From the NCBI RefSeq assembly GCF_014174255.1, contig NZ_JABEQJ010000002.1:124001-188000 (forward strand): a stretch of 64,000 nucleotides of DNA, in the 5' to 3' direction. Below the pieces are notes generated by a model. That model was not told where the DNA came from. It ran no database searches and saw only the letters and a list, made by a program, of their open reading frames with translations. Both the position numbers and the translations under genes were made by a program. Below, piece after piece: positions 1 to 64,000 of the stretch. This stretch comes from Gluconacetobacter sacchari (GTDB lineage: Bacteria; Pseudomonadota; Alphaproteobacteria; Acetobacterales; Acetobacteraceae). Each line of letters opens with the position of its first letter. Within the stretch, counting starts at the first letter, position 1.

Positions 1-1671
1 CTGGAGCGGCTGGGCTGGCTGGAGAAGATCGAGCCGCATCGCAACCAGGTGCCGCATGCCGAGCGGAGCGGGGCGGTGGTCGAGCCGCGCCTGACCACGC
101 AATGGTATTGCGACGCCGCGACCCTGGCCGGACCGGCCATCGCGGCGGTGGAGACCGGACAGGTGCGTTTCGTGCCCCAGCAGTGGGAGAACACGTTCTT
201 CGCCTGGATGCGCGATATCCAGCCCTGGTGCATCAGCCGGCAGCTCTGGTGGGGGCACCGTATTCCGGCCTGGTACGGGCCGGACGGGCATGTCTTCGTG
301 GCGCATGACGAGGCGCGGGCGCATGCGGAGGCACGGGCGCATTACGGGCGGGACGAGGTGCTGACGCGCGACGAGGATGTGCTGGATACCTGGTTCTCAT
401 CCGCGCTGTGGCCCTTCTCGACGCTCGGCTGGCCGGAAAAGACGGACGACCTGGCGCGCTATTATCCGACCGACGTGCTGGTGACGGGTTTCGACATCAT
501 TTTCTTCTGGGTGGCCCGGATGATGATGATGGGGCTGCATTTCATGAAGGATGTGCCCTTCCGCACCGTCTTCATCCACGGGCTGGTCCGCGACGAGCGC
601 GGGCAGAAGATGTCCAAGAGCAAGGGCAACGGCATCGACCCGCTGGACATGGTCGATCAGTACGGCGCCGATGCGCTGCGCTTTACCGTCTGCGCGCTGA
701 CCGGGCTGGGGCGGGACCTCAAGCTGGGGCAGAAGCGGATCGAGGAATATCGGTCGTTCGTGACCAAGATCTGGAATGCCGCGCGGTTCTGCGAGATGAA
801 CGGCGTGGCGCCGGTCGCGGATTTCCGGATCGAAAGCGTGACCTCGCCGCTGGGGCGCTGGCTGCTGGACGAGGCCGCGCGAGCGGTGGCCGATGCCGAT
901 GCGGCGCTGGAAGCCTATCGGTTCGATGAGTATGCGGCCGTCTGCTATCGGTTTGTCTGGAACTGTTTCTGCGACTGGTTTCTGGAATTCGCCAAGCCGA
1001 TCTTCACCGGGTCCGACGATGCCCTGGCGGTGGAGATCCGGGCGGTGGCGGCGCATGTGCTGGGGCTGATCCTGCGCCTGGTGCAGCCGGTGATGCCGTT
1101 CGTGACCGACGAATTGTGGGTGCAGTTCGGCTTTGGCGCGCCGGGTAGCCTGATGACCGCGCCCTGGCCGATGCCCGAGCGCCCGGCGGATGCGGCCGGG
1201 GCGGTGGCGGAACTGGACTGGGTGGTGCGCTTCATCTCCGCGATCCGGACTGTGCGGGCGGAAATGAACGTGCCGCCGTCGCGCCTGGCGCCGGTGCTGC
1301 TGCGCGAGGCCGACGACCGGACCGTCGAGCGTGCCGGCCGGTGGGCGGAGGCGATCGGCCGTATGGCGCGCGTCTCGGCGGTCGAGCGCCTGAGCGGGGA
1401 AATGCCGCGCGGGGCTGCGCAACTGGTGGTGGACGAGGCGACGCTGGTGATTCCGCTGGCCGGCATCATCGATCTGGACCAGGAGCGGCAGCGGCTGGAG
1501 AAGGAGCGCGCGCGGCTGGACGGCGAGATCGCGAAGGTCGAGCGCAAGCTGGGCAACGCGGATTTCGTCGCCCGCGCCAAGCCGGAGGTGGTCGAGGAAA
1601 ATCGCGAGCGCCTGGCGCAGTTCCGCGACGAGCGGGTGCGTGTGGCGGCGGCGCTTGGATATCTCGCCTGA
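1..1671 (+). CDS. valS: Valine--tRNA ligase, C-terminal part (5' end outside window)
   Basis: Class I aminoacyl-tRNA synthetase that charges tRNA-Val in the cytoplasm. The reading frame is open from base 1, so the N-terminus with the HIGH motif lies upstream of the window; about 556 residues remain. Visible are the conserved block CISRQLWWGHRIPAWY, the KMSKS loop (QKMSKSKGNGIDPLDM, bases about 604-651), the anticodon-binding helical domain, and a C-terminal Arg/Glu-rich coiled coil (bases about 1470-1640) typical of ValS and separating it from IleS and LeuS. The gene ends in TGA at 1669-1671. No terminator is evident before msrA. Identification is firm; only the start is missing. Confidence 0.97.
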   Translation: MERLGWLEKIEPHRNQVPHAERSGAVVEPRLTTQWYCDAATLAGPAIAAVETGQVRFVPQQWENTFFAWMRDIQPWCISRQLWWGHRIPAWYGPDGHVFVAHDEARAHAEARAHYGRDEVLTRDEDVLDTWFSSALWPFSTLGWPEKTDDLARYYPTDVLVTGFDIIFFWVARMMMMGLHFMKDVPFRTVFIHGLVRDERGQKMSKSKGNGIDPLDMVDQYGADALRFTVCALTGLGRDLKLGQKRIEEYRSFVTKIWNAARFCEMNGVAPVADFRIESVTSPLGRWLLDEAARAVADADAALEAYRFDEYAAVCYRFVWNCFCDWFLEFAKPIFTGSDDALAVEIRAVAAHVLGLILRLVQPVMPFVTDELWVQFGFGAPGSLMTAPWPMPERPADAAGAVAELDWVVRFISAIRTVRAEMNVPPSRLAPVLLREADDRTVERAGRWAEAIGRMARVSAVERLSGEMPRGAAQLVVDEATLVIPLAGIIDLDQERQRLEKERARLDGEIAKVERKLGNADFVARAKPEVVEENRERLAQFRDERVRVAAALGYLA

Positions 1672-1802
1672 GCGCCGGGCCGGCATCCGGACCGGGAGGA
1701 GCCGGGAGCGGTCACGTTCGCTCCATCATGATCGCTTCTCTTTTCAATTCGTGTCCGGACACCACATTCTTGCGACAGAGGGTGCGAATCCGACGCGGGG
1801 TG

Positions 1803-2378
1803 ATGATGACGAACGGGATGAAGGGGCGTGACCCATCGTGGCAGACCGCCTATCTGGGTGGTGGCTGCTTCTGGTGTACCGAGGCGGCGCTGCGGGAATT
1901 GGCTGGCATCAAGGATGTGGTGCCCGGCTATGCCGGCGGGGATGTGGCCGATCCGACCTATGAGCAGGTCTGTACCGGACGGACCGGCCATGCCGAACTT
2001 GTCCGCGTGACGTTCGACCCGGGAATTCTATCCTATGCCGATCTGTTGCGGATCTTCTTCTCCATCCACGACCCGACGACGCCGGACCGGCAGGGAGGGG
2101 ATGTCGGCACGCAATATCGATCGGTCATCTTCTACGCCTCGCCGGAGCAGGAGCGGGTGGCGCATGAGGTGCGGGACGAGATCGCGGCGGCGGGGCTGTG
2201 GCCCGATCCGATCGTGACCGAGATCCAGCCGCTGACGGCGTTTTACGAGGCCGAGGCGTATCACCACGATTATTTCGCCAAGCACCCGGAGCGCGGCTAT
2301 TGCGCGGCGGTGATCGCGCCCAAGGTGGCGAAGGTGCGGCGGCTGTTCTACGACCGACTGGCGCTGGCGCGCTCGTGA
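1803..2378 (+). CDS. msrA: Peptide-methionine (S)-S-oxide reductase MsrA
   Basis: Repairs oxidised proteins by reducing the S-epimer of methionine sulfoxide. The catalytic motif GGGCFWC lies at residues 19-25, with the nucleophilic cysteine at 22; further family blocks are VVPGYAGG, GDVGTQYRSVIF and YHHDYFAKHPERGYC. About 191 residues, normal for the family. The start is uncertain: in-frame GTG 1800, ATG 1803, 1806 and 1818 lie close together and none has a strong ribosome-binding site, and an ATG at 1728 would add 25 non-conserved residues. The gene converges on the ABC ATPase gene with a 10-base gap and appears monocistronic. Confidence 0.93.
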   Translation: MMTNGMKGRDPSWQTAYLGGGCFWCTEAALRELAGIKDVVPGYAGGDVADPTYEQVCTGRTGHAELVRVTFDPGILSYADLLRIFFSIHDPTTPDRQGGDVGTQYRSVIFYASPEQERVAHEVRDEIAAAGLWPDPIVTEIQPLTAFYEAEAYHHDYFAKHPERGYCAAVIAPKVAKVRRLFYDRLALARS

Positions 2379-2388
2379 ACGCGGGAGG

Positions 2389-3735
2389 TCACTCGGTTTC
2401 GTCGTCCAGGAAAAGCTGGTCCGCGTCTTCGTCGTAATCGAACAGTTCGGCGTAGCGGGCCCAGCCGATCAGGGTTTGCAGGGTCTGCTTGGCATAGTCG
2501 GGGGACATGCTGTCCTCCAGTTCCTCGCGGAACCGCTCGGCGCTGGCGCGATGGTTCGGTCGCTCGTCCAGCACCGCGCGGATCACGCGGACCAGGGGCA
2601 CGTTATGCAGCAGGCTGTGCCAGAGGATCTGGCGCCGTTCGTCGTGGCTGCTTTGGACGAAGCGCGAGCCTTCGGCCGTCAGCAGGATGTCGCCATCCTC
2701 CAGTTCGGCGAATTCCAGCAATTGCAGCGATTCGCCCAGCGGGAACAGGTCGTCCAGCGCCATTTGCAGGCGTGAGGCCAGGAGCGGCAGGTCGGCGCGG
2801 CCGTCCAGCGGATCGGCGGCCAGGGTTTCCATCATGCCCACCATCGTATTCATCGGCAGGTCGGGCAGGGCGATCTGGACGGGGGCCGCGGGCTGCGGCG
2901 GGGTCTCGCCGAGGGGAAGCTCGGCTTCGGACACGATCGGGGCCCGGCGCGTCATCAGCGCGTAGATCTGGTCGACCAGTTGCCGGAAGGCCGGGTCCTC
3001 GCGGTTGCGGGGATGGGCGAAGGGGACCGCCAGTTCATGCGCCACCCGGCCCGGATTGGAGGAAAAGACCAGGATGCGGTCGCACATCAGGACCGCCTCC
3101 TCGATATTGTGGGTGACCAGCAGCATCGATTTGACCGGCAGCCTGCGCTCGGCCCACAGCTCGATCAGGTCGGTGCGCAGATTTTCCGCCGTCAGCACGT
3201 CCAGGGCCGAGAACGGCTCGTCCATCAGCAGCAGGTCGGGCTGGACCACCAGGGCCCGCGCCAGGCCCACGCGCTGGCGCATGCCGCCCGACAATTCCTT
3301 GGGGTAGGCGTTTTCGTAGCCGCCGAGGCCGATCAGGTCGATCGCGCCCTCGGCCAGCCGGTCGCGCTCGGCGGCGGCGATGCCCTTGGCCTCCAGCCCC
3401 AACTCCACGTTCTTCTGCACCGTCAGCCACGGGAACAGGGCGAAGGACTGGAAGACCATCGCGATGCCGGGGACCGGGCCGGCGACGGGGCGGCCTTTCC
3501 ACAGGATGCTGCCCTCGGTGGGGGGGAGCAGGCCGGCCACGATGCGTAGCAGGGTCGATTTGCCCGATCCCGACCGCCCCAGAAGGCCGACGATCTCTCC
3601 CGACCGCAGGGTCAGGTTCACGTCGTCGAGCACGACCAGGTCGGCGGCGCCGCCCTTGTGATAGGCCTGGCGGCAGCCGACGACGCGGATCAGGTCCTCG
3701 TCATCCGCGACCTGGAGGGGGGGCGAGAGGGTCAT
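2389..3735 (-). CDS. ABC transporter ATP-binding protein with C-terminal AAA-associated domain (NitT/TauT type)
   Basis: ATPase of an importer of the nitrate/sulfonate/taurine/bicarbonate class. Walker A is GRSGSGKST (about residues 53-61), followed by the signature LSGGMRQRVGLARAL, Walker B LLLMDEPFSALD and the H-loop THNIEEA. The first 270 residues or so are an ordinary SsuB/TauB-like ATPase. The remaining 170 residues form the extra domain annotated in this subgroup as AAA-associated C-terminal (PF09821-like), ending in an acidic tail. The start at 3735 gives 448 residues; the frame is open further upstream but that part overlaps the permease gene. It follows the permease by 20 bases, so the two are surely cotranscribed. 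The substrate cannot be read from the sequence. Confidence 0.92.
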   Translation of the reverse strand: MTLSPPLQVADDEDLIRVVGCRQAYHKGGAADLVVLDDVNLTLRSGEIVGLLGRSGSGKSTLLRIVAGLLPPTEGSILWKGRPVAGPVPGIAMVFQSFALFPWLTVQKNVELGLEAKGIAAAERDRLAEGAIDLIGLGGYENAYPKELSGGMRQRVGLARALVVQPDLLLMDEPFSALDVLTAENLRTDLIELWAERRLPVKSMLLVTHNIEEAVLMCDRILVFSSNPGRVAHELAVPFAHPRNREDPAFRQLVDQIYALMTRRAPIVSEAELPLGETPPQPAAPVQIALPDLPMNTMVGMMETLAADPLDGRADLPLLASRLQMALDDLFPLGESLQLLEFAELEDGDILLTAEGSRFVQSSHDERRQILWHSLLHNVPLVRVIRAVLDERPNHRASAERFREELEDSMSPDYAKQTLQTLIGWARYAELFDYDEDADQLFLDDETE

Positions 3736-3755
3736 GGCGCGGTCCCGAACGGTGA

Positions 3756-5492
3756 TCAGACGAAGGCGAAGTGGCGGCGGGCGTAATCGGCCAGCGGGCG
3801 CCACACCGCGCGATTGAACAGCAGCACGAACATCGCCATGACCGTCATGCCCAGCCCGACATGGGCAGTGTCGCCCGCGACCGTGGCGTGGGCGATATAG
3901 GCCCCCAGCCCGTGGGCGGACAGATGGTCGTCGCCCCAGCTTGCCACCTCGGCGGCGATGGCGGCGTTCCACGCGCCACCGGAGGCGGTGATCGCCCCGG
4001 TGATGTAGTGCGGCAGGATGCCCGGCAGGGCGACCCGCAGCCACCAGAGCGGGCCGCGCACTTGCAGGCTGCGCGCGACCTCAAGCAGGTCGGCCGGGAA
4101 AGACGACGCGGCGGCGACCACGTTGAACAGGATATACCATTGCGTGCCCAGGATCATCAGCGGGGTCAGCCAGATATCGCTGCTGAGGCGGAAATGGACG
4201 ATCAGGACGACGAAGATCGGGAAGAACAGATTGGCCGGGAAGGCGGCCATGAACTGGGCCACGAACTGCGTGCGCCGGGCGCGGACCGGGTCGAGCCCCA
4301 GCCAGATCCCGGCCGGCACCCAGACCAGCGAGGCCAGCAGCACCATGGCCACGACCCTGAGCAGCGTCAGCCCGCCCAGCCCCACGACATGCAGCAGTTC
4401 GGACAGCGAGAAGGTGGCGCGCGCATAGAGCCACACCTGCCACAGCGCGAGCAGGCTCGCCACCGCCAGCAGGGCGCTCCATCCCAGATCGAGCAGGCGG
4501 GGCGGGAGGGCGTGCCGCTGCCGTGCCTCGTGCGGGCGGCGGCCCAGGGGCAGGCCGCCGATGGCGGTCAGGCCCTCGCCGATCGCATCGGTGACGCGGC
4601 GGAGCAGGGCCGTGCGGCGCAGCAGCACCAGCATCCAGGGGTCGGAGGCCGGCGTGCTGTCCGACGACGCGGTGCCGAAGCGCGCGGACCAGGCGACCAA
4701 CGGGCGGAAGAGCAGCTGGTCATAGGCCAGGATGACCACCAGCATGGCCAGGATGGCGTACAGCACGGCCCACAGGTCGCGCTGGGCGATCGCGGTGCCG
4801 ACATAGGAGCCGATGCCGGGCAGCAGGATATCGGTGTTCCCGACCGTGATCGTCTCGGAATAGACCACCATGAACCAGCCGCCGGACATCGAGACCATGG
4901 CGTTCCAGACCAGGCCGGGCACGGCGAAGGGCACGTCCAGCCGCCAGAATTTCTGCCACGCGGTGAGGCCGAAGCCGCGCGCCACTTCCTCCAGGTCCGG
5001 CGGGACGGCGCGCAGCGACTGGTACATGCTGAAGGCCATGTTCCAGGCCTGGCTGGTGAAGATGGTGAAGATCGCCGCCAGTTCCGCCCCCAGGATGCGC
5101 CCGGGGAACAGGCCCATGAAGAACACGACCGTGAAGGTCAGGAAGCCCAGGATCGGCACCGATTGCAGCACGTCCAGCACCGGCACCAGGATCAGCGCGG
5201 CGCGGCGGCTCTTGGCGGCCCAGACCGCGTAGGTGAAGGTGAACAGCAGCGACGCGCCCAGGGCGGCGAACATGCGCAGGGTGGTACGCACCGCGTAGCC
5301 GGGCAGCCAGGCGGGATCGAGATGGATCACGGCGGCATTGGGCGCCGTGACGGGGGCCAGCATGTGGCGCCCGGCGGAGGCCAGCAGCACGGCCAGCCCC
5401 AGCATGCACAGCAGGGCCGCCAGATCGAACATGTTGGGCCGGCTGTCGCGGGAGAGCAGGGCGGGAAGCGAACGCGCCGTCATGGACCTCAT
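3756..5492 (-). CDS. ABC transporter permease, two fused transmembrane domains
   Basis: Inner-membrane channel subunit of the same importer. The 578-residue protein holds two consecutive BPD_transp_1-type permease domains in one chain, each with about six hydrophobic segments. Each half carries its own EAA-like coupling loop: EVARGFGLTAWQKFWRLDVP in the first and EVARSLQVRGPLWWLRVALP in the second. A single chain therefore supplies the whole pore, and the ATPase would dimerise on it. Two starts are possible (5492 or 5483). It lies 39 bases after dut and 20 before the ATPase gene. No solute-binding protein gene is adjacent, which is odd for an importer. Confidence 0.92.
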   Translation of the reverse strand: MRSMTARSLPALLSRDSRPNMFDLAALLCMLGLAVLLASAGRHMLAPVTAPNAAVIHLDPAWLPGYAVRTTLRMFAALGASLLFTFTYAVWAAKSRRAALILVPVLDVLQSVPILGFLTFTVVFFMGLFPGRILGAELAAIFTIFTSQAWNMAFSMYQSLRAVPPDLEEVARGFGLTAWQKFWRLDVPFAVPGLVWNAMVSMSGGWFMVVYSETITVGNTDILLPGIGSYVGTAIAQRDLWAVLYAILAMLVVILAYDQLLFRPLVAWSARFGTASSDSTPASDPWMLVLLRRTALLRRVTDAIGEGLTAIGGLPLGRRPHEARQRHALPPRLLDLGWSALLAVASLLALWQVWLYARATFSLSELLHVVGLGGLTLLRVVAMVLLASLVWVPAGIWLGLDPVRARRTQFVAQFMAAFPANLFFPIFVVLIVHFRLSSDIWLTPLMILGTQWYILFNVVAAASSFPADLLEVARSLQVRGPLWWLRVALPGILPHYITGAITASGGAWNAAIAAEVASWGDDHLSAHGLGAYIAHATVAGDTAHVGLGMTVMAMFVLLFNRAVWRPLADYARRHFAFV

Positions 5493-5531
5493 TTCCTGTC
5501 TGCCCGGTCCTCCCGGGCCCTTGGCGGGACG

Positions 5532-5990
5532 TCAGGCGGTGCCGGTGCTGCCGAAGCCGCCCGTGGCGCGGGCGGTCTGGTCCAGGCTTTCCGTTTCCTG
5601 CCACGCGACGCGGACCACCGGGGCCAGCACGGCCTGCGCGATGCGCATGCCGCGCGTGATCGCCAGCGGCGCATCGCCCGTGTTCAGCAGGATGACGCCG
5701 ATTTCGCCGCGATAATCCTCGTCGATCGTGCCGGGCGTGTTGGGCAGGGTGATCCCGTGTTTCAGCGCCAGCCCGGACCGGGGGCGGATCTGCAATTCGT
5801 AGCCGGGGGGGAGCGCGACGCACAGGCCGGTGGGCACCAGCAGCCGCCCGCCGGGCGGCAGGTCGACCGGATCGCGCACCGCCGCCAGCAGGTCCATGCC
5901 CGCGGCGCCCGCCGTGGCGTAGCCGGGCAGGGGCAGGTCGGCCGCGTGGGGCAGGCGGCGGACGGCGACGGAAACGATGGGGGCAGTCAT
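5532..5990 (-). CDS. dut: dUTP diphosphatase
   Basis: Hydrolyses dUTP to dUMP and diphosphate, keeping uracil out of DNA and supplying the dTMP precursor. All five trimeric dUTPase motifs are present in its 152 residues: motif [54 protein letters not shown] and the C-terminal [10 protein letters not shown]. The ATG at 5990 overlaps the coaBC stop by four bases (ATGA), so it is translationally coupled to coaBC; this pairing is common in Proteobacteria. Length and motifs are regular. Confidence 0.97.
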
Positions 5991-7225
5991 GCAATGCTCC
6001 GCTGGGCGGTGAAGAAGGCGGCGATCCGTCCGGCCAGATGCGTGGCCACGGCCCGCTTGTCCATGCGGGGCCACTGCTCGGCGCCATCGGCGGTGATCAG
6101 GATGACTTCGTTTTCCATCCCGCCCATGATGCCGGTCTCGGGTCGGACGTCATTGGCGACGATCCAGTCGCAGCCCTTGCGCGCGCGCTTGGCCGCCGCG
6201 TGCTGGGCGACCGAGTCGGTCTCGGCGGCGAAGCCGACCACCAGGGCGGGGCGATCGGGGCCGGGAGTGGAGAGTTCGGCCAGGATATCGGGGTTGGGCA
6301 CCAGCGCCAGCACCGGAGGCGGGGCACCCTGGGCCTTCTTGATCTTGCGCGTGGCTTCCTGCGCCACGCGCCAGTCGGCGACGGCGGCGGCGCAGACGGC
6401 GATGTCGGCCGGCAGGGCGTCGCGGCAGGCCGCCAGCATCTGGCTGGCCGTCTCCACGCGCCGCAGGGCGACGCCGGGCGGGGCGGGCAGGTCCACCGGG
6501 CCGCTGACCAGCGTCACCCGGGCGCCGAGAGCGGCGAGCGCGCCCGCGATCTCGTAGCCCTGGCGGCCGGAGGAGCGGTTGGCCAGATAGCGCACCGGAT
6601 CGATCGGCTCGTGGGTCGGGCCGGCGGTGACCAGCGCATGCCGGCCGGCGAGCGGCGTGGCGCGGGGGGCAAGATGGCGGAAGATCGCCTCGGCGATCGC
6701 CGGGGGCTCGGCGAGGCGGCCGGGACCGGTCTCGTTGCAGGCCATCAGCCCGATCTCCGGCCCGACCATCGCGACGCCGCGGGCGCGCAGGGTGGCCAGG
6801 TTGGCCTGGGTGGCCGGATGGTCCCACATGCGGACATTCATCGCCGGCGCGACCAGCACCGGCTTGTCGGTGGCCAGCAGCAGCGTGCTGGCCAGGTCGT
6901 CGGCCAGTCCGACGGCCATGCGGGCCATGATGTCGGCGGTGGCGGGGCAGACCACCAGCAGGTCGCCCGACCGCGAGAGGGCGATATGGCCCATCTCGTT
7001 CTCGTCGGTCAGGGAAAACAGGTCCTCGTATACCTTTTCGCCGGTCAGGGCCTGGAGGCTGAGCGGGGTGACGAACTGCCGCCCGGCCGCCGTGAGGACC
7101 GTGCGGACGCGCACGCCCGCGCCGGTGAGCAGGCGGATCAGTTCCAGGGTTTTGTAGGCGGCGATTCCCCCGCAGACGATCAGCAGGACCGTGCGGCCGC
7201 CGGCCGGGGCGGGCGCGGCGGCCAT
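5987..7225 (-). CDS. coaBC: Bifunctional phosphopantothenoylcysteine decarboxylase / phosphopantothenate--cysteine ligase
   Basis: Performs two consecutive steps of coenzyme A synthesis: ligation of cysteine to 4'-phosphopantothenate and decarboxylation to 4'-phosphopantetheine. The N-terminal CoaC flavoprotein half shows [17 protein letters not shown], the [14 protein letters not shown] block and the substrate-clamp cysteine in [13 protein letters not shown]. The C-terminal CoaB half begins near [14 protein letters not shown] and has the [14 protein letters not shown] nucleotide-binding block. It is 412 residues, normal length. It starts two bases after the ubiE stop and overlaps dut by four bases, in one operon. 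Confidence 0.97.
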
Positions 7226-7227
7226 CG

Positions 7228-8022
7228 TCAGATCCGCCAGCCGGAATGGATGGCCGCGATGCCGCCCGACAGGTTGCGGACCGTCACATGCTCCAGCCCC
7301 GCGTCGCGCATCATGGCGGCCAGGGTTTCCTGGTCGGGGAACATGCGGATGCTTTCGGCCAGGTACTGGTAGCTCTCGCGGTCGCCGGCGATGGCCGCCC
7401 CCATGCGCGGCAGGACGTGGAACGACCAGGCGTCATAGATCGGCGACAGGGCCGCGACCCGCACCCGGGAAAATTCGAGGCACAGGAAGCGCCCGCCGGG
7501 GCGCAGCACGCGCCTGGCCTCGCGCAGCACCGCGTCCTTGTCGGTGCAGTTGCGCAGGCCGAAGGCGATCGACACCCGGTCCACCGAGCGGTCGGGCAGG
7601 GGAATCGCCTCGGCATCCACCACCGCGAAGGCCAGGCTGGAAATCAGCCCGCGCTCCAGCGCCCGGCCGCGCCCGACCGACAGCATGCTGGCATTGATGT
7701 CGGACAGGATGGCCCGGCCGCCGCCGGCACGCAGCCAGCCGAACGAAATGTCGCCCGTGCCGCCCGCGAGGTCCAGCAGCGTCAGGTCGGGATGCGCGCC
7801 CAGTTCGGCGACGAAAATCTTCTTCCAGGCCCGGTGGATGCCGAGCGACATCACGTCGTTCATGATGTCGTAGCGGGTGGCGACGCTGTCGAACACGGCG
7901 CGCACCATCGGCTTCTTTTCGGCGCGGGGCACGTCGCGGAAGCCGAAATCGGCCGTCTCCCCGCCGGAGGAAGGGGCGAACGCGGCGGCGTCGAAGGCGG
8001 GGGGCGTGGTATTGTCGGTCAT
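7228..8022 (-). CDS. ubiE: Demethylmenaquinone/ubiquinone C-methyltransferase UbiE
   Basis: SAM-dependent methyltransferase adding the C-methyl group to the quinone ring in ubiquinone synthesis. The 264-residue protein has the SAM-binding motif [13 protein letters not shown] and the UbiE signatures [19 protein letters not shown] and [13 protein letters not shown]. The first 35 residues or so, rich in Ala, Pro and Phe, are variable in the family. It is the first gene of a minus-strand operon (ubiE-coaBC-dut-ABC transporter), divergent from mutM with only 29 bases between starts. In many Alphaproteobacteria ubiB follows ubiE; here coaBC follows directly. Confidence 0.96.
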
Positions 8023-8051
8023 GGTTCACGGATATAACCTCAGATCCACTC

Positions 8052-8924
8052 ATGCCGGAACTCCCTGAAGTCGAAACAGTGATGCGTGGGATGCGGTTGC
8101 ATCTCGATGGCAAGACGATCGCCCGGGTCACGGTGCGTCGGGACGGCATGCGCGCGCCCTTTCCGCCCGACCTGGCGAAGCGGCTGGACGGCGCGCGGAT
8201 CAGCGGTTTCGCCCGCCGCGGGAAATATATCCTGATGCGGCTGGACCGCGGCGAGACCATGCTCCTGCACCTGGGCATGTCCGGGCGCGTGCGGCTGTCC
8301 CCGCCCGGCCGGGCCCCCGAGACCGACCGGCACGAGCACCTGTCGTTCGAAACCACCGACGGTACCCATTTCGGCCTGATCGATCCGCGGCGCTTCGGCA
8401 CCGTGGACCTGATGGCGACGGCGGACGAGGCGAAGCATCGCCTGCTGGCCCGACTCGGGCCGGAGCCGCTTGGCAACGGTTTTTCGCCCGATTGGCTGCA
8501 TCGGGCGATCGGGCGGCGGCGGACATCGGTCAAGGCGGCGTTGATGGACCAGTCGGTGGTGGCGGGAATCGGGAACATCTACGCCTCGGAGGCGCTGTTC
8601 CGGGCCGGGATTCATCCCGCGCGGATGGCGTGCGGGCTGGACGCGGCCGAGATGGGGCGGCTGGTCGCGGCGATCCGCGCCGTGCTGGAGGACGCGATCG
8701 CGGCCGGCGGGTCGAGCCTGCGCGACTACGTTCAGCCCGACGGGGAACTGGGCTACTTCCAGCATGCCTGGCGCGTGTATGGCCGCGCGGGGCAGATGTG
8801 CCCGGATTGCCCCGGCGGCACGGCCTGCGGCGGAGTGGTGCGGATCGAGCAGGCCGGGCGGTCGACCTTCTTCTGCCCCTTGCGGCAGGTCCTTCCGCCC
8901 GGCGCGCCCGTGGCGGCGGGTTGA
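8052..8924 (+). CDS. mutM: Formamidopyrimidine-DNA glycosylase
   Basis: Base-excision repair glycosylase/AP lyase removing 8-oxoguanine and formamidopyrimidines. It begins [13 protein letters not shown], giving the catalytic Pro2 and Glu3 after Met removal, and has the conserved Lys in RRGKYILM and the helix-two-turn-helix block [22 protein letters not shown]. The C-terminal zinc-finger region is atypical: [12 protein letters not shown] is followed by the DNA-contacting GRSTFFC, but the usual final CPxCQ reads CPLRQ, so the fourth canonical cysteine is replaced while an extra cysteine appears earlier. 290 residues, including about 10 past the finger. Divergent from ubiE. Confidence 0.95.
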
Positions 8925-8963
8925 TCGGCGTGGGGGTATTTGCTGCCGTGCGGAAGAGTTGTC

Positions 8964-8992
8964 TTGACGGCGGTGGAAGGCTTGGACTAGAT
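8964..8992 (+). promoter_or_regulatory. Candidate rpsT promoter
   Basis: A TTGACG -35 box at 8964-8969 is separated by 17 bases from CTAGAT at 8987-8992, about 70 bases upstream of the rpsT start. The -35 match and spacing are good for a housekeeping sigma factor; the -10 is moderate. Read by eye only. Confidence 0.45.
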
Positions 8993-9064
8993 CGCCACCC
9001 TGATCTGGATGTCCGAGGCCTGCTGGCGACGGACCTCGCAACCGTAATTTTTGAACTGAGAACA

Positions 9065-9334
9065 ATGGCGAACACTGCTTCCGCGCGCAAGCGCATCCGA
9101 CAGAACGAGCGCCGCAACGCGCGCAACACGGCGCGCGTTTCGCGCATGCGGACCTTTGTGAAGAAGGTCGAGGCGGCGATCGCCTCCGGCAACAAGGAAG
9201 AGGCGACCGTCGCCCTGCGCGCGGCGCAGCCGGAAATGCAGCGCGCGTCGGGCAAGGGTGTGGTGCATGCCAACACCGTTTCCCGCAAGATCTCGCGTCT
9301 GTCGGCCCGTATCAAGGCCCTCGTCGCGGCGTGA
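9065..9334 (+). CDS. rpsT: 30S ribosomal protein S20
   Basis: Primary 16S rRNA-binding protein of the small subunit. The 89-residue, Lys/Arg/Ala-rich sequence starts [19 protein letters not shown] and contains the family blocks [11 protein letters not shown] and [20 protein letters not shown]. It stands alone between mutM and dnaA, with its own candidate promoter and a strong hairpin terminator 60 bases downstream. The rpsT-dnaA neighbourhood is seen in many Alphaproteobacteria. Confidence 0.97.
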
Positions 9335-9394
9335 TCTGGGTGTCGTTGGCCGGTATTGTTTAAGTTTCGGCAAATAGACGCGCAGAACTAGGTA

Positions 9395-9439
9395 AAAGGC
9401 CGCCTCTTTCCTTTAAGGAAAGGGGCGGCCTTTGCTTTT
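9395..9439 (+). terminator. Rho-independent terminator after rpsT
   Basis: A long inverted repeat with arms AAAGGCCGCCTCTTTCC (9395-9411) and GGAAAGGGGCGGCCTTT (9417-9433), interrupted by one mismatch, encloses a five-base loop TTTAA. The T-rich stretch TTTGCTTTT follows. Because the arms begin with A's and end with T's it could act in both directions. Confidence 0.85.
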
Positions 9440-9726
9440 GTCGTGAAGGTTCCGGCAGACTGCTTCAGGTTTCGGTGACTGGTCGTGTTGGGCGTGATGC
9501 GGGATTTTCCCGTCGGGCCGACCCAGTTTTCCGTTGCCTCGGTCGGGCTGGTGACCTATCTTCAGCTTCTTCATTTCGTGACGACTGAGCAGGACATGGT
9601 GGCCGCGCCTTTTTCGGTGTCGGGCAAGGGGAGATCTGTTTTCCTTGCGTGGCGGGCGGGCGGTGGCTGCGTTGCGCGGGCGGATCGGCATGAGGGGGAC
9701 GGAAAACGCAGGGACGGATCTTCCGC
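9440..9726. other. Intergenic region between rpsT terminator and dnaA
   Basis: No convincing gene. A frame open from a GTG at 9485 runs for 92 codons into the dnaA start, but it has no recognisable family features and no ribosome-binding site. No DnaA boxes (TTATCCACA-like) and no AT-rich unwinding region are seen, so I do not call an origin here. A possible promoter for dnaA is listed separately. Confidence 0.6.
9534..9562 (+). promoter_or_regulatory. Candidate dnaA promoter
   Basis: TTGCCT at 9534-9539, a 17-base spacer, and TATCTT at 9557-9562, about 165 bases before the dnaA start. This is a moderate sigma-70-like match found by eye; a leader of that length is plausible for dnaA. Confidence 0.35.
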
Positions 9727-11202
9727 ATGCCGGAAGGGTACCGTCTCCAGGGGCCGGGATTGAACATGACGGGCGAATTGAGTGGATATGATGCCGTCGC
9801 GGAAGCCCGGTCTGTCCGGCACGTCCTGGACATCCACTGGTCGCGGATCTGTTCACGTCTTCAGACCGAGGTCGGCGAGGTCGAGTATCGGACCTGGCTG
9901 AAGCAGATCAGCATCGGTCCGGTCGATGGCGACGAAATCACGCTGAACCTGCCCACGCGCTTTCTGCGCGACTGGGTGCGCACCCAATATGGCGACCGGC
10001 TGAGCGCGCTGTGGAATGCCGAGCTGCCGGCGATCCGCCGCGTGGAATTGCAGGTCGGCAGGCCCGATCCGGTCGCGGAACCGGCGGGTGACGAGGCCGG
10101 AGCGGCCGAGGCCGCGCCCGCCGCCGCGCCGGTCGAGGAACGGGTGGCCGAGGCGCGCGGCGAGCTGAGCCGCCACGACATGGCCGCGCCGCTGGACCCG
10201 CGCTTCACCTTCGATACGTTCGTGGTCGGCAAGCCGAACGAGTTCGCCTATGCCTGCGCCCGGCGGGTGGCGGAGCGGCCGTCCAGCCCCGGGTTCAATC
10301 CGCTGTTCCTGTATGGCGGGGTCGGGCTGGGCAAGACGCATCTGATGCATGCCATCGGGTCGGAACTGACGCGGGGCGGTCAGGTCTCGGTCGCCTATAT
10401 GTCGGCCGAGAAATTCATGTACCGTTTCATCGCCGCCATCCGCTCGCAATCGACGATGGAATTCAAGGAGCAGCTCCGGTCGGTCGACGTGCTGATGATC
10501 GACGATCTGCAGTTCCTGATCGGCAAGGACAATACGCAGGAAGAATTCTTCCATACCTTCAACGCGCTGGTCGATGCCGGGCGGCAGATCGTGGTGTCGG
10601 CCGACAAGTCGCCGTCCGACCTGTCGGGGCTGGAGGACCGGCTGCGCACGCGGCTGGGATGCGGCATGGTGGCCGATATCCATGCCACCACCTTCGAACT
10701 GCGGATTTCGATCCTGGAATCGAAGGCGGCGGCCTCGGGGGTCGCGGTGCCGGCCAAGGTGCTGGAATTCCTGGCGCACAAGATCACCTCGAACGTGCGG
10801 GAACTGGAGGGCGCGCTGAACCGCCTGATCGCCCATGCCAACCTGTTCGGCCGGCCGGTCACGCTGGAAGCGACGCAGGACGTGCTGCACGATATCCTCA
10901 AGGCCCATGACCGGCGGGTGACGATCGAGGAAATCCAGCGCAAGGTGGCGGAGCACTGGAATATCCGCCTGACCGACATGTCGTCGGCCCGGCGCGCGCG
11001 CGCCGTGGCGCGGCCCCGGCAGGTCGCGATGTATCTGGCCAAGCAGTTGACCAGCCGCTCGCTGCCGGAAATCGGCCGCAAGTTCGGCAATCGCGACCAT
11101 ACCACCGTCATGCATGCCGTGGCGCGGGTCACCGAGCTGATGGAGCGGGACAGCGCGTTCGCCGAGGATGTCGAGCTGCTTCGCCGCATGCTCGAAAGCT
11201 GA
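9727..11202 (+). CDS. dnaA: Chromosomal replication initiator protein DnaA
   Basis: AAA+ protein that binds and opens the replication origin. Domain I (residues about 35-100) includes IHWSRICSRLQTEVGEVEYRTWL. Domain II is an Ala/Glu-rich linker. Domain III begins near FTFDTFVVGKPNEFAYA and has Walker A GGVGLGKTHL and Walker B VLMIDDLQFL. Domain IV carries the DnaA-box signature DHTTVMHAVARV. Two starts fit: ATG 9727 (491 residues), preceded by AGGGACGGA at a good distance, and ATG 9766 (478 residues), from which conservation is more convincing. Upstream of dnaN, recF and gyrB on the same strand, the classical order. Confidence 0.96.
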   Translation: MPEGYRLQGPGLNMTGELSGYDAVAEARSVRHVLDIHWSRICSRLQTEVGEVEYRTWLKQISIGPVDGDEITLNLPTRFLRDWVRTQYGDRLSALWNAELPAIRRVELQVGRPDPVAEPAGDEAGAAEAAPAAAPVEERVAEARGELSRHDMAAPLDPRFTFDTFVVGKPNEFAYACARRVAERPSSPGFNPLFLYGGVGLGKTHLMHAIGSELTRGGQVSVAYMSAEKFMYRFIAAIRSQSTMEFKEQLRSVDVLMIDDLQFLIGKDNTQEEFFHTFNALVDAGRQIVVSADKSPSDLSGLEDRLRTRLGCGMVADIHATTFELRISILESKAAASGVAVPAKVLEFLAHKITSNVRELEGALNRLIAHANLFGRPVTLEATQDVLHDILKAHDRRVTIEEIQRKVAEHWNIRLTDMSSARRARAVARPRQVAMYLAKQLTSRSLPEIGRKFGNRDHTTVMHAVARVTELMERDSAFAEDVELLRRMLES

Positions 11203-11209
11203 CGGGCCT

Positions 11210-11237
11210 TTGCGCCCCCGCCGGGGGCTGCTAGAAT
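11210..11237 (+). promoter_or_regulatory. Candidate dnaN promoter in the dnaA-dnaN gap
   Basis: TAGAAT at 11232-11237 is a good -10 hexamer; TTGCGC at 11210-11215, 16 bases upstream, could be the -35. The spacer contains a GC-rich hairpin (GCCCC at 11214-11218, GGGGC at 11224-11228), which could instead be a weak terminator for dnaA. By eye only. Confidence 0.3.
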
Positions 11238-11330
11238 CGCGGGACCGAAGGTCATATCCGGCGATCCGGGCGCATGGCCGGGGCGGCCATGATCCCGGTG
11301 TCACATGCCGGGCAAGGAGAGACTGTACCC

Positions 11331-12455
11331 ATGAAGCTGAAGGCTGACCGCGCGACGTTGCTGAAAGCTCTGGCGCATATCCAGAGCGTCGCCGAGAAGC
11401 GGAATACCATTCCGATTCTGGCCAATGTCCTGATCGATGTCGCGGATGGTCGGCTGACGCTGACGGCGACCGACATGGAAATCGCGGTGGTCGAGGAAAT
11501 CGGTGCCGAAACCGTCCGCAACGGCGCCGTGACCGCCCCCGCCGCCGTGCTGCATGAAATCGTCCGCAAGCTGCCCGACGGGGTGACGGTCGAACTGGAC
11601 CATGCGGGTGGCGACGCACCGCTGGCGCTGCGGGCCGGGCGCTATACCACCAGCCTGAACGTGCTGGACGTGGACGATTTCCCGTCGATGACGGCGGGCG
11701 CGCTGCCCAGCCGCTTCACCGTTCCGGTGTCGGTGCTGCGGGGGCTGATCGACCGCACGCGCTTCGCGATCTCGACCGAGGAGACGCGCTACTACCTCAA
11801 CGGCATCTATCTGCATGTCGCCGCCGGCGATGCCGGCCCGATGCTGCGCGCGGCGGCGACCGACGGGCATCGTCTGGCGCGGGTCGAGACCGAGCTTCCG
11901 TCGGGCGCCGAGGAGATGCCGGGCGTGATCGTGCCGCGCAAGACCATCGCCGAACTGCGCAAGCTGCTCGACGAGGGGGCCGATGACGTGGTGGTCGGGC
12001 TGTCGGATACCCGCATCCAGTTCTCGGTCGGTCCCGTCACGCTGACGTCGAAACTGATCGACGGCACGTTCCCCGAATATGAGCGAGTGATCCCGCGCGG
12101 CAACGACCGGGTCCTGCGCGTGGGCAAGCGCGATTTCTCCGATGCCGTCGCGCGTGTCGCGGCCATCAGCCAGGAGCGCTCGCGCCCCATCAAGCTGTCG
12201 CTGGGCCGGAACCTGCTGACGCTTTCGGCCATCAGCCCCGACCAGGGAACGGCGAAGGAGGAGCTGGACGAGAACCATGTGACCTACGACGCCGAACCGA
12301 TGGAGATCGGCTTCCAGGCCCGCTATCTGAACGACATCACCGACCAGATCGAGCGCGACGTGGAATTCCTGTTTTCGGACAGTTCCGCCCCGACCATCGT
12401 GCGTGATGTCGCCAGCCCGTCGGCGCTTTACGTGCTGATGCCGATGCGGGTCTGA
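11331..12455 (+). CDS. dnaN: DNA polymerase III subunit beta (sliding clamp)
   Basis: Ring-shaped processivity clamp that tethers DNA polymerase III and recruits repair proteins. 374 residues comprising three repeated clamp domains; recognisable blocks are MKLKADRATLLKALAHIQSV at the start, NTIPILANVLI, FAISTEETRYYLNGI, and the C-terminal SPSALYVLMPMRV. The chosen ATG has the ribosome-binding site AAGGAGA (11314-11320) ten bases upstream. It is followed 23 bases later by recF, in the canonical dnaA-dnaN-recF-gyrB order. Confidence 0.97.
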   Translation: MKLKADRATLLKALAHIQSVAEKRNTIPILANVLIDVADGRLTLTATDMEIAVVEEIGAETVRNGAVTAPAAVLHEIVRKLPDGVTVELDHAGGDAPLALRAGRYTTSLNVLDVDDFPSMTAGALPSRFTVPVSVLRGLIDRTRFAISTEETRYYLNGIYLHVAAGDAGPMLRAAATDGHRLARVETELPSGAEEMPGVIVPRKTIAELRKLLDEGADDVVVGLSDTRIQFSVGPVTLTSKLIDGTFPEYERVIPRGNDRVLRVGKRDFSDAVARVAAISQERSRPIKLSLGRNLLTLSAISPDQGTAKEELDENHVTYDAEPMEIGFQARYLNDITDQIERDVEFLFSDSSAPTIVRDVASPSALYVLMPMRV

Positions 12456-12478
12456 TCGCGCGGGATTCCATCCGTGTC

Positions 12479-16158
<3,680 letters not shown>

Positions 16159-16166
16159 GGGGCTGC

Positions 16167-16976
16167 ATGGGTCTGACACGCAAGGGTTTCGCGCGCGGAT
16201 TGGCGGCGCTCGCGCTGGCGGCCACGCTTGGAGCCCCGGTGCCTGGGGCGCGGGCGGCTGACGATCCCGCGCAGATCGTCCATGTCTATGGCGTGTACAA
16301 TCACGGGTTCCGCGCGCTGACGATTGCCGCGCGGTACGCGGTGACGCCGGATGGCTACGCGGTGCGGTCGACCACCCGTAGCGGAGGGCTGCTGGGGCTG
16401 CTGGTGCGGATGAACATCACGGCCCAGGCCACCGGGCGGTTCGTGCCGGACGGGGTTCAGCCGCTGACCTTCGACAGCGCGGGCTATTCGCGCGGGGCGG
16501 ACCGGCATGTCGTGCTGGATTACAGCGGCGGGCAGACCCGCATCGCGCTCCAAACCCCGCCGGAGCCCAGTCGCGACCCGATTCCCGCCACCGACCTGGC
16601 GCCGGCGATGGATTCGCTGAGCGCGTTGATGCGCTTGCAGCAGACGGTGCGGGCGCACCATCAATGCGACGGTTCGGCCACCGTGTTCGACGGGGCGCGC
16701 CTGCTGCGGATGAGCGCCCATACGATCGGCACCCAGGACATGGATGCCGACTCCCGCCAGCCCTACAAGGGGCCGGCCCTGCGCTGCGATTTCAATGACC
16801 TTCAGATCGCCGGATTCCGCAAGAGCGATGGTCCGGATGCGGCGGCGCGCAAGCCGGTCAACGGCTCGGTCTGGTTTCAGGACGTGCCGGGCGACGGGCT
16901 GACGATCGTGCGCATCGCCTTCGACCATCCGAAGCTCGGACACATGACGGTGCTGTTGCTGCCGGACGCGGCATAA
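16167..16976 (+). CDS. DUF3108 family exported protein
   Basis: Protein of unknown function, 269 residues. A signal peptide is clear: positively charged MGLTRKGFARG, a hydrophobic Ala/Leu core, and a likely cleavage after ARAAD (about residue 29). The rest is a beta-rich periplasmic or outer-envelope domain resembling DUF3108 proteins (blocks TIAARYAVTPDGYAVRSTTR and RIAFDHPKLGHMTVLLLPD). Members are often found beside envelope or housekeeping genes, but no activity is established. It lies eight bases after gyrB, probably read through from it, and converges on gph. Confidence 0.75.
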   Translation: MGLTRKGFARGLAALALAATLGAPVPGARAADDPAQIVHVYGVYNHGFRALTIAARYAVTPDGYAVRSTTRSGGLLGLLVRMNITAQATGRFVPDGVQPLTFDSAGYSRGADRHVVLDYSGGQTRIALQTPPEPSRDPIPATDLAPAMDSLSALMRLQQTVRAHHQCDGSATVFDGARLLRMSAHTIGTQDMDADSRQPYKGPALRCDFNDLQIAGFRKSDGPDAAARKPVNGSVWFQDVPGDGLTIVRIAFDHPKLGHMTVLLLPDAA

Positions 16977-16991
16977 GGCGCCGGCCGCGTG

Positions 16992-17678
16992 TCAGGCGGG
17001 AAGCAACTGGTCGGCAAGATGGGGGATTTCGGTCATCGAATCCCCGCCGGCGGTGGCGCCGGCCTCCATGTCCGGGCGGCCGTAGCCCCAGCGGGCGAAG
17101 ATGGCGCGGACGCCGGCGCCTTCGGCCGCCGCGATGTCGTTGTGATGGTCGCCGACCATGACGGCGCGGGGCGGCGTGCCGTGCGCCTGCCGGATCGTGC
17201 CGAGCAGGTGGATGGGGTCGGGCTTGCGCGCGGGGAAACTGTCGCCGCCGCCGATCGCGTCGAACACGCCCTCCAGCCCCAGCGCGTCGATGATGCGCCG
17301 GGCGGCGGCGACCGGCTTGTTGGTGCAGACAGCCAGACGCCAGCCCCGCGCCCGCAGGGTCTCAAGCGCATGATCGGTGCCGGGGAACAGGCGGGATTGT
17401 TCGGTAGAGCGGGGCGTGTAGTCCGCCATGTAGCGCGCCACGGCCTGCTGCGCGTCGATATGCGCCGCCGCCGGGCCGGCATGGTCTAGCAGCCGGCGCA
17501 CCAGGGCCGCCACGCCGTCGCCGACCATGGCGCGCACCAGGTCCGGCGCGATGCCGGGCAGGCCGTAGCCCGTCAGCAGCCGGTCGGCGCTGGCGGCAAG
17601 GTCCGGCAGGCTGTCGAGAAGCGTGCCGTCCATGTCGAAAACGGCGAGGCGGGGGAGGGTCTCTGTGGGCATGGGCAT
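16992..17678 (-). CDS. gph: Phosphoglycolate phosphatase (HAD family)
   Basis: Haloacid dehalogenase-type phosphatase expected to hydrolyse 2-phosphoglycolate, a by-product of DNA end repair and oxygenation. Motif I is the nucleophile block FDMDGTLLDSLPDL; motif II/III residues lie in AVCTNKP and KPDPIHLL; motif IV is MVGDHHNDIAAAEGAG. 228 residues, a typical Gph length, with the alpha-helical cap of subfamily IA between motifs I and II. Starts at 17678 and 17672 are both possible. The substrate assignment rests on family resemblance; other HAD phosphatases with this cap cannot be excluded. Confidence 0.88.
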   Translation of the reverse strand: MPMPTETLPRLAVFDMDGTLLDSLPDLAASADRLLTGYGLPGIAPDLVRAMVGDGVAALVRRLLDHAGPAAAHIDAQQAVARYMADYTPRSTEQSRLFPGTDHALETLRARGWRLAVCTNKPVAAARRIIDALGLEGVFDAIGGGDSFPARKPDPIHLLGTIRQAHGTPPRAVMVGDHHNDIAAAEGAGVRAIFARWGYGRPDMEAGATAGGDSMTEIPHLADQLLPA

Positions 17679-17788
17679 CTCGTGGGGCCTTTCCTGTCGG
17701 GGCGGGTGCAGTAATTGGTAAACCTAAGTGATGGCCTGCGATCACCCTTTATTTGACAGGGCCGATCCCCGCCCGCTACCCGCATGAC

Positions 17789-19165
17789 ATGAATGCCCCG
17801 CCTCTGTCCGCCGCGCCGGCGGACCCGCTCGCCCCGCGCCCCAGCACCGCCGTCATCCTGGCGGCGGGGATGGGGACGCGCATGAAATCCGACCAGCCGA
17901 AGGTGATGCATCCGTTGGCCGGGCGGCCGATGCTGCGCTACCTGCTGGATCATGCGGCCACGGTCTTCGACCGCATCGTCGTCGTCGTCGGGCCCGGCAT
18001 GGAGCAGGTTGCCGCCCTGGCCGCGCCGCACCAGGTGGTGGTGCAGACGGAACGGCTGGGCACCGCGCATGCCGCCGCCCAGGCGGCCGACCTGTTCGGC
18101 TCCGGCGATGTCGCGGTCCTGTATGGCGACAATCCGCTGATCACTCCCGAAAGCATGCGCGACCTGCTGGCCTGCCGGGCGATGCCGGATGTCGGACTGG
18201 CGTTGATGGCGATGCGGCCGCGCGACCCCGGCCGCTATGGCCGGATCGTCAGCGAGGGCGGGCTGGTGCGCCGGATCGTGGAATGGGCGGATGCGAGCGA
18301 GCAGGAGCGTGCGATCGGGCTGTGCAATGCCGGCGTGCTGTGCGCCGATGCAGCCAGCTTCCGCCGTTGGCTGTCGATGGTGCGCAACGACAACGCGCAG
18401 GGCGAATATTATCTGGGCGACGTGGTGGCCCTGGCGGTCGCCGAGGGGCGGCAGGTCCGCGCGGTGGAAGCGCCCGAGGACGAATTGCGCGGCATCAATT
18501 CCCGTGCCGAACTGGCGGACGCCGAGGCGTGCGTGCAGTGGCGGCTGCGCAGGGCGGCGATGGAGGCGGGGGTGACGCTGGTGGCGCCGGAGACGGTCTT
18601 TCTCTCCGCCGATACCGTCTTCGCGCCCGATGTGGTGGTCCAGCCTCATGTGGTGTTCGGGCCCGGGGTGAGCGTGCATCGCGGGGCGGAGATCCGCGCG
18701 TTCAGTCATCTCGAAGGCTGCGTGGTGGGGGTGGGGGCGTTGATCGGCCCCTATGCGCGGCTACGGCCGGGCAGCGATGTCGGGTCGGGGGCCCATGTCG
18801 GCAATTTCGTCGAATTGAAGGCCACCACGCTTGGCACCGGAGCCAAGGCCAACCATTTGACCTATCTGGGGGATGCGGCGATCGGGGCCGGAACGAATAT
18901 CGGTGCCGGCACCATCACCTGCAATTACGACGGTGTGTTCAAGCATCGGACGGAGATCGGCAGCGACTGTTTCATCGGTTCGGACGCGATCCTGGTGGCG
19001 CCGGTGGCGATTGGCGACGCGGCGCTGGTGGCGGCGGGCAGCGTGATTACCGAGGACGTGCCGGCTGGCGCGCTGGCCTTCGGTCGCGCCCGCCAGGACA
19101 ACAAGGACGGACGGGGGGTGGCGATGCGCGAGGCCCTGCGCCGCAAGAAGAAGGAGCAGGGGTGA
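17789..19165 (+). CDS. glmU: Bifunctional N-acetylglucosamine-1-phosphate uridyltransferase / glucosamine-1-phosphate acetyltransferase
   Basis: Makes UDP-N-acetylglucosamine for peptidoglycan and lipopolysaccharide. The N-terminal pyrophosphorylase domain has the nucleotide-binding VILAAGMGTRMKSDQPKVMH and VLYGDNPLI. The C-terminal half is a left-handed beta-helix acetyltransferase with hexapeptide repeats and GPYARLRPG, AHVGNFVELK and NYDGVFKHRTEIG. 458 residues. The ATG at 17789 is preferred; a TTG at 17753 would add 12 residues. The stop overlaps the glmS start by one base (TGATG), coupling the first and last enzymes of hexosamine synthesis. Confidence 0.96.
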   Translation: MNAPPLSAAPADPLAPRPSTAVILAAGMGTRMKSDQPKVMHPLAGRPMLRYLLDHAATVFDRIVVVVGPGMEQVAALAAPHQVVVQTERLGTAHAAAQAADLFGSGDVAVLYGDNPLITPESMRDLLACRAMPDVGLALMAMRPRDPGRYGRIVSEGGLVRRIVEWADASEQERAIGLCNAGVLCADAASFRRWLSMVRNDNAQGEYYLGDVVALAVAEGRQVRAVEAPEDELRGINSRAELADAEACVQWRLRRAAMEAGVTLVAPETVFLSADTVFAPDVVVQPHVVFGPGVSVHRGAEIRAFSHLEGCVVGVGALIGPYARLRPGSDVGSGAHVGNFVELKATTLGTGAKANHLTYLGDAAIGAGTNIGAGTITCNYDGVFKHRTEIGSDCFIGSDAILVAPVAIGDAALVAAGSVITEDVPAGALAFGRARQDNKDGRGVAMREALRRKKKEQG

Positions 19166-20988
19166 TGTGCGGCATAGTCGGCGTCGTCGGCGGCAGGGAT
19201 GCCACTCCGATCATCTTCGATGCCTTGCGGCGGCTGGAATATCGCGGATACGATTCCGCCGGCATCGCGACGCTGGTGGACGGGCGGATCGAACGGCGCC
19301 GCGCCGCCGGCAAGCTGGACAATCTGGCCGCCCTGCTGGCGCGCGCCCCGCTGCCCGGGGTGACGGGGATCGGGCATACGCGCTGGGCCACCCACGGCGC
19401 GCCGACCGAGAACAACGCCCACCCGCACGGCACCGACCGCGTGTCGGTGGTGCATAACGGCATCATCGAGAATTTCGAGACATTGCGGCGGGAGTTGGAG
19501 CAGGCCGGCCACGTCTTCGTGACCGAGACCGACACCGAGACCGTGGCGCAACTGGTCGATTACCACATGGCGCGGGGCCTGCCGCCGCGCGAGGCGGCGT
19601 TCGCGACGCTGCGCCGCCTGGAAGGCGCCTATGCGCTGGCAATGATCTTTGCCGGGCATGACGATCTGATGATCGGCGCGCGGCATGGGGCGCCGCTGGT
19701 GGTGGGCTATGGCGAGAACGAGATGTTCCTCGGCTCCGACAGTCTGGCCCTGGCGCCGCTGACGCGGCGCATCGCCTATCTGGACGATGGCGACTGGGTG
19801 ATGGTGACGCCGGAGGGCGCGGAATTCTTCGACGCGTCGGGCGAGCGGGTGGAGCGCGCGGTGCGCACCACCGCGCTGATTGCCGGTTCGGTCGGCAAGG
19901 ACGGCTATCGCCATTACATGGACAAGGAACTGCACGAGCACCCGGTGGTGATCGGGCAGACCCTTCAGCGGCTAATCGATCCCGCGACCAGGCGGGTGGT
20001 GATGCCGGACCTGCCGTTCGACCTGGCCGCGCTGCCGCGCGCGGTGATCACGGCATGCGGGTCGGCCTTCTATGCCGGGCTGATCGGCCGCTACTGGCTG
20101 GAAGCGGTGGCGGGGCTGCCGGTCGATATCGATGTGGCGAGCGAACTGCGCTATCGCGACCCGCCGCTGACGCCGGGGGGGCTGGGGCTGCTGATCTCGC
20201 AATCCGGCGAGACGGCGGATACGCTGGCGGCCCTGCGCGGCATGCGGGCGCGCGGACAGCATATCCTGTCGGTCCTGAACGTGGAACAGAGCACGATGGC
20301 GCGCGAGAGCGATGTCGTGCTGGGGACGGTGGCCGGTCCGGAGATCTCGGTGGCGAGCACCAAGGCCTTCACCGCGCAGCTTTCGGTGCTGGCATGCCTG
20401 ACGATCGCGATCGGGCGGGCGCGCGGCACGGTGTCGCGCGCGCTGGAACAGGAACTGGTGGCCGAACTGCTGGACCTGCCCAGCCGCGCGAACGAGGTCT
20501 TCGACCAGGCGCCGGCGATCCGCGCGATGGCGGCGATCGTCGCGGAGGCGCGCGACGTGCTGTATCTGGGGCGCGGATCGTCCTTTCCGGTGGCCATGGA
20601 AGGGGCGCTGAAGCTGAAGGAGGTCTCGTATATCCATGCCGAGGCCTATGCGGCGGGGGAGATGAAGCATGGACCGATCTCGCTGATCGACAGCACCGTG
20701 CCGATCGTGGCCACGCTGCCGTCCGGCCGGCTGTTCGAGAAGACGCTCTCCAACCTCCAGGAAGCGCGAGCGCGGGGCGGGCGCCTGCTGGTCTTTACCG
20801 ACACGGCGGGAGCGGACCGCCTGCGCGACCTGGCCGAAATCGTGGTCGTGCTGCCGACGGTGAGCGAATTCACCGCCCCGGTCCTCCAGACGATTCCGGT
20901 GCAGATGCTGGCCTATGAAGTGGCCCTGCTGAAGGGGACGGACGTGGACCAGCCGCGCAACCTGGCCAAGTCCGTTACCGTCGAATAG
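19165..20988 (+). CDS. glmS: Glutamine--fructose-6-phosphate aminotransferase (isomerising)
   Basis: Converts fructose 6-phosphate and glutamine to glucosamine 6-phosphate, committing carbon to the cell wall. It begins MCGIVGVVGG, so Cys2 is the glutaminase nucleophile after Met removal; HTRWATHGAPTENNAHPH and HNGIIENF complete the class II amidotransferase domain. Two SIS sugar-isomerase domains follow (ACGSAFYAGLIG, ISQSGETADTL, GRGSSFPVAMEGALKLKE), ending in the typical DVDQPRNLAKSVTVE. 607 residues. With glmU immediately upstream there is no room for a glmS ribozyme. Confidence 0.97.
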   Translation: MCGIVGVVGGRDATPIIFDALRRLEYRGYDSAGIATLVDGRIERRRAAGKLDNLAALLARAPLPGVTGIGHTRWATHGAPTENNAHPHGTDRVSVVHNGIIENFETLRRELEQAGHVFVTETDTETVAQLVDYHMARGLPPREAAFATLRRLEGAYALAMIFAGHDDLMIGARHGAPLVVGYGENEMFLGSDSLALAPLTRRIAYLDDGDWVMVTPEGAEFFDASGERVERAVRTTALIAGSVGKDGYRHYMDKELHEHPVVIGQTLQRLIDPATRRVVMPDLPFDLAALPRAVITACGSAFYAGLIGRYWLEAVAGLPVDIDVASELRYRDPPLTPGGLGLLISQSGETADTLAALRGMRARGQHILSVLNVEQSTMARESDVVLGTVAGPEISVASTKAFTAQLSVLACLTIAIGRARGTVSRALEQELVAELLDLPSRANEVFDQAPAIRAMAAIVAEARDVLYLGRGSSFPVAMEGALKLKEVSYIHAEAYAAGEMKHGPISLIDSTVPIVATLPSGRLFEKTLSNLQEARARGGRLLVFTDTAGADRLRDLAEIVVVLPTVSEFTAPVLQTIPVQMLAYEVALLKGTDVDQPRNLAKSVTVE

Positions 20989-21019
20989 CCACCAGGTTCC
21001 CGGCTGCGGGAAGGGAGCG

Positions 21020-22036
21020 ATGTCCATGATGAAGGGAGAGGGCGATGCGCGGCCCCGCGTGCTGGTGCGCGGTGCCGGCGTGGCGGGCCTGACCAGCGCG
21101 GTGACGCTGGCCGAGCGCGGCGCCGACGTGGTCCTGCAGGAGATCGGCAACCGGGAAGGGGCCGGCGCGTCATGGATGGCGGGCGGCATGCTCGCGTCGT
21201 GGTGCGAGGCTGAATCCGCGCCGCCCGAGGTCACGCGCGATTCGCTCGAATCGGTCGATTGGTGGGCGGGCCATGTGCCGGATGTCGCGCGCAACGGCAC
21301 GCTGGTGCTGGCGCCGCCGCGCGATGGCGCCGAGATCGCGCGATTCGCCCGGCGGACCAGCCATTTCCAGACCGTGGACGGCGCGGGGATCGGCGCGTTG
21401 GAACCCGATCTGGAGGGACGGTTCGACAAGGGGCTGTTCTTTCCCGAAGAGGGGCATCTGGACCCGCGCAAGGCGCTGGGGGCGTTGCGCGACCGGCTGG
21501 TCGCATTGGGGGGGACGATGAGCGTCCACGCGCCGGCCGATGGCGTACAGGGCGATCCATGGCATGGCGCGCGGCCGGACTGGGTGGTGGATTGCACCGG
21601 GATCGCCGCTGAAAACCAGTTGACCGGCCTGCGGGGGGTGCGGGGCGAGATGGTGCTGCTGCGCTGCCACGAGGTGACGCTGAGCCGCCCGGTGCGCATG
21701 CTGCATCCGCGCATCCCGGTTTACATCGTGCCGCGGGAGGACCATCTGTTCATGGTGGGGGCGACGATGGTCGAGAGCGAAAGCCTCGCCAGCATGACCC
21801 TGCGGTCGATGGTGGAATTGCTGACCGCCGCCTACGTGCTGCATCCGGCCTTCGGCGAGGCGGAGATCGTCGAGACCGGCGTGGGCGTGCGGCCGGCTTA
21901 TCCGGACAATGTGCCGGCCGTGACGGTTCACGGGCGCACGGTCTATGTGAACGGAATGTATCGCCATGGCTTCCTGCTGTCGCCGTCGCGGGCGCGACGG
22001 GTCGGCGAGATCGTGTTCGGCGGCCCCGCCGCCTGA
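21020..22036 (+). CDS. thiO: Glycine oxidase ThiO (FAD-dependent)
   Basis: Flavoenzyme oxidising glycine to the imine used by ThiG in thiazole synthesis. The FAD-binding Rossmann motif VRGAGVAGLTSAV starts near residue 16, the second conserved stretch is GASWMAGGMLASWCE, and the C-terminus has GVGVRPAYPDNVP and NGMYRHGFLLSP, matching ThiO/D-amino-acid-oxidase-like proteins. Up to 338 residues; ATGs at 21020, 21026 and 21029 compete, and the later two sit at a better distance from AAGGGAG (21011-21017). It heads the thiO-thiS-thiG-thiE operon. A small hairpin (20997-21012) touches the ribosome-binding site. Confidence 0.9.
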   Translation: MSMMKGEGDARPRVLVRGAGVAGLTSAVTLAERGADVVLQEIGNREGAGASWMAGGMLASWCEAESAPPEVTRDSLESVDWWAGHVPDVARNGTLVLAPPRDGAEIARFARRTSHFQTVDGAGIGALEPDLEGRFDKGLFFPEEGHLDPRKALGALRDRLVALGGTMSVHAPADGVQGDPWHGARPDWVVDCTGIAAENQLTGLRGVRGEMVLLRCHEVTLSRPVRMLHPRIPVYIVPREDHLFMVGATMVESESLASMTLRSMVELLTAAYVLHPAFGEAEIVETGVGVRPAYPDNVPAVTVHGRTVYVNGMYRHGFLLSPSRARRVGEIVFGGPAA

Positions 22037-22080
22037 CGCCCCGCGCGGGCCATGTGCCGCACGGGGCTGGGAGGAATGAC

Positions 22081-22278
22081 GTGAGGGTACTGGTGAACGA
22101 GGAGCCGCGCGAGGTCGCGACGGCGACGCTGGCCGCGCTGCTGGACGAGTTGGGCTATGGCGATGCCAGGGTGGCGACGGCGGTGGACGGCGCGTTTGTC
22201 CCGGCATCGCGTCGTGCGTCGTGGACGCTGGACGAGGGGGCGCGGATCGAGATCCTGGCGCCGATGCAGGGAGGATAG
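22081..22278 (+). CDS. thiS: Sulfur carrier protein ThiS
   Basis: Small ubiquitin-like protein (65 residues) that carries sulfur as a C-terminal thiocarboxylate to the ThiG thiazole synthase. It ends in the required Gly-Gly (ILAPMQGG) and has the beta-grasp pattern [11 protein letters not shown]. The GTG start at 22081 is chosen because GGGAGG at 22069-22074 lies six bases upstream; the in-frame codon at 22054 would precede that site. It lies between thiO and thiG with short gaps, as in many thiamine operons. Confidence 0.93.
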
Positions 22279-22282
22279 GCCG

Positions 22283-23053
22283 ATGCTGTTCTATGGTACC
22301 GAACTGTCGTCCCGCCTGATGCTGGGCACCGCCCAGTATCCGTCGCCCGAGATCCTGGCCGATGCCGTGCGCGAAGCCCGGGCGGGCGTGGTGACGGTGT
22401 CGCTGCGCCGCGAATCGATCGGCAGCCGGGCGGGGCAGGCCTTCTGGTCGCTGATCCGCGAGTTGCGCGTGCCCGTGCTGCCCAATACCGCCGGCTGCCA
22501 CACGGTGAAGGAGGCGGTGACGACCGCCCACATGGCGCGCGAGGTGTTCGAGACCGACTGGATCAAGCTGGAGGTCATCGGGGAATCGGACACGTTGCAG
22601 CCCGACATGTTCGCGCTGGTCGAGGCGGCGCGGATCCTGACCGACGACGGGTTCAAGGTCTTTCCCTACATGACCGAGGACCTGGTCGGGGCCGAGCGCC
22701 TGCTGCGGGCCGGGTGCCGGGTGCTGATGCCCTGGGGGGCGCCGATCGGGTCCGGCCGGGGGTTGAACAACCTGTTCGGCCTGCGGGCGCTGCGCGCGCA
22801 TTTTCCCGACGTGCCGCTGGTGGTGGATGCGGGAATCGGCCTGCCGTCGCACGCGGCGCAGGCTATGGAACTGGGCTATGACGCGGTGCTGATCAATACC
22901 GCCGTGGCGCAGGCCGGCGATCCGGCCCGGATGGCGGCCGCATTCCGCCTGGCGGTGGAGGCCGGGCTGATCGCCCGCGCCGCCGACCCGATGGAGCAGC
23001 GCGACATGGCCGCGCCCTCGACCCCCGTCCTTGGCCGGGCGGTGCTGGCATGA
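22283..23053 (+). CDS. thiG: Thiazole synthase ThiG
   Basis: Forms the thiazole phosphate ring of thiamine from deoxyxylulose phosphate, dehydroglycine and ThiS thiocarboxylate. The Schiff-base lysine is Lys95 in [10 protein letters not shown]; other family blocks are [42 protein letters not shown] and [18 protein letters not shown]. 256 residues as expected. It starts four bases after thiS and overlaps thiE by four (ATGA), so the chain is tightly coupled. Confidence 0.97.
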
Positions 23054-23682
23054 GGCTGCCGTCGCGGATCTATCCGGTCGTCGATCGGGCCGCCTGGGTC
23101 GATCGCCTGGGCGGGGCCGGGGCGCGGCTGATCCAGTTACGGGTCAAGGATCTGGAAGGGGCCTCGCTTCTGGCCGAGATCCGGGCCGCGCGTGACCATG
23201 CCGCGCGGCATGGCGTGTGCCTGGTGGTGAACGATTACTGGCGCCTGGCGCTGGATGAGGGGATCGATTTCGTTCATCTGGGGCAGGAGGATCTGGACGA
23301 TGCCGACCTGGGGGCGATTCGGGCGGGCGGGGTGCGCCTGGGGGTCAGCACCCATTCGCCGGGCGAACTCGACCGGGCGCTGTCGGTCGGCCCCGATTAT
23401 GTGGCCCTTGGCCCGGTCTGGCCGACCAAGCTGAAGAAAATGCCCTGGGGACCGCAGGGGGTGGAACGGCTGGGGGAATGGAAGCGTCTGGTCGGGGCGG
23501 TTCCGCTGGTCGCCATCGGCGGAATCACGCTGGCGCGCGCGGCGTCCTGCATCGCGGCGGGGGCCGACTGCGTTTCCGCCGTATCCGACTTCATCGGCCA
23601 GCCGGCCCCCGAGGCCCAGGTCCGGGCCTGGCTGGCGGCGACCGCGGACGGCGCCGTATTTCAGCGCGGCAGCATAACGTGA
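23050..23682 (+). CDS. thiE: Thiamine-phosphate synthase
   Basis: Joins the pyrimidine (HMP-PP) and thiazole phosphate moieties to thiamine phosphate. A TIM-barrel protein of 210 residues with IQLRVKDL (near residue 28), [38 protein letters not shown] and VAIGGITL, which include the phosphate- and pyrophosphate-binding residues. It overlaps thiG by four bases and is the last gene of the operon; a hairpin with a T run overlaps its stop codon. thiC and thiD are not in the window. Confidence 0.95.
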
Positions 23683-23723
23683 CCGGCCGGAGCCGTTGCC
23701 GGTAACCGGCCGGTATGCTTTTT
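23682..23723 (+). terminator. Probable Rho-independent terminator after thiE
   Basis: Arms ACCGGCCGG (23682-23690, its first base the last base of the thiE stop) and CCGGCCGGT (23706-23714) form a nine-pair GC-rich stem with a 15-base loop. TTTTT follows at 23719-23723. The arms are partly self-complementary, so alternative pairing is possible. Confidence 0.6.
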
Positions 23724-23775
23724 CGGGGCACGAACGGGGGAAGGGAGCCGGCGCCGCGTCGCCGGGCCGAACGGC

Positions 23776-23798
23776 CATGGGAATGTCATACTCCCATG
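23776..23798. repeat. Inverted repeat upstream of the antiporter gene
   Basis: CATGGGA (23776-23782) and TCCCATG (23792-23798) form a perfect seven-base palindrome around a nine-base spacer, about 46 bases before the antiporter start. The geometry suits a dimeric repressor operator. No T run follows, so it is unlikely to be a terminator. Function unknown. Confidence 0.4.
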
Positions 23799-23844
23799 TC
23801 ATGATAAGAGGGCTGGATGTGGGGCGACAGGGAGGCGTTGAGGA

Positions 23845-26508
23845 ATGGCGGTGACAGGTCTGGCTGCGGTTCTTCTGGCGATCGCCGCTCTTCTGGTGGT
23901 CGTCAGCGCGGTACAGCCGGTCGCCCGGCGCCTGGAAATCTCCGAGACCGTCTTGCTGGCGCTGGCGGGAATCGTGCTGGGCGGCAGCGCCGACCTGATC
24001 CTGCGTTCGTCCTATACCGAACTGTTCAACGGCGCCGCCGAGACGCTGCTGGATTTTCCGCTGAACAGCGAGGCGTTCCTGCTGATCTTCCTGCCGGCGC
24101 TGGTGTTCCAGGGGGCGCTGGCGATCGATGTCCGCCGCCTGGCGCACGAGACGGCGACCGTGCTGCTGCTGGCCGTGGTGGCGGTCGTGGTGTCGACCGC
24201 GACCATCGGCCTGGCGCTGTTTCCCTTTGCCGGGCTGCCGCTTTCGGTCTGCCTGCTGCTGGGGGCGATCGTTGCGACCACCGATCCGTCGGCGGTGGCG
24301 GGGATCTTCCGCGATATCGGGGCCAGCAGCCGGCTGACCCGGCTGGTCGAGGGCGAAGCGCTGCTGAACGACGCGGCGGCGATTTCGATCTTCTCGCTGC
24401 TGCTGGCCGCGGTGACGTCGCATCATCGCATCGCGCCGGGCAGCGCGCTGGTGGAGTTTCTGGTCTCGTTCATCGGGGCCATCGTCATGGGCGTGCTGTT
24501 CGGCCGGCTGACGCTGCTGATGATCACCACCATCGGCGCGGCGCCGGCGGCCGAAATCACCCTGACCGTGGCGCTGCCCTATATCGTCTATATCCTGTGC
24601 GATGAATTCCTGGGCTTTTCCGGCGTCGTCGCCGCCGCGTCGGCGGGGCTGACGCTGTCGGTCTATGGTCCGTCGACCTTTCGGCCGCAGACATGGCGCT
24701 TTCTCAACGAACTGTGGCAGCAACTGGTCTTCTGGGCGGGGTCGCTGGTGTTCGTGCTGGCTTCCATGCTGGTGCCCCGGCTGCTGGTGGGCATGACGCG
24801 CTGGGATTGCGTGCTGATCCTGCTGGCCACCGGCGCCGGGCTGCTGGCGCGCGGCGCGGTGGTCTTCGGCCTGCTGCCGCTGCTGGCGGCCACCCGCCTG
24901 TCGCCGCCGGTGCCCACGCCCTTCAAGATCACGATGGTCTGGGGCGGCCTGCGGGGCGCGATCACCCTCGCGCTGGCGCTGGCGGTGACCGAGAACGAGC
25001 GTGTCTCGACCCCGGTCGCGCACTTCATCGGCATCATCGCCACCGGGTTCGTCCTGATTACCCTGTTCGTCAACGGCACGACGCTGCGGTATCTGGTGCT
25101 GTTCCTGAAGCTCGACCAGCTTTCGCCGATCGACCAGGCGCTGCGGCACCAGGTGCTGGGCCTGGGGCTGGGAGAGGTGCGCGACCGCACCCGCGAGGTC
25201 GCCGAGGAACTGGGCTTCTCCCCCGGCGTGTCGGACACCGTCATCACCCAGCTGGGGCGCCAGGTGGAGGAGGAGGAACAGGCCAATACGTTCGACACCG
25301 CGCTGGGCGACCGGCAGCGGGTGACCCTGGCGCTGATCGTGATCGCGAATCGCGAGCGGTCGATCCTGCTGGACCTGTTCCGCATCCAGGGCCTGTCACG
25401 GCCGGTGATGGAGACGCTGCTGCGCTCGGCCGAGGCGATGGTCGACGGCGCCCGGCTGGAAGGCCGCTTCGGCTATGTCCGCGCCCTGCGCCGCCGCCTG
25501 CGGCCGTCGCTGCGGTTCCGGCTGGCGCAGGCGATCCATCATCGCTTTCATTTCGACCAGCCGCTGATGTCGTGCATGACCGAGCGCTTCGAGATGCTGA
25601 TGATCAGCTACTTCGTCTCGCTGTCGCTGATCCGCTTCATGCGTACCCGCATGGAGCCGACGCTGGGCGCGCGCATCGGCGAGATCGTGGGCGAGGTGCT
25701 GGACCGGCAGCGCAAGCTGCTGAACGAGGCGTTGCAAACTCTGCGGCTGCATTACCAGGGCTATTCGGAAGCGCTGGAGATCCGCCTGCTGCAACAGGTC
25801 TCGCTGCGGCTGGAGGGGGAGGAATATGACTCCCTGCTGTCGGAATCGCTGATCAGCGAGGAGCTGCATCGGGAATTGCACCGCGATGTCGAACGGCGGC
25901 GCGGGCATCTGGGCGCGCCGCTGATCTTCAACATCAAGGCCGGGATCGAGGCCCGGATGCGGGCGCTGCCGGTGTTCCGTGGCCTGTCGGACGAGGTGCT
26001 GCATGCGCTGGTGCCGCAATTGTCGATCCATTTCACCTCGCCGGGCGAGCGGCTGTACCGGCGCGGACGCCGGGTCCGGAGCGTCTATTTCATCAGCGCG
26101 GGCCTGGCGGAGACCCATTTTCCCGAACATGACGTCCGCTTCGGGGCTGGGGATGTGATCGGCGCCGAGGAGGCGTTGTCGCGCATGCCGGCGCGGGCGG
26201 TCACGCGGTCGTTGCAGTTCGGCCAGTTCCTGAGCATGAGCACGCGCCGTTTCCGCCGGCTGGTGGCGGATTATCCGGAAATCCTGGCCAATATCGACGA
26301 GCTGACGCGCACGCGGCATATGGCGGAGCGGTCGGGCGTGACGCTTCTGCCGGGCGACAGTGCGGTCCTGGCCCCGTCGGACGATGCGATCGCGCTGGCG
26401 ACGGCCGATCTGAGCGACGCGCTGCCGACATCGGCCGAGGACCAGGACCAGGACCAGGACCAGGACCAGGACCAGGGTAGGGGCCAGGAGCCCGCGCGGT
26501 CTTCCTGA
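23845..26508 (+). CDS. CPA1 sodium/proton antiporter with C-terminal cyclic-nucleotide-binding-like domain
   Basis: Inner-membrane cation/proton exchanger of 887 residues. The first 420 residues or so are about 12 hydrophobic helices of the NhaP/NHE type, with the ion-binding ATTDPSAVAGIF block and the EGEALLNDAAAISIFS helix. A long charged helical cytoplasmic part follows (about 430-700), then a cNMP-binding-like domain starting FRGLSDEVLHALVPQLSI (about 710-830), with GDVIGAEEALSRMPARAVT in place of the usual phosphate-binding cassette. The tail is a (DQ)6 repeat. GGGAGG and GAGGA precede the ATG. The following aldehyde dehydrogenase operon has the same direction but its own ribosome-binding sites. 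The exchanged cation is not evident. Confidence 0.9.
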   Translation: MAVTGLAAVLLAIAALLVVVSAVQPVARRLEISETVLLALAGIVLGGSADLILRSSYTELFNGAAETLLDFPLNSEAFLLIFLPALVFQGALAIDVRRLAHETATVLLLAVVAVVVSTATIGLALFPFAGLPLSVCLLLGAIVATTDPSAVAGIFRDIGASSRLTRLVEGEALLNDAAAISIFSLLLAAVTSHHRIAPGSALVEFLVSFIGAIVMGVLFGRLTLLMITTIGAAPAAEITLTVALPYIVYILCDEFLGFSGVVAAASAGLTLSVYGPSTFRPQTWRFLNELWQQLVFWAGSLVFVLASMLVPRLLVGMTRWDCVLILLATGAGLLARGAVVFGLLPLLAATRLSPPVPTPFKITMVWGGLRGAITLALALAVTENERVSTPVAHFIGIIATGFVLITLFVNGTTLRYLVLFLKLDQLSPIDQALRHQVLGLGLGEVRDRTREVAEELGFSPGVSDTVITQLGRQVEEEEQANTFDTALGDRQRVTLALIVIANRERSILLDLFRIQGLSRPVMETLLRSAEAMVDGARLEGRFGYVRALRRRLRPSLRFRLAQAIHHRFHFDQPLMSCMTERFEMLMISYFVSLSLIRFMRTRMEPTLGARIGEIVGEVLDRQRKLLNEALQTLRLHYQGYSEALEIRLLQQVSLRLEGEEYDSLLSESLISEELHRELHRDVERRRGHLGAPLIFNIKAGIEARMRALPVFRGLSDEVLHALVPQLSIHFTSPGERLYRRGRRVRSVYFISAGLAETHFPEHDVRFGAGDVIGAEEALSRMPARAVTRSLQFGQFLSMSTRRFRRLVADYPEILANIDELTRTRHMAERSGVTLLPGDSAVLAPSDDAIALATADLSDALPTSAEDQDQDQDQDQDQGRGQEPARSS
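26438..26476 (+). repeat. Hexanucleotide tandem repeat (AGGACC)6
   Basis: Six perfect copies of AGGACC (26438-26473) plus a partial copy lie inside the 3' end of the antiporter gene and encode an acidic Asp-Gln repeat. Because the unit is six bases, gain or loss of copies keeps the frame and only changes tail length. Confidence 0.9.
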
Positions 26509-26587
26509 CCGTGGGGATGGCGGGGGCGTGGTCGGTTCGATCCTGTTCTGATATCGGTCATACCGGAGTGTGGCCCGGAGGATTTCT

Positions 26588-27043
26588 ATGCTGACATTGC
26601 AGGTCAACGGCGCGGCGCATCAGGTGGATGTTCCCGATGACATGCCGCTATTGTGGGTCCTGCGGGATGTCCTGGGGCTGCCGGGCACGAAATTCGGCTG
26701 CGGGATCGGCGAATGCGGAGCCTGTACGGTCCATGTCGATGGCCGCGCCGTGCGGGCCTGTTCGCTGCCCGTCGTGCTGGTGGGCGACCGGCCGGTCACG
26801 ACGATCGAGGGGCTGGCCGACGACCAGGTGGCGACCGAGGTCAGCAAGGCCTGGCTGGAGATCGATGTCGTGCAATGCGGCTATTGCCAGCCGGGGCAGA
26901 TCATGGCGGCCGTGGCGCTGCTGAAGAGCAACCTTCACCCGTCGGACGACGAGGTAGACCAGGCGATGGCGGGCAATATCTGCCGCTGCGGCACCTATCG
27001 GCGCATTCGCGCGGCCATCCGCAACGTGGCCGGAGCGGTCTGA
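26588..27043 (+). CDS. [2Fe-2S] subunit of periplasmic molybdenum aldehyde dehydrogenase
   Basis: Electron-transfer subunit of a xanthine-oxidase-family enzyme (isoquinoline 1-oxidoreductase/aldehyde dehydrogenase type). 151 residues: an N-terminal plant-ferredoxin-like cluster site ([15 protein letters not shown] plus a further Cys in RACSLP) and a C-terminal helical domain with the second cluster (CGYCQPG and ICRCGTY). There is no signal peptide, so it is probably exported by piggy-back on the Tat-signal-bearing large subunit. GGAGG at 26577-26581 fixes the ATG at 26588. It overlaps the next gene by one base (TGATG). In acetic acid bacteria such complexes oxidise aldehydes at the outer face of the inner membrane. 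Confidence 0.93.
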
Positions 27044-29193
27044 TGGAGATCGGGAGGATCGCGCTGTCGCGCCGCCATGCGCTGGCCGGGGCTGGCGGCC
27101 TGCTGCTGGCGGCGATGCTGCCGCGCGGACCGGCGCGGGCCGGCACGCGCATCGTCGAGGACCAGACCGGCCCCTTCGCCCCCAACGCCTTCGTGCGGAT
27201 CGCGCCGGATGACGGTATCACGCTGATCCTGCCGAATGTCGAGATGGGGCAGGGGATCTATACCGGCGAGGCGATGCTGATCGCCGAGGAACTGGATGTC
27301 GGGCTGGAGCAGATCCAGATCGAGGCCGCGCCGCCGGACGACGCCTATGTGACCAAGTTGATCGGGATCCAGGCCACCGGAGGCTCGACCTCGACGATCG
27401 CGACCTGGACCAGCCTGCGCGAGGCCGGCGCCGTGGCCCGGACCTTGCTGGTTCGCGCGGCCGCCGACCGGTGGCAGGTCGATCCGGCATCGTGCCAGAC
27501 CGAGGCCGGCATGGTGCGTCATGTACCCACCGGGCGGACCCTGTCGTATGGCGAGCTGGCGGTGGAGGCCGCCGCCCTGCCGCTTCCCGCCGGGCCGGTC
27601 GCCTTGCGCGACCCGTCGACGTTCCGCCTGATCGGTCATGCCCAGCATCGGCTGGACGGACCGGCCAAGGTCGACGGGACGGCGGTTTTCGGTATCGATA
27701 TCCAGCAGCCGGGCATGAAGATCGGCACCGTCGCGGCCTGTCCGGTCATGGGGGGTGTGCTGCTGCATGTCGATGACAGCGCGGCGCGGCGGGTGCCCGG
27801 TGTGCGGGACGTGCTGACGATCGGCAACGCGGTCTGCGTGGTGGGCGACCATTACTGGGCCGCGCGCAAGGGGCTGGAGGCCCTGACGATCACCTGGGAC
27901 GAGGGCGTGAATGCCACCGTGTCCACGGGGACGGTCTACAACCAGTTGCATGAGGCGCTGCAAGGGCCGGCGGTCGTCGCGCATGCCAAGGGCGACGCCA
28001 AGGGGGCAATCGCCCGGGCGGCGATCCGGGTCGAGGCGGTGTACCAGCAGCCGCTGCTGGCGCATGCGACGATGGAGCCGATCAACTGCACGATCCATGT
28101 GACGCCGGAGCGGTGCGACATCTGGGTAGGGACGCAGGTGCCGATGCGGGCCCGCGATTCGGCGGCCGAGGTGACGGGCCTGCCGAAGGAAAAGGTCTTC
28201 CTGCACAACCAGTATATCGGCGGTGGCTTCGGCCGGCGGCTGGAGCATGAATATGTGACGCAGGCGGCGCAGTTCGCCCGCCAGGTGTCCTATCCGCTCA
28301 AGATTATCTGGAGCCGCGAGGAGGATTTGACGCTGGACCGGTACCGGCCGGCCTATGTCGATCGTCTGGTCGGCGGGCTGGACGCGCATGGCAATCTGGT
28401 CGCGCTGTCGCACCGTATCGTCGGACCGGCCGTGGTGGCCCGCTGGGCGCCCGAAGCCTTGTTGCCCAACGGGGTTGACGACGACCTGCTGCTGGCGGCG
28501 GTCGAGACGCCTTATGCCATTCCGGCGATGTTCCTGGATTATGCGCGGCGCGAGGCGCCCGGGGTGGTGACCGCATGGTGGCGCGGGGTCGGCGGCACGC
28601 GGGGGGTTTTCGTGATCGAGAGTTTCATCGACGAGCTGGCGGCTGCCGCCAAAGCCGATCCGGTGGCGTTCCGCCGCCGCATGACGGGCGACCATCCCCG
28701 GGCGCGGGCGGTGCTGGACCTTGCGGCCGAGAAGGCGGAGTGGGGCAGCAAGCTGCCGCCGGGGGGCGGGCGCGGGGTCGCGCTGCAATATGTCTTCGGC
28801 TCGTACCTGGCCACGGTGATGGAAGTCGAGATGTCCGATGGCGGCACCGTGCTGGTCCGGCGGGCGGTCGTCGCTGCCGATTGCGGGCGGGTGGTCAATC
28901 CCGACCAGGTGGTGGCCCAGATCGAAGGAGGCCTGATCTTCGGCCTGAGCGCGGCCCTGTTCAACGAGGTGACGCTGGAGAACGGGCGGGTGCGGGAGAA
29001 GAACTTCAACACGTACAGGGTTCTGCGGATGAACGAATCCCCGGCCATCGAGGTGCATCTGATCGACAGCGCCGAGGATCCGGGCGGGATCGGCGAGACC
29101 GGCACGGCGGCGGCCGCCGCGGCGGCGGCGAATGCGATGGCCGCCACCGGCCGGCGCTATCGCCGCTTGCCGCTGACGGGGACGCAGGCATGA
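27043..29193 (+). CDS. Molybdopterin-binding subunit of aldehyde dehydrogenase (isoquinoline 1-oxidoreductase-like)
   Basis: Catalytic subunit, 716 residues, binding the molybdopterin cytosine dinucleotide cofactor. The N-terminus has a twin-arginine signal (LSRRHALAGAGGLLLAAML, residues about 8-26), so the folded complex is exported to the periplasm. Family blocks are NVEMGQGIYTG, GGGFGRRLEHEY, WWRGVGGTRGVFVIES, and near the C-terminus GIGETGTAAA with the catalytic glutamate. The TonB-like fusion of some relatives is absent. It is flanked by the Fe-S gene (1-base overlap) and the cytochrome gene (4-base overlap), the arrangement of acetic acid bacterial three-component aldehyde dehydrogenases. 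Exact substrate not proven. Confidence 0.92.
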   Translation: MEIGRIALSRRHALAGAGGLLLAAMLPRGPARAGTRIVEDQTGPFAPNAFVRIAPDDGITLILPNVEMGQGIYTGEAMLIAEELDVGLEQIQIEAAPPDDAYVTKLIGIQATGGSTSTIATWTSLREAGAVARTLLVRAAADRWQVDPASCQTEAGMVRHVPTGRTLSYGELAVEAAALPLPAGPVALRDPSTFRLIGHAQHRLDGPAKVDGTAVFGIDIQQPGMKIGTVAACPVMGGVLLHVDDSAARRVPGVRDVLTIGNAVCVVGDHYWAARKGLEALTITWDEGVNATVSTGTVYNQLHEALQGPAVVAHAKGDAKGAIARAAIRVEAVYQQPLLAHATMEPINCTIHVTPERCDIWVGTQVPMRARDSAAEVTGLPKEKVFLHNQYIGGGFGRRLEHEYVTQAAQFARQVSYPLKIIWSREEDLTLDRYRPAYVDRLVGGLDAHGNLVALSHRIVGPAVVARWAPEALLPNGVDDDLLLAAVETPYAIPAMFLDYARREAPGVVTAWWRGVGGTRGVFVIESFIDELAAAAKADPVAFRRRMTGDHPRARAVLDLAAEKAEWGSKLPPGGGRGVALQYVFGSYLATVMEVEMSDGGTVLVRRAVVAADCGRVVNPDQVVAQIEGGLIFGLSAALFNEVTLENGRVREKNFNTYRVLRMNESPAIEVHLIDSAEDPGGIGETGTAAAAAAAANAMAATGRRYRRLPLTGTQA

Positions 29194-30449
29194 TCGGGCG
29201 GAGCGTGGCGCGGCGCCGCCGGGCCGCCGGCATGGCCGTCCTGGCCGCGATCATGCTCGGCGGGGGGACGGCGCGGGCGCAGGACGCCGATCTGGTGCGG
29301 CGCGGCGCTTATCTGGAGCAGGCGGCGGATTGCGAGGTCTGCCACACGAAGCCGGGGGGCGTGCCCTTTGCCGGAGGCCGCGCGTTCGACCTGCCGGGGA
29401 TCGGCACCGTCTATGCCCCCAACATCACCCCCGACATGGAAACGGGGATCGGGCGCTATAGCGACGCGCAGTTCGATTCGGCCGTGCGGCGCGGCGTGGG
29501 GCCGGGATGGCGGCACCTCTATCCCGTCATGCCCTACGCGTCCTATGCCAGGATGACGGCGGAGGATGTCCGGGCCATCCATGCCTATCTGGCGAGCCTG
29601 CGCCCGGTCCATGCGCCGACGCCCGCCAACCAGGTGCGGTTTCCCTATAATATCCGCCTCGCGATGATCGGGTGGAATCTGCTCTATCGGCCCTCCGGGC
29701 CGCTGGCGGACGAGCCGGGGCGCTCGGCGGCGTGGAACCGGGGGCGCTATCTGGTGGAGGCGGCGGGCCATTGCGGCGAATGCCACACGCCCCGCACCAT
29801 GATGCAGGCGCTCTCGGTGACGAAATCCTATGCCGGTTCGGTGGTGGATGGCTGGCTGGCGTATAACATCTCGTCGGATGTCGATAGCGGCATCGGTGCC
29901 TGGGGCGACGCGCAGCTATCGGCGTATCTGTCCACCGGCCATGCCGACGGACGGGGGACGGCGGTGGGGCCGATGGCCGACGTGGTCAGCCACAGCCTGC
30001 GGTACCTGACGCCGGAGGATATCGCGGCGATGGTGACCTATCTGCGCGGCCTGCCGGCGCGGCGCTCGGACGAGACCACCGCCCTGGTCACGCCGGCGGC
30101 GCTGAGGCAGGCGGCGCCCAGTCAAAGCAATGGCGGGCGGCTGTTCGCCAGCGCCTGTGCCGGATGCCATCTGACGGACGGGCAGGGGCGGCAGGTCGAT
30201 CATGCCGCGATCTGGGGCGCGCGCAGCCTTGGCGAGACCGATGGGCGGAACCTGGTGCGGACGATGGTGGAAGGCGCGACGTTGCAGACCGCGCAGGGTA
30301 CGATGTCGATGCCGGCGTTCGGGCCCGAATATCGCAACCAGGATCTGGCGGACATCGCGAATTATGCCATCGGCCATTTCGGCAACCGGGTCGGCCATGT
30401 GACGGCGGGGGATGTCGCGGCGGCGCGGGCGGGCGTTCCGCCATCCTGA
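29190..30449 (+). CDS. Triheme cytochrome c subunit of aldehyde dehydrogenase
   Basis: Periplasmic, membrane-associated cytochrome that passes electrons from the molybdenum enzyme to ubiquinone. 419 residues with a signal peptide (RRRRAAGMAVLAAIMLGG, cleavage near TARA-QD, residue 30). Three heme-binding motifs are visible: CEVCH at residue 48, CGECH at about 195 and CAGCH at about 323, each in its own cytochrome c domain with downstream methionines (e.g. MPYASY, MSMPAFG). The same three-heme layout occurs in the cytochrome subunits of acetic acid bacterial alcohol and aldehyde dehydrogenases. ATGA overlap with the large-subunit gene. Confidence 0.93.
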   Translation: MIGRSVARRRRAAGMAVLAAIMLGGGTARAQDADLVRRGAYLEQAADCEVCHTKPGGVPFAGGRAFDLPGIGTVYAPNITPDMETGIGRYSDAQFDSAVRRGVGPGWRHLYPVMPYASYARMTAEDVRAIHAYLASLRPVHAPTPANQVRFPYNIRLAMIGWNLLYRPSGPLADEPGRSAAWNRGRYLVEAAGHCGECHTPRTMMQALSVTKSYAGSVVDGWLAYNISSDVDSGIGAWGDAQLSAYLSTGHADGRGTAVGPMADVVSHSLRYLTPEDIAAMVTYLRGLPARRSDETTALVTPAALRQAAPSQSNGGRLFASACAGCHLTDGQGRQVDHAAIWGARSLGETDGRNLVRTMVEGATLQTAQGTMSMPAFGPEYRNQDLADIANYAIGHFGNRVGHVTAGDVAAARAGVPPS

Positions 30450-30503
30450 GAGGGATGTTGCTGTCCTGCGGGCCGCCTTTAGGGAAATGGGAAGACCGAC
30501 CGA

Positions 30504-30578
30504 TGGTAGCGGCGGACGGATTTGAACCGCCGACCAAGGGATTATGATTCCCCTGCTCTACCGCTGAGCTACGCCGCC
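30504..30578 (-). tRNA. tRNA-Met (CAT anticodon)
   Basis: 75-base cloverleaf on the minus strand with encoded CCA. Acceptor arms GGCGGCG/CGCCGCT (ending in a G-U pair), D arm GCTC..GAGC, anticodon stem-loop GGGGA-ATCATAA-TCCCT giving anticodon CAT, and T arm GGCGG-TTCAAAT-CCGTC. The G-U end pair and the ATCATAA loop match alphaproteobacterial elongator tRNA-Met. An Ile2 tRNA (CAT modified with lysidine) is the alternative but fits less well. Confidence 0.9.
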
Positions 30579-30596
30579 ATCGCGTCGGTGAGGTGG

Positions 30597-30625
30597 GAGA
30601 TATCGCTCCGTCCTGGCAAAGTCAA
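30597..30625 (-). promoter_or_regulatory. Candidate promoter of tRNA-Met
   Basis: On the minus strand TTGACT (30625-30620) is followed by a 17-base spacer and TATCTC (30602-30597), whose downstream end lies 19 bases before the mature tRNA 5' end. Both hexamers and the spacing are good. Confidence 0.6.
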
Positions 30626-30752
30626 CCCACCGATGCGGTTTGAGGCGAAGGCTCATATTATGGTTAAAGAAGTGCCTTGTCCCCCTTGATATGACGCCAT
30701 TCGTGCCATCGGCATGATGCGTTAGGCCACGGAATAGAGTGAAGCTGGATTC

Positions 30753-31922
30753 GTGAAAAACGCCTTTCTCGACCTTCTGACGCGGATTCGTGTCTCCTTC
30801 GACTGGTTGCCGGGTACCCTGGCCTCGGTGGTGGTGCTGTGCGCGGCTGCGCTGATGGCCGAGATTTGCAGCCGGATCATGACCAAGCTGGTCCTGCGCG
30901 TTCCGGGCCAGAAGAGGGGGGCGTTCTTCCGCTCCTTCACCACCGCGATGCAGCGGCCGGCGCGGGTGATCCTGGCGATCGTCTTCGTGGCGACCGCGCT
31001 GCCGGCCACGGGGTTTTCCTATCGCACGACGCAGATGGGCAGGCACGGGCTGCTGGTGCTGTTCGTGCTGATGATGGGGTATGCCGCGATCGTGGCGATG
31101 CGGGTGCTGTCCGACGCCTATCTGGTGCGGATTACCGGCAAGGACGATCGCGACGATATCCTGCTGCGGACCCACATGACGCAGGTGCGCCTGCTGCGGC
31201 GCATGGCGGATATCCTGGTGGGACTGCTGACCGTGGGGTCGGCGTTGATGACCTTCGAATCGGTGCGGGAATACGGGCTGAGCCTGTTCGCGTCGGCGGG
31301 GGCGGCGTCGGTGGTGGTCGGCCTGGCGGCGCGACCGCTGCTGACCAACCTGATCGCCGGCATGCAGATCGCGATGACGCAGCCGATCCGCATGGAAGAC
31401 CTGATCATCATCAATGGCGACTGGGCGTGGGTGGAGGAAATCACCGCCACCTATGTCGTGCTGCGGGTATGGGACTGGCGAAGGCATATCGTGCCGATTT
31501 CGTGGTTTCTGGAAAATCCGTTCCAGAACTGGACCCACAATTCGGCGGCGCTGATCGGGGTGGTGTTCCTGTATGTCGATTTCCATGCGCCGATGGACCG
31601 TATCCGCGCGCGGCTGCGCGAGATCGTGCATGGCAGCGCGTTGTGGGACGGCAAGGTGTTCGACGTGCAGGTGGCCGATTGCAGCGCCCACATGATGACG
31701 GTGCGGATCATCGCCAGCGCGCGTTCGGCGCTGGTGAGCTGGGACCTGCGGTGCGAGATCCGCGAAAAGATCATCGTCTTTCTGCGTGACGAATGCCCCG
31801 AGGCCCTGCCGCGCGAGCGGCTGGCGCATGTCGCGTCCGTGGACGGCCGCGAGGCGCTGATGGTGGCGCCGTCGATCGATCGGCCGCCGCCCGGGGCCTA
31901 TACCGGGCCGCCGGGAGCATGA
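30753..31922 (+). CDS. MscS-family mechanosensitive ion channel protein
   Basis: Inner-membrane channel expected to open under turgor stress. 389 residues: about four N-terminal hydrophobic helices, then the pore-lining helix and beta domain with YGLSLFASAGAASVVVGLAA and LLTNLIAGMQIAMTQPIRMEDLIIINGDWAWVEEI split over adjoining blocks, and a cytoplasmic C-terminal domain ending in a Pro-rich tail. The glycine/alanine-rich TM3-like segment is characteristic. The start is GTG 30753 with only a weak ribosome-binding site. Transcribed away from the tRNA and convergent with the permease gene six bases downstream. Confidence 0.9.
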   Translation: MKNAFLDLLTRIRVSFDWLPGTLASVVVLCAAALMAEICSRIMTKLVLRVPGQKRGAFFRSFTTAMQRPARVILAIVFVATALPATGFSYRTTQMGRHGLLVLFVLMMGYAAIVAMRVLSDAYLVRITGKDDRDDILLRTHMTQVRLLRRMADILVGLLTVGSALMTFESVREYGLSLFASAGAASVVVGLAARPLLTNLIAGMQIAMTQPIRMEDLIIINGDWAWVEEITATYVVLRVWDWRRHIVPISWFLENPFQNWTHNSAALIGVVFLYVDFHAPMDRIRARLREIVHGSALWDGKVFDVQVADCSAHMMTVRIIASARSALVSWDLRCEIREKIIVFLRDECPEALPRERLAHVASVDGREALMVAPSIDRPPPGAYTGPPGA

Positions 31923-31928
31923 GGCGGG

Positions 31929-33464
31929 TCAGACGGTCGCAGTGCCTTCGCGCCCGAGACGCGAATGGGCATGGCCGTAGAACATGTAGCTGAGCACGCC
32001 CAGCGCGACGTAGGTAGCCAGCAGGATCATCGGCAGCGGATTGCCGTTGAACAGCGCGCCGACCATGTCCACGAACAGCGGGCCGGCCATGACCAGGCAG
32101 AATAGGATCCCGAGCGCGGGCACCACGCCGATCCATACCCCGCCGATCCGGATGCCGCCCAGCGGCACGCTGAAGGGACGCGGCAGGTCGGGCCGGGCGT
32201 TGCGCTGCCAGATGACGGTGAAGCAGACGATGCCGAACGCGGCGGCCGTGCCCAGGCTGACCAGGTCGCTGATGATGTCGATCGGCAGGGTCGCGGTCGC
32301 CACCGCCACGATCGCCCCCAGCACGATGGTGCCGATCCACGGGGTGCGGAAGGTCGGGTGCAGGCGGCAGAAGATCGGCGGCAGCAGCCCGTCGCGGGCG
32401 ATGGTGAAGAAGACGCGCGTCTGGCCGTAGAGCAGGCCCAGGATGACCGAGCAGAGGCCGATCACCGCCCCGATCTTGATGAGCAGCGCCAGCCAGGGCT
32501 GGCCGATCGCGTCGACCGCGATGGCCAGGGGATCGGCCACGTTCAACTGGCGAAAGGGCACGACGCCGATCAGCACCGTGGCGACGCATATATAGACCAC
32601 CGTGCAGAACGCCAGCGAGCCGATGATGCCCAGCGGCACGTCCCGCCGCGGATTGCGCGCCTCGGCCGAGGCGGTCGAGACGGTCTCGAACCCCACATAG
32701 GCGAAGAAGATCACCGACGCGGCGCGGAAGATGCCCGGAACGCCGAAATGAAACCCGCCTTCGCTGGGCGGGATGAACGGCAGGAGGTTCGCGGGGTGGA
32801 TATAGCGGATGCCGAACGCCAGGAAGAGCATCAGCACGCCGACCTTGACGAACACGATCAGCGTGTTGATCCGCGCGGAATCCTCGATACCCAGCACCAG
32901 CAGGCCGGTGACCACGGCCACCGACAGGGCGCCCACCAGATCGATCCGGGGGGCGACCAGCAGGCTGGCGCCCTGCGCCGTCGGCAGGGTCTGGACCAGG
33001 GTGGTGCTCAGGAAAGCGGGGATATGAACGCCCAGATCGTGCAGCAGGCTGGTCGCATAGCCGGAAAAACCCGCCGCGACGCCGGCGCAGGACACGCCGT
33101 ATTCCAGCAGCAGCAGCCACCCCACCGCCCAGGCGGCGCCTTCGCCCATCGAGACATAGGCGTAGCTGTAGGCCGAGCCGGAGACCGGCATCGTCGAGGC
33201 CAGTTCGCCATACGACAGCGCGGTGAACAGGCACGCGAGGCCGGCGACGAGGAACGAGAGCAGGATGGCCGGACCCGCGTAATTGGCGGCGGCGGTGCCG
33301 GTCATGACGTATATGCCGGCGCCGATGGTCGAGCCGATGCCCAGCATCATCAACTGGATGGGGCCAAGGGTGCGCCGCAGCCCATGATTCTGGCTCTCGG
33401 TTTCGATCTGCTGGATGGTCTTGCGGAGCCGCAGGCGACTGGTAGGCGCTGGAGGGAGAGGCAT
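31929..33464 (-). CDS. APC-family amino acid permease
   Basis: Cytoplasmic-membrane amino-acid or polyamine transporter, 511 residues with about 12 to 13 hydrophobic segments. The first helix has the family signature MLGIGSTIGAGIYVMTGTAA; further blocks are SYGELASTMPVSGSAYSY and FFAYVGFETVSTASAEARNPRRDVP, typical of the cationic amino acid transporter (CAT/YfnA-like) branch. The C-terminus contains short cytoplasmic ends. The ATG at 33464 is preferred; a TTG at 33524 would add 20 residues. Substrate cannot be read from sequence. Probably follows the SGNH hydrolase gene in the same direction (90-base gap). Confidence 0.9.
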   Translation of the reverse strand: MPLPPAPTSRLRLRKTIQQIETESQNHGLRRTLGPIQLMMLGIGSTIGAGIYVMTGTAAANYAGPAILLSFLVAGLACLFTALSYGELASTMPVSGSAYSYAYVSMGEGAAWAVGWLLLLEYGVSCAGVAAGFSGYATSLLHDLGVHIPAFLSTTLVQTLPTAQGASLLVAPRIDLVGALSVAVVTGLLVLGIEDSARINTLIVFVKVGVLMLFLAFGIRYIHPANLLPFIPPSEGGFHFGVPGIFRAASVIFFAYVGFETVSTASAEARNPRRDVPLGIIGSLAFCTVVYICVATVLIGVVPFRQLNVADPLAIAVDAIGQPWLALLIKIGAVIGLCSVILGLLYGQTRVFFTIARDGLLPPIFCRLHPTFRTPWIGTIVLGAIVAVATATLPIDIISDLVSLGTAAAFGIVCFTVIWQRNARPDLPRPFSVPLGGIRIGGVWIGVVPALGILFCLVMAGPLFVDMVGALFNGNPLPMILLATYVALGVLSYMFYGHAHSRLGREGTATV

Positions 33465-33554
33465 AAAATTCACAATATCAGAACGGGAGAAGCCTGTATC
33501 GTTGCAAAAGGGGTCTGTATGCAAGACGGCGAGGTGCGCGTGCTGCCGGTCGCG

Positions 33555-34346
33555 TCATTTGTGACGGTGATCGCCCAGGATCGCCGCGACCGTCGGCTCG
33601 ATCATCCGTGCGATCTCTTCCTGGGCTGCCGCCGTCGGGTGGAGCGGCGGATCGGGTGGGGTCAGGTGCGGGTCCAGGAAGCGTGACGGGTCGGGCGCGC
33701 CGTGTGTTTCCACGGCCGCGCCGACATCCTGCACGTGCAGCCACGGGCGACCCTGGCGGATATCCGCCTCCAGCATGGTGTTCAACTGCCGCGTGTTGGC
33801 GCTGACCCAGGCCGAGCGGATCGAGGGCAGGACTGCCAGCAGCAGGACCTGTGTGGTCGGGAAGCGGGTGTGGATCGCGTCGACGATGCGGGTGATGCCG
33901 GGATAGGTCCGGGCCGCGTCGGTGTGGACATGGCCGAAATTATTGGCGCCGATCATGATCACGAACAGGCGGGGGGGCGTGCGGAAATCCAGCTCGCCAT
34001 GCGCCAGGCGCCACAGGACATGGCAGGTGCTGTCGCCCTTGAAGCCCAGATTGATGGCGTGGCGGTCGCCGTAGAACCGCTGCCAGACCGGCGCGAAATC
34101 GCGCCAGGGCTCGGGGCCTGTGCGCTCCCAGTTCTGGGTGATCGAATCTCCCAGCCAGACGAGATCGTAGCGGCCGGCGGCGATGGCCGCCTGCTTTTCG
34201 GCAAAGCGCCGGTGCCACCAGGGCGTGTCCATGCGCGAGACTTGCTGGACCGCCAGGTTGGCCGGCGCGGCCGAGGCGGCGGCGGGCGCGGCCAGGGTGA
34301 GCAGGGTGGTGATCGCCAGGAGAGGGCGACGGATGGACTGTCTCAT
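33555..34346 (-). CDS. Exported SGNH/GDSL-type hydrolase
   Basis: Secreted esterase or lipase-like enzyme of 263 residues. A signal peptide (MRQSIRRPLLAITTLLTLAA, cleavage near ASAAPA) precedes the SGNH fold. Block I is VWLGDSITQNWE with the nucleophile Ser68, block II the glycine in LGFKGDST, block III the asparagine in IGANNFGH, and block V the histidine in DPPLHPTAAAQ. The pattern resembles the platelet-activating-factor acetylhydrolase subgroup. It lies 14 bases after uppP on the same strand, so the two are likely cotranscribed, suggesting an envelope substrate, though that is inference. Confidence 0.88.
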   Translation of the reverse strand: MRQSIRRPLLAITTLLTLAAPAAASAAPANLAVQQVSRMDTPWWHRRFAEKQAAIAAGRYDLVWLGDSITQNWERTGPEPWRDFAPVWQRFYGDRHAINLGFKGDSTCHVLWRLAHGELDFRTPPRLFVIMIGANNFGHVHTDAARTYPGITRIVDAIHTRFPTTQVLLLAVLPSIRSAWVSANTRQLNTMLEADIRQGRPWLHVQDVGAAVETHGAPDPSRFLDPHLTPPDPPLHPTAAAQEEIARMIEPTVAAILGDHRHK

Positions 34347-34360
34347 GGGATCCGGTATCT

Positions 34361-35218
34361 TCAGTGGCCGAGGGCGATATAACAGACGGCGCCGGCGACG
34401 ATGCAGTAATAGCCGAACGGACGCAGCGCCCATTGCTCATGCTTGCGGAAATAGCGCATCAGGAAGGCGGTGCTGGCCAGCGCGGTCACCGCCGCCACCA
34501 GGGCGGCCAGCGTGGCCATCTTCATCTGCCCGGGCGCGAGGGGGACGTGGCGCATGTGCGCGGCCTCGCGCACCGCCGCGCCGATGATGACGGGCTGGGC
34601 CATCAGGAACGAGAAATGCGCGGCACCCTCGTGATTGAGCCTGCGGAACAGGCCGCCGACCATCGTCGCGCCCGAACGCGAGATGCCGGGGAAGAAGGCG
34701 AGGCACTGCCACAGGCCGATGACCAGCGCGTCGGCATAGGTCAGCGACGCGATGGGACGGCCGGGCTGGACGGCGCGGTTGCCGCGCAGCCGATCGGCCA
34801 GCATCAGCAGGATGCCGTTGAGGGTGAGGAAGATGGCGGCATAGCGCGGGCTGCCGAACAGCGACCGCAGCCAATGTTCCAGCGCCGCGCCGATGATGAC
34901 GGCGGGAATCGTCGCCACGACCAGCAGGGCGAGGATATGGATGCTCTCGGCCTGTCGCTGGCTGCCACCGCGCCCGGTCATGCCCTGGAAGATGGCGATC
35001 CAGTCGCTGCGGAAGAAATAGAGCAGGGCCGCGGCCGTCCCCAGATGCAGCATGACCAGGAACGGGAGGAAGATTTCCCCCCCAGGGTCGATGACCCAGC
35101 CGAGCAGGGCGGGGACAATGACGGCGTGTCCCAGGCTGCTGACCGGAAAGAGTTCGGTCGCGCCCTGGAGGATCGCGATCATGATGGCTTGGAAAACTGT
35201 CATTGTCCGGCTGTCCAT
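34361..35218 (-). CDS. uppP: Undecaprenyl-diphosphatase UppP (BacA)
   Basis: Integral membrane phosphatase that recycles undecaprenyl pyrophosphate, the lipid carrier of peptidoglycan and polysaccharide units. About eight hydrophobic helices in 285 residues. The active-site motifs are ILQGATELFPVSSLGHAV near the N-terminus (canonical EGxTExLPVSSTGH; the first Glu is Gln here) and the second motif FFPGISRSGATMVGGL. Two starts (35218, 35203) are possible; the second gives a more usual N-terminus. Divergent from the MlaD-like gene. Confidence 0.93.
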   Translation of the reverse strand: MDSRTMTVFQAIMIAILQGATELFPVSSLGHAVIVPALLGWVIDPGGEIFLPFLVMLHLGTAAALLYFFRSDWIAIFQGMTGRGGSQRQAESIHILALLVVATIPAVIIGAALEHWLRSLFGSPRYAAIFLTLNGILLMLADRLRGNRAVQPGRPIASLTYADALVIGLWQCLAFFPGISRSGATMVGGLFRRLNHEGAAHFSFLMAQPVIIGAAVREAAHMRHVPLAPGQMKMATLAALVAAVTALASTAFLMRYFRKHEQWALRPFGYYCIVAGAVCYIALGH

Positions 35219-35322
35219 GGCGATTTAGACTGGCGTGGTGCCCATTTTTCACCCGCACGGCAAGGACTTGCCGGGCATTGTGGCGAATTGGGGGCCGAAG
35301 GGATGAAGGAGTGAGGCATTTG

Positions 35323-35787
35323 GTGCGGGAAAAAGGAAGCGCGACCGTCTTCAGCAGTCTGGTCCTGCTGGTCGCGGTCGGATTCTATATCTATGCCCGG
35401 GCCTCGCAGACCGACCTGAGCCATGATCGCTATGCGCTGACGGCCCGGTTCATTTCGGCCAACGGCCTGCATGTGGGGGCCGACGTGCAACTGGCCGGCG
35501 TGCCCGTGGGGCGCGTGACCGCCATCGTGCTGGACCCGGTGATGGCGATGGCGAATGTCCACTTCACCGTCGATCGGGCGCTGTCCCTGCCGGCCGATAG
35601 CGGGGTGACGATCGGCAGCGCGACGATGACGAGCGACGACTCGCTGATGATTCGTCCGGGGACGGCGAAGGCGCGGATGGCACCCGGCACGGTGATCGCC
35701 AACGCGCAGGAAGCCGTCAGCCTGGAGCAGCAGGTGAGCAATTACATCTTCGGTAATGGTGGCCTGTCCTCCGGTTCGGCGCCGTAG
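35323..35787 (+). CDS. MlaD-like MCE-domain protein, orphan
   Basis: Membrane-anchored periplasmic protein of about 154 residues. One N-terminal hydrophobic segment (VFSSLVLLVAVGFYIYARA) is followed by an MCE domain with the characteristic ISANGLHVGADVQLAGVPVG and a C-terminal helix (AVSLEQQVSNYIFG). In the Mla system such proteins form hexamers moving phospholipids between membranes with MlaE and MlaF, neither of which is adjacent here. Start choice: AAGGAG at 35306-35311 best serves TTG 35320 or GTG 35323; GTG 35311 overlaps it. No coupled genes on either side. Confidence 0.85.
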   Translation: MREKGSATVFSSLVLLVAVGFYIYARASQTDLSHDRYALTARFISANGLHVGADVQLAGVPVGRVTAIVLDPVMAMANVHFTVDRALSLPADSGVTIGSATMTSDDSLMIRPGTAKARMAPGTVIANAQEAVSLEQQVSNYIFGNGGLSSGSAP

Positions 35788-35810
35788 CCCGCGCCGAATG
35801 GCCCGGTCGG

Positions 35811-36911
35811 TCAATCGTTAAGCGGGTAGGATGCCAGAAGTTTCTTCTGGCGGCGCCAGTAACGGAGCATCGTGAAGGCGCCGGCCGAGCGCCAGCCCGC
35901 CTTCTTCTTTTTCGCGCCGATGCGGAACGTCTCGCGGTAATGCATGAACTGCGCCTCATACGCCTCGCGCAACGTCGTGCGGGAATCCCAGATATGGGTC
36001 GCTTCCGACCCCACGCCGTTGATTTCGATGATCTCGAACCCCCGACCGAGTCGCAGGGACGCGACCGATTCGAATTTCAGGTCGATCCGGCCGAAATGGA
36101 AATCCGGGATGTCGTGCATGATGCGGTCGATCCGCTCGGTCAGGGCCGGGGTGATGTCGTCGGCGCCGTTGCGGAAGATCGAGCCCTTGCAGTGATTGCC
36201 GGCGAAGACCAGGCGCATGGTCTCGCCCGCCGGCAGGATATCGTGGACCCGCGCGCCGAGCCGGGGCAGGTAGAGATGCGGCACCAGGCGGGTGCGGGCA
36301 TCGGCGTCGATCAACTGGCGGACGGTCGACCGGCCGTCACCGACCAACAGCGGCGCCTCCTTGTAGGTCAGCGAGGTGAGGCGGCCGCGTTCTTCGTCCG
36401 GGTGGCGGATGTAGAACACGCCGGCCTCGTGCTCGAACGGGATCAGGCGTTGCATCACCAGCCGGATTCCCGCCGGAAACAGCACCACTGCCGCAGCCAG
36501 TTCGTCAGGCGTGGTGACCAGCTTCACGCCGGTTCCGTTGCATCCGATATCCGGCTTCAGCACCACCGGCAGCGCCAGCCCGGCGCGCGCCAGGGCCGCG
36601 ATCGCGGCGACCGGGTCGTCGGACGATCCGGTGGTGATGGTCGTATACGGCGCGATCCACTGGCGGGCGGTCTCGCCCGCCATGTCCAGGATGCCCGTCT
36701 TGCTTTCGCCGCACAGGCCGCCGGTTTCGATCCGTGGGTTGGCGGCCGTGGGCAGGCTGAGGTCGCCATGGCGCAGCCCCATCGCGATCCAGTACAGCAC
36801 GACGGGGGTATAGAAGGCCCAGCCCGGCCAGAATTCGAACATCGACAGCGGCGACGGCGGCCGGGATGGGCCGATGCGCGACGTCGCGGGCGCGGTGGAG
36901 GCATGGGTCAT
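35811..36911 (-). CDS. ATP-grasp family ligase, D-Ala-D-Ala-ligase-like
   Basis: Probable ATP-dependent carboxylate-amine/thiol ligase of 366 residues; substrate unknown. An N-terminal region with a hydrophobic patch (FYTPVVLYWIAMGL) precedes the ATP-grasp fold: LPVVLKPDIGCNGTGVKLV (nucleotide-binding lysine and glycine loop), RLVMQRLIPFEHEAGVFY, and the metal-binding acidic block FHFGRIDLKF..FEIIEINGVGSEATH. The tail is strongly basic (GAKKKKAGWR). Its ATG overlaps the stop of the upstream DedA gene by four bases, so the pair is translationally coupled. The family is often annotated as D-alanine--D-alanine ligase, but the organisation differs from Ddl and I would not claim that activity. Confidence 0.78.
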   Translation of the reverse strand: MTHASTAPATSRIGPSRPPSPLSMFEFWPGWAFYTPVVLYWIAMGLRHGDLSLPTAANPRIETGGLCGESKTGILDMAGETARQWIAPYTTITTGSSDDPVAAIAALARAGLALPVVLKPDIGCNGTGVKLVTTPDELAAAVVLFPAGIRLVMQRLIPFEHEAGVFYIRHPDEERGRLTSLTYKEAPLLVGDGRSTVRQLIDADARTRLVPHLYLPRLGARVHDILPAGETMRLVFAGNHCKGSIFRNGADDITPALTERIDRIMHDIPDFHFGRIDLKFESVASLRLGRGFEIIEINGVGSEATHIWDSRTTLREAYEAQFMHYRETFRIGAKKKKAGWRSAGAFTMLRYWRRQKKLLASYPLND

Positions 36912-37483
36912 CGGGACGGACTCCGCAGATTGGCCACGATCCGGCCGACGAGGATGATGGTCAGGGCGAAACCGCCCATTCCGGCCCATTTCCATGCCCC
37001 CAGATGGGTGATCAGGAAATGGCCGACCTGTAGCGATACCGTGAACAGCAGCGTTGTCCAGATCAGGGTCGCCGCGACGGCCGCCAGGGCGAAGCGCCGC
37101 ACCGGGGCGGCGAAGAATCCGCAGGCGGTATAGAGGGGTAGCCGCGCGCCGGGGATGAAGCGGCTGATGAACACGATGCGGAACACGTTCCGGCCGAACC
37201 AGTTCTGCCCGTCGTCATTGCCGGGGACCTTGACCCAGCGCCGGGCCGCCGGCCACAGGGCGGCCAGCCGGCCCAGGCCGTACAGCCCCAGGTCGCCCGC
37301 CACGATCCCGACATAAAGTGCGAGTAAGGCCACCAAAAGGGCGACCTGGCCGGTCTGGACCTCCATCGCGGTGAGGATGGTCGCGGCGTCTTCGAGAATG
37401 AAGGTGCCGAGGATGATGACCAGCGCCTGCACGGCGGGGACGGCGCCGGCCTTGGCGAACAGTGTGGTGAGTGAGGGATACAT
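36908..37483 (-). CDS. DedA/SNARE-associated (VTT domain) membrane protein
   Basis: Integral membrane protein of 191 residues with the DedA core: an amphipathic FILEDAATILTAMEV segment, VGIVAGDLGLYGLGRLA, and the diagnostic FISRFIPGARLPLYTACGFF, which carries the conserved arginines. DedA proteins are implicated in lipid flipping, including undecaprenyl phosphate and phospholipids, and in membrane-potential homeostasis. Five or so hydrophobic segments are seen. It is the first gene of a two-gene operon with the ATP-grasp ligase (ATGA overlap) and divergent from the lytic transglycosylase gene. The start at 37483 gives normal family length. Confidence 0.9.
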   Translation of the reverse strand: MYPSLTTLFAKAGAVPAVQALVIILGTFILEDAATILTAMEVQTGQVALLVALLALYVGIVAGDLGLYGLGRLAALWPAARRWVKVPGNDDGQNWFGRNVFRIVFISRFIPGARLPLYTACGFFAAPVRRFALAAVAATLIWTTLLFTVSLQVGHFLITHLGAWKWAGMGGFALTIILVGRIVANLRSPSR

Positions 37484-37684
37484 GACCGGGGTGACGCCGT
37501 TCAATCCTGGAACGGCTGAAAGAATCGGGTCGGAATCCTCACGTCGTGAACCTCTTGCCCATGGAATCCGGTCCGCGCGGTCGCCGGACGGCCCGGCCTG
37601 GGCCGTGCCCGGATTGCCGACCTTGTGGCATGCTTCGCCACCACCGCCAAATCGCTCGCCGCCGGCGGCGAGGATTGAAAGCCC

Positions 37685-38683
37685 GTGGCGGATTGTGGCA
37701 CAGCTTCGATCATGATCGGACGCCGTGGATTCCTGCTGTCGGCCTCGGCCGCTTTCGCCGCCGGCTTGCCCGTGGCGCGCGCGGCCACGCAATCCTATCC
37801 CGCGTTCCTGGCCGGCGTGCGGGCCGAGGCCGTGGGGCGTGGCCTGTCGGCCGCGATCATCGACCGGGCCCTGGCGCTGCGGGCGCCTAACGAGCGGGTC
37901 CTGCAACTGGATCGCCACCAGCCCGAATTCACCCTGACCTGGGCGCAATATCGCCAGAAGGTGCTGACGCCCAAGAAGATTGCCGACGGGCGCGCCGCCG
38001 CCGCGAGCCGCGCCGCACTGCTGGCGGCGGTCAGCGGACGCTACGGCGTCGACCGCCAGCCGCTGGTGGGGATCTGGGGCCTGGAATCGGCCTATGGTAC
38101 GCGGATGGGGACCTTCCATGTCGCCGATGCGCTGGCGACGCTGGCCTATGACGGGCGGCGGGCCGCGTTCTTCCGGACCGAGCTGATGAATGCGTTGCGC
38201 ATTCTCGACCATGGGGATGTCGAGCCCGAGTCCATGCTGGGCAGCTATGCCGGCGCGATGGGCCAGCCCCAGTTCATGCCCAGCGCCTATCTGCGCTATG
38301 CCGTCGACTTTACCGGCACCGGCCGCCGCGACATCTGGAACAGCGAGCCCGATGTCATGGCCTCGATCGCCAATTATCTGGCGCGCTGCGGCTGGGTGGG
38401 CGGCGAGCCCTGGGGGCAGGAGATCATGGTGCCGGCGTCGCTGGCGCAGGCCGAACTGGGACGCGGCGCCGTCCATACCCTGGAAGACTGGATGGCGCGG
38501 GGCGTGCGCCGGGCCGATGGGCGCCCGTTTTCGCGCGCCGACATTCGCGGGGCGGTGCTTCGCCCGGATGGACCCGGGGGGGAGGCCTTCATGGTGTATC
38601 GCAATTTCTCGGTCATCCGCCGCTACAACCCCTCGGATTTTTATGCGCTGGCCGTCGGGCTGCTGGGTCGCGACGTCACGTGA
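37685..38683 (+). CDS. Lytic murein transglycosylase, MltB-like
   Basis: Cleaves peptidoglycan glycan strands to 1,6-anhydro-muropeptides. The catalytic glutamate is in GIWGLESAYG, followed by ATLAYDGRRAAFFRTEL, LGSYAGAMGQPQFMPSAYLRYAVDF and DVMASIANYLARCGW, all typical of the MltB/SLT family-3 fold. A twin-arginine-like signal (GRRGFLLSASAAFAAGLPVARA) precedes the domain. GTG 37685 (332 residues, AGGA ten bases upstream) or ATG 37712 (323 residues) may be the start. The stop overlaps the rlpA start (GTGA), linking two peptidoglycan-cleaving enzymes. Confidence 0.92.
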   Translation: MADCGTASIMIGRRGFLLSASAAFAAGLPVARAATQSYPAFLAGVRAEAVGRGLSAAIIDRALALRAPNERVLQLDRHQPEFTLTWAQYRQKVLTPKKIADGRAAAASRAALLAAVSGRYGVDRQPLVGIWGLESAYGTRMGTFHVADALATLAYDGRRAAFFRTELMNALRILDHGDVEPESMLGSYAGAMGQPQFMPSAYLRYAVDFTGTGRRDIWNSEPDVMASIANYLARCGWVGGEPWGQEIMVPASLAQAELGRGAVHTLEDWMARGVRRADGRPFSRADIRGAVLRPDGPGGEAFMVYRNFSVIRRYNPSDFYALAVGLLGRDVT

Positions 38684-39546
38684 CTCGCCGCGCCCTTCCC
38701 GTGACGCTGGCCGTGCTGGGGCTGGCGGGCTGTCACAGGGCCGAACCCGGGTTGCCGCCGGCCGATCCGCATTATGTCGTGGGCGCGCCGTACCAGATGG
38801 ACGGCGTATGGCAGTATCCGCGCGAGGCGTTTGCCTACCGGCAGACCGGGCTGGCGGTCGCGGACCCCGACCAGACGCCCTATGTCACCGCCGATGGCGA
38901 GCATTACGATCCGCAATCGCTGACCGGCCGCCATGCGACGCTGCAACTGCCGGCCATCGTGACGGTGCGTAATCTGGAAAACGGGCGCGAACTGACCATC
39001 CGGGTGAACGACCGTGGGCCGGAAGCCCCCGGGCGCCTGATCGGCCTGACGCCGCGCGCGGCCGCCCTGCTGGGCATCGGCGCCAACCCGGTGCAGGTCG
39101 AGGTGATCGGGCACGAGGCCGAGAACGAACAATTGGCCGAGGCCCTGCCGGGCGGCCAGCATCTGGATGTCTCGGCCGCGCCGGTCGACCAGATCCGCGC
39201 GGAATCGCTCGATCGTCCGGGCAGCGGCGGCATGGTCGTGTCGGCGCCGGTCGGCGCAGTGGGGACGACCGATATTTCGGCCCTGATGGGCAGCCTGCCG
39301 CCGGCGGTGCGGCAGGGATATGTCCAGGGCGGGACGTTGTGGGTGGATGCCGGGACGTTTTCCACCCTGCGCTATGCGCAGGTCGCCGCGGCGCGGACCG
39401 GCGGCCGGGTGATTCCGGTGCGGGATCGCGGTCGCGCGGCCTGGAGGGTCCATGTCGGGCCCTTCATGAATGTCGCCGGGGCGGACAGGGCGCTGGACCA
39501 GATCCTGGGTTCCGGTATGACCGGCGCCCGGATCGTCGTCGAATAA
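38680..39546 (+). CDS. rlpA: RlpA-like lipoprotein with SPOR domain
   Basis: Septal ring lytic transglycosylase acting on denuded glycan strands during daughter-cell separation. 288 residues. The N-terminus is a lipoprotein signal (LAVLGLAGC, lipobox cysteine about residue 18). The double-psi beta-barrel domain has GEHYDPQSLTGRHATLQLP and NLENGRELTIRVNDRGP with the catalytic aspartate. The last 80 residues form a SPOR-like domain (YVQGGTLWVDAG..WRVHVGPF) that binds denuded peptidoglycan. GTG start overlapping mltB by four bases; dac follows after two bases. Confidence 0.9.
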   Translation: MTRRALPVTLAVLGLAGCHRAEPGLPPADPHYVVGAPYQMDGVWQYPREAFAYRQTGLAVADPDQTPYVTADGEHYDPQSLTGRHATLQLPAIVTVRNLENGRELTIRVNDRGPEAPGRLIGLTPRAAALLGIGANPVQVEVIGHEAENEQLAEALPGGQHLDVSAAPVDQIRAESLDRPGSGGMVVSAPVGAVGTTDISALMGSLPPAVRQGYVQGGTLWVDAGTFSTLRYAQVAAARTGGRVIPVRDRGRAAWRVHVGPFMNVAGADRALDQILGSGMTGARIVVE

Positions 39547-39548
39547 GG

Positions 39549-40805
39549 ATGAACGTGCAAACCCGAAGGTTTCTTCTGGCTGGGACGGCCGTGCTGGCCG
39601 CCACCGGCTCCCTGGCCGCCGCCGCGCCGCGCCGGCGCCACGCGCATGCAGGCGGCCACGCCCCGGCCGCCGGGCAGTCGGACGACGAATCCGGCACCGA
39701 CCAGGCCGCGGCACCGGCCGGGCCACCCGCCGCCAGCCTGATCGGGCCGGTCGATACCGTTGCCCGCTGGGCCTGCATCGTGGATGTCACCACCGGCACG
39801 ACGCTGCTGGAAAAGGCTGCGGACGAGCGCATGCCGCCATCCTCGCTGACCAAGATGATGACGGCCTATATCGTTTTCGGCATGCTGAAATCCGGCCGCC
39901 TGAAGTTGGACCAGGCGCTGCCGGTCAGCGAGAAGGCGTGGCGCATGCAGGGCTCGAAGATGTTCGTGCCCCTGGGCGAGAGCGTGCCGGTGCAGGACCT
40001 GATCCAGGGCATGGTCATCCAGTCCGGCAACGATGCCTGCATCGTGCTGGCAGAGGGGATCTCCGGCTCGGAGGAGCAGTTCGTCGCCCTGATGAACGAA
40101 ATGGGCGGCAAGATCGGGCTGATCAACTCGCACTTCATGAACGCCACCGGCTGGCCGGCCGACAATCATTACATGTGCGCCCGGGACGTGGCGACGGTGG
40201 CGGTGCGGCTGATCCGGGACTTCCCGGAATATTATCACTTCTTCTCGGAGAAGGATTTCCGCTTCAACAAGATCGCCCAGGGCAACCGCAACGTGCTGGT
40301 GGACAAGGGGCTGGCCGACGGGCTGAAGACCGGCCACACCGATGCCGGCGGCTTCGGGCTGTGCGCCAGCGCCGATCGGGGTGGCAATCGCGTGGTGCTG
40401 GCGCTGAACGGCATGCCGTCGAGCAACGCACGCGCGCATGAGGGCGAGCGGATGCTGGAATGGGCGTTCGCGAATTTCGAGAACGCGACCCTGTTCCGCA
40501 AGGGCGACGTGGTGGACCAGGCGGCCGTCTGGCTGGGCAGCCAGCCGACCGTGCCGCTGGTGGCCACCCGGGATGTCGTGATGACGCTGCCGCATGGATG
40601 GCGGACGCGGGTGCATGTCGGCGTGGATTATGTCGCGCCGGTCGCGGCGCCGGTGGCGGCGGGGCAGGCGCTGGGCAACCTGGTGCTGACGACGCCCGGC
40701 CTGCCGGATGTCCGCATGCCGCTGGTGGCGGGGCAGTCCGTGCCGCGGCTGGGGCTGCTGGCCAGGGCCTCGACGGTACTGGGCCAGAAACTGGGCCGGC
40801 ACTGA
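39549..40805 (+). CDS. D-alanyl-D-alanine carboxypeptidase (PBP5/6 type)
   Basis: Low-molecular-weight penicillin-binding protein trimming the terminal D-Ala of peptidoglycan pentapeptides. The serine-protease-like motifs are SSLTKMM (SxxK nucleophile), SGNDA (SxN) and LKTGHTD (KTG). The N-terminus has a twin-arginine-like signal (TRRFLLAGTAVLAAT) and a His/Ala-rich linker; the C-terminus holds the beta-sandwich PBP5 domain with RTRVHVGVDYVAPVAAPV. 418 residues. It lies two bases after rlpA and five before tmk, in one transcript. A membrane-anchoring amphipathic end (RLGLLARASTVLGQKLG) is plausible. Confidence 0.93.
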   Translation: MNVQTRRFLLAGTAVLAATGSLAAAAPRRRHAHAGGHAPAAGQSDDESGTDQAAAPAGPPAASLIGPVDTVARWACIVDVTTGTTLLEKAADERMPPSSLTKMMTAYIVFGMLKSGRLKLDQALPVSEKAWRMQGSKMFVPLGESVPVQDLIQGMVIQSGNDACIVLAEGISGSEEQFVALMNEMGGKIGLINSHFMNATGWPADNHYMCARDVATVAVRLIRDFPEYYHFFSEKDFRFNKIAQGNRNVLVDKGLADGLKTGHTDAGGFGLCASADRGGNRVVLALNGMPSSNARAHEGERMLEWAFANFENATLFRKGDVVDQAAVWLGSQPTVPLVATRDVVMTLPHGWRTRVHVGVDYVAPVAAPVAAGQALGNLVLTTPGLPDVRMPLVAGQSVPRLGLLARASTVLGQKLGRH

Positions 40806-40810
40806 AGCCG

Positions 40811-41446
40811 GTGCCGGGCCTGTTCATCACCTTCGAGGGCGGCGAGGGCGCCGGCAAATCCACCCAGGTCGGGCTGTTGGAGGCGCATCTGCGCGCGCTG
40901 GGGCGCGACGTGGTGCGGACGCGCGAACCGGGTGGGACGCCGGGGGCGGAGGCGCTGCGCGATTTCCTGCTGTTCGGCGGCCATGACCTGTCGCCGCGCG
41001 CCGAGATCCTGGCCCATTTCGCCGCGCGGTGCGAGCATGTGGACCGGCTGATCCGGCCGGCGCTGGCGCGTGGGGCCGTGGTGATCTGCGACCGGTTCGC
41101 GGATTCGACCATGGCCTATCAGGGCTATGGGGCCGGGCGGGGCGACCCCGCGACGGTCGGGCTGATCGAGGTGCTGACCGCCCAGGTCGGGCTGACGCCG
41201 GACCTGACGCTGGTCCTGGCCCTGGACCGGGCGCTGGCGCTGCCGCGCCTGCGGGCGCGCGGCGGCCGGTCCGACCGGTACGAGGCGGCCGACGAGGCCT
41301 TTCACGCCCGCGTGGCCGAGGGATTCGAGACGATCGCCCGGACCCATGCGGGGCGTTGCGTCAGGCTCGCCGCCGACCGGCCGGTCGAGGTGGTGGCGGC
41401 GGAGGTTGCCCGGCTGGTCGATGCGCGTCTGGCGGGGGGGGGCTGA
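40811..41446 (+). CDS. tmk: dTMP kinase
   Basis: Phosphorylates dTMP to dTDP in thymidine nucleotide synthesis. Walker A is FEGGEGAGKST (about residue 8), followed by the DR(Y/F)-type motif REPGGTPGAEALRD and CDRFADSTMAYQGYG; the LID-like region is ARGGRSDRYEA. 211 residues, normal. The GTG at 40811 is the earliest start leaving the conserved N-terminus intact. Followed immediately by holB, an arrangement (tmk-holB) found in most bacteria. Confidence 0.96.
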   Translation: MPGLFITFEGGEGAGKSTQVGLLEAHLRALGRDVVRTREPGGTPGAEALRDFLLFGGHDLSPRAEILAHFAARCEHVDRLIRPALARGAVVICDRFADSTMAYQGYGAGRGDPATVGLIEVLTAQVGLTPDLTLVLALDRALALPRLRARGGRSDRYEAADEAFHARVAEGFETIARTHAGRCVRLAADRPVEVVAAEVARLVDARLAGGG

Positions 41447-42415
41447 ATGGCGGCCGCCACGCCGCGCGACGGGCCGGAGCCGGTGGGGCATGACGACGCC
41501 CGCCGTGCGTTCGAGGAGGCGTGGGGCGCGGGCCGGTTGCATCATGCCTGGCTGCTGACCGGCCCCGAGGGGATCGGCAAGGCGAGTTTCGCCTTCTGGA
41601 TGGCGCGGGTGCTGCTGAAGGCGACCGGGGCGGACAGTACCGCCGCGCGCAGGATCGCGGCCGGCAGCCATGCCGACCTGCTGTATATCGCGCGGGGCGT
41701 GGACGAGAAGCGCCAGCGCATGCGGGCCGAGATCGTGGCCGACGATGTGCGCCCGATCGGCCAGTTCCTGCACCGGACGGCGGCCGAGGACGGGTGGCGC
41801 GTGGTGATCGTGGATGGCGCGGACTTCATGAATCGCAGCGCCGCCAATGCGATCCTGAAGATCCTGGAGGAGCCGCCGCCGCGCGCGATCCTGATCCTGA
41901 CCTGTGCCGCGCCGGGCCGCCTGCTGCCGACCATCCGCAGCCGGTGCCGCACCCTGCGGCTGGAGCCGCTGCCGGCGGCGCGGATGCAGGAGGTTCTGGC
42001 CCGCGTCGCGGAGGATGTGGCGCCCGAGGAGATCGCGCGGGTGGCGCCGCTGGCCCATGGATCGCCCGGCCGTGCCCTGGCGCTGCTGGCGGGCGACGGC
42101 GCCGCGCTGGGCGCGCTGGTGGCGCGGGTGCTGGAGACGCCGCCGGATGCGGGGGCGATGTATGACATCGCCGAGAGCGTGCTGAAGCGGGAAAATGGCT
42201 TTCCGGTCTTCTTCGATTTGTTGTGTGATGCCATATCGAAACACGCGCGTACCCTCGCCCTGCGCGGCGGAGGGAGCGCGGACGGGGCGTCGTCGGCGCG
42301 CCGCATGGCGGAGCTGTGGCGTCGCCTGGCCGACCTGCGGGCCGAGACGGAACGGTTCAACCTGGATAAACAACAGGCCCTGCTGAACGGCCTGACTTTG
42401 GTGAGTGGAAGATGA
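41447..42415 (+). CDS. holB: DNA polymerase III subunit delta'
   Basis: Clamp-loader subunit that helps open the DnaN ring. 322 residues with the AAA+ core: LHHAWLLTGPEGIGKASFAF, a Walker A where the expected Thr/Ser pair is altered (GKAS), consistent with the non-hydrolysing delta' role; then WRVVIVDGADFMNRSAANA and the SRC motif IRSRCRTLRL. The N-terminal zinc-binding cysteines of some family members are absent, as is common in Alphaproteobacteria. tmk ends one base before it, and its last bases overlap the metG ATG (ATGA). Confidence 0.92.
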   Translation: MAAATPRDGPEPVGHDDARRAFEEAWGAGRLHHAWLLTGPEGIGKASFAFWMARVLLKATGADSTAARRIAAGSHADLLYIARGVDEKRQRMRAEIVADDVRPIGQFLHRTAAEDGWRVVIVDGADFMNRSAANAILKILEEPPPRAILILTCAAPGRLLPTIRSRCRTLRLEPLPAARMQEVLARVAEDVAPEEIARVAPLAHGSPGRALALLAGDGAALGALVARVLETPPDAGAMYDIAESVLKRENGFPVFFDLLCDAISKHARTLALRGGGSADGASSARRMAELWRRLADLRAETERFNLDKQQALLNGLTLVSGR

Positions 42416-43950
42416 CTGGGCGCTATTACGTCACGACACCGATCTATTATGTGAACGGGGCGCCGCATATCGGGCATGCCTATACATCCGTCGCCGCCGA
42501 CGTGATGGCGCGTTTCAAGCGGCTGGCGGGGCATGACGTCTTCTTCCTGACCGGTACCGACGAGCACGGGCAGAAGGTCGAGCAGGCAGCCCTGGCCGCC
42601 GGCGTGGCGCCGATCGTCTTCGCCGACCAGGTTTCGGCCGATTTTCGGGCAATGTACGACGTGATGAATATCTCGTACGACGATTTCATCCGCACGACGG
42701 AGCCACGGCACGTCGCCGGAGCCACGGCGCTGTGGGAACGGATCGCCGCCAACGGGCATATCTATCTGGGCGCGTATGAAGGCTGGTACGCGCTGCGCGA
42801 CGAGAGCTTCTACAACGAGGACGAACTGGTCACCCGCCCCGACGGCACGAAGGTGGCGCCGACCGGCGCGCCGGTCGAATGGGTGCGCGAGCCGTCCTAT
42901 TTCTTCCGGCTGTCGGCGTTCGCCGACCGGCTGCTGGCGCTGTACGAGACGCGGCCCGGTTTCATAGAGCCCGCGTCGCGGCGCAACGAGGTCGCCAGCT
43001 TCGTCCGGCAGGGGTTGCGCGACCTGTCGGTCAGCCGCACCAGCTTCCGCTGGGGCATCCCCGTGCCGGGCGACCCGGATCATGTGATGTATGTGTGGGT
43101 GGATGCGCTGGCCAACTACCTGTCGGCCATCGGCTTTCCCGATGCCGGCGACCCGCGCGCCGGGTTCTGGCCCGCCAGCCTGCATCTGGTCGGCAAGGAT
43201 ATCGTCCGTTTCCACGCGGTCTACTGGCCCGCGCTGCTGATGGCCGCCGGGCTGGAGCTGCCGGACTGCGTGTTCTCGCATGGATGGTGGACCATCGAGG
43301 GCGAGAAGATGAGCAAGTCGCTGGGCAATGTCGTCGACCCGCGCGACCTGGTGGCGGAGTTCGGCGTCGATCCGCTGCGCTTCTTCCTGATGCGCGAGAT
43401 GCCGTTCGGCGGGGACAGCGACCTGAGCCGCCGCGCCATCATCAACCGGCTGAATGTGGAACTGGCGAACGACCTTGGCAATCTGGCCCAGCGCACGCTG
43501 AGCCTGGTGGCGCGCAATTGCGGCGGCGTGCTGCCGGCGCGGGGCGAGCGCGCGGACGCCGATAACGCGCTGCTGGCGCAGGCGGCGCTGTTGCCGGCGC
43601 TGATGGGTGACCATCTGGACCGCCATGCGCTGACCGACGCGCTGGAGGATGTGTGGCGGGTGATCCGCGCCTGCAACGCTTATATCGATCATCAGGCCCC
43701 CTGGGCGCTGCGCAAGACCGACCCCGCGCGGATGGCGGTGGTGCTGCGCGTGCTGGTGGATGCGCTGCGCGTGATCGGCACCGTGCTCCAGCCCTACATG
43801 CCCGGCAGCATGGGCGCGCTGCTGACCCAGTTGGGCGTGGCGGAGGACGAGCGCGATTTCGCGGCGCTGGAACGCCCGCTGCCCGAGGGGCGGGCGCTGC
43901 CCGCGCCGCAGGGGATCTTTCCGCGCTACGTGGAGGACGCGGCGCAATGA
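42412..43950 (+). CDS. metG: Methionine--tRNA ligase
   Basis: Class I synthetase charging both initiator and elongator tRNA-Met. The nucleotide-binding HIGH motif is in NGAPHIGHAYTSV (residues about 15-27), the KMSKS loop is EGEKMSKSLGNVVDP (KMSKS at 299-303), and TDEHGQKVEQAA is the family block near residue 50. The 512-residue form lacks the C-terminal tRNA-binding (EMAP II-like) domain found in longer enzymes and has no four-cysteine zinc knuckle pair, as in the short alphaproteobacterial type. Overlaps holB and tatD by four bases each. Confidence 0.97.
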   Translation: MTGRYYVTTPIYYVNGAPHIGHAYTSVAADVMARFKRLAGHDVFFLTGTDEHGQKVEQAALAAGVAPIVFADQVSADFRAMYDVMNISYDDFIRTTEPRHVAGATALWERIAANGHIYLGAYEGWYALRDESFYNEDELVTRPDGTKVAPTGAPVEWVREPSYFFRLSAFADRLLALYETRPGFIEPASRRNEVASFVRQGLRDLSVSRTSFRWGIPVPGDPDHVMYVWVDALANYLSAIGFPDAGDPRAGFWPASLHLVGKDIVRFHAVYWPALLMAAGLELPDCVFSHGWWTIEGEKMSKSLGNVVDPRDLVAEFGVDPLRFFLMREMPFGGDSDLSRRAIINRLNVELANDLGNLAQRTLSLVARNCGGVLPARGERADADNALLAQAALLPALMGDHLDRHALTDALEDVWRVIRACNAYIDHQAPWALRKTDPARMAVVLRVLVDALRVIGTVLQPYMPGSMGALLTQLGVAEDERDFAALERPLPEGRALPAPQGIFPRYVEDAAQ

Positions 43951-44738
43951 GTGCGCTGATCGATTCGCACTGTCATCTCGACCATTTCACCGATGAGGAG
44001 ATTCCGGGCCTGCTGGAGCGGGCGCGCGCGGCCGGCGTCGGCGGCATGGTGACGATCGGCACCCGCCTGTCGCGCGCGTGGCAGCAGAAGGACCTGACCC
44101 GCTTCGACCGGCCGGACGTGCGGGTGTGGTGTACGGTCGGCACCCATCCCGACCATGTCGAGGAATGCGTGGTGGCCGATGCCGACGGCATCGTGGCCGT
44201 GGCCGACGATCCGCGCGTGATCGGCATCGGCGAGAGCGGCCTGGATTATTTCCATGGCGCCGAGGCCGTGCGCCCTTTGCAGCAGGCGCGCTTTCGCGCC
44301 CATATCGCGGCGGCGCGGCGCATGGACCTGCCGCTGGTGATCCATGCGCGCGAGGCCGACGCGGATGTCGCCGCGATCCTGCGCGACGAGGTCGAGACGA
44401 ACGGGGCGTTTCGCTTCGTGCTGCACTGCTTCGCCTCCGGGCCGGACCTGGCGCGGGCGGGGTTGGAACTGGGGGGGTATATCAGCTTCTCGGGTATCCT
44501 GACCTTTCCGCGTTCCGACGCGCTGCGGGCGATCGCGCGGGATATTCCGCAGGAGCGGCTGCTGGTCGAGACCGATTCGCCCTATCTGGCGCCGGTGCCC
44601 CGGCGCGGCAAGCGCAACGAACCGGCGCTGGTTGCCCATACCGCGCTGCGGCTGGCCGAGGAGCGCGGCATGACGCCCGGCCATCTGGCGGAACGCACCA
44701 CGGAAAACTTCACCCGCCTGTTCAGCCGGGCGGCCTGA
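43947..44738 (+). CDS. TatD-family metal-dependent hydrolase
   Basis: TIM-barrel metallohydrolase, 263 residues, of the TatD DNase family (possible 3'-5' exonuclease or D-aminoacyl-tRNA deacylase-like relatives are known). Metal ligands are seen in DSHCHLDHF at the start, GIGESGLDYF, VIHAREADAD, LHCFASG and the final ETDSPYLAPVP. ATGA overlap with metG and four bases before the MBL-fold gene; the metG-tatD-MBL order is a conserved proteobacterial arrangement. Confidence 0.93.
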   Translation: MSALIDSHCHLDHFTDEEIPGLLERARAAGVGGMVTIGTRLSRAWQQKDLTRFDRPDVRVWCTVGTHPDHVEECVVADADGIVAVADDPRVIGIGESGLDYFHGAEAVRPLQQARFRAHIAAARRMDLPLVIHAREADADVAAILRDEVETNGAFRFVLHCFASGPDLARAGLELGGYISFSGILTFPRSDALRAIARDIPQERLLVETDSPYLAPVPRRGKRNEPALVAHTALRLAEERGMTPGHLAERTTENFTRLFSRAA

Positions 44739-44741
44739 GCG

Positions 44742-45533
44742 ATGGAACTGGTCGTCCTGGGATGCGGAGGATCCGCCGGGGTGCCGATGATCGGCGGCCC
44801 GGACGGCCGGGGCGACTGGGGGGTCTGCGATCCGGCGGAATCGCGGAACTGCCGGACCCGGGCCTCGGTGCTGCTGCGGGGCGATGACGGGCGGGCGGTG
44901 CTGATCGATACCGGGCCCGACCTGCGCGCGCAGTTGCTGGCGCAGGGCATCGAGCGGTTCGATGCGGTTCTCTACACCCATGCCCATGCCGATCATATCG
45001 CGGGATTGGACGAGGTTCGGGCGATCAACCGGGCGATCGACCGCCCGCTGCCGGTCCTGGCCACGCCGCCGGTGCTGGAGGAACTGGAGACGCGGTTCAG
45101 CTATGCCTTCCGCCCGTGGTCGCCGCCCGGTTTCTATCGGCCCGTGGTGGTGCCGCGCGCGGTGCATGCGGGCGAGACGGTGGACGTGGCCGGGCTGCGC
45201 CTGACCCTGTTCGAACAGATCCACGGGCGCACGCTGTCGCTGGGCGTGCGGTGCGGGCCGCTCGCCTATTCCACCGACGTGGTCGACCTGCCCGATGAGG
45301 CGTTCGCGGCCCTGGCGGGAGTCGAGACCTGGCTGGTGGATTGCTTCCAGCGATCAGGGCCCCACAACGCCCATGCCTGGCTGGACCGGGTATTGGCATG
45401 GCGCGCCCGTCTGGCGCCGCGCCGGGTGATCCTGACGCATATGGGCGCGGATATGGACTGGGCCTGGATGCGCGACGCGCTGCCGGAGGGCGTGGAGCCT
45501 GCCTTCGACGGTATGCGAATCGCCTTTCGCTGA
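44742..45533 (+). CDS. MBL-fold metallo-hydrolase (PhnP-like)
   Basis: Metallo-beta-lactamase-fold phosphodiesterase-like enzyme, 263 residues. The metal-binding HxHxDH motif is YTHAHADHIAGLDE; other ligands are in ERIHGRT-type and YSTDVVDLP blocks, and LTHMGADMDW near the end. The N-terminal VVLGCGGSAGVPMIGG with DPAESRNCRTRASVLL matches the PhnP-like subgroup associated with cyclic nucleotide or phosphonate phosphodiesters, but the cellular substrate in this conserved neighbourhood is not known. Last gene of the run that begins at mltB. Confidence 0.9.
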   Translation: MELVVLGCGGSAGVPMIGGPDGRGDWGVCDPAESRNCRTRASVLLRGDDGRAVLIDTGPDLRAQLLAQGIERFDAVLYTHAHADHIAGLDEVRAINRAIDRPLPVLATPPVLEELETRFSYAFRPWSPPGFYRPVVVPRAVHAGETVDVAGLRLTLFEQIHGRTLSLGVRCGPLAYSTDVVDLPDEAFAALAGVETWLVDCFQRSGPHNAHAWLDRVLAWRARLAPRRVILTHMGADMDWAWMRDALPEGVEPAFDGMRIAFR

Positions 45534-45918
45534 GCCGTGATCGGCGGGGAGCGGCCCCCGCCGTTGCGAAAATCCCTTGCCGTTCGGGCGGGTGTTCGCG
45601 GAGCGTCACGCGATTTAGGTTGAATCCCGAACGCGGGGGGCGATAGCCTTCGGTGTGATGGCCCGGGATTTCGCAGCGCGATCGCCGACTGCGATTCCAC
45701 CACCGCAAGCCGCTCTTGTCCGGGGCGGCAGCGTGCCTATCTGCCTGTAAATGGGCCAGACAGCAAGGGGGAATGTGTATTGAATACCCGATTGCAGAGC
45801 GAACAGGACTGACGGTTCTTCCCGCCCCCGGGGGCATTTCCCCGGAGGAGATGCGTATCCATGCATGGTCGTCCAGACGGCGTGACGGTTTCTGGCGACG
45901 GTTCGGAGACTTCCCAGG
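45534..45918. other. Intergenic region before prkA
   Basis: No gene is recognised in these 385 bases. A GC hairpin (CGGCGGGG at 45542-45549, CCCCGCCG at 45556-45563) without a T run follows the MBL-fold gene and may weakly terminate it. TTGTCC-16-TATCTG (45716-45743) is a possible promoter for the prkA operon, leaving a leader of about 165 bases. The region is long for this compact genome and may hold regulatory sites, perhaps for a stress sigma factor, that I cannot assign. Confidence 0.5.
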
Positions 45919-47865
45919 ATGGTTTCTGATTTTAATGTGTTTTCTATGGCCACCGCGATGCGCGACCAGCGTCGCGAAATCGAGATGAGTCTGCCCGACT
46001 ACCTTGAAGCCTGCCGCACCGACCCGTCGTGCCATGCAACCGCGGCCGAGCGGATGCTGAAGGCGATCGGCGAGCCCAGGAGCGTGGATACATCGCGCGA
46101 CCCGCGCCTGTCGCGCATCTTCATGAACCGTACCCTGCGGATCTATCCCGCGTTTTCGGACTTCTTCGGCATGGAGGAGACGATCGAGCAGATCGTGGGC
46201 TTCTTCCGCCATGCCGCGCAGGGGCTGGAGGAACGCAAGCAGATCCTTTACCTGCTCGGCCCCGTGGGGGGCGGCAAATCGTCCCTGGGCGAGCGGCTGA
46301 AGGCGCTGATGGAAAAGGAGCCCATCTACGTGCTGAAGGCCGGGCGGCATGTCAGCCCCGTCTTCGAAAGCCCGCTGGGCCTGTTCGACCCCGAGCGCAT
46401 GGGCGCGGCGCTGGAGGAGCAATATGGCATTCCGCGCCGGTTGCTGACCGGCGTTGCCAGCCCGTGGGCGCTGAAGCGGCTGGAGGAATTCGACGGGGAC
46501 CTGTCGCGCTTTTCCGTCATCAAGGTGCATCCGTCGCGGCTGCGCCAGATCGCGATCGCGAAGACCGAGCCGGGCGACGACAACAACCAGGACGTATCGG
46601 CCCTGGTGGGCAAGGTCGATATCCGGCAACTGGAGCATTTCAGCCAGAACGATCCCGATGCCTACAGCTTCTCGGGCGGGTTGAACCGCGCGAACCAGGG
46701 GCTGCTGGAATTCGTCGAGATGTTCAAGGCGCCGATCAAGATGCTGCACCCGCTGCTGACGGCGACGCAGGAGGGCAATTATGTCGGCACCGAGAATATC
46801 GGCAGCATTCCCTTTACCGGCGTGATCCTGGCCCATTCGAACGAAGCCGAATGGCAGACCTTTCGCAACAACCGCACCAACGAGGCGTTTCTGGACCGCG
46901 TCTGCGTCATCAAGGTACCCTATTGCCTGCGGGTGACGGAGGAGACGAAAATTTATGAGAAGCTGGTCCAGTCCTCCAGCCTGGCGAATGCGCCCTGCGC
47001 GCCCAACACGCTGGAAATGCTGGCCCGTTTCGCGGTCCTGTCGCGGCTGAAGGCGCATCCGAACTCTACCCAGTTCGCCAAGATGCGGGTCTATGACGGC
47101 GAGAATATCCGCGAGACCGACCCCAAGGCGCGCACGATGCAGGAATATCGCGACGCCGCCGGGGTGGATGAGGGGATGGACGGGATTTCCACCCGGTTCG
47201 CCTACAAGGTGCTGTCCGCGACCTTCAACCATGATTCGGCCGAGATTTCGGCCGATCCGGTGCATCTGATGTACGTGCTGGAACAGGCGGTGCGGCGCGA
47301 GCAGTTTCCGGCGGAAATCGAGGCGAATTACCTGGCGACCCTGAAATCGGAACTGGCCGGCCGCTATGCCGAATTCCTGGGCCATGAAATCCAGAAGGCC
47401 TATCTGGAGAGCTACAACGATTACGGCCAGAACCTGTTCGACCGCTATCTGGACTATGCCGATGCGTGGATCGAGGACCAGGACTTCAAGGACCCCGATA
47501 CCGGGCAGATGCTCAATCGCGAGTTGCTGAACGCCGAACTGACCAAGATCGAGAAGCCCGCGGGCATCGCCAACCCCAAGGATTTTCGCAACGAGGTGGT
47601 GAAGTTCTCGCTGCGCGCGCGGGCCGGCAATGGCGGGCGCAACCCGTCCTGGACCTCGTACGAGAAGATCCGCGACGTGATCGAGAAGCGGATGTTCAGC
47701 CAGGTCGAGGATCTGCTGCCGGTCATCAGCTTCGGGTCCAAGAAGGATGGCGAGACCGAGCGCAAGCATGACGAGTTCGTCGAGCGGATGGTGTCGCGCG
47801 GCTATACGGAACGGCAGGTTCGACGGCTCGTTGAATGGTACATGCGGGTGAAGCAATCCGCCTGA
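45919..47865 (+). CDS. prkA: PrkA/YeaG-family serine protein kinase
   Basis: Stress-associated protein kinase and AAA-type ATPase, cytoplasmic. 648 residues, as in E. coli YeaG (about 640). The N-terminal AAA domain has GPVGGGKSSLGERLKALM (about residues 114-131) and IPFTGVILAHSNEAEWQTF; the C-terminal PrkA kinase-like domain contains KVPYCLRVTEETKIYEKL and ends in RQVRRLVEWYMRVKQ. Starts at 45919 or 45946 fit; GGAGA lies about nine bases before the first. It is followed by yeaH and spoVR, the conserved three-gene module linked to nutrient starvation and stationary phase survival. Confidence 0.93.
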   Translation: MVSDFNVFSMATAMRDQRREIEMSLPDYLEACRTDPSCHATAAERMLKAIGEPRSVDTSRDPRLSRIFMNRTLRIYPAFSDFFGMEETIEQIVGFFRHAAQGLEERKQILYLLGPVGGGKSSLGERLKALMEKEPIYVLKAGRHVSPVFESPLGLFDPERMGAALEEQYGIPRRLLTGVASPWALKRLEEFDGDLSRFSVIKVHPSRLRQIAIAKTEPGDDNNQDVSALVGKVDIRQLEHFSQNDPDAYSFSGGLNRANQGLLEFVEMFKAPIKMLHPLLTATQEGNYVGTENIGSIPFTGVILAHSNEAEWQTFRNNRTNEAFLDRVCVIKVPYCLRVTEETKIYEKLVQSSSLANAPCAPNTLEMLARFAVLSRLKAHPNSTQFAKMRVYDGENIRETDPKARTMQEYRDAAGVDEGMDGISTRFAYKVLSATFNHDSAEISADPVHLMYVLEQAVRREQFPAEIEANYLATLKSELAGRYAEFLGHEIQKAYLESYNDYGQNLFDRYLDYADAWIEDQDFKDPDTGQMLNRELLNAELTKIEKPAGIANPKDFRNEVVKFSLRARAGNGGRNPSWTSYEKIRDVIEKRMFSQVEDLLPVISFGSKKDGETERKHDEFVERMVSRGYTERQVRRLVEWYMRVKQSA

Positions 47866-47884
47866 ACGGGAATGGTGTCGCCCA

Positions 47885-49192
47885 GTGGATATCATTGACA
47901 GACGTCCCAATCCCCATGGGAAAAATATCGAAAACCGGCGGCGCGTGCTCCAGCGTGCCCGCTCGGCCGTGCAGACGGCCGTGCGGGACGCGGTCGCGCG
48001 CGGCAAGATCAGGGAGGTGGGGCAGGGCAATGCGATCTCGGTCCCGGCGGATGCGTTGCACGAGCCTTCGCTGCATCGTGTCTTCTCGGACGGGGTGCGT
48101 GAGATCGTCCTGACCGGAAACCGCGAGTTCTCGCGCGGCGACCGGCTGCAACGGCCGCCGGGTGGCGGCGGCGGGCAGGGCTCGGGGGCCGGGCAGGCCG
48201 GCGAGGCGGGCGGAGGAGAGGATTCCTTCCGTTTCGTGCTGAGCCGGGATGAGTTCCTGGATCTGTTCTTCGACGACCTGGAATTGCCCGACCTGATCAA
48301 GCGCGAGATCTCGACCACCGAAAACGGTGTGCCCGCGCGTTCCGGCCTGAGCAACGAGGGATCGCCCTCGCATCTCGATCTGGGACGGACGATGCGCCGG
48401 TCGATCGCGCGGCGCCTGGGGCTGGGCCGGCCCAAGCCGCAGGAATTACTGGATGTCGAGGAGCGTATCGCCGCGCTGGAAGCCCTGCGGCCCGCGTCGG
48501 CCGAGGAACTGGAGGAGTTGGAAGGGCTGCGCGAGCGGCGCGGGACCCTGCGCCAGCGCATGGCGCGGATCCCGTGGGTCGATCCGGTCGACCTGCGCTT
48601 TCGCCGCTATACGATCATGCCGCAGCCGGCGACGCGGGCGGTGATGTTCTGCGTCATGGATGTCTCGGGTTCGATGACCGAGCGGATGAAGGACCTGGCG
48701 AAGCAGTTCTTCCTGCTGCTGCATGTGTTTCTGGAACGGCGGTACAAGAAGGTCGAAATCGTCTTCATCCGCCATGCCGAAAGCGCCGAGGAGGTCGATG
48801 AGGAGACGTTCTTCCACGATCCGCGTACTGGCGGCACCATCGTCTCGTCTGCGCTGGAACTGATGCGAACCATCCAGCGGGAGCGCTTTCCCTCGGCCAA
48901 CTGGAATATCTATGTCGCGCAGGCCTCGGATGGCGACAACGCGTCGTCCGACACCACCCGCACCGCCAGCCTGCTGCGGGACGATATCCTGCCGGCGGTG
49001 CAGTATTATGCCTATATCGAAATCACGGGATCGGGGGCGGTGATTCGCGGCGAGACCGATCTGTGGCGCAGCTATCGCGCCATCGCCGACGAGAACGAGC
49101 ATCTGGCGATTCGCCAGGTGGGCGACCGCAAGGAGATCTTTCCGGTTTTCCGCGACCTGTTTTCCCGTCAGCGCGATAGCGCGGAGGCTTGA
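47885..49192 (+). CDS. YeaH/YhbH family protein with VWA-like MIDAS
   Basis: Function unknown; invariant partner of PrkA and SpoVR. 435 residues from GTG 47885. The N-terminus (IDRRPNPHGKNIENRRRVLQ) is diagnostic of the UPF0229 family, a Gly-rich linker lies near residues 92-108, and a von Willebrand A-like metal-ion-dependent adhesion motif DVSGSMT begins at residue 259, followed by FFLLLHVFLERRYKKVE and TGGTIVSSALELM. It starts 19 bases after prkA and its stop overlaps the spoVR start (TGATG). Confidence 0.92.
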   Translation: MDIIDRRPNPHGKNIENRRRVLQRARSAVQTAVRDAVARGKIREVGQGNAISVPADALHEPSLHRVFSDGVREIVLTGNREFSRGDRLQRPPGGGGGQGSGAGQAGEAGGGEDSFRFVLSRDEFLDLFFDDLELPDLIKREISTTENGVPARSGLSNEGSPSHLDLGRTMRRSIARRLGLGRPKPQELLDVEERIAALEALRPASAEELEELEGLRERRGTLRQRMARIPWVDPVDLRFRRYTIMPQPATRAVMFCVMDVSGSMTERMKDLAKQFFLLLHVFLERRYKKVEIVFIRHAESAEEVDEETFFHDPRTGGTIVSSALELMRTIQRERFPSANWNIYVAQASDGDNASSDTTRTASLLRDDILPAVQYYAYIEITGSGAVIRGETDLWRSYRAIADENEHLAIRQVGDRKEIFPVFRDLFSRQRDSAEA

Positions 49193-50751
49193 TGGACCAG
49201 ATCGTATCAGGGGGCGGGCCGCCGGCGCGGGCCGGCGGGCTGCTCTATTCCGGCAATGACTGGAATTTCCAGACCATCCGCGATTGCTACGACGCGATCG
49301 AGGAGATCGCGCGCGGCGAACTGGGGCTGGAGATCTATACCAACCGGGTGGAGATCATCACCTCCGAGCAGATGCTGGATGTCTATACCGCGCACGGCAT
49401 GCCGGTGGGGTACAAGCACTGGTCGTTCGGCAAGCGCTTCATCGGGCATGAGAACGCCTATCGGCGCGGGCTGATGGGGCTGGCCTATGAGGTCGTCATC
49501 AATTCCGACCCCTGCATCAGCTACCTGATGGAGGAGAACTCGGCGACCATGCAGGCGCTGGTGATCGCGCACGCGGCGTTCGGGCATAACCATTTCTTTC
49601 GCAATAACAGGCTGTTCCGGGAATGGACGGACCCGTCCGACATTCTGGACTATCTGGAATTCGCCCGTGGCTACATCGCGCGGTGCGAGGAGCGGCATGG
49701 CCAGCGCGCGGTGGAGCGGGTGCTGGACGCGGCCCATGCCTTGCAGAACCAGGGGGTCAACCGCCATTCCGGCGCCCGCAAGCTGGACCTGAAGGCCGAG
49801 CAGCAGCGGGCGAAGGAGCGGCGGGCCTATGAGGACAGCGTCTTCAACGATCTGTGGCGGACGCTGCCGGCCGAGGCCGGCGAGGCCGGCGGGACGGCCG
49901 AGGGGAGCCACGCGCGCCGGCTGTTGGGACTACCCGAGGAAAATCTGCTCTATTTCCTGGAAAAGAACGCTCCGCGCCTGGCACCATGGGAGCGTGAGAT
50001 CATCCGCATCGTCCGCATGATCGCGCAATATTTCTATCCGCAGCCCCAGGTGAAGATGATGAACGAGGGCTGCGCGACCTGGGTGCATGCCTACATCATG
50101 CGGCGCCTGCACGAGCTGGGGCGGATCGACGACGCGGCCTATCTCGAAGTCATCCATTCCACGTCGAACGTGATCAACCAGCCCGGCTTCGACACGGGAG
50201 GCGGGGCGTCGTTCAACCCCTATGCGCTCGGTTATGCGATGATGACGGATATCGCGCGCATCTGCACCGAGCCGACGAGCGAGGATCGGGAGTGGTTTCC
50301 CGACATCGCGGGCAATGGAGACGCGATCGGCACGCTGCGCCATGCCTGGGCGGAATATCGGGATGAGAGCTTCATCCAGCAATTTCTTTCCCCCAAGGTG
50401 ATTCGCGATTTTCGCATGTTCCGCCTGTGCGACGATACCGCCCAGCCCTACCTGCTGGTCGATGCCATTCACGACGAGGTGGGATATCGCGATATCCGCC
50501 GCAGTCTGGCGCGGGTCTACGACCCCGGCACGTTCTATACCGAGATCGAGATCGTCGATGTCGATCTGCTGGGCGACCGCACCCTGAAGCTGGAACATCG
50601 GACAAAGGCCGGCGAGTTGCTCCAGGCCGGCGATGCGCGCCAGACGCTGGATTACCTTGCGACGCTATGGGGGTATGGCGTCGTGCTGAACGAGGTGGAT
50701 TCGCAGACGGGTACCGTCCTGGCCAGTCATGCGGCGGGGCCATCGCAGTAG
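49192..50751 (+). CDS. SpoVR-family protein
   Basis: 519-residue protein of the SpoVR/YcgB family, of unknown biochemical role, named for a Bacillus cortex-formation gene but widespread in non-sporulating bacteria. Conserved blocks: YGNDWNF-like LYSGNDWNFQTIRDCYD, GMPVGYKHWSFGKRF, AHAAFGHNHFF, MMNEGCATWVHAYIM and the His/Glu residues therein, which resemble metal ligands. ATG 49192 is preferred over TTG 49189; GGAGGC precedes it. Third gene of prkA-yeaH-spoVR. The TTQ cluster starts 163 bases later. Confidence 0.93.
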   Translation: MDQIVSGGGPPARAGGLLYSGNDWNFQTIRDCYDAIEEIARGELGLEIYTNRVEIITSEQMLDVYTAHGMPVGYKHWSFGKRFIGHENAYRRGLMGLAYEVVINSDPCISYLMEENSATMQALVIAHAAFGHNHFFRNNRLFREWTDPSDILDYLEFARGYIARCEERHGQRAVERVLDAAHALQNQGVNRHSGARKLDLKAEQQRAKERRAYEDSVFNDLWRTLPAEAGEAGGTAEGSHARRLLGLPEENLLYFLEKNAPRLAPWEREIIRIVRMIAQYFYPQPQVKMMNEGCATWVHAYIMRRLHELGRIDDAAYLEVIHSTSNVINQPGFDTGGGASFNPYALGYAMMTDIARICTEPTSEDREWFPDIAGNGDAIGTLRHAWAEYRDESFIQQFLSPKVIRDFRMFRLCDDTAQPYLLVDAIHDEVGYRDIRRSLARVYDPGTFYTEIEIVDVDLLGDRTLKLEHRTKAGELLQAGDARQTLDYLATLWGYGVVLNEVDSQTGTVLASHAAGPSQ

Positions 50752-50781
50752 GGGACCGGGTGGAAAGGCTCTGGCGTTTGT

Positions 50782-50802
50782 TTCCGAAAATTTGTATCGG
50801 AA
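50782..50802. repeat. Inverted repeat between spoVR and the amine dehydrogenase genes
   Basis: TTCCGA (50782-50787) and TCGGAA (50797-50802) flank an AT-rich nine-base spacer, 31 bases after the spoVR stop and 112 before the large-subunit start. No T run follows, so an operator is more likely than a terminator, but this is speculative. Confidence 0.35.
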
Positions 50803-50914
50803 GGATATCGAACCGGATGGCGGGCGGCATCCGAGTCATGGTTCGGGTCCGATGGGGCGAGCGACAGGGTTGGCTGGATGAACATGGTATCTTCTGTGCG
50901 GGGTCGGCGGTCGC

Positions 50915-52114
50915 ATGACGGCTGATCGACGGTCTCGCGTTCCGCGCGCTCTCGCGGCAGCCTGTATCCTGACGGCGATCGCGGCGCAGGGGCCGGCGCG
51001 GGCCGCCGAGCCGATCCTCCAGACCGAGGAAAGCGACATCGTGACCCTGCCGCCCGGCGGCCCGCACCGGGTGCTGGTCGAGGATGGCGTGTATCGCCAC
51101 AGCAAGGACGGACGGGTCTATGTCGTGGACCTCGATACCGGGCGGCTGCTGGGCATGGTGCAGGCGGCCTATAACGCCAACGTGGTGGCCGATCCGGCGG
51201 GCAAGGCGTTCTATGTCGCCGAGACGACGTGGGAACGCGGCAATCGCGGCAAGCGTCACGACATGCTGGCGGCCTATGATCCGCGCACGCTGGAACCGAC
51301 GGCGGATATCGACCTGCCGGGCCGGGCGCTGATCACGCCCAAGAAGCCCGACATGGCGATCAGCGCCGATGGCCATTACGTCTATGTCTATGATTCCAGC
51401 CCGACCAATGCGGTCCATGTCTATGATACAGGCCTGAAATCGGTGGTGCGGACGGTGGACGTGCCGGGCTGCGGGCTGATCTATCCATGGGGGAATGCCG
51501 GGTTTTCGTCGATCTGCGGCGACGGGTCGCTGGCGAACGTACGGATGGATGCCAAGGGCGTGCCGGCGCTGACGCGGACCCCGCCGTTTTTCGTGCCCGA
51601 CCGCGACCCGGTCTTCGAGCATAGTCCGGACGTCGCGGCCAACGGCCATGTCTGGTTCATTTCCTATAGCGGCCTGGTCTATGAAGCGACGCTGGGATCG
51701 CAATCCAGCATCGCCAAGCCCTGGTCGATCCAGGAAGCGGCCGGCCTGAAGGCGGCGTCGGACGCCCGCGCCCCGTTCGAGGTGGCGTGGCGGCCGGGCG
51801 GATGGCAGCTCGCGGCGTTGCGGGCGCGGGATTCGCACCTGTTCGTACTGATGCACAAGGGCACCTTCTGGACGCACAAGGATGCCGGGTCGGAATTGTG
51901 GGAACTGGACCTGAAGACGCATCGGCTGGTGCGGCGCATCGCTCTGGCGGCCCGCAGCATGATGGTCGGCGTGACCCAGGACGCGCAGTCGCGCCTGATG
52001 CTGACGGATGATGCCGGCGACCTGATGGTGCTGGACGGGGCCGACGGCAAGCCGTTGCGCAAGATCGCGGCGCTGGGCGATGCGCTGATCTTTACGGCGG
52101 CCCCGGGAGAATGA
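50915..52114 (+). CDS. TTQ-type amine dehydrogenase, large (alpha) subunit
   Basis: Structural subunit of a periplasmic quinoprotein that oxidises primary amines to aldehydes. 399 residues: a Sec signal peptide (RALAAACILTAIAAQGPARA, cleavage near residue 30) and a predicted seven-bladed beta-propeller. Blocks typical of methylamine and aromatic amine dehydrogenase heavy chains are VYVVDLDTGRLLGMV, FYVAETTWERGNRGKR, DVPGCGLIYPWG, ICGDGSLANV and WRPGGWQ; the wording is closer to the aromatic amine (AauB) branch from memory, not from a search. The small-subunit gene follows after 35 bases, then two cytochrome genes. Substrate unknown. Confidence 0.9.
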   Translation: MTADRRSRVPRALAAACILTAIAAQGPARAAEPILQTEESDIVTLPPGGPHRVLVEDGVYRHSKDGRVYVVDLDTGRLLGMVQAAYNANVVADPAGKAFYVAETTWERGNRGKRHDMLAAYDPRTLEPTADIDLPGRALITPKKPDMAISADGHYVYVYDSSPTNAVHVYDTGLKSVVRTVDVPGCGLIYPWGNAGFSSICGDGSLANVRMDAKGVPALTRTPPFFVPDRDPVFEHSPDVAANGHVWFISYSGLVYEATLGSQSSIAKPWSIQEAAGLKAASDARAPFEVAWRPGGWQLAALRARDSHLFVLMHKGTFWTHKDAGSELWELDLKTHRLVRRIALAARSMMVGVTQDAQSRLMLTDDAGDLMVLDGADGKPLRKIAALGDALIFTAAPGE

Positions 52115-52149
52115 GCCGCCGAATGATCCCGGCGTGACGGAGAAACGAT

Positions 52150-52728
52150 ATGCCCGATCCTGAAAACCGGGAGGCCGTCGGCGTGTCGCGGAACGGCCTC
52201 GACAGCATGGCCGAACGGCTTGCCCGCTATCTTGCCGGCCGGTCCTCCCGCCGCGGCGCGCTGGCGCGGCTGGGCGGGTGGGCGGCGGCGATCCCGGCCT
52301 TTCCGCTGCTGCCGGTCTGGCGGCGTGACGCGCGGGCGGCGACGGAGGCCGGCGCCGCGCCGTCGCCGTTCGCGGCCAAGGCGCAGGCCAGGGACGACAC
52401 GAAGTGCGACTATTGGCGTTATTGCGCCATTGACGGCAATCTCTGCACCACCTGCGGCGGCGGCGTTCATAGCTGCCCGCCCGGGACGCATCCGTCGCCG
52501 ACCTCGTGGATCGGCACCTGTTTCAACCCGCAGGATCGTCGCGCGTACCTGATCGCCTATCGCGACTGCTGCGGGCAGGATGCGTGCAACGAGCAGAACT
52601 GCCTGGGTACCGACGGCGACCTGCCGACCTATCGTCCGCAGGCCAACAACGACATCATCTGGTGTTTCGGGACCGGGTCGCTGCTTTATAATTGTTCGAC
52701 CGCCGTGATTGTAGGAACCGCCGAATGA
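52150..52728 (+). CDS. TTQ-type amine dehydrogenase, small (beta) subunit
   Basis: Catalytic subunit (192 residues) carrying the tryptophan tryptophylquinone made from two of its own tryptophans. These are expected to be Trp120 (SPTSWIGTCF) and Trp171 (NDIIWCFG); Asp139 in YRDCCG, needed for TTQ formation, is present. The mature part has twelve cysteines (86, 92, 99, 102, 109, 124, 140, 141, 146, 151, 172, 182), enough for the six disulfides of known enzymes. A twin-arginine-like leader (RSSRRGALARLGGWAAA, residues 31-47) indicates export. The stop overlaps the next gene's ATG (ATGA). No mauD or mauE for disulfide formation is adjacent. Confidence 0.93.
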   Translation: MPDPENREAVGVSRNGLDSMAERLARYLAGRSSRRGALARLGGWAAAIPAFPLLPVWRRDARAATEAGAAPSPFAAKAQARDDTKCDYWRYCAIDGNLCTTCGGGVHSCPPGTHPSPTSWIGTCFNPQDRRAYLIAYRDCCGQDACNEQNCLGTDGDLPTYRPQANNDIIWCFGTGSLLYNCSTAVIVGTAE

Positions 52729-53180
52729 AGAAGATCCTTACCCTGGCCCTGTCTCTGGGTGCCGCCACCCCCGCCCTCGCCGCGCCGGATGGCCAGGCGC
52801 TCTATGGCGCGAATTGCGGTATCTGCCACCAGGGCGGTGGAGTCGGCGCGCCGGGCCAGTTTCCGCCGCTGGCGAATCGGATCGACAAGATCATCTCGAC
52901 GCCCGACGGCAAGAAATATGTGACCGAGGTGCTGATGAACGGCCTGAGCGGTTCGATCGACGTTGCCGGGGCGACCTATGTCGGGTTCATGCCCAGCTTC
53001 AAGTCCCTGTCCGACGACGACGTGGCGGCGATTCTGTCCTATCTGTCGTCGTTGGGCGGCACCAAGCCGGCGCCGGTCGTGACGCCCGCGGACGTTGCGG
53101 CCGCGCGCGCGGCGCCGATGGCATCCTCGGCCGTCGCGGCCGCCCGGAAGGCGCTGAATGCGGCGCATCCGCTCCCCTGA
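52725..53180 (+). CDS. Small c-type cytochrome, amine dehydrogenase cluster
   Basis: Monoheme periplasmic cytochrome c, 151 residues. Signal peptide MKKILTLALSLGAATPALA with cleavage near residue 19. The heme site is CGICH (residues about 30-34) and a likely axial methionine is in VGFMPSF. The C-terminal 35 residues are an Ala/Pro/Val-rich tail beyond the cytochrome fold (PADVAAARAAPMASSAV). Coupled to the small-subunit gene by a four-base overlap, so it is a good candidate for the electron acceptor, in place of the copper protein amicyanin or azurin used by known enzymes. Confidence 0.88.
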   Translation: MKKILTLALSLGAATPALAAPDGQALYGANCGICHQGGGVGAPGQFPPLANRIDKIISTPDGKKYVTEVLMNGLSGSIDVAGATYVGFMPSFKSLSDDDVAAILSYLSSLGGTKPAPVVTPADVAAARAAPMASSAVAAARKALNAAHPLP

Positions 53181-53646
53181 GACTCGCGGACGCTTCGTCC
53201 GTCTGCCATGGCCGGTCCTGGCGATTGTCGCCGTGGCCGGCCTGATGATGCCTGGGCGGGGGGCCTGGGCGCTGGATCAGGTCCGTTCCACCTATCTGGA
53301 AAAATGCGGCGGCTGCCACGGGATCGAGGGACGGTCGGGGCAGACCTATATCCCGACCCTGCGCGACCGGGTCGGCACGCTGAGCTGCACGCCGGAGGGG
53401 CGGACCTATCTGCTGACGGTGCCCGGCGTGTCGATGTCGCTGATCCGCGATGACGCGCTGATGGCGCGCGTGATGAATTTCGTACTGTTCGACCTGGGGG
53501 GAGAGAGCACGCCGACGGGAACCCGCCCCTTTACCGCCGCGGAAATCCACGCCCAGCGGGGCCACGCCCTCAGCACCACGGACCTGCCGGCGCTGCGCGG
53601 GCAGGTGTGGGCGCGGGCGATCGCCTGCGCGGCGGGCCGTCGGTAG
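53158..53646 (+). CDS. Second small c-type cytochrome, amine dehydrogenase cluster
   Basis: Monoheme cytochrome c-like protein, 162 residues. A signal peptide lies at residues about 17-38 (LPWPVLAIVAVAGLMM..GAWA), and the heme motif CGGCH at about 50-54 sits in YLEKCGGCHGIEGRSG. Methionines in VSMSLIRDDALMARVMNF could ligate the iron. Sequence between and after is unlike common cytochrome c classes. It overlaps the preceding cytochrome gene by 23 bases in another frame, so they are surely cotranscribed. It converges on a minus-strand gene 15 bases on. Role unknown: electron relay or part of TTQ maturation. Confidence 0.82.
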   Translation: MRRIRSPETRGRFVRLPWPVLAIVAVAGLMMPGRGAWALDQVRSTYLEKCGGCHGIEGRSGQTYIPTLRDRVGTLSCTPEGRTYLLTVPGVSMSLIRDDALMARVMNFVLFDLGGESTPTGTRPFTAAEIHAQRGHALSTTDLPALRGQVWARAIACAAGRR

Positions 53647-53661
53647 GGGGCGCCGGTTCCG

Positions 53662-54258
53662 TCAGGGGAGGCGGCGCGCCAGATCGGCGGCCGCGATGGC
53701 GAACGCCTGATAGAAATCGTCATGGACCGCGACCATGCCGCCGGACAGGTGGATGAAGCCTTCGGCCATGCCGTTCTGTACCATACCGTCGGAATGGGCC
53801 AGGATGCCGTCCGCATCTTCCAGCGCGCCCGATCCGACCGGGGCGTCAGGCGTGACGCGGGGGCGCAGCGCGTCGTTCCAGGCGGCGCGGCGATAGGCGG
53901 CGACTTTCTCGGGGTACGGGCGGCCATCGACCGTGTAGCCGGCGAGCGGCTTGCCCTGCGCCAGCATGTAGCCGATTTCGACCGCCGTGCCCGGGTCCAT
54001 GTCCGCGGCCCTGCGGAAGGGATCGAGGCAGAAGATGCCGCCGGCGCAACGGTCCATCAGGGCGCGGTCGGCGGTCACGATCTTCAGGATCGTCTCACGC
54101 CCCGGCGGCAGGGATTCGATGCCGGCCTGGCCGTCGAAGGGGGCCAGGCCCTCCAGCCCGACCTGCCCGCACAGGGTCCGCAGCCGGTCGAAAATCGCGA
54201 TCGCGCCGGGACGAAAGACCAGGTCGCCGGCCAGATAGACGGTTCGGTTCGTCGTCAT
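53662..54258 (-). CDS. Nucleoside 2-deoxyribosyltransferase-like protein
   Basis: 198-residue protein of the nucleoside 2-deoxyribosyltransferase/nucleotide hydrolase superfamily. The N-terminal YLAGDLVFRPGAIAIFDRL is the nucleotide-loop motif and RRAADMDPGTAVEIGYMLAQ contains the conserved DxGTAxEIGYA-type stretch with the catalytic glutamate. Relatives either exchange bases between deoxynucleosides or hydrolyse deoxynucleotides; which applies is not clear. It is monocistronic and divergent from guaB, a purine nucleotide gene, with 117 bases between. Confidence 0.85.
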   Translation of the reverse strand: MTTNRTVYLAGDLVFRPGAIAIFDRLRTLCGQVGLEGLAPFDGQAGIESLPPGRETILKIVTADRALMDRCAGGIFCLDPFRRAADMDPGTAVEIGYMLAQGKPLAGYTVDGRPYPEKVAAYRRAAWNDALRPRVTPDAPVGSGALEDADGILAHSDGMVQNGMAEGFIHLSGGMVAVHDDFYQAFAIAAADLARRLP

Positions 54259-54280
54259 GCCACTTCTGTGCTCCTTTTTC

Positions 54281-54309
54281 TTGCCACGATCCGATTCGCA
54301 TCTTATGTG
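54281..54309 (+). promoter_or_regulatory. Candidate guaB promoter
   Basis: TTGCCA (54281-54286), a 17-base spacer and TATGTG (54304-54309) precede the guaB start by about 66 bases. Moderately good sigma-70-like match located by eye. Confidence 0.4.
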
Positions 54310-54363
54310 GAAGCGCCAACGGTCGGGTACCCGAGGCACTGGGACCCCTGCAACGGTAGATGA

Positions 54364-55878
<1,515 letters not shown>

Positions 55879-55916
55879 CCCGACACCGATCGCCATCTCC
55901 GATTGACAGGACGACT

Positions 55917-57209
55917 ATGACGCCCAGCGCGCGGCTTGCTGCCGCCATCGATCTGCTGTCGGAAATGGAAGCGGCGCCGCGTCGCCCCGCCGACGCGGTT
56001 GCCAATGCCTTCTTCCGCGAGCGCCGCTATATCGGTGGCGGGGACCGTCGCGCGGTTTCCGACCGGGTGTGGGCGGTGCTGCGGCACTGGCGCCATCTCG
56101 GCTGGTGGCTGGAGCGGGTCGGGGCGCCCGCCTCCCCCCGCGCCCGCCTGATTGCCGCGATGCAGGTGATGCCCCGGCCCGGCGAGGTGCCCGCGGCCCT
56201 GTTTTCGGGTGACCGGTATGGCGCGGCGCCGCTGACGGCGGCCGAGCAGGATCTCGCGGCGCGGCTGCGGGGGCAGTCGCTGGACAGCCCCGAAATGCCG
56301 CAGGCGGTTCGCCTGGAAGTGCCGGACTGGCTGCTGCCCAGGCTGGCCGACATGTTCGGCACCACGCTGGAAGCCGAGATCGCGGCGCTGGGAGGCGAGG
56401 CGCCGCTGGATCTGCGGGTCAACCTGCTGAAGACGACGCGCCGGGAGGCGGCGCGCCTGCTGGCGGAAGGGGGCATCGACGCCGAGGAGACGACCCTTTC
56501 GCCCTGGGGCCTGCGCGTGCCGGGGCGGCAGCCGGTGACGGCGACGGCAGCCTTCAAGGCCGGTCTGGTGGAAATTCAGGACGAAGGCAGCCAGATCGTG
56601 GTGGCGGCGGCCGATGCGCGCCCGGGCATGCGCGTGCTGGATTACTGCGCGGGTGCCGCCGGCAAGACTCTGGGCATGGCCATGACTATGCAGAATCGCG
56701 GCCATATCGTGGCCTGCGATGTCTCCGAACCCAGGCTGGACGGCGCGGTGCGCCGGCTGCGCCGGGCGGGGGTCCATAACGCGGAACGGCATCTTCTGGT
56801 CCCGGGCGATCGGTGGGCGCGGCGGCGGGCCGGCAGTTTCGACCGGGTGCTGGTCGATGCGCCCTGTACCGGAACCGGCACCTGGCGCCGCAACCCCGAC
56901 GCGCGCCTGCGCCTGAGCGAGCGGGACCTGGAGGAACTGACGGCCAAGCAGGGCGAGATCCTGTCGACCGCCGCCACACTGGTGCGGCCGGGCGGGCGGC
57001 TGATCTATGCCACCTGCTCGGTCCTGCGCGAGGAGAACCAGGACCGGATCGCGACCTTCCTGGCGGCATCGCCGCACTATCGCCTGGCGCGGCCCGCGCC
57101 CGATTGTGGCCTGCCGCCCGATCTGGCGCGGGATGGCATGATCGCGCTGTCGCCGCTGCGCCATGGAACGGACGGGTTTTTCGCGGCCGTGCTGGAGCGG
57201 GTGGACTGA
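55917..57209 (+). CDS. RsmB/NOP-family RNA methyltransferase
   Basis: SAM-dependent cytosine-5 methyltransferase probably acting on 16S rRNA (RsmB, C967-like). 430 residues: an N-terminal NusB-like helical domain (RPADAVANAFFRERRYIGGGDRR) and a C-terminal catalytic domain with VLDYCAGAAGKTLGMAM (SAM site), LVDAPCTGTGTWRRNPD and the catalytic cysteine pair in DAPCTGTG and YATCSVLREEN. The end GTDGFFAAVLERV is typical. The exact RNA target is inferred from family position only. Follows guaB in the same direction; a small hairpin (57217-57234) follows its stop. Confidence 0.93.
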   Translation: MTPSARLAAAIDLLSEMEAAPRRPADAVANAFFRERRYIGGGDRRAVSDRVWAVLRHWRHLGWWLERVGAPASPRARLIAAMQVMPRPGEVPAALFSGDRYGAAPLTAAEQDLAARLRGQSLDSPEMPQAVRLEVPDWLLPRLADMFGTTLEAEIAALGGEAPLDLRVNLLKTTRREAARLLAEGGIDAEETTLSPWGLRVPGRQPVTATAAFKAGLVEIQDEGSQIVVAAADARPGMRVLDYCAGAAGKTLGMAMTMQNRGHIVACDVSEPRLDGAVRRLRRAGVHNAERHLLVPGDRWARRRAGSFDRVLVDAPCTGTGTWRRNPDARLRLSERDLEELTAKQGEILSTAATLVRPGGRLIYATCSVLREENQDRIATFLAASPHYRLARPAPDCGLPPDLARDGMIALSPLRHGTDGFFAAVLERVD

Positions 57210-57309
57210 ATCGGGGCGCCGCATCCGTGCGGCGTTCCATCCTGCTGACGCGGCACGACAAATTCTAGTACTGTCGGGAACTTTCGAACCACCAGTCCGG
57301 GATAGGTGC

Positions 57310-59148
57310 ATGCAGGATAATCTGGCCATAGGGATCTTATGCGTACTGGGTGGTGGTATCGGGGCCCAGTGGGTTGCCTGGCGGTTTCGGCTGCCTGCCA
57401 TCGTCCTGCTGTTCGCATTGGGGCTGATCTATGGCCCCGGGCTGAACCTGCTGCATCCGTCGGCGGCGATCGGGCGCTACTTTCATCCGATGGTCTCGCT
57501 GGCGGTCGCCTTCATCGTGTTCGAAGGCGGGCTTGGGCTGGATTTCCGCCAGTGGCGCGCGGCGGGCGAGGGGGTGTTGCGGCTGACGGTGGTGGCCCTG
57601 CCGATCAATCTGGTGCTCGGCACCCTGGCGGCCCATTTCGTCGGCCATCTGCATTGGGGAGCCTCGTGGCTGTTCGGGGCCATTATCGTGGTGACCGGGC
57701 CGACGGTGGTGCTGCCGCTGCTGCGCCATACCAAGCTGCGCCCCCGGGTGGCGGCCTTCCTGCGGTGGGAAGCGATCCTGAACGACCCGGTCGGCGCGAT
57801 CCTGGCGACGCTGGTGCTGGAATTCCTGATGATCCAGGGCAATCGGCATTCGGGGATGTTCATCGCGGAAATCGTGCCGCATCTGCTGTTCGCCACCATG
57901 ATGGGCATGGGCTGCGGCGTCTTTCCGGCGGTGCTGGTGCGGTTTCTGTCCCGGCGGGACCTGATTCCGGAAATCCTGCGGATCCCCATCATCCTGACCC
58001 TGGCGATGAGCGTCTTCGCCATCTGCAATTTCTTCATGGAAGGGGCGGGGCTGATGGCGGCCACCGTCTTCGGCATGGCGCTGGCGAACCTGCATGTGCT
58101 GGGCATGAGCGAACTGCGCCGCATCAAGGAATCGCTGGGGGTGCTGGTCGTGTCCTGCCTGTTCGTGATGCTGACGGCCGACCTGCATCGCGAGGTGTTG
58201 GCCCGCCTGTCGCTGCCGATCGTGGCAATGACGCTGACGGTGCTGTTCGTGGTGCGGCCGGTCGGTATCCTGCTGTCCACCGTGCGCTCGCGCCTGTCGT
58301 GGCAGGAGCGGCTGTTCGTCGGCTGGATCGCGCCGCGCGGCATCGTCGCCGCCGCCGTGGCGGGGGCGGCCGGCCTGCAACTGGGCGATGCCGGCTACCC
58401 CAGCGCCGACCTGGTGATGCCCGGCGTGTTCGCGCTGATCGCGACCACCATGATCCTGCATGGGTTTTCCCTGCGTCCGCTCGCCCGTGCCCTGCGCCTG
58501 ACGCTGTCGGACGATCCTGCCCTGGCGATCGTCGGTGCCAGTGCGTGGTCCACCGACCTGGCGGGGGTGATGCATCGTCTGGGCTGCCCGGTCGTGCTGG
58601 TGGATACCTATGCCGGCGCGCTGGCGGCGGCGACGCGGGCGGGCATTCCGACGCTGCGGGCCGAATTGCTGTCGGACGAGGGAATAGAAAGCCTGGAGGA
58701 ACGCCCCGCCGACTACCTGATCGCCGCCACGCCCGATGCGATCTATAACGGGCTGGTCTGTGCCCGGCTGGCCCCGGATTTCGGCCGCCAGCGCGTGTTC
58801 CAGGTCAGCCCCGGCGTGGCCCGGCTGGATCTGTATCGCGGATTGAGCCGCGACTCGCGCGGGCGGGTGCTGGGAGAGCCGGCGTGGAACTTCACGCTGT
58901 TCGAAACGCTGTTCGAGCGCGGGTGGCGCTTTCGTGCCATGCCGCCCGTATCGGCGCCGACAGCCGGCACGCCCGCTGCGTCGTCGGCGGGCGGAGACGG
59001 CAATCGCCTGGTGATTCTGACTGTGCGCAAAGGCACCGCGATCTGGATCTGTTCGGCCGAGGATGCGGCGCCGGTGGAGCCGATGCCTGGCGACATCGAC
59101 GTGGTCATGGAACCGCCGACCCCCCCGGAGCAGACCGGACTGGCATGA
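57310..59148 (+). CDS. CPA1 cation/proton antiporter with C-terminal nucleotide-binding-like domain
   Basis: Second antiporter, 612 residues. About 12 hydrophobic helices (1-400) carry VAFIVFEGGLGLDF, VTGPTVVLPLLRHTKL and LRWEAILNDPVGAI, blocks of the CPA1 NhaP group with the ion-binding acidic residues. A C-terminal soluble part (about 400-560) looks like a TrkA-N/Rossmann fold, but its nucleotide loop reads AIVGASAWSTDLA, without the standard GxGxxG, so binding is doubtful. A cytoplasmic tail of about 50 residues is Pro- and Gly-rich. Converges on the L,D-transpeptidase gene with 12 bases between. Confidence 0.88.
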   Translation: MQDNLAIGILCVLGGGIGAQWVAWRFRLPAIVLLFALGLIYGPGLNLLHPSAAIGRYFHPMVSLAVAFIVFEGGLGLDFRQWRAAGEGVLRLTVVALPINLVLGTLAAHFVGHLHWGASWLFGAIIVVTGPTVVLPLLRHTKLRPRVAAFLRWEAILNDPVGAILATLVLEFLMIQGNRHSGMFIAEIVPHLLFATMMGMGCGVFPAVLVRFLSRRDLIPEILRIPIILTLAMSVFAICNFFMEGAGLMAATVFGMALANLHVLGMSELRRIKESLGVLVVSCLFVMLTADLHREVLARLSLPIVAMTLTVLFVVRPVGILLSTVRSRLSWQERLFVGWIAPRGIVAAAVAGAAGLQLGDAGYPSADLVMPGVFALIATTMILHGFSLRPLARALRLTLSDDPALAIVGASAWSTDLAGVMHRLGCPVVLVDTYAGALAAATRAGIPTLRAELLSDEGIESLEERPADYLIAATPDAIYNGLVCARLAPDFGRQRVFQVSPGVARLDLYRGLSRDSRGRVLGEPAWNFTLFETLFERGWRFRAMPPVSAPTAGTPAASSAGGDGNRLVILTVRKGTAIWICSAEDAAPVEPMPGDIDVVMEPPTPPEQTGLA

Positions 59149-59160
59149 GGGGCCGTTCCG

Positions 59161-59673
59161 TCAGACGGGCGGAGGGACCTCGATTTCCGACAGACCGGCG
59201 GCGAGCAGGCGGCGCAGGTCCGCCTCGTCCAGGGCGATGCAGCCTTCGGTCGGCCGGCGATCCGGCGATTGCAGGTGGAGGAAGATCGCCGATCCACGGT
59301 CGGGAACCGGGGGAGAATCGTTATAGGCCAGGACGATCACGATATTGTAAACGCCGTCGTCGCGCCACAGGCGTTCATGGCGGGCGGGGTGCGGCAGCGT
59401 GATGGGGCGATTGTAGTCGGCATGGGTGGGGTCGTCGCACCAGCCGTCATTCGGCGCCAGCGGCTCGACGGGCAGATGGCTGACGGGGGCTGCCACCCGA
59501 TCGGCGCGATAGAGGACGCGCGTCAGCGGCAGCAGGCCGGCCGGGGTGGCGTGGTCGCCTTCCTGCTTGTGGAGACGGACACCGGCGGCACCGATGATGG
59601 CCGGGATGGAATCGCCCATGCAATGCAGGCGTGCGGTCGGCCCTGTATTTGTTTTTAGTAACGCGCGTATCAT
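59161..59673 (-). CDS. Small YkuD-domain L,D-transpeptidase-like protein
   Basis: 170-residue protein of the YkuD fold. The active-site region HLQSPDRRPTEGCIALDEAD has the catalytic cysteine, with the histidine about 15 residues ahead, and AGLLPLTRVLYRAD and NRPITLPH complete the family pattern of the compact subgroup (COG3786-like). Known L,D-transpeptidases crosslink peptidoglycan by 3-3 bonds, but this protein has no recognisable signal peptide or membrane anchor, so its site of action is open. ATG 59673 is chosen because GGAG lies eight bases upstream; TTG 59685 is upstream of it. Divergent from the OmpR-type regulator. Confidence 0.88.
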   Translation of the reverse strand: MIRALLKTNTGPTARLHCMGDSIPAIIGAAGVRLHKQEGDHATPAGLLPLTRVLYRADRVAAPVSHLPVEPLAPNDGWCDDPTHADYNRPITLPHPARHERLWRDDGVYNIVIVLAYNDSPPVPDRGSAIFLHLQSPDRRPTEGCIALDEADLRRLLAAGLSEIEVPPPV

Positions 59674-59876
59674 GAATCGCTCCAACTGGATCGCTTTTTT
59701 TCCTGAGTCGGTTTTAAACTATCGGGCCTGAAGGCTGGATACGGCGTTACGACCGTAAGAGTGGATGGGGCGTCATGTCGGTTGGGCCGGGTGCTGCCGT
59801 TTCCATCGCGGGGATGATATAGGATAAGAATGCCGACCCCGCGTAAATGGGGGCCGGTCAAAATAAAGAGGGTTCG

Positions 59877-60593
59877 ATGGCAGGTGCGCGTCCCATTCTG
59901 ATAGTGGATGACGATCAGACGTTACGTCATATGCTCGTCGAACAATTGCAGTTGGAAGGAGAGTTCCAGGCAGTCGAGGCCGAATCGGTGGCTGACGCCT
60001 GGGAGAAGCTGAATGCGGCGGGAGCCCGATTCGACGCCATTATCCTGGACGTGACGCTGCCCGATGGCGACGGGCGCGATTTCTGCGCGGAACTGCGGCG
60101 ACAGGGAAAGCGGATTCCGATCATCATCCTGACCGGTTCGGACGAGGAGACGGATGTCGTGCGCGGGCTGGACGCCGGAGCGAACGATTATGTCGCCAAG
60201 CCGTTCCGCATCGCCGAGCTGCTGGCCCGCCTGCGTGCCCAGATGCGTATCTTCGAGAACAGCGAGGATGCGGTCTTTTCGATCGGGCCGTATGTCTTCC
60301 GTCCTTCGGCCAAGCTGTTGCAGGAGCCCGCCCGCAACCGCCGTATCCGCCTGACGGAGAAGGAAGCGGCGATTCTGAAATTCCTCTACCGGGCGGGGAC
60401 CCGGCCGGTGCCGCGCCAGGTCCTGTTGAACGAGGTCTGGGGCTATAACGCCGCCGTCACCACCCATACGCTGGAAACCCATATCTATCGCCTGCGGCAG
60501 AAGATCGAGCCCGATCCCACCAATGCCTCGCTGCTGGTGACCGAGGGCGGCGGGTATCGCCTCGACCCGGAAGGGGGGGCGCGAGCCTCCTGA
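59877..60593 (+). CDS. OmpR-family response regulator, CenR-like
   Basis: Two-component transcription factor, 238 residues. Receiver domain (1-120) with the acidic pair DDDQ, the phosphorylation site Asp58 in IILDVTLPDGDGRD and the conserved Lys in VAKPFRIAE. Winged-helix DNA-binding domain from about 135 (FRPSAKLLQEP..RLTEKEAAILKFLYRAGTRP, HIYRLRQKIEPDP). The FSIGPYVFRPS linker and overall wording recall CenR, the envelope regulator of Alphaproteobacteria, from memory. No histidine kinase is adjacent, so it is an orphan here. ATG has AAGAGG nine bases upstream. Confidence 0.88.
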   Translation: MAGARPILIVDDDQTLRHMLVEQLQLEGEFQAVEAESVADAWEKLNAAGARFDAIILDVTLPDGDGRDFCAELRRQGKRIPIIILTGSDEETDVVRGLDAGANDYVAKPFRIAELLARLRAQMRIFENSEDAVFSIGPYVFRPSAKLLQEPARNRRIRLTEKEAAILKFLYRAGTRPVPRQVLLNEVWGYNAAVTTHTLETHIYRLRQKIEPDPTNASLLVTEGGGYRLDPEGGARAS

Positions 60594-60730
60594 TCGCGCG
60601 GCGTTCGACGTGACGCCGTGAACGCCCCCCCGTTTCATGGCGCGCGAGCCCGCGCCACCGTGATCCGTCATCGCCCGCGGATTTCCCCGGCGTCCCCCGG
60701 ACAGGCACGGTTCTTTCCTGCGAGGCCATA

Positions 60731-62050
60731 TTGACACGAGATTTTCCCCTCCATGTCGGGGTGGACGGCTATAATCTGGCGCTTCCGCGCGGAACGGGCA
60801 TTGCGACCTATGCGCGCACCTTGACCCATTGTCTCAAGGCGATGGGGGGAACGGTGGATGTCGTCTACGGCATGGACATTTCCCCCCGCATGTCGGCCGA
60901 CCTGCGGGAAATCATGTTCTTCGACATTCTCGGCGCGTCCGCCGGTGCGGGCGGTCCGAAAACCAGCACCGCGCGCTGGGTCCGGGAATATGTTGCCGAG
61001 ACGGTCACGGGGCGGCGCAAGGCGGTCGAGGTGCCGATCAGCGGCCGGGTGGAGGTGCGTGATTTCGCCCAGCGCCTGCCGGCATTCGACCGTCTGCTGA
61101 ACGTCCGGAGGCTCTTTCGCGCCGCGGGACGGCATTTTCGATCGACGGGCCGCTTCGTGACGGTCTCCGTTCCCAATCCGCCGGCGATCATGCATTGGAC
61201 CTATCCTTTGCCCATCAGGGTCAAAGGGGCAAAAAATATCTACACTATTCATGATCTCGTGCCGCTGAGACTGCCGCAGACGACGCTTGGTAACAAAAAG
61301 GATCATTTCAAATTAATCAGTGCGCTGGCGGAAAGCGCGGATGCGATCTGTACCGTGTCGGAAGCCTCGAGAGAGGAGATTCTGTCGTTCTTCCCGGATG
61401 TGAACAAGCGACTGCACAATACATACCAGTCGTTCGAGCCCAGTACGGCGATCGACGCCGCGCGTGAGGCGGGAATCACCCAGGAAATCAGGGAATTGTT
61501 CGGTCTGCGCCCCGGGGGGTTTTTCTTGTTTTTCGGCTCGCTGGAGCCGAAGAAGAATATCGGGCGCCTGATCGAGGCGTTCCTCATGGCGCGGACGGAC
61601 CGCCCGCTCGTCATCGTGGGGGCCATGAGCTGGAAGACCGAGGATGAGCTTCGTTTCCTGGAGCGCGGCATCGCCGCCGGGCGCATCCAGAAGCTGGACT
61701 ATCTGCCGGCCCCGCTTCTGGCAGCGTTGATTCGCGCGGCGCGCGCGGTTCTGTTTCCCTCGCTCTCGGAAGGCTTCGGGCTGCCGGTGCTGGAAGCGCT
61801 GGCGTGGGGGACGCCGGTGCTGACCTCGCGTGAAGGCGCGCTGCCGGAAGTCGCGGGACAGGCGGCGTTATTCGTCGATGCGTATGACGGTGCGGCCATC
61901 AGCGCCGGTATCGAGGAACTCGACGGCAATGATGCGCTGTGTGCCGGCCTGAGCGAGCAGGGACCGCGACAGGCCGCGCGTTTCGATATGAAAAAATACG
62001 AAGAGCGACTGGGGGAAATGTACCGGTCCGTTCTGTCTTCCGGACACTGA
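60731..62050 (+). CDS. Glycosyltransferase family 4 protein
   Basis: Retaining GT-B glycosyltransferase, 439 residues, transferring an activated sugar to a polysaccharide or lipid acceptor. The N-terminal domain begins LHVGVDGYNLALPRGTGIATYARTL in two blocks; the C-terminal domain has FFLFFGSLEPKKNIGRLIEA, and the donor-binding EX7E motif SEGFGLPVLEALAWGTPVL. Start TTG 60731 with CGAGG upstream; a GTG at 60761 would begin after the conserved HVGVDGYN. Base composition is slightly less GC-rich mid-gene (61200-61330, AAAGG, AATATC) than its neighbours, as often for polysaccharide genes. No neighbouring polysaccharide cluster is in the window. Confidence 0.85.
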   Translation: MTRDFPLHVGVDGYNLALPRGTGIATYARTLTHCLKAMGGTVDVVYGMDISPRMSADLREIMFFDILGASAGAGGPKTSTARWVREYVAETVTGRRKAVEVPISGRVEVRDFAQRLPAFDRLLNVRRLFRAAGRHFRSTGRFVTVSVPNPPAIMHWTYPLPIRVKGAKNIYTIHDLVPLRLPQTTLGNKKDHFKLISALAESADAICTVSEASREEILSFFPDVNKRLHNTYQSFEPSTAIDAAREAGITQEIRELFGLRPGGFFLFFGSLEPKKNIGRLIEAFLMARTDRPLVIVGAMSWKTEDELRFLERGIAAGRIQKLDYLPAPLLAALIRAARAVLFPSLSEGFGLPVLEALAWGTPVLTSREGALPEVAGQAALFVDAYDGAAISAGIEELDGNDALCAGLSEQGPRQAARFDMKKYEERLGEMYRSVLSSGH

Positions 62051-62085
62051 CGGCGTCGGCGGGGGTTGCCGATGCGGAAGGATTG

Positions 62086-62160
62086 TGGTGCCGGGTGAGG
62101 GATTTGAACCCCCGGCCTTCGGTTTACAAAACCGCTGCACTACCGCTGTGCTAACCCGGC
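62086..62160 (-). tRNA. tRNA-Thr (TGT anticodon)
   Basis: 75-base cloverleaf on the minus strand with encoded CCA: acceptor GCCGGGT/ACCCGGC, anticodon stem-loop GCGGT-TTTGTAA-ACCGA (one mismatch at the stem base) giving TGT, and T arm CGGGG-GTTCAAATC-CCTCA region. The sequence closely resembles alphaproteobacterial tRNA-Thr(TGT). Confidence 0.93.
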
Positions 62161-62173
62161 GACGGCCGCGCCT

Positions 62174-62202
62174 GTTTTGCCGCTCTCTTTCCAACGGGTC
62201 AA
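62174..62202 (-). promoter_or_regulatory. Candidate promoter of tRNA-Thr
   Basis: On the minus strand TTGACC (62202-62197), a 17-base spacer and CAAAAC (62179-62174) precede the tRNA by 14 bases. The -35 is good, the -10 weak. Confidence 0.4.
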
Positions 62203-62208
62203 GAGCGC

Positions 62209-62240
62209 AGGGGGCCGGGATCTCGATCCCGGCCCCCCTG
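62209..62240 (-). terminator. Hairpin after serA
   Basis: Perfect GC-rich inverted repeat AGGGGGCCGGGA (62209-62220) and TCCCGGCCCCCT (62227-62239, one extra C) around a six-base loop, six bases past the serA stop. On the minus strand no T run follows, so termination efficiency is uncertain. Confidence 0.5.
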
Positions 62241-62245
62241 TCCGA

Positions 62246-63511
62246 TCACCGCTGCTGGTACAGCAGGCGAGCGCGGATCGTGCCCTTGAGGTCGCGCAGG
62301 CGGCGCAGGATCCGGTTGTCCTTGTCGAGGTCGCGTCCGGTTTCGGCCTCGACCACCACATAGCCCAGTTCGCCGTCCGTCTGGAGATACTGGGCCGTGA
62401 TGTTGCTGTTCTCCGCCATGAAGATCTCGTTGATCTGCAACATGATGCCGGGGACATTGCTGTGGACGTGCATGAAGCGAGTGCCGCGCGGGCTTTCGGG
62501 CAACTGCACCGTCGGGAAATTGACGGCGCCCAGGGTGGAGCCCACGTCGGAATATTCGATCAGCTTGCGCGCGACCTCGACGCCGATCCGCTCCTGCGCC
62601 TCGGCGGTCGAGCCACCGATATGCGGGGTGAGGATGACGTTCTCCAGACCCTGGAGCGGGGAGACGAAGGAATCGCCGGCCCCCTTGGGTTCGGTCGGGA
62701 ACACGTCGATCGCGGCCCCGAGCAGGTGGCCGTCGCGCAGGGCGTCGGCCAGGGCGTCCAGGTCGACGACATTGCCACGGGCGTTGTTGATCAGGAACGA
62801 GCCCGGCTTCATCGCGCGGATCTGCTCGGCGCCGATCAGGTTCGCGGTGCTGGGCAGTTGCGGCACATGCACGCTGACCACGTCGCTCTGCCCCAGCAGG
62901 TCGGCCAGCGTGTCGACCGGGGTGGCGTTGCCGTGGACCAGCTTGTCGATCACATCGTAATAGATCACCCGCATGCCGAAGGCCTCGGCCAGCACGGAGA
63001 GCTGCGAGCCGATCGAGCCGTAGCCGACGATGCCCAGGGTCTTGCCCCGGACTTCCCAGCTATTGGCGGCGGATTTGTTCCAGCCGCCCGCGTGGCACTG
63101 GACCGAGCGGGGAAAAATCCGCCGCATCAGCATCACGACCTCGCCCATCACCAGTTCGGCGACCGAGCGCGTATTGCTGAACGGAGCGTTGAAGACCGGA
63201 ATGCCGTGGCCGCGCGCCGCCGTCAGGTTGACCTGGTTGGTGCCGATGCAGAAGCAGCCCACGGCGATCAGCCGGTCGGCATGGGCCAGGACCTCGTCGG
63301 TCAACTGGGTGCGGGAGCGGATACCCACGATATGCACGCCTTCCAGTGCCTCGCGGAGCGCCGCCCCTTCCAGGGCGGTCTTGAGGCGCGTGACATTCTC
63401 GTACCCGTTGGCCTTCAGCAGCGACACGGCGCTGTCATGGATGCCTTCGAGAAGCAGGATGCGGATCTTGTCCTTGGGGAGGGACAGGTGGGAGGTGGCT
63501 TCGCTGCTCAT
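62246..63511 (-). CDS. serA: D-3-phosphoglycerate dehydrogenase
   Basis: First enzyme of serine synthesis, oxidising 3-phosphoglycerate with NAD. 421 residues like E. coli SerA. The NAD-binding motif is GIVGYGSIGSQ, the catalytic Arg is in INNARGNVVDL, the Glu in AIDVFPTEPKG and the His in TPHIGGSTAEAQ. The C-terminal ACT-type regulatory domain (MHVHSNVPGIMLQIN..) would bind serine. ATG 63511. Its downstream hairpin is close to the tRNA-Thr promoter. Confidence 0.95.
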   Translation of the reverse strand: MSSEATSHLSLPKDKIRILLLEGIHDSAVSLLKANGYENVTRLKTALEGAALREALEGVHIVGIRSRTQLTDEVLAHADRLIAVGCFCIGTNQVNLTAARGHGIPVFNAPFSNTRSVAELVMGEVVMLMRRIFPRSVQCHAGGWNKSAANSWEVRGKTLGIVGYGSIGSQLSVLAEAFGMRVIYYDVIDKLVHGNATPVDTLADLLGQSDVVSVHVPQLPSTANLIGAEQIRAMKPGSFLINNARGNVVDLDALADALRDGHLLGAAIDVFPTEPKGAGDSFVSPLQGLENVILTPHIGGSTAEAQERIGVEVARKLIEYSDVGSTLGAVNFPTVQLPESPRGTRFMHVHSNVPGIMLQINEIFMAENSNITAQYLQTDGELGYVVVEAETGRDLDKDNRILRRLRDLKGTIRARLLYQQR

Positions 63512-63609
63512 CTCGAATACTCGCGTTTATTCGGTGAAGATGGTGCTCCTATCCGATCGGCGGATAAATGGATAGGGGAAGGATGGCATCGGTGCCATGT
63601 CGCATGCGT

Positions 63610-64000
63610 TCAACCCGCCGGACGGCCCGTGTTCAGCAGCGACACGGCGTCGGCCAGTATCGCCGGGTCGCCCACGGCCAGCACCGTGCCGTCGCCATCG
63701 GCGCGCAGCGGGCGGCCGTGCCAGTCGGTCATCCGGCCGCCGGCCCCTTCCACGACCGGCACCAGGGCGGCCCAGTCCCAGATTTTCATCGTGCATTCCG
63801 CGACCAGATCCACCTGGCCCAGTGCCAGCAGGCCGTAGGCATAGCAATCGCCGCCCCAGGTGACGCGCCGGGCGGCGCGGCGCAGGGCGTCCCAATGCGG
63901 GGTAGGGGCGTCCGCGATCATCTCGGGCGAGGTGCAGGACAGTTCCGCCAGGTTGAGCGCGGCGCAGCGCCGGGTGCCGACCGTGCCGGGCAGGCCGGAC
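63610..64000 (-). CDS. hisN: Histidinol-phosphatase, inositol monophosphatase family (5' end outside window)
   Basis: C-terminal 129 residues of a magnesium-dependent phosphatase. The visible part includes GTRRCAALNLAELSCTSPEM, WGGDCYAYGLLALGQVDLV and WDWAALVPVVEGAGG with the metal-binding WDxAA aspartate. Alphaproteobacterial proteins with this pattern are annotated histidinol-phosphatase (HisN) replacing the HAD-type enzyme of histidine synthesis. The N-terminus with the other metal ligands is beyond 64000. It ends in TGA at 63612-63610, 100 bases before serA's start. Confidence 0.88.
   Translation of the reverse strand, partial: SGLPGTVGTRRCAALNLAELSCTSPEMIADAPTPHWDALRRAARRVTWGGDCYAYGLLALGQVDLVAECTMKIWDWAALVPVVEGAGGRMTDWHGRPLRADGDGTVLAVGDPAILADAVSLLNTGRPAG

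Follow-up and report, generated by a model that had tools for sequence, protein, structure and literature searches.

Introduction

The closest described relatives of the locus examined here are the mau and aromatic-amine (aau) gene clusters, which encode amine dehydrogenases with the tryptophan-quinone cofactor TTQ. To our knowledge, aau-type clusters are a class without mauG. The Alcaligenes faecalis cluster aauBEDA-orf2, reportedly described by Chistoserdov in 2001, is said to lack mauFGLMN and to carry a small cytochrome as orf-2. Expression of aauBEDA and orf-2 in a Paracoccus host reportedly gave active AADH (a result attributed to Hothi in 2005). MauG may have been present in the Paracoccus host, so this experiment does not decide whether MauG is needed.

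MauG acts by remote haem oxidation of a mono-hydroxylated Trp (PMC7876137, PMC6405878). The locus analysed here is a cluster of four genes, B, A (the TTQ small subunit), c1 and c2, at positions 50915-53646 of a 64,000-nucleotide stretch of Gluconacetobacter sacchari DNA (the window). The aau-type layout consists of B-E-D-A followed by cytochrome genes, without mauG. The window cluster keeps all of this layout except E-D, which are displaced. Judged from its sequence, the cluster is best explained as an aau-type locus for a two-subunit periplasmic TTQ amine dehydrogenase and its cytochromes.

Results

Gene content and neighbourhood of the cluster

The features of the cluster are as follows.

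50915 to 52114, + strand: B, TTQ amine dehydrogenase large (heavy) subunit, 399 aa (PF06433, E 1e-49)
52150 to 52728, + strand: A, TTQ small (light) subunit, 192 aa, with a twin-arginine-like leader and twelve Cys (PF02975, E 5.9e-51)
52507 to 52509, + strand: Trp120 codon of A, predicted first TTQ tryptophan (invariant in 15 alignment rows; aligned to 3c75_L)
52564 to 52566, + strand: Asp139 codon of A, presumed active-site Asp (invariant in the same 15-row alignment; aligned to 3c75_L)
52660 to 52662, + strand: Trp171 codon of A, predicted second TTQ tryptophan (invariant in the 15 rows; aligned to 3c75_L)
52725 to 53180, + strand: c1, monohaem cytochrome of the Thermus c552 type, CGICH (PF00034, 1.8e-11; predicted structure matches 1dt1)
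52989 to 52991, + strand: Met89 codon of c1, probable haem ligand (Met invariant in 60 of 60 c1)
53158 to 53646, + strand: c2, monohaem cytochrome without the Met-bearing hairpin, 162 aa (companion of MauG-less TTQ clusters)
53305 to 53319, + strand: CGGCH haem-binding motif of c2 (C50, G52, C53 and H54 invariant in the c2 alignment)
53407 to 53466, + strand: Tyr84 to Ala103 of c2, site of the missing c1 hairpin (residue distances; profile alignment)

The heavy (PF06433) and light (PF02975) chain domains of MADH and AADH are both present. The A subunit also carries the residues expected of these enzymes, namely W120 and W171 (spacing 51), D139, D95 and twelve Cys. We take Asp139 to be the active-site Asp. 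The Trp and Asp residues align with those of the PDB light chain 3c75_L, and ten of the twelve Cys share its columns, with C102 and C146 shifted by one and three positions. TTQ formation in the window A is predicted, and the organism probably oxidises amines with this self-made cofactor. B scores 178.7 bits against TIGR02658, far under the cut-off of 454.45 that defines the mau type, and A scores 199.1 bits against TIGR02659, narrowly over the cut-off of 196.85. Compared with heavy chains of known structure in the PDB, B is about as similar to MADH as to AADH. The mature chain of A scores somewhat higher against MADH (about 136 bits) than against AADH (122 bits). The substrate may be methylamine or an aromatic amine.

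The four genes are closely packed, with a gap of 35 nt between B and A, an overlap of 4 nt between A and c1 and an overlap of 23 nt between c1 and c2. The upstream neighbour is spoVR (PF04293 match), and downstream lie an opposite-strand ORF and then guaB. All 11 Gluconacetobacter loci that were compared (8 distinct) keep the order spoVR-cluster-guaB. Profiles for MauD and amicyanin that were built in this analysis have no match in window positions 40001-62000. None of the genome's three TTQ clusters, the window cluster included, has a match to MauG, MauF or MauN, which sets the locus apart from mau-type operons. A preliminary description of this DNA had proposed a TTQ enzyme with two subunits, both TTQ tryptophans, Asp139 and twelve Cys, followed by two closely spaced monohaem cytochrome genes and bounded by spoVR and an opposite-strand gene. 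The domain matches, the alignment, the Cys count, the CGICH and CGGCH motifs and the overlaps bear this out. The same description looked to relatives for co-occurrence of the four genes, and all 8 distinct Gluconacetobacter loci hold B, A, c1 and c2 together, flanked by spoVR and guaB.

The loss of E and D from the operon and the presence of two other A genes in the genome would be consistent with a decaying paralogue whose product is never matured. This is very improbable, given that all four genes are kept in the 8 distinct loci, that the TTQ residues are retained and that the genes overlap as in a working operon.

Phylogeny of the displaced MauE and MauD genes

The MauE and MauD helpers are displaced, not absent. 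The genome contains three A genes, one in the window and one on each of the contigs C13 and C3. A genome search with PF07291 (MauE) returns two matches only, and these adjoin the C13 and C3 A genes. The C13 cluster has the order B-D-A-c2-E-D and the C3 cluster the order B-E-D-A with two cytochromes. MauE and MauD are thus available on C13 and C3, and the window cluster has neither. The same division is present in all seven genomes of the genus that were matched in the family survey, each of which has a window-type cluster without E-D alongside a C13-type cluster that carries E together with two Ds.

The comparison of clusters covers 148 loci and yields 132 distinct clusters, judged on the last 115 residues of A. 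Two loci with no A over threshold, L183 (A cut by a contig end) and L211 (a Thermomicrobium plasmid with partial matches of 22-46 bits), were left out, and L096 is not among the 148. The B+A tree (FastTree) includes the 125 of 132 clusters in which B has at least 330 aa. In this tree, the six distinct window-type clusters nest, with support of 99, among the B-E-D-A-c1-c2 clusters of other acetic acid bacteria, and their nearest neighbour is Ameyamaea (support 86). Because the window type nests among complete operons, its probable origin is a complete operon that lost E-D.

The two Ds of the C13 cluster differ in their placement in a quick MauD tree. The second D groups, with support of 100, with the Ds of complete window-type clusters, and the first D falls in a separate clade (99) with stray Ds. 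The MauE tree agrees with the MauD tree, with weaker support (91). The closest counterpart of the missing E-D pair is, by this placement, the pair at the tail of the C13 cluster. In two other loci, L065 and L188, an E-D pair lies ahead of a C13-type B-D-A-c2. The pair may therefore have joined the C13-type cluster before the genus arose.

Eleven distinct clusters lack E and D (six of the window type, the second cluster of L130, L175, L176, L191 and L201). This count excludes L142, whose E-D falls beyond the 4.5 kb limit, and L146, which begins at a contig end. The genomes of ten of the eleven, all except that of L128, were examined, and each of these carries an E-D pair in one of its other clusters.

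Search for a MauG orthologue

A genome search with PF03150 (CCP_MauG) returns four matches, none of which is near an A gene; the E. coli gene of this family was matched as a control. As the preliminary description had it, mauE, mauG, mauD and amicyanin are all missing from the cluster: every PF07291 and PF03150 match in the genome is on another contig, and the MauD and amicyanin profiles are without a match around the cluster. It had also treated clear orthologues of mauG, mauD and mauE elsewhere in the genome as evidence against its proposal, and here the outcome is divided. Genes for mauE and mauD are found elsewhere, and mauG has no clear orthologue.

A quick tree was built that includes 19 MauGs taken from mau clusters. 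Three of the four CCPs of the genome fall there in an acetic acid bacteria clade with support of 100. The fourth, L007, forms a long branch with two others, and this branch is sister (82) to a group made up of Paracoccus MauG, L121 and L122. The placement of L007 is weak, and the program warns of long branches meeting in this region. The CCPs of two other aau genomes, L121 and L122, fall inside the Paracoccus MauG group, and MauG itself occupies two places in the tree. The genome appears to have no clear MauG orthologue, and the tree alone leaves L007 unsettled. The MauG model TIGR03791 was rejected as a genome test, since the plasmid MauG of Paracoccus denitrificans scores only 94.6 bits against its cut-off of 443.85.

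Many aau-type genomes have no match to PF03150. This is the case in 5 of 28 A-bearing genomes (one 89% complete and four listed as 100% complete, two of these being single contigs) and in 15 of 46 genomes of a second set (11 isolates and 4 metagenome assemblies, going by their titles). After removal of the 6 genomes common to both sets and of one mauG genome, 20 of 67 distinct aau-type genomes, many of them drafts, are without a match. Among the five of the first set without a PF03150 match, G556 matches the MauG model at 20.8 bits. If aau-type enzymes carry TTQ, MauG is probably not a general need of theirs. Since much of the class is without the whole PF03150 family and no clear orthologue is found here, another protein would have to act. 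The weak sister branch of L007, the positions of L121 and L122 and the G556 match argue against maturation free of MauG.

Maturation from a distance by one of the four CCP_MauG-family proteins would draw on genes that the genome does have, and L007 is placed next to Paracoccus MauG in a tree where MauG has two positions. It is nevertheless an unlikely explanation, as none of the four is inside a MauG group, three belong to the acetic acid bacteria clade and the 20 aau genomes have no family member detected, though many are drafts.

Cytochrome c1

The c1 protein has the features of a class I c552-type cytochrome, with a CXXCH motif and a distal Met hairpin (Met in 60 of 60 c1; hairpin modelled). 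Its model (pLDDT 93) compares with 1dt1 at a TM of 0.88 by target length and an rmsd of 1.7, and Thermus c552 is its nearest solved relative by fold. It has a single CXXCH and matches cytochrome c families only, with no match to PF03150, and is thus distinct from the MauG/bCCP type. c1 is the probable electron acceptor of the TTQ enzyme in place of a copper protein, as a His/Met-type cytochrome. A same-strand c1 is present in 45 of 111 clusters with c2.

Distribution of c2

MauG and c2 do not occur in the same cluster. Among the 132 distinct clusters, 17 have MauG without c2, 111 have c2 without MauG, none has both and four have neither. One of these four (L150) is cut by a contig end, where tblastn finds c2. 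The other three (L175, L176 and L191) are B-A orphans, and a complete c2 cluster lies elsewhere in their genomes. The 17 mauG clusters form one clade in the B+A tree (support 100), so the exclusivity of MauG and c2 represents one evolutionary switch, not many. Thirteen of the 17 match neither the amicyanin profile nor c2, and c2 therefore tracks the absence of MauG rather than the absence of amicyanin.

The c2 profile (86 rows) scores at least 110 bits in 43 of 43 aau-type genomes, with the next match at 51 bits; as c2 is defined by adjacency to A and the profile holds rows from the genomes searched, its presence in these genomes is in part built into the search. c2 reaches 102-106 bits on two aau plasmids. 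In a 398-genome sample of the phylum, with up to ten candidates per genome scored, c2 (E 1e-15) is found in 11 genomes, and these are exactly the ones with a full-length A. Two further genomes of the 13 that match A were dropped from this comparison. One (G561, locus L096) has an A ORF of 119 aa that breaks off before the TTQ tryptophans and the other (G122) has an A with in-frame stops; c2 was not found in either. Nor was it found in any of 14 Methylophilaceae mauA genomes, where the highest score is 20.2 bits and MauG, MauF and MauN matches adjoin A in every genome, or in five mau plasmid records of Paracoccus and Methylobacterium (plasmid records only).

Structure and haem site of c2

The c2 protein has a CXXCH motif and lacks the distal Met hairpin of a class I c552-type cytochrome. 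The residues across the hairpin site number 18 or 19 in 114 of 114 c2 and 35 to 37 in 60 of 60 c1. The hairpin of about 17 residues that bears the haem methionine in c1 is absent from all 114 c2, and a profile alignment places a gap of 16 columns on the hairpin, immediately ahead of the Met. With a single CXXCH and no match to PF03150 or any other Pfam family at E 0.001, c2 is not a two-haem protein of the MauG/bCCP type. Its nearest solved relative, by profile and by fold, is Thermus c552. The c2 model (pLDDT 90) has no strands and compares with 1dt1 at a TM of 0.65 and an rmsd of 5.2; it has no match in the PDB under E 0.001.

The residue at the Met slot of c2 is mostly Ala or Ser. The adjacent position holds a Met or a His in 47 of 114 sequences (Met in the window c2), and 38 of 114 are without any Met or His in the whole hairpin-site stretch. 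c2 appears to lack a conserved distal ligand, and many of these proteins are likely to have an open haem. Some of those with Met or His beside the slot, a group to which the window c2 belongs, may still be six-coordinate electron carriers.

These features bear on the alternative that c2 is a dedicated electron acceptor in place of amicyanin or azurin, with TTQ formed by another enzyme or by self-processing. It is a genuine possibility, though appreciably short of an even chance. c2 adjoins A, and the neighbouring Met or His could serve such a function in part of the family. Of 66 c2 clusters without a same-strand c1, 13 have one elsewhere in the fetched stretch, which leaves c2 as the sole one of the two cytochromes there in 53 of 111; in these 66 clusters the acceptor could be c2. 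Every c2 nevertheless has the usual ligand hairpin deleted, a third of the sequences (the 38 above) have no Met or His across the stretch, and an acceptor gene need not be clustered, as the 13 mauG clusters with neither amicyanin match nor c2 indicate.

Discussion

The preliminary description had left two options for maturation, genes located elsewhere or other proteins, possibly one of the cytochromes. Each applies to a part of the process. mauE and mauD are elsewhere, beside other TTQ light-chain genes. MauG has no clear orthologue, and c2 is the best candidate for its replacement, given the pattern of presence and the hairpin deletion. The absence of mauG and of a copper-protein gene is less surprising than it implied, as the A. 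faecalis aau cluster is reported to be without mauFGLMN.

The scheme preferred here for the window enzyme, in which E-D are supplied in trans from C13, c1 takes the electrons and c2 replaces MauG, is offered tentatively and comes somewhat short of an even chance. Under this scheme, A would be exported by its twin-arginine-like leader and oxidised by the disulfide-type helpers MauE and MauD from C13. c2, with its distal Met hairpin deleted and its haem face probably open, would use O2 or H2O2 on the preformed small subunit and complete TTQ in MauG's place. The B2A2 enzyme would then oxidise primary amines, and electrons would pass from TTQ to c1 instead of to a copper protein.

A monohaem TTQ maturase that replaces MauG and is derived from a c552-type carrier by hairpin loss is a slightly more doubtful proposition, though one worth weighing. 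c1 and c2 may together divide the haems of MauG between them; where c1 is present, c2 would supply the open peroxidatic haem and c1 the low-spin haem. The lack in c2 of the second haem with which MauG stores oxidising equivalents argues against a maturase function.

The pattern of presence points to one small gene, c2, for TTQ completion without MauG. If c2 is a maturase, a simple cytochrome fold became a protein-modifying oxidase through the loss of a single loop, and the production of TTQ enzymes in other hosts could require far fewer genes. The arrangement of the clusters further points to a single MauE-MauD pair being able to serve two TTQ clusters. Helpers shared in this way are missed by operon-based annotation. 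The lack of mauG in aau clusters is already known. No paper naming c2 or a MauG substitute was found in the openly available literature, which leaves subscription journals mostly outside, and this is weak evidence of novelty.

Comparison with known systems

The mau operon of Paracoccus denitrificans has homologous B and A genes with the TTQ residues, as in the window. It differs in having F, E, D, amicyanin, J, MauG and M/N-like genes and in having no c2. MauG and c2 are alike only in their proposed role, haem-based completion of TTQ, as c2 is a monohaem protein of 162 aa with no Pfam match. Relative to cytochrome c552 of Thermus thermophilus (1c52, 1dt1), the Met hairpin is kept in c1 and lost in c2. 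The aau cluster on a plasmid of Pseudomonas aeruginosa RW109 likewise has homologous B and A, no mauF, G, M or N, and small c-type cytochromes after A, and these include both c1 and c2. The window cluster differs from the aau clusters of A. faecalis and RW109 in that E and D are located in another cluster and not between B and A.

TTQ clusters of the Gluconacetobacter sacchari genome

The light-chain alignment shows that the third TTQ amine dehydrogenase cluster of this genome, on contig C3, is divergent:

L011:7743-11617 (contig C3), third TTQ cluster, divergent

Relative to the light chain of the window cluster (A), D95 is replaced by His in the C3 light chain. The second Trp is preceded by Ala-Ser-Glu-Ser-Ser in the C3 light chain and by Asn-Asn-Asp-Ile-Ile in A. 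By eye, a TonB-dependent receptor-like gene adjoins the C3 cluster (L011:11755-14289) and another adjoins the cluster on contig C13 (L010:12980-15643); none was noticed among the genes flanking the window cluster.

TIGR02659 would name window A (52150-52728) 'methylamine dehydrogenase (amicyanin) small subunit'. Despite this name, the profile search found no amicyanin match in the window cluster. The heavy chain B fails its own TIGR model, although A takes the TIGR02659 name.

Helper and cytochrome genes in other genomes

In the MauD tree, six acetic acid bacteria with a single TTQ cluster (L072, L073, L075, L076, L077 and L078) have an extra mauD, apart from the cluster, in the clade that does not contain the MauDs of complete window-type clusters. 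This gene lies 1.4-3 kb from the light-chain gene.

The Thermomicrobium roseum plasmid (L211) contains four partial light-chain-like matches (22-46 bits), with MauE-like and MauD-like matches close to them.

The open frame of c2, one of the TTQ-cluster cytochromes, lacks the haem motif in the second cluster of genome G247 (L057:8972-9610), whereas c2 of the near-identical relative L058 contains it. The loss is a frameshift or an assembly error.

In the CCP_MauG tree, which has long branches, the CCP_MauG proteins of L121 and L122 (c2-type genomes G501 and G679) cluster with Paracoccus MauG. The Methylobacterium, Indioceanicola and Methylophilaceae MauG are placed apart from this Paracoccus-type group; MauG may have two origins.
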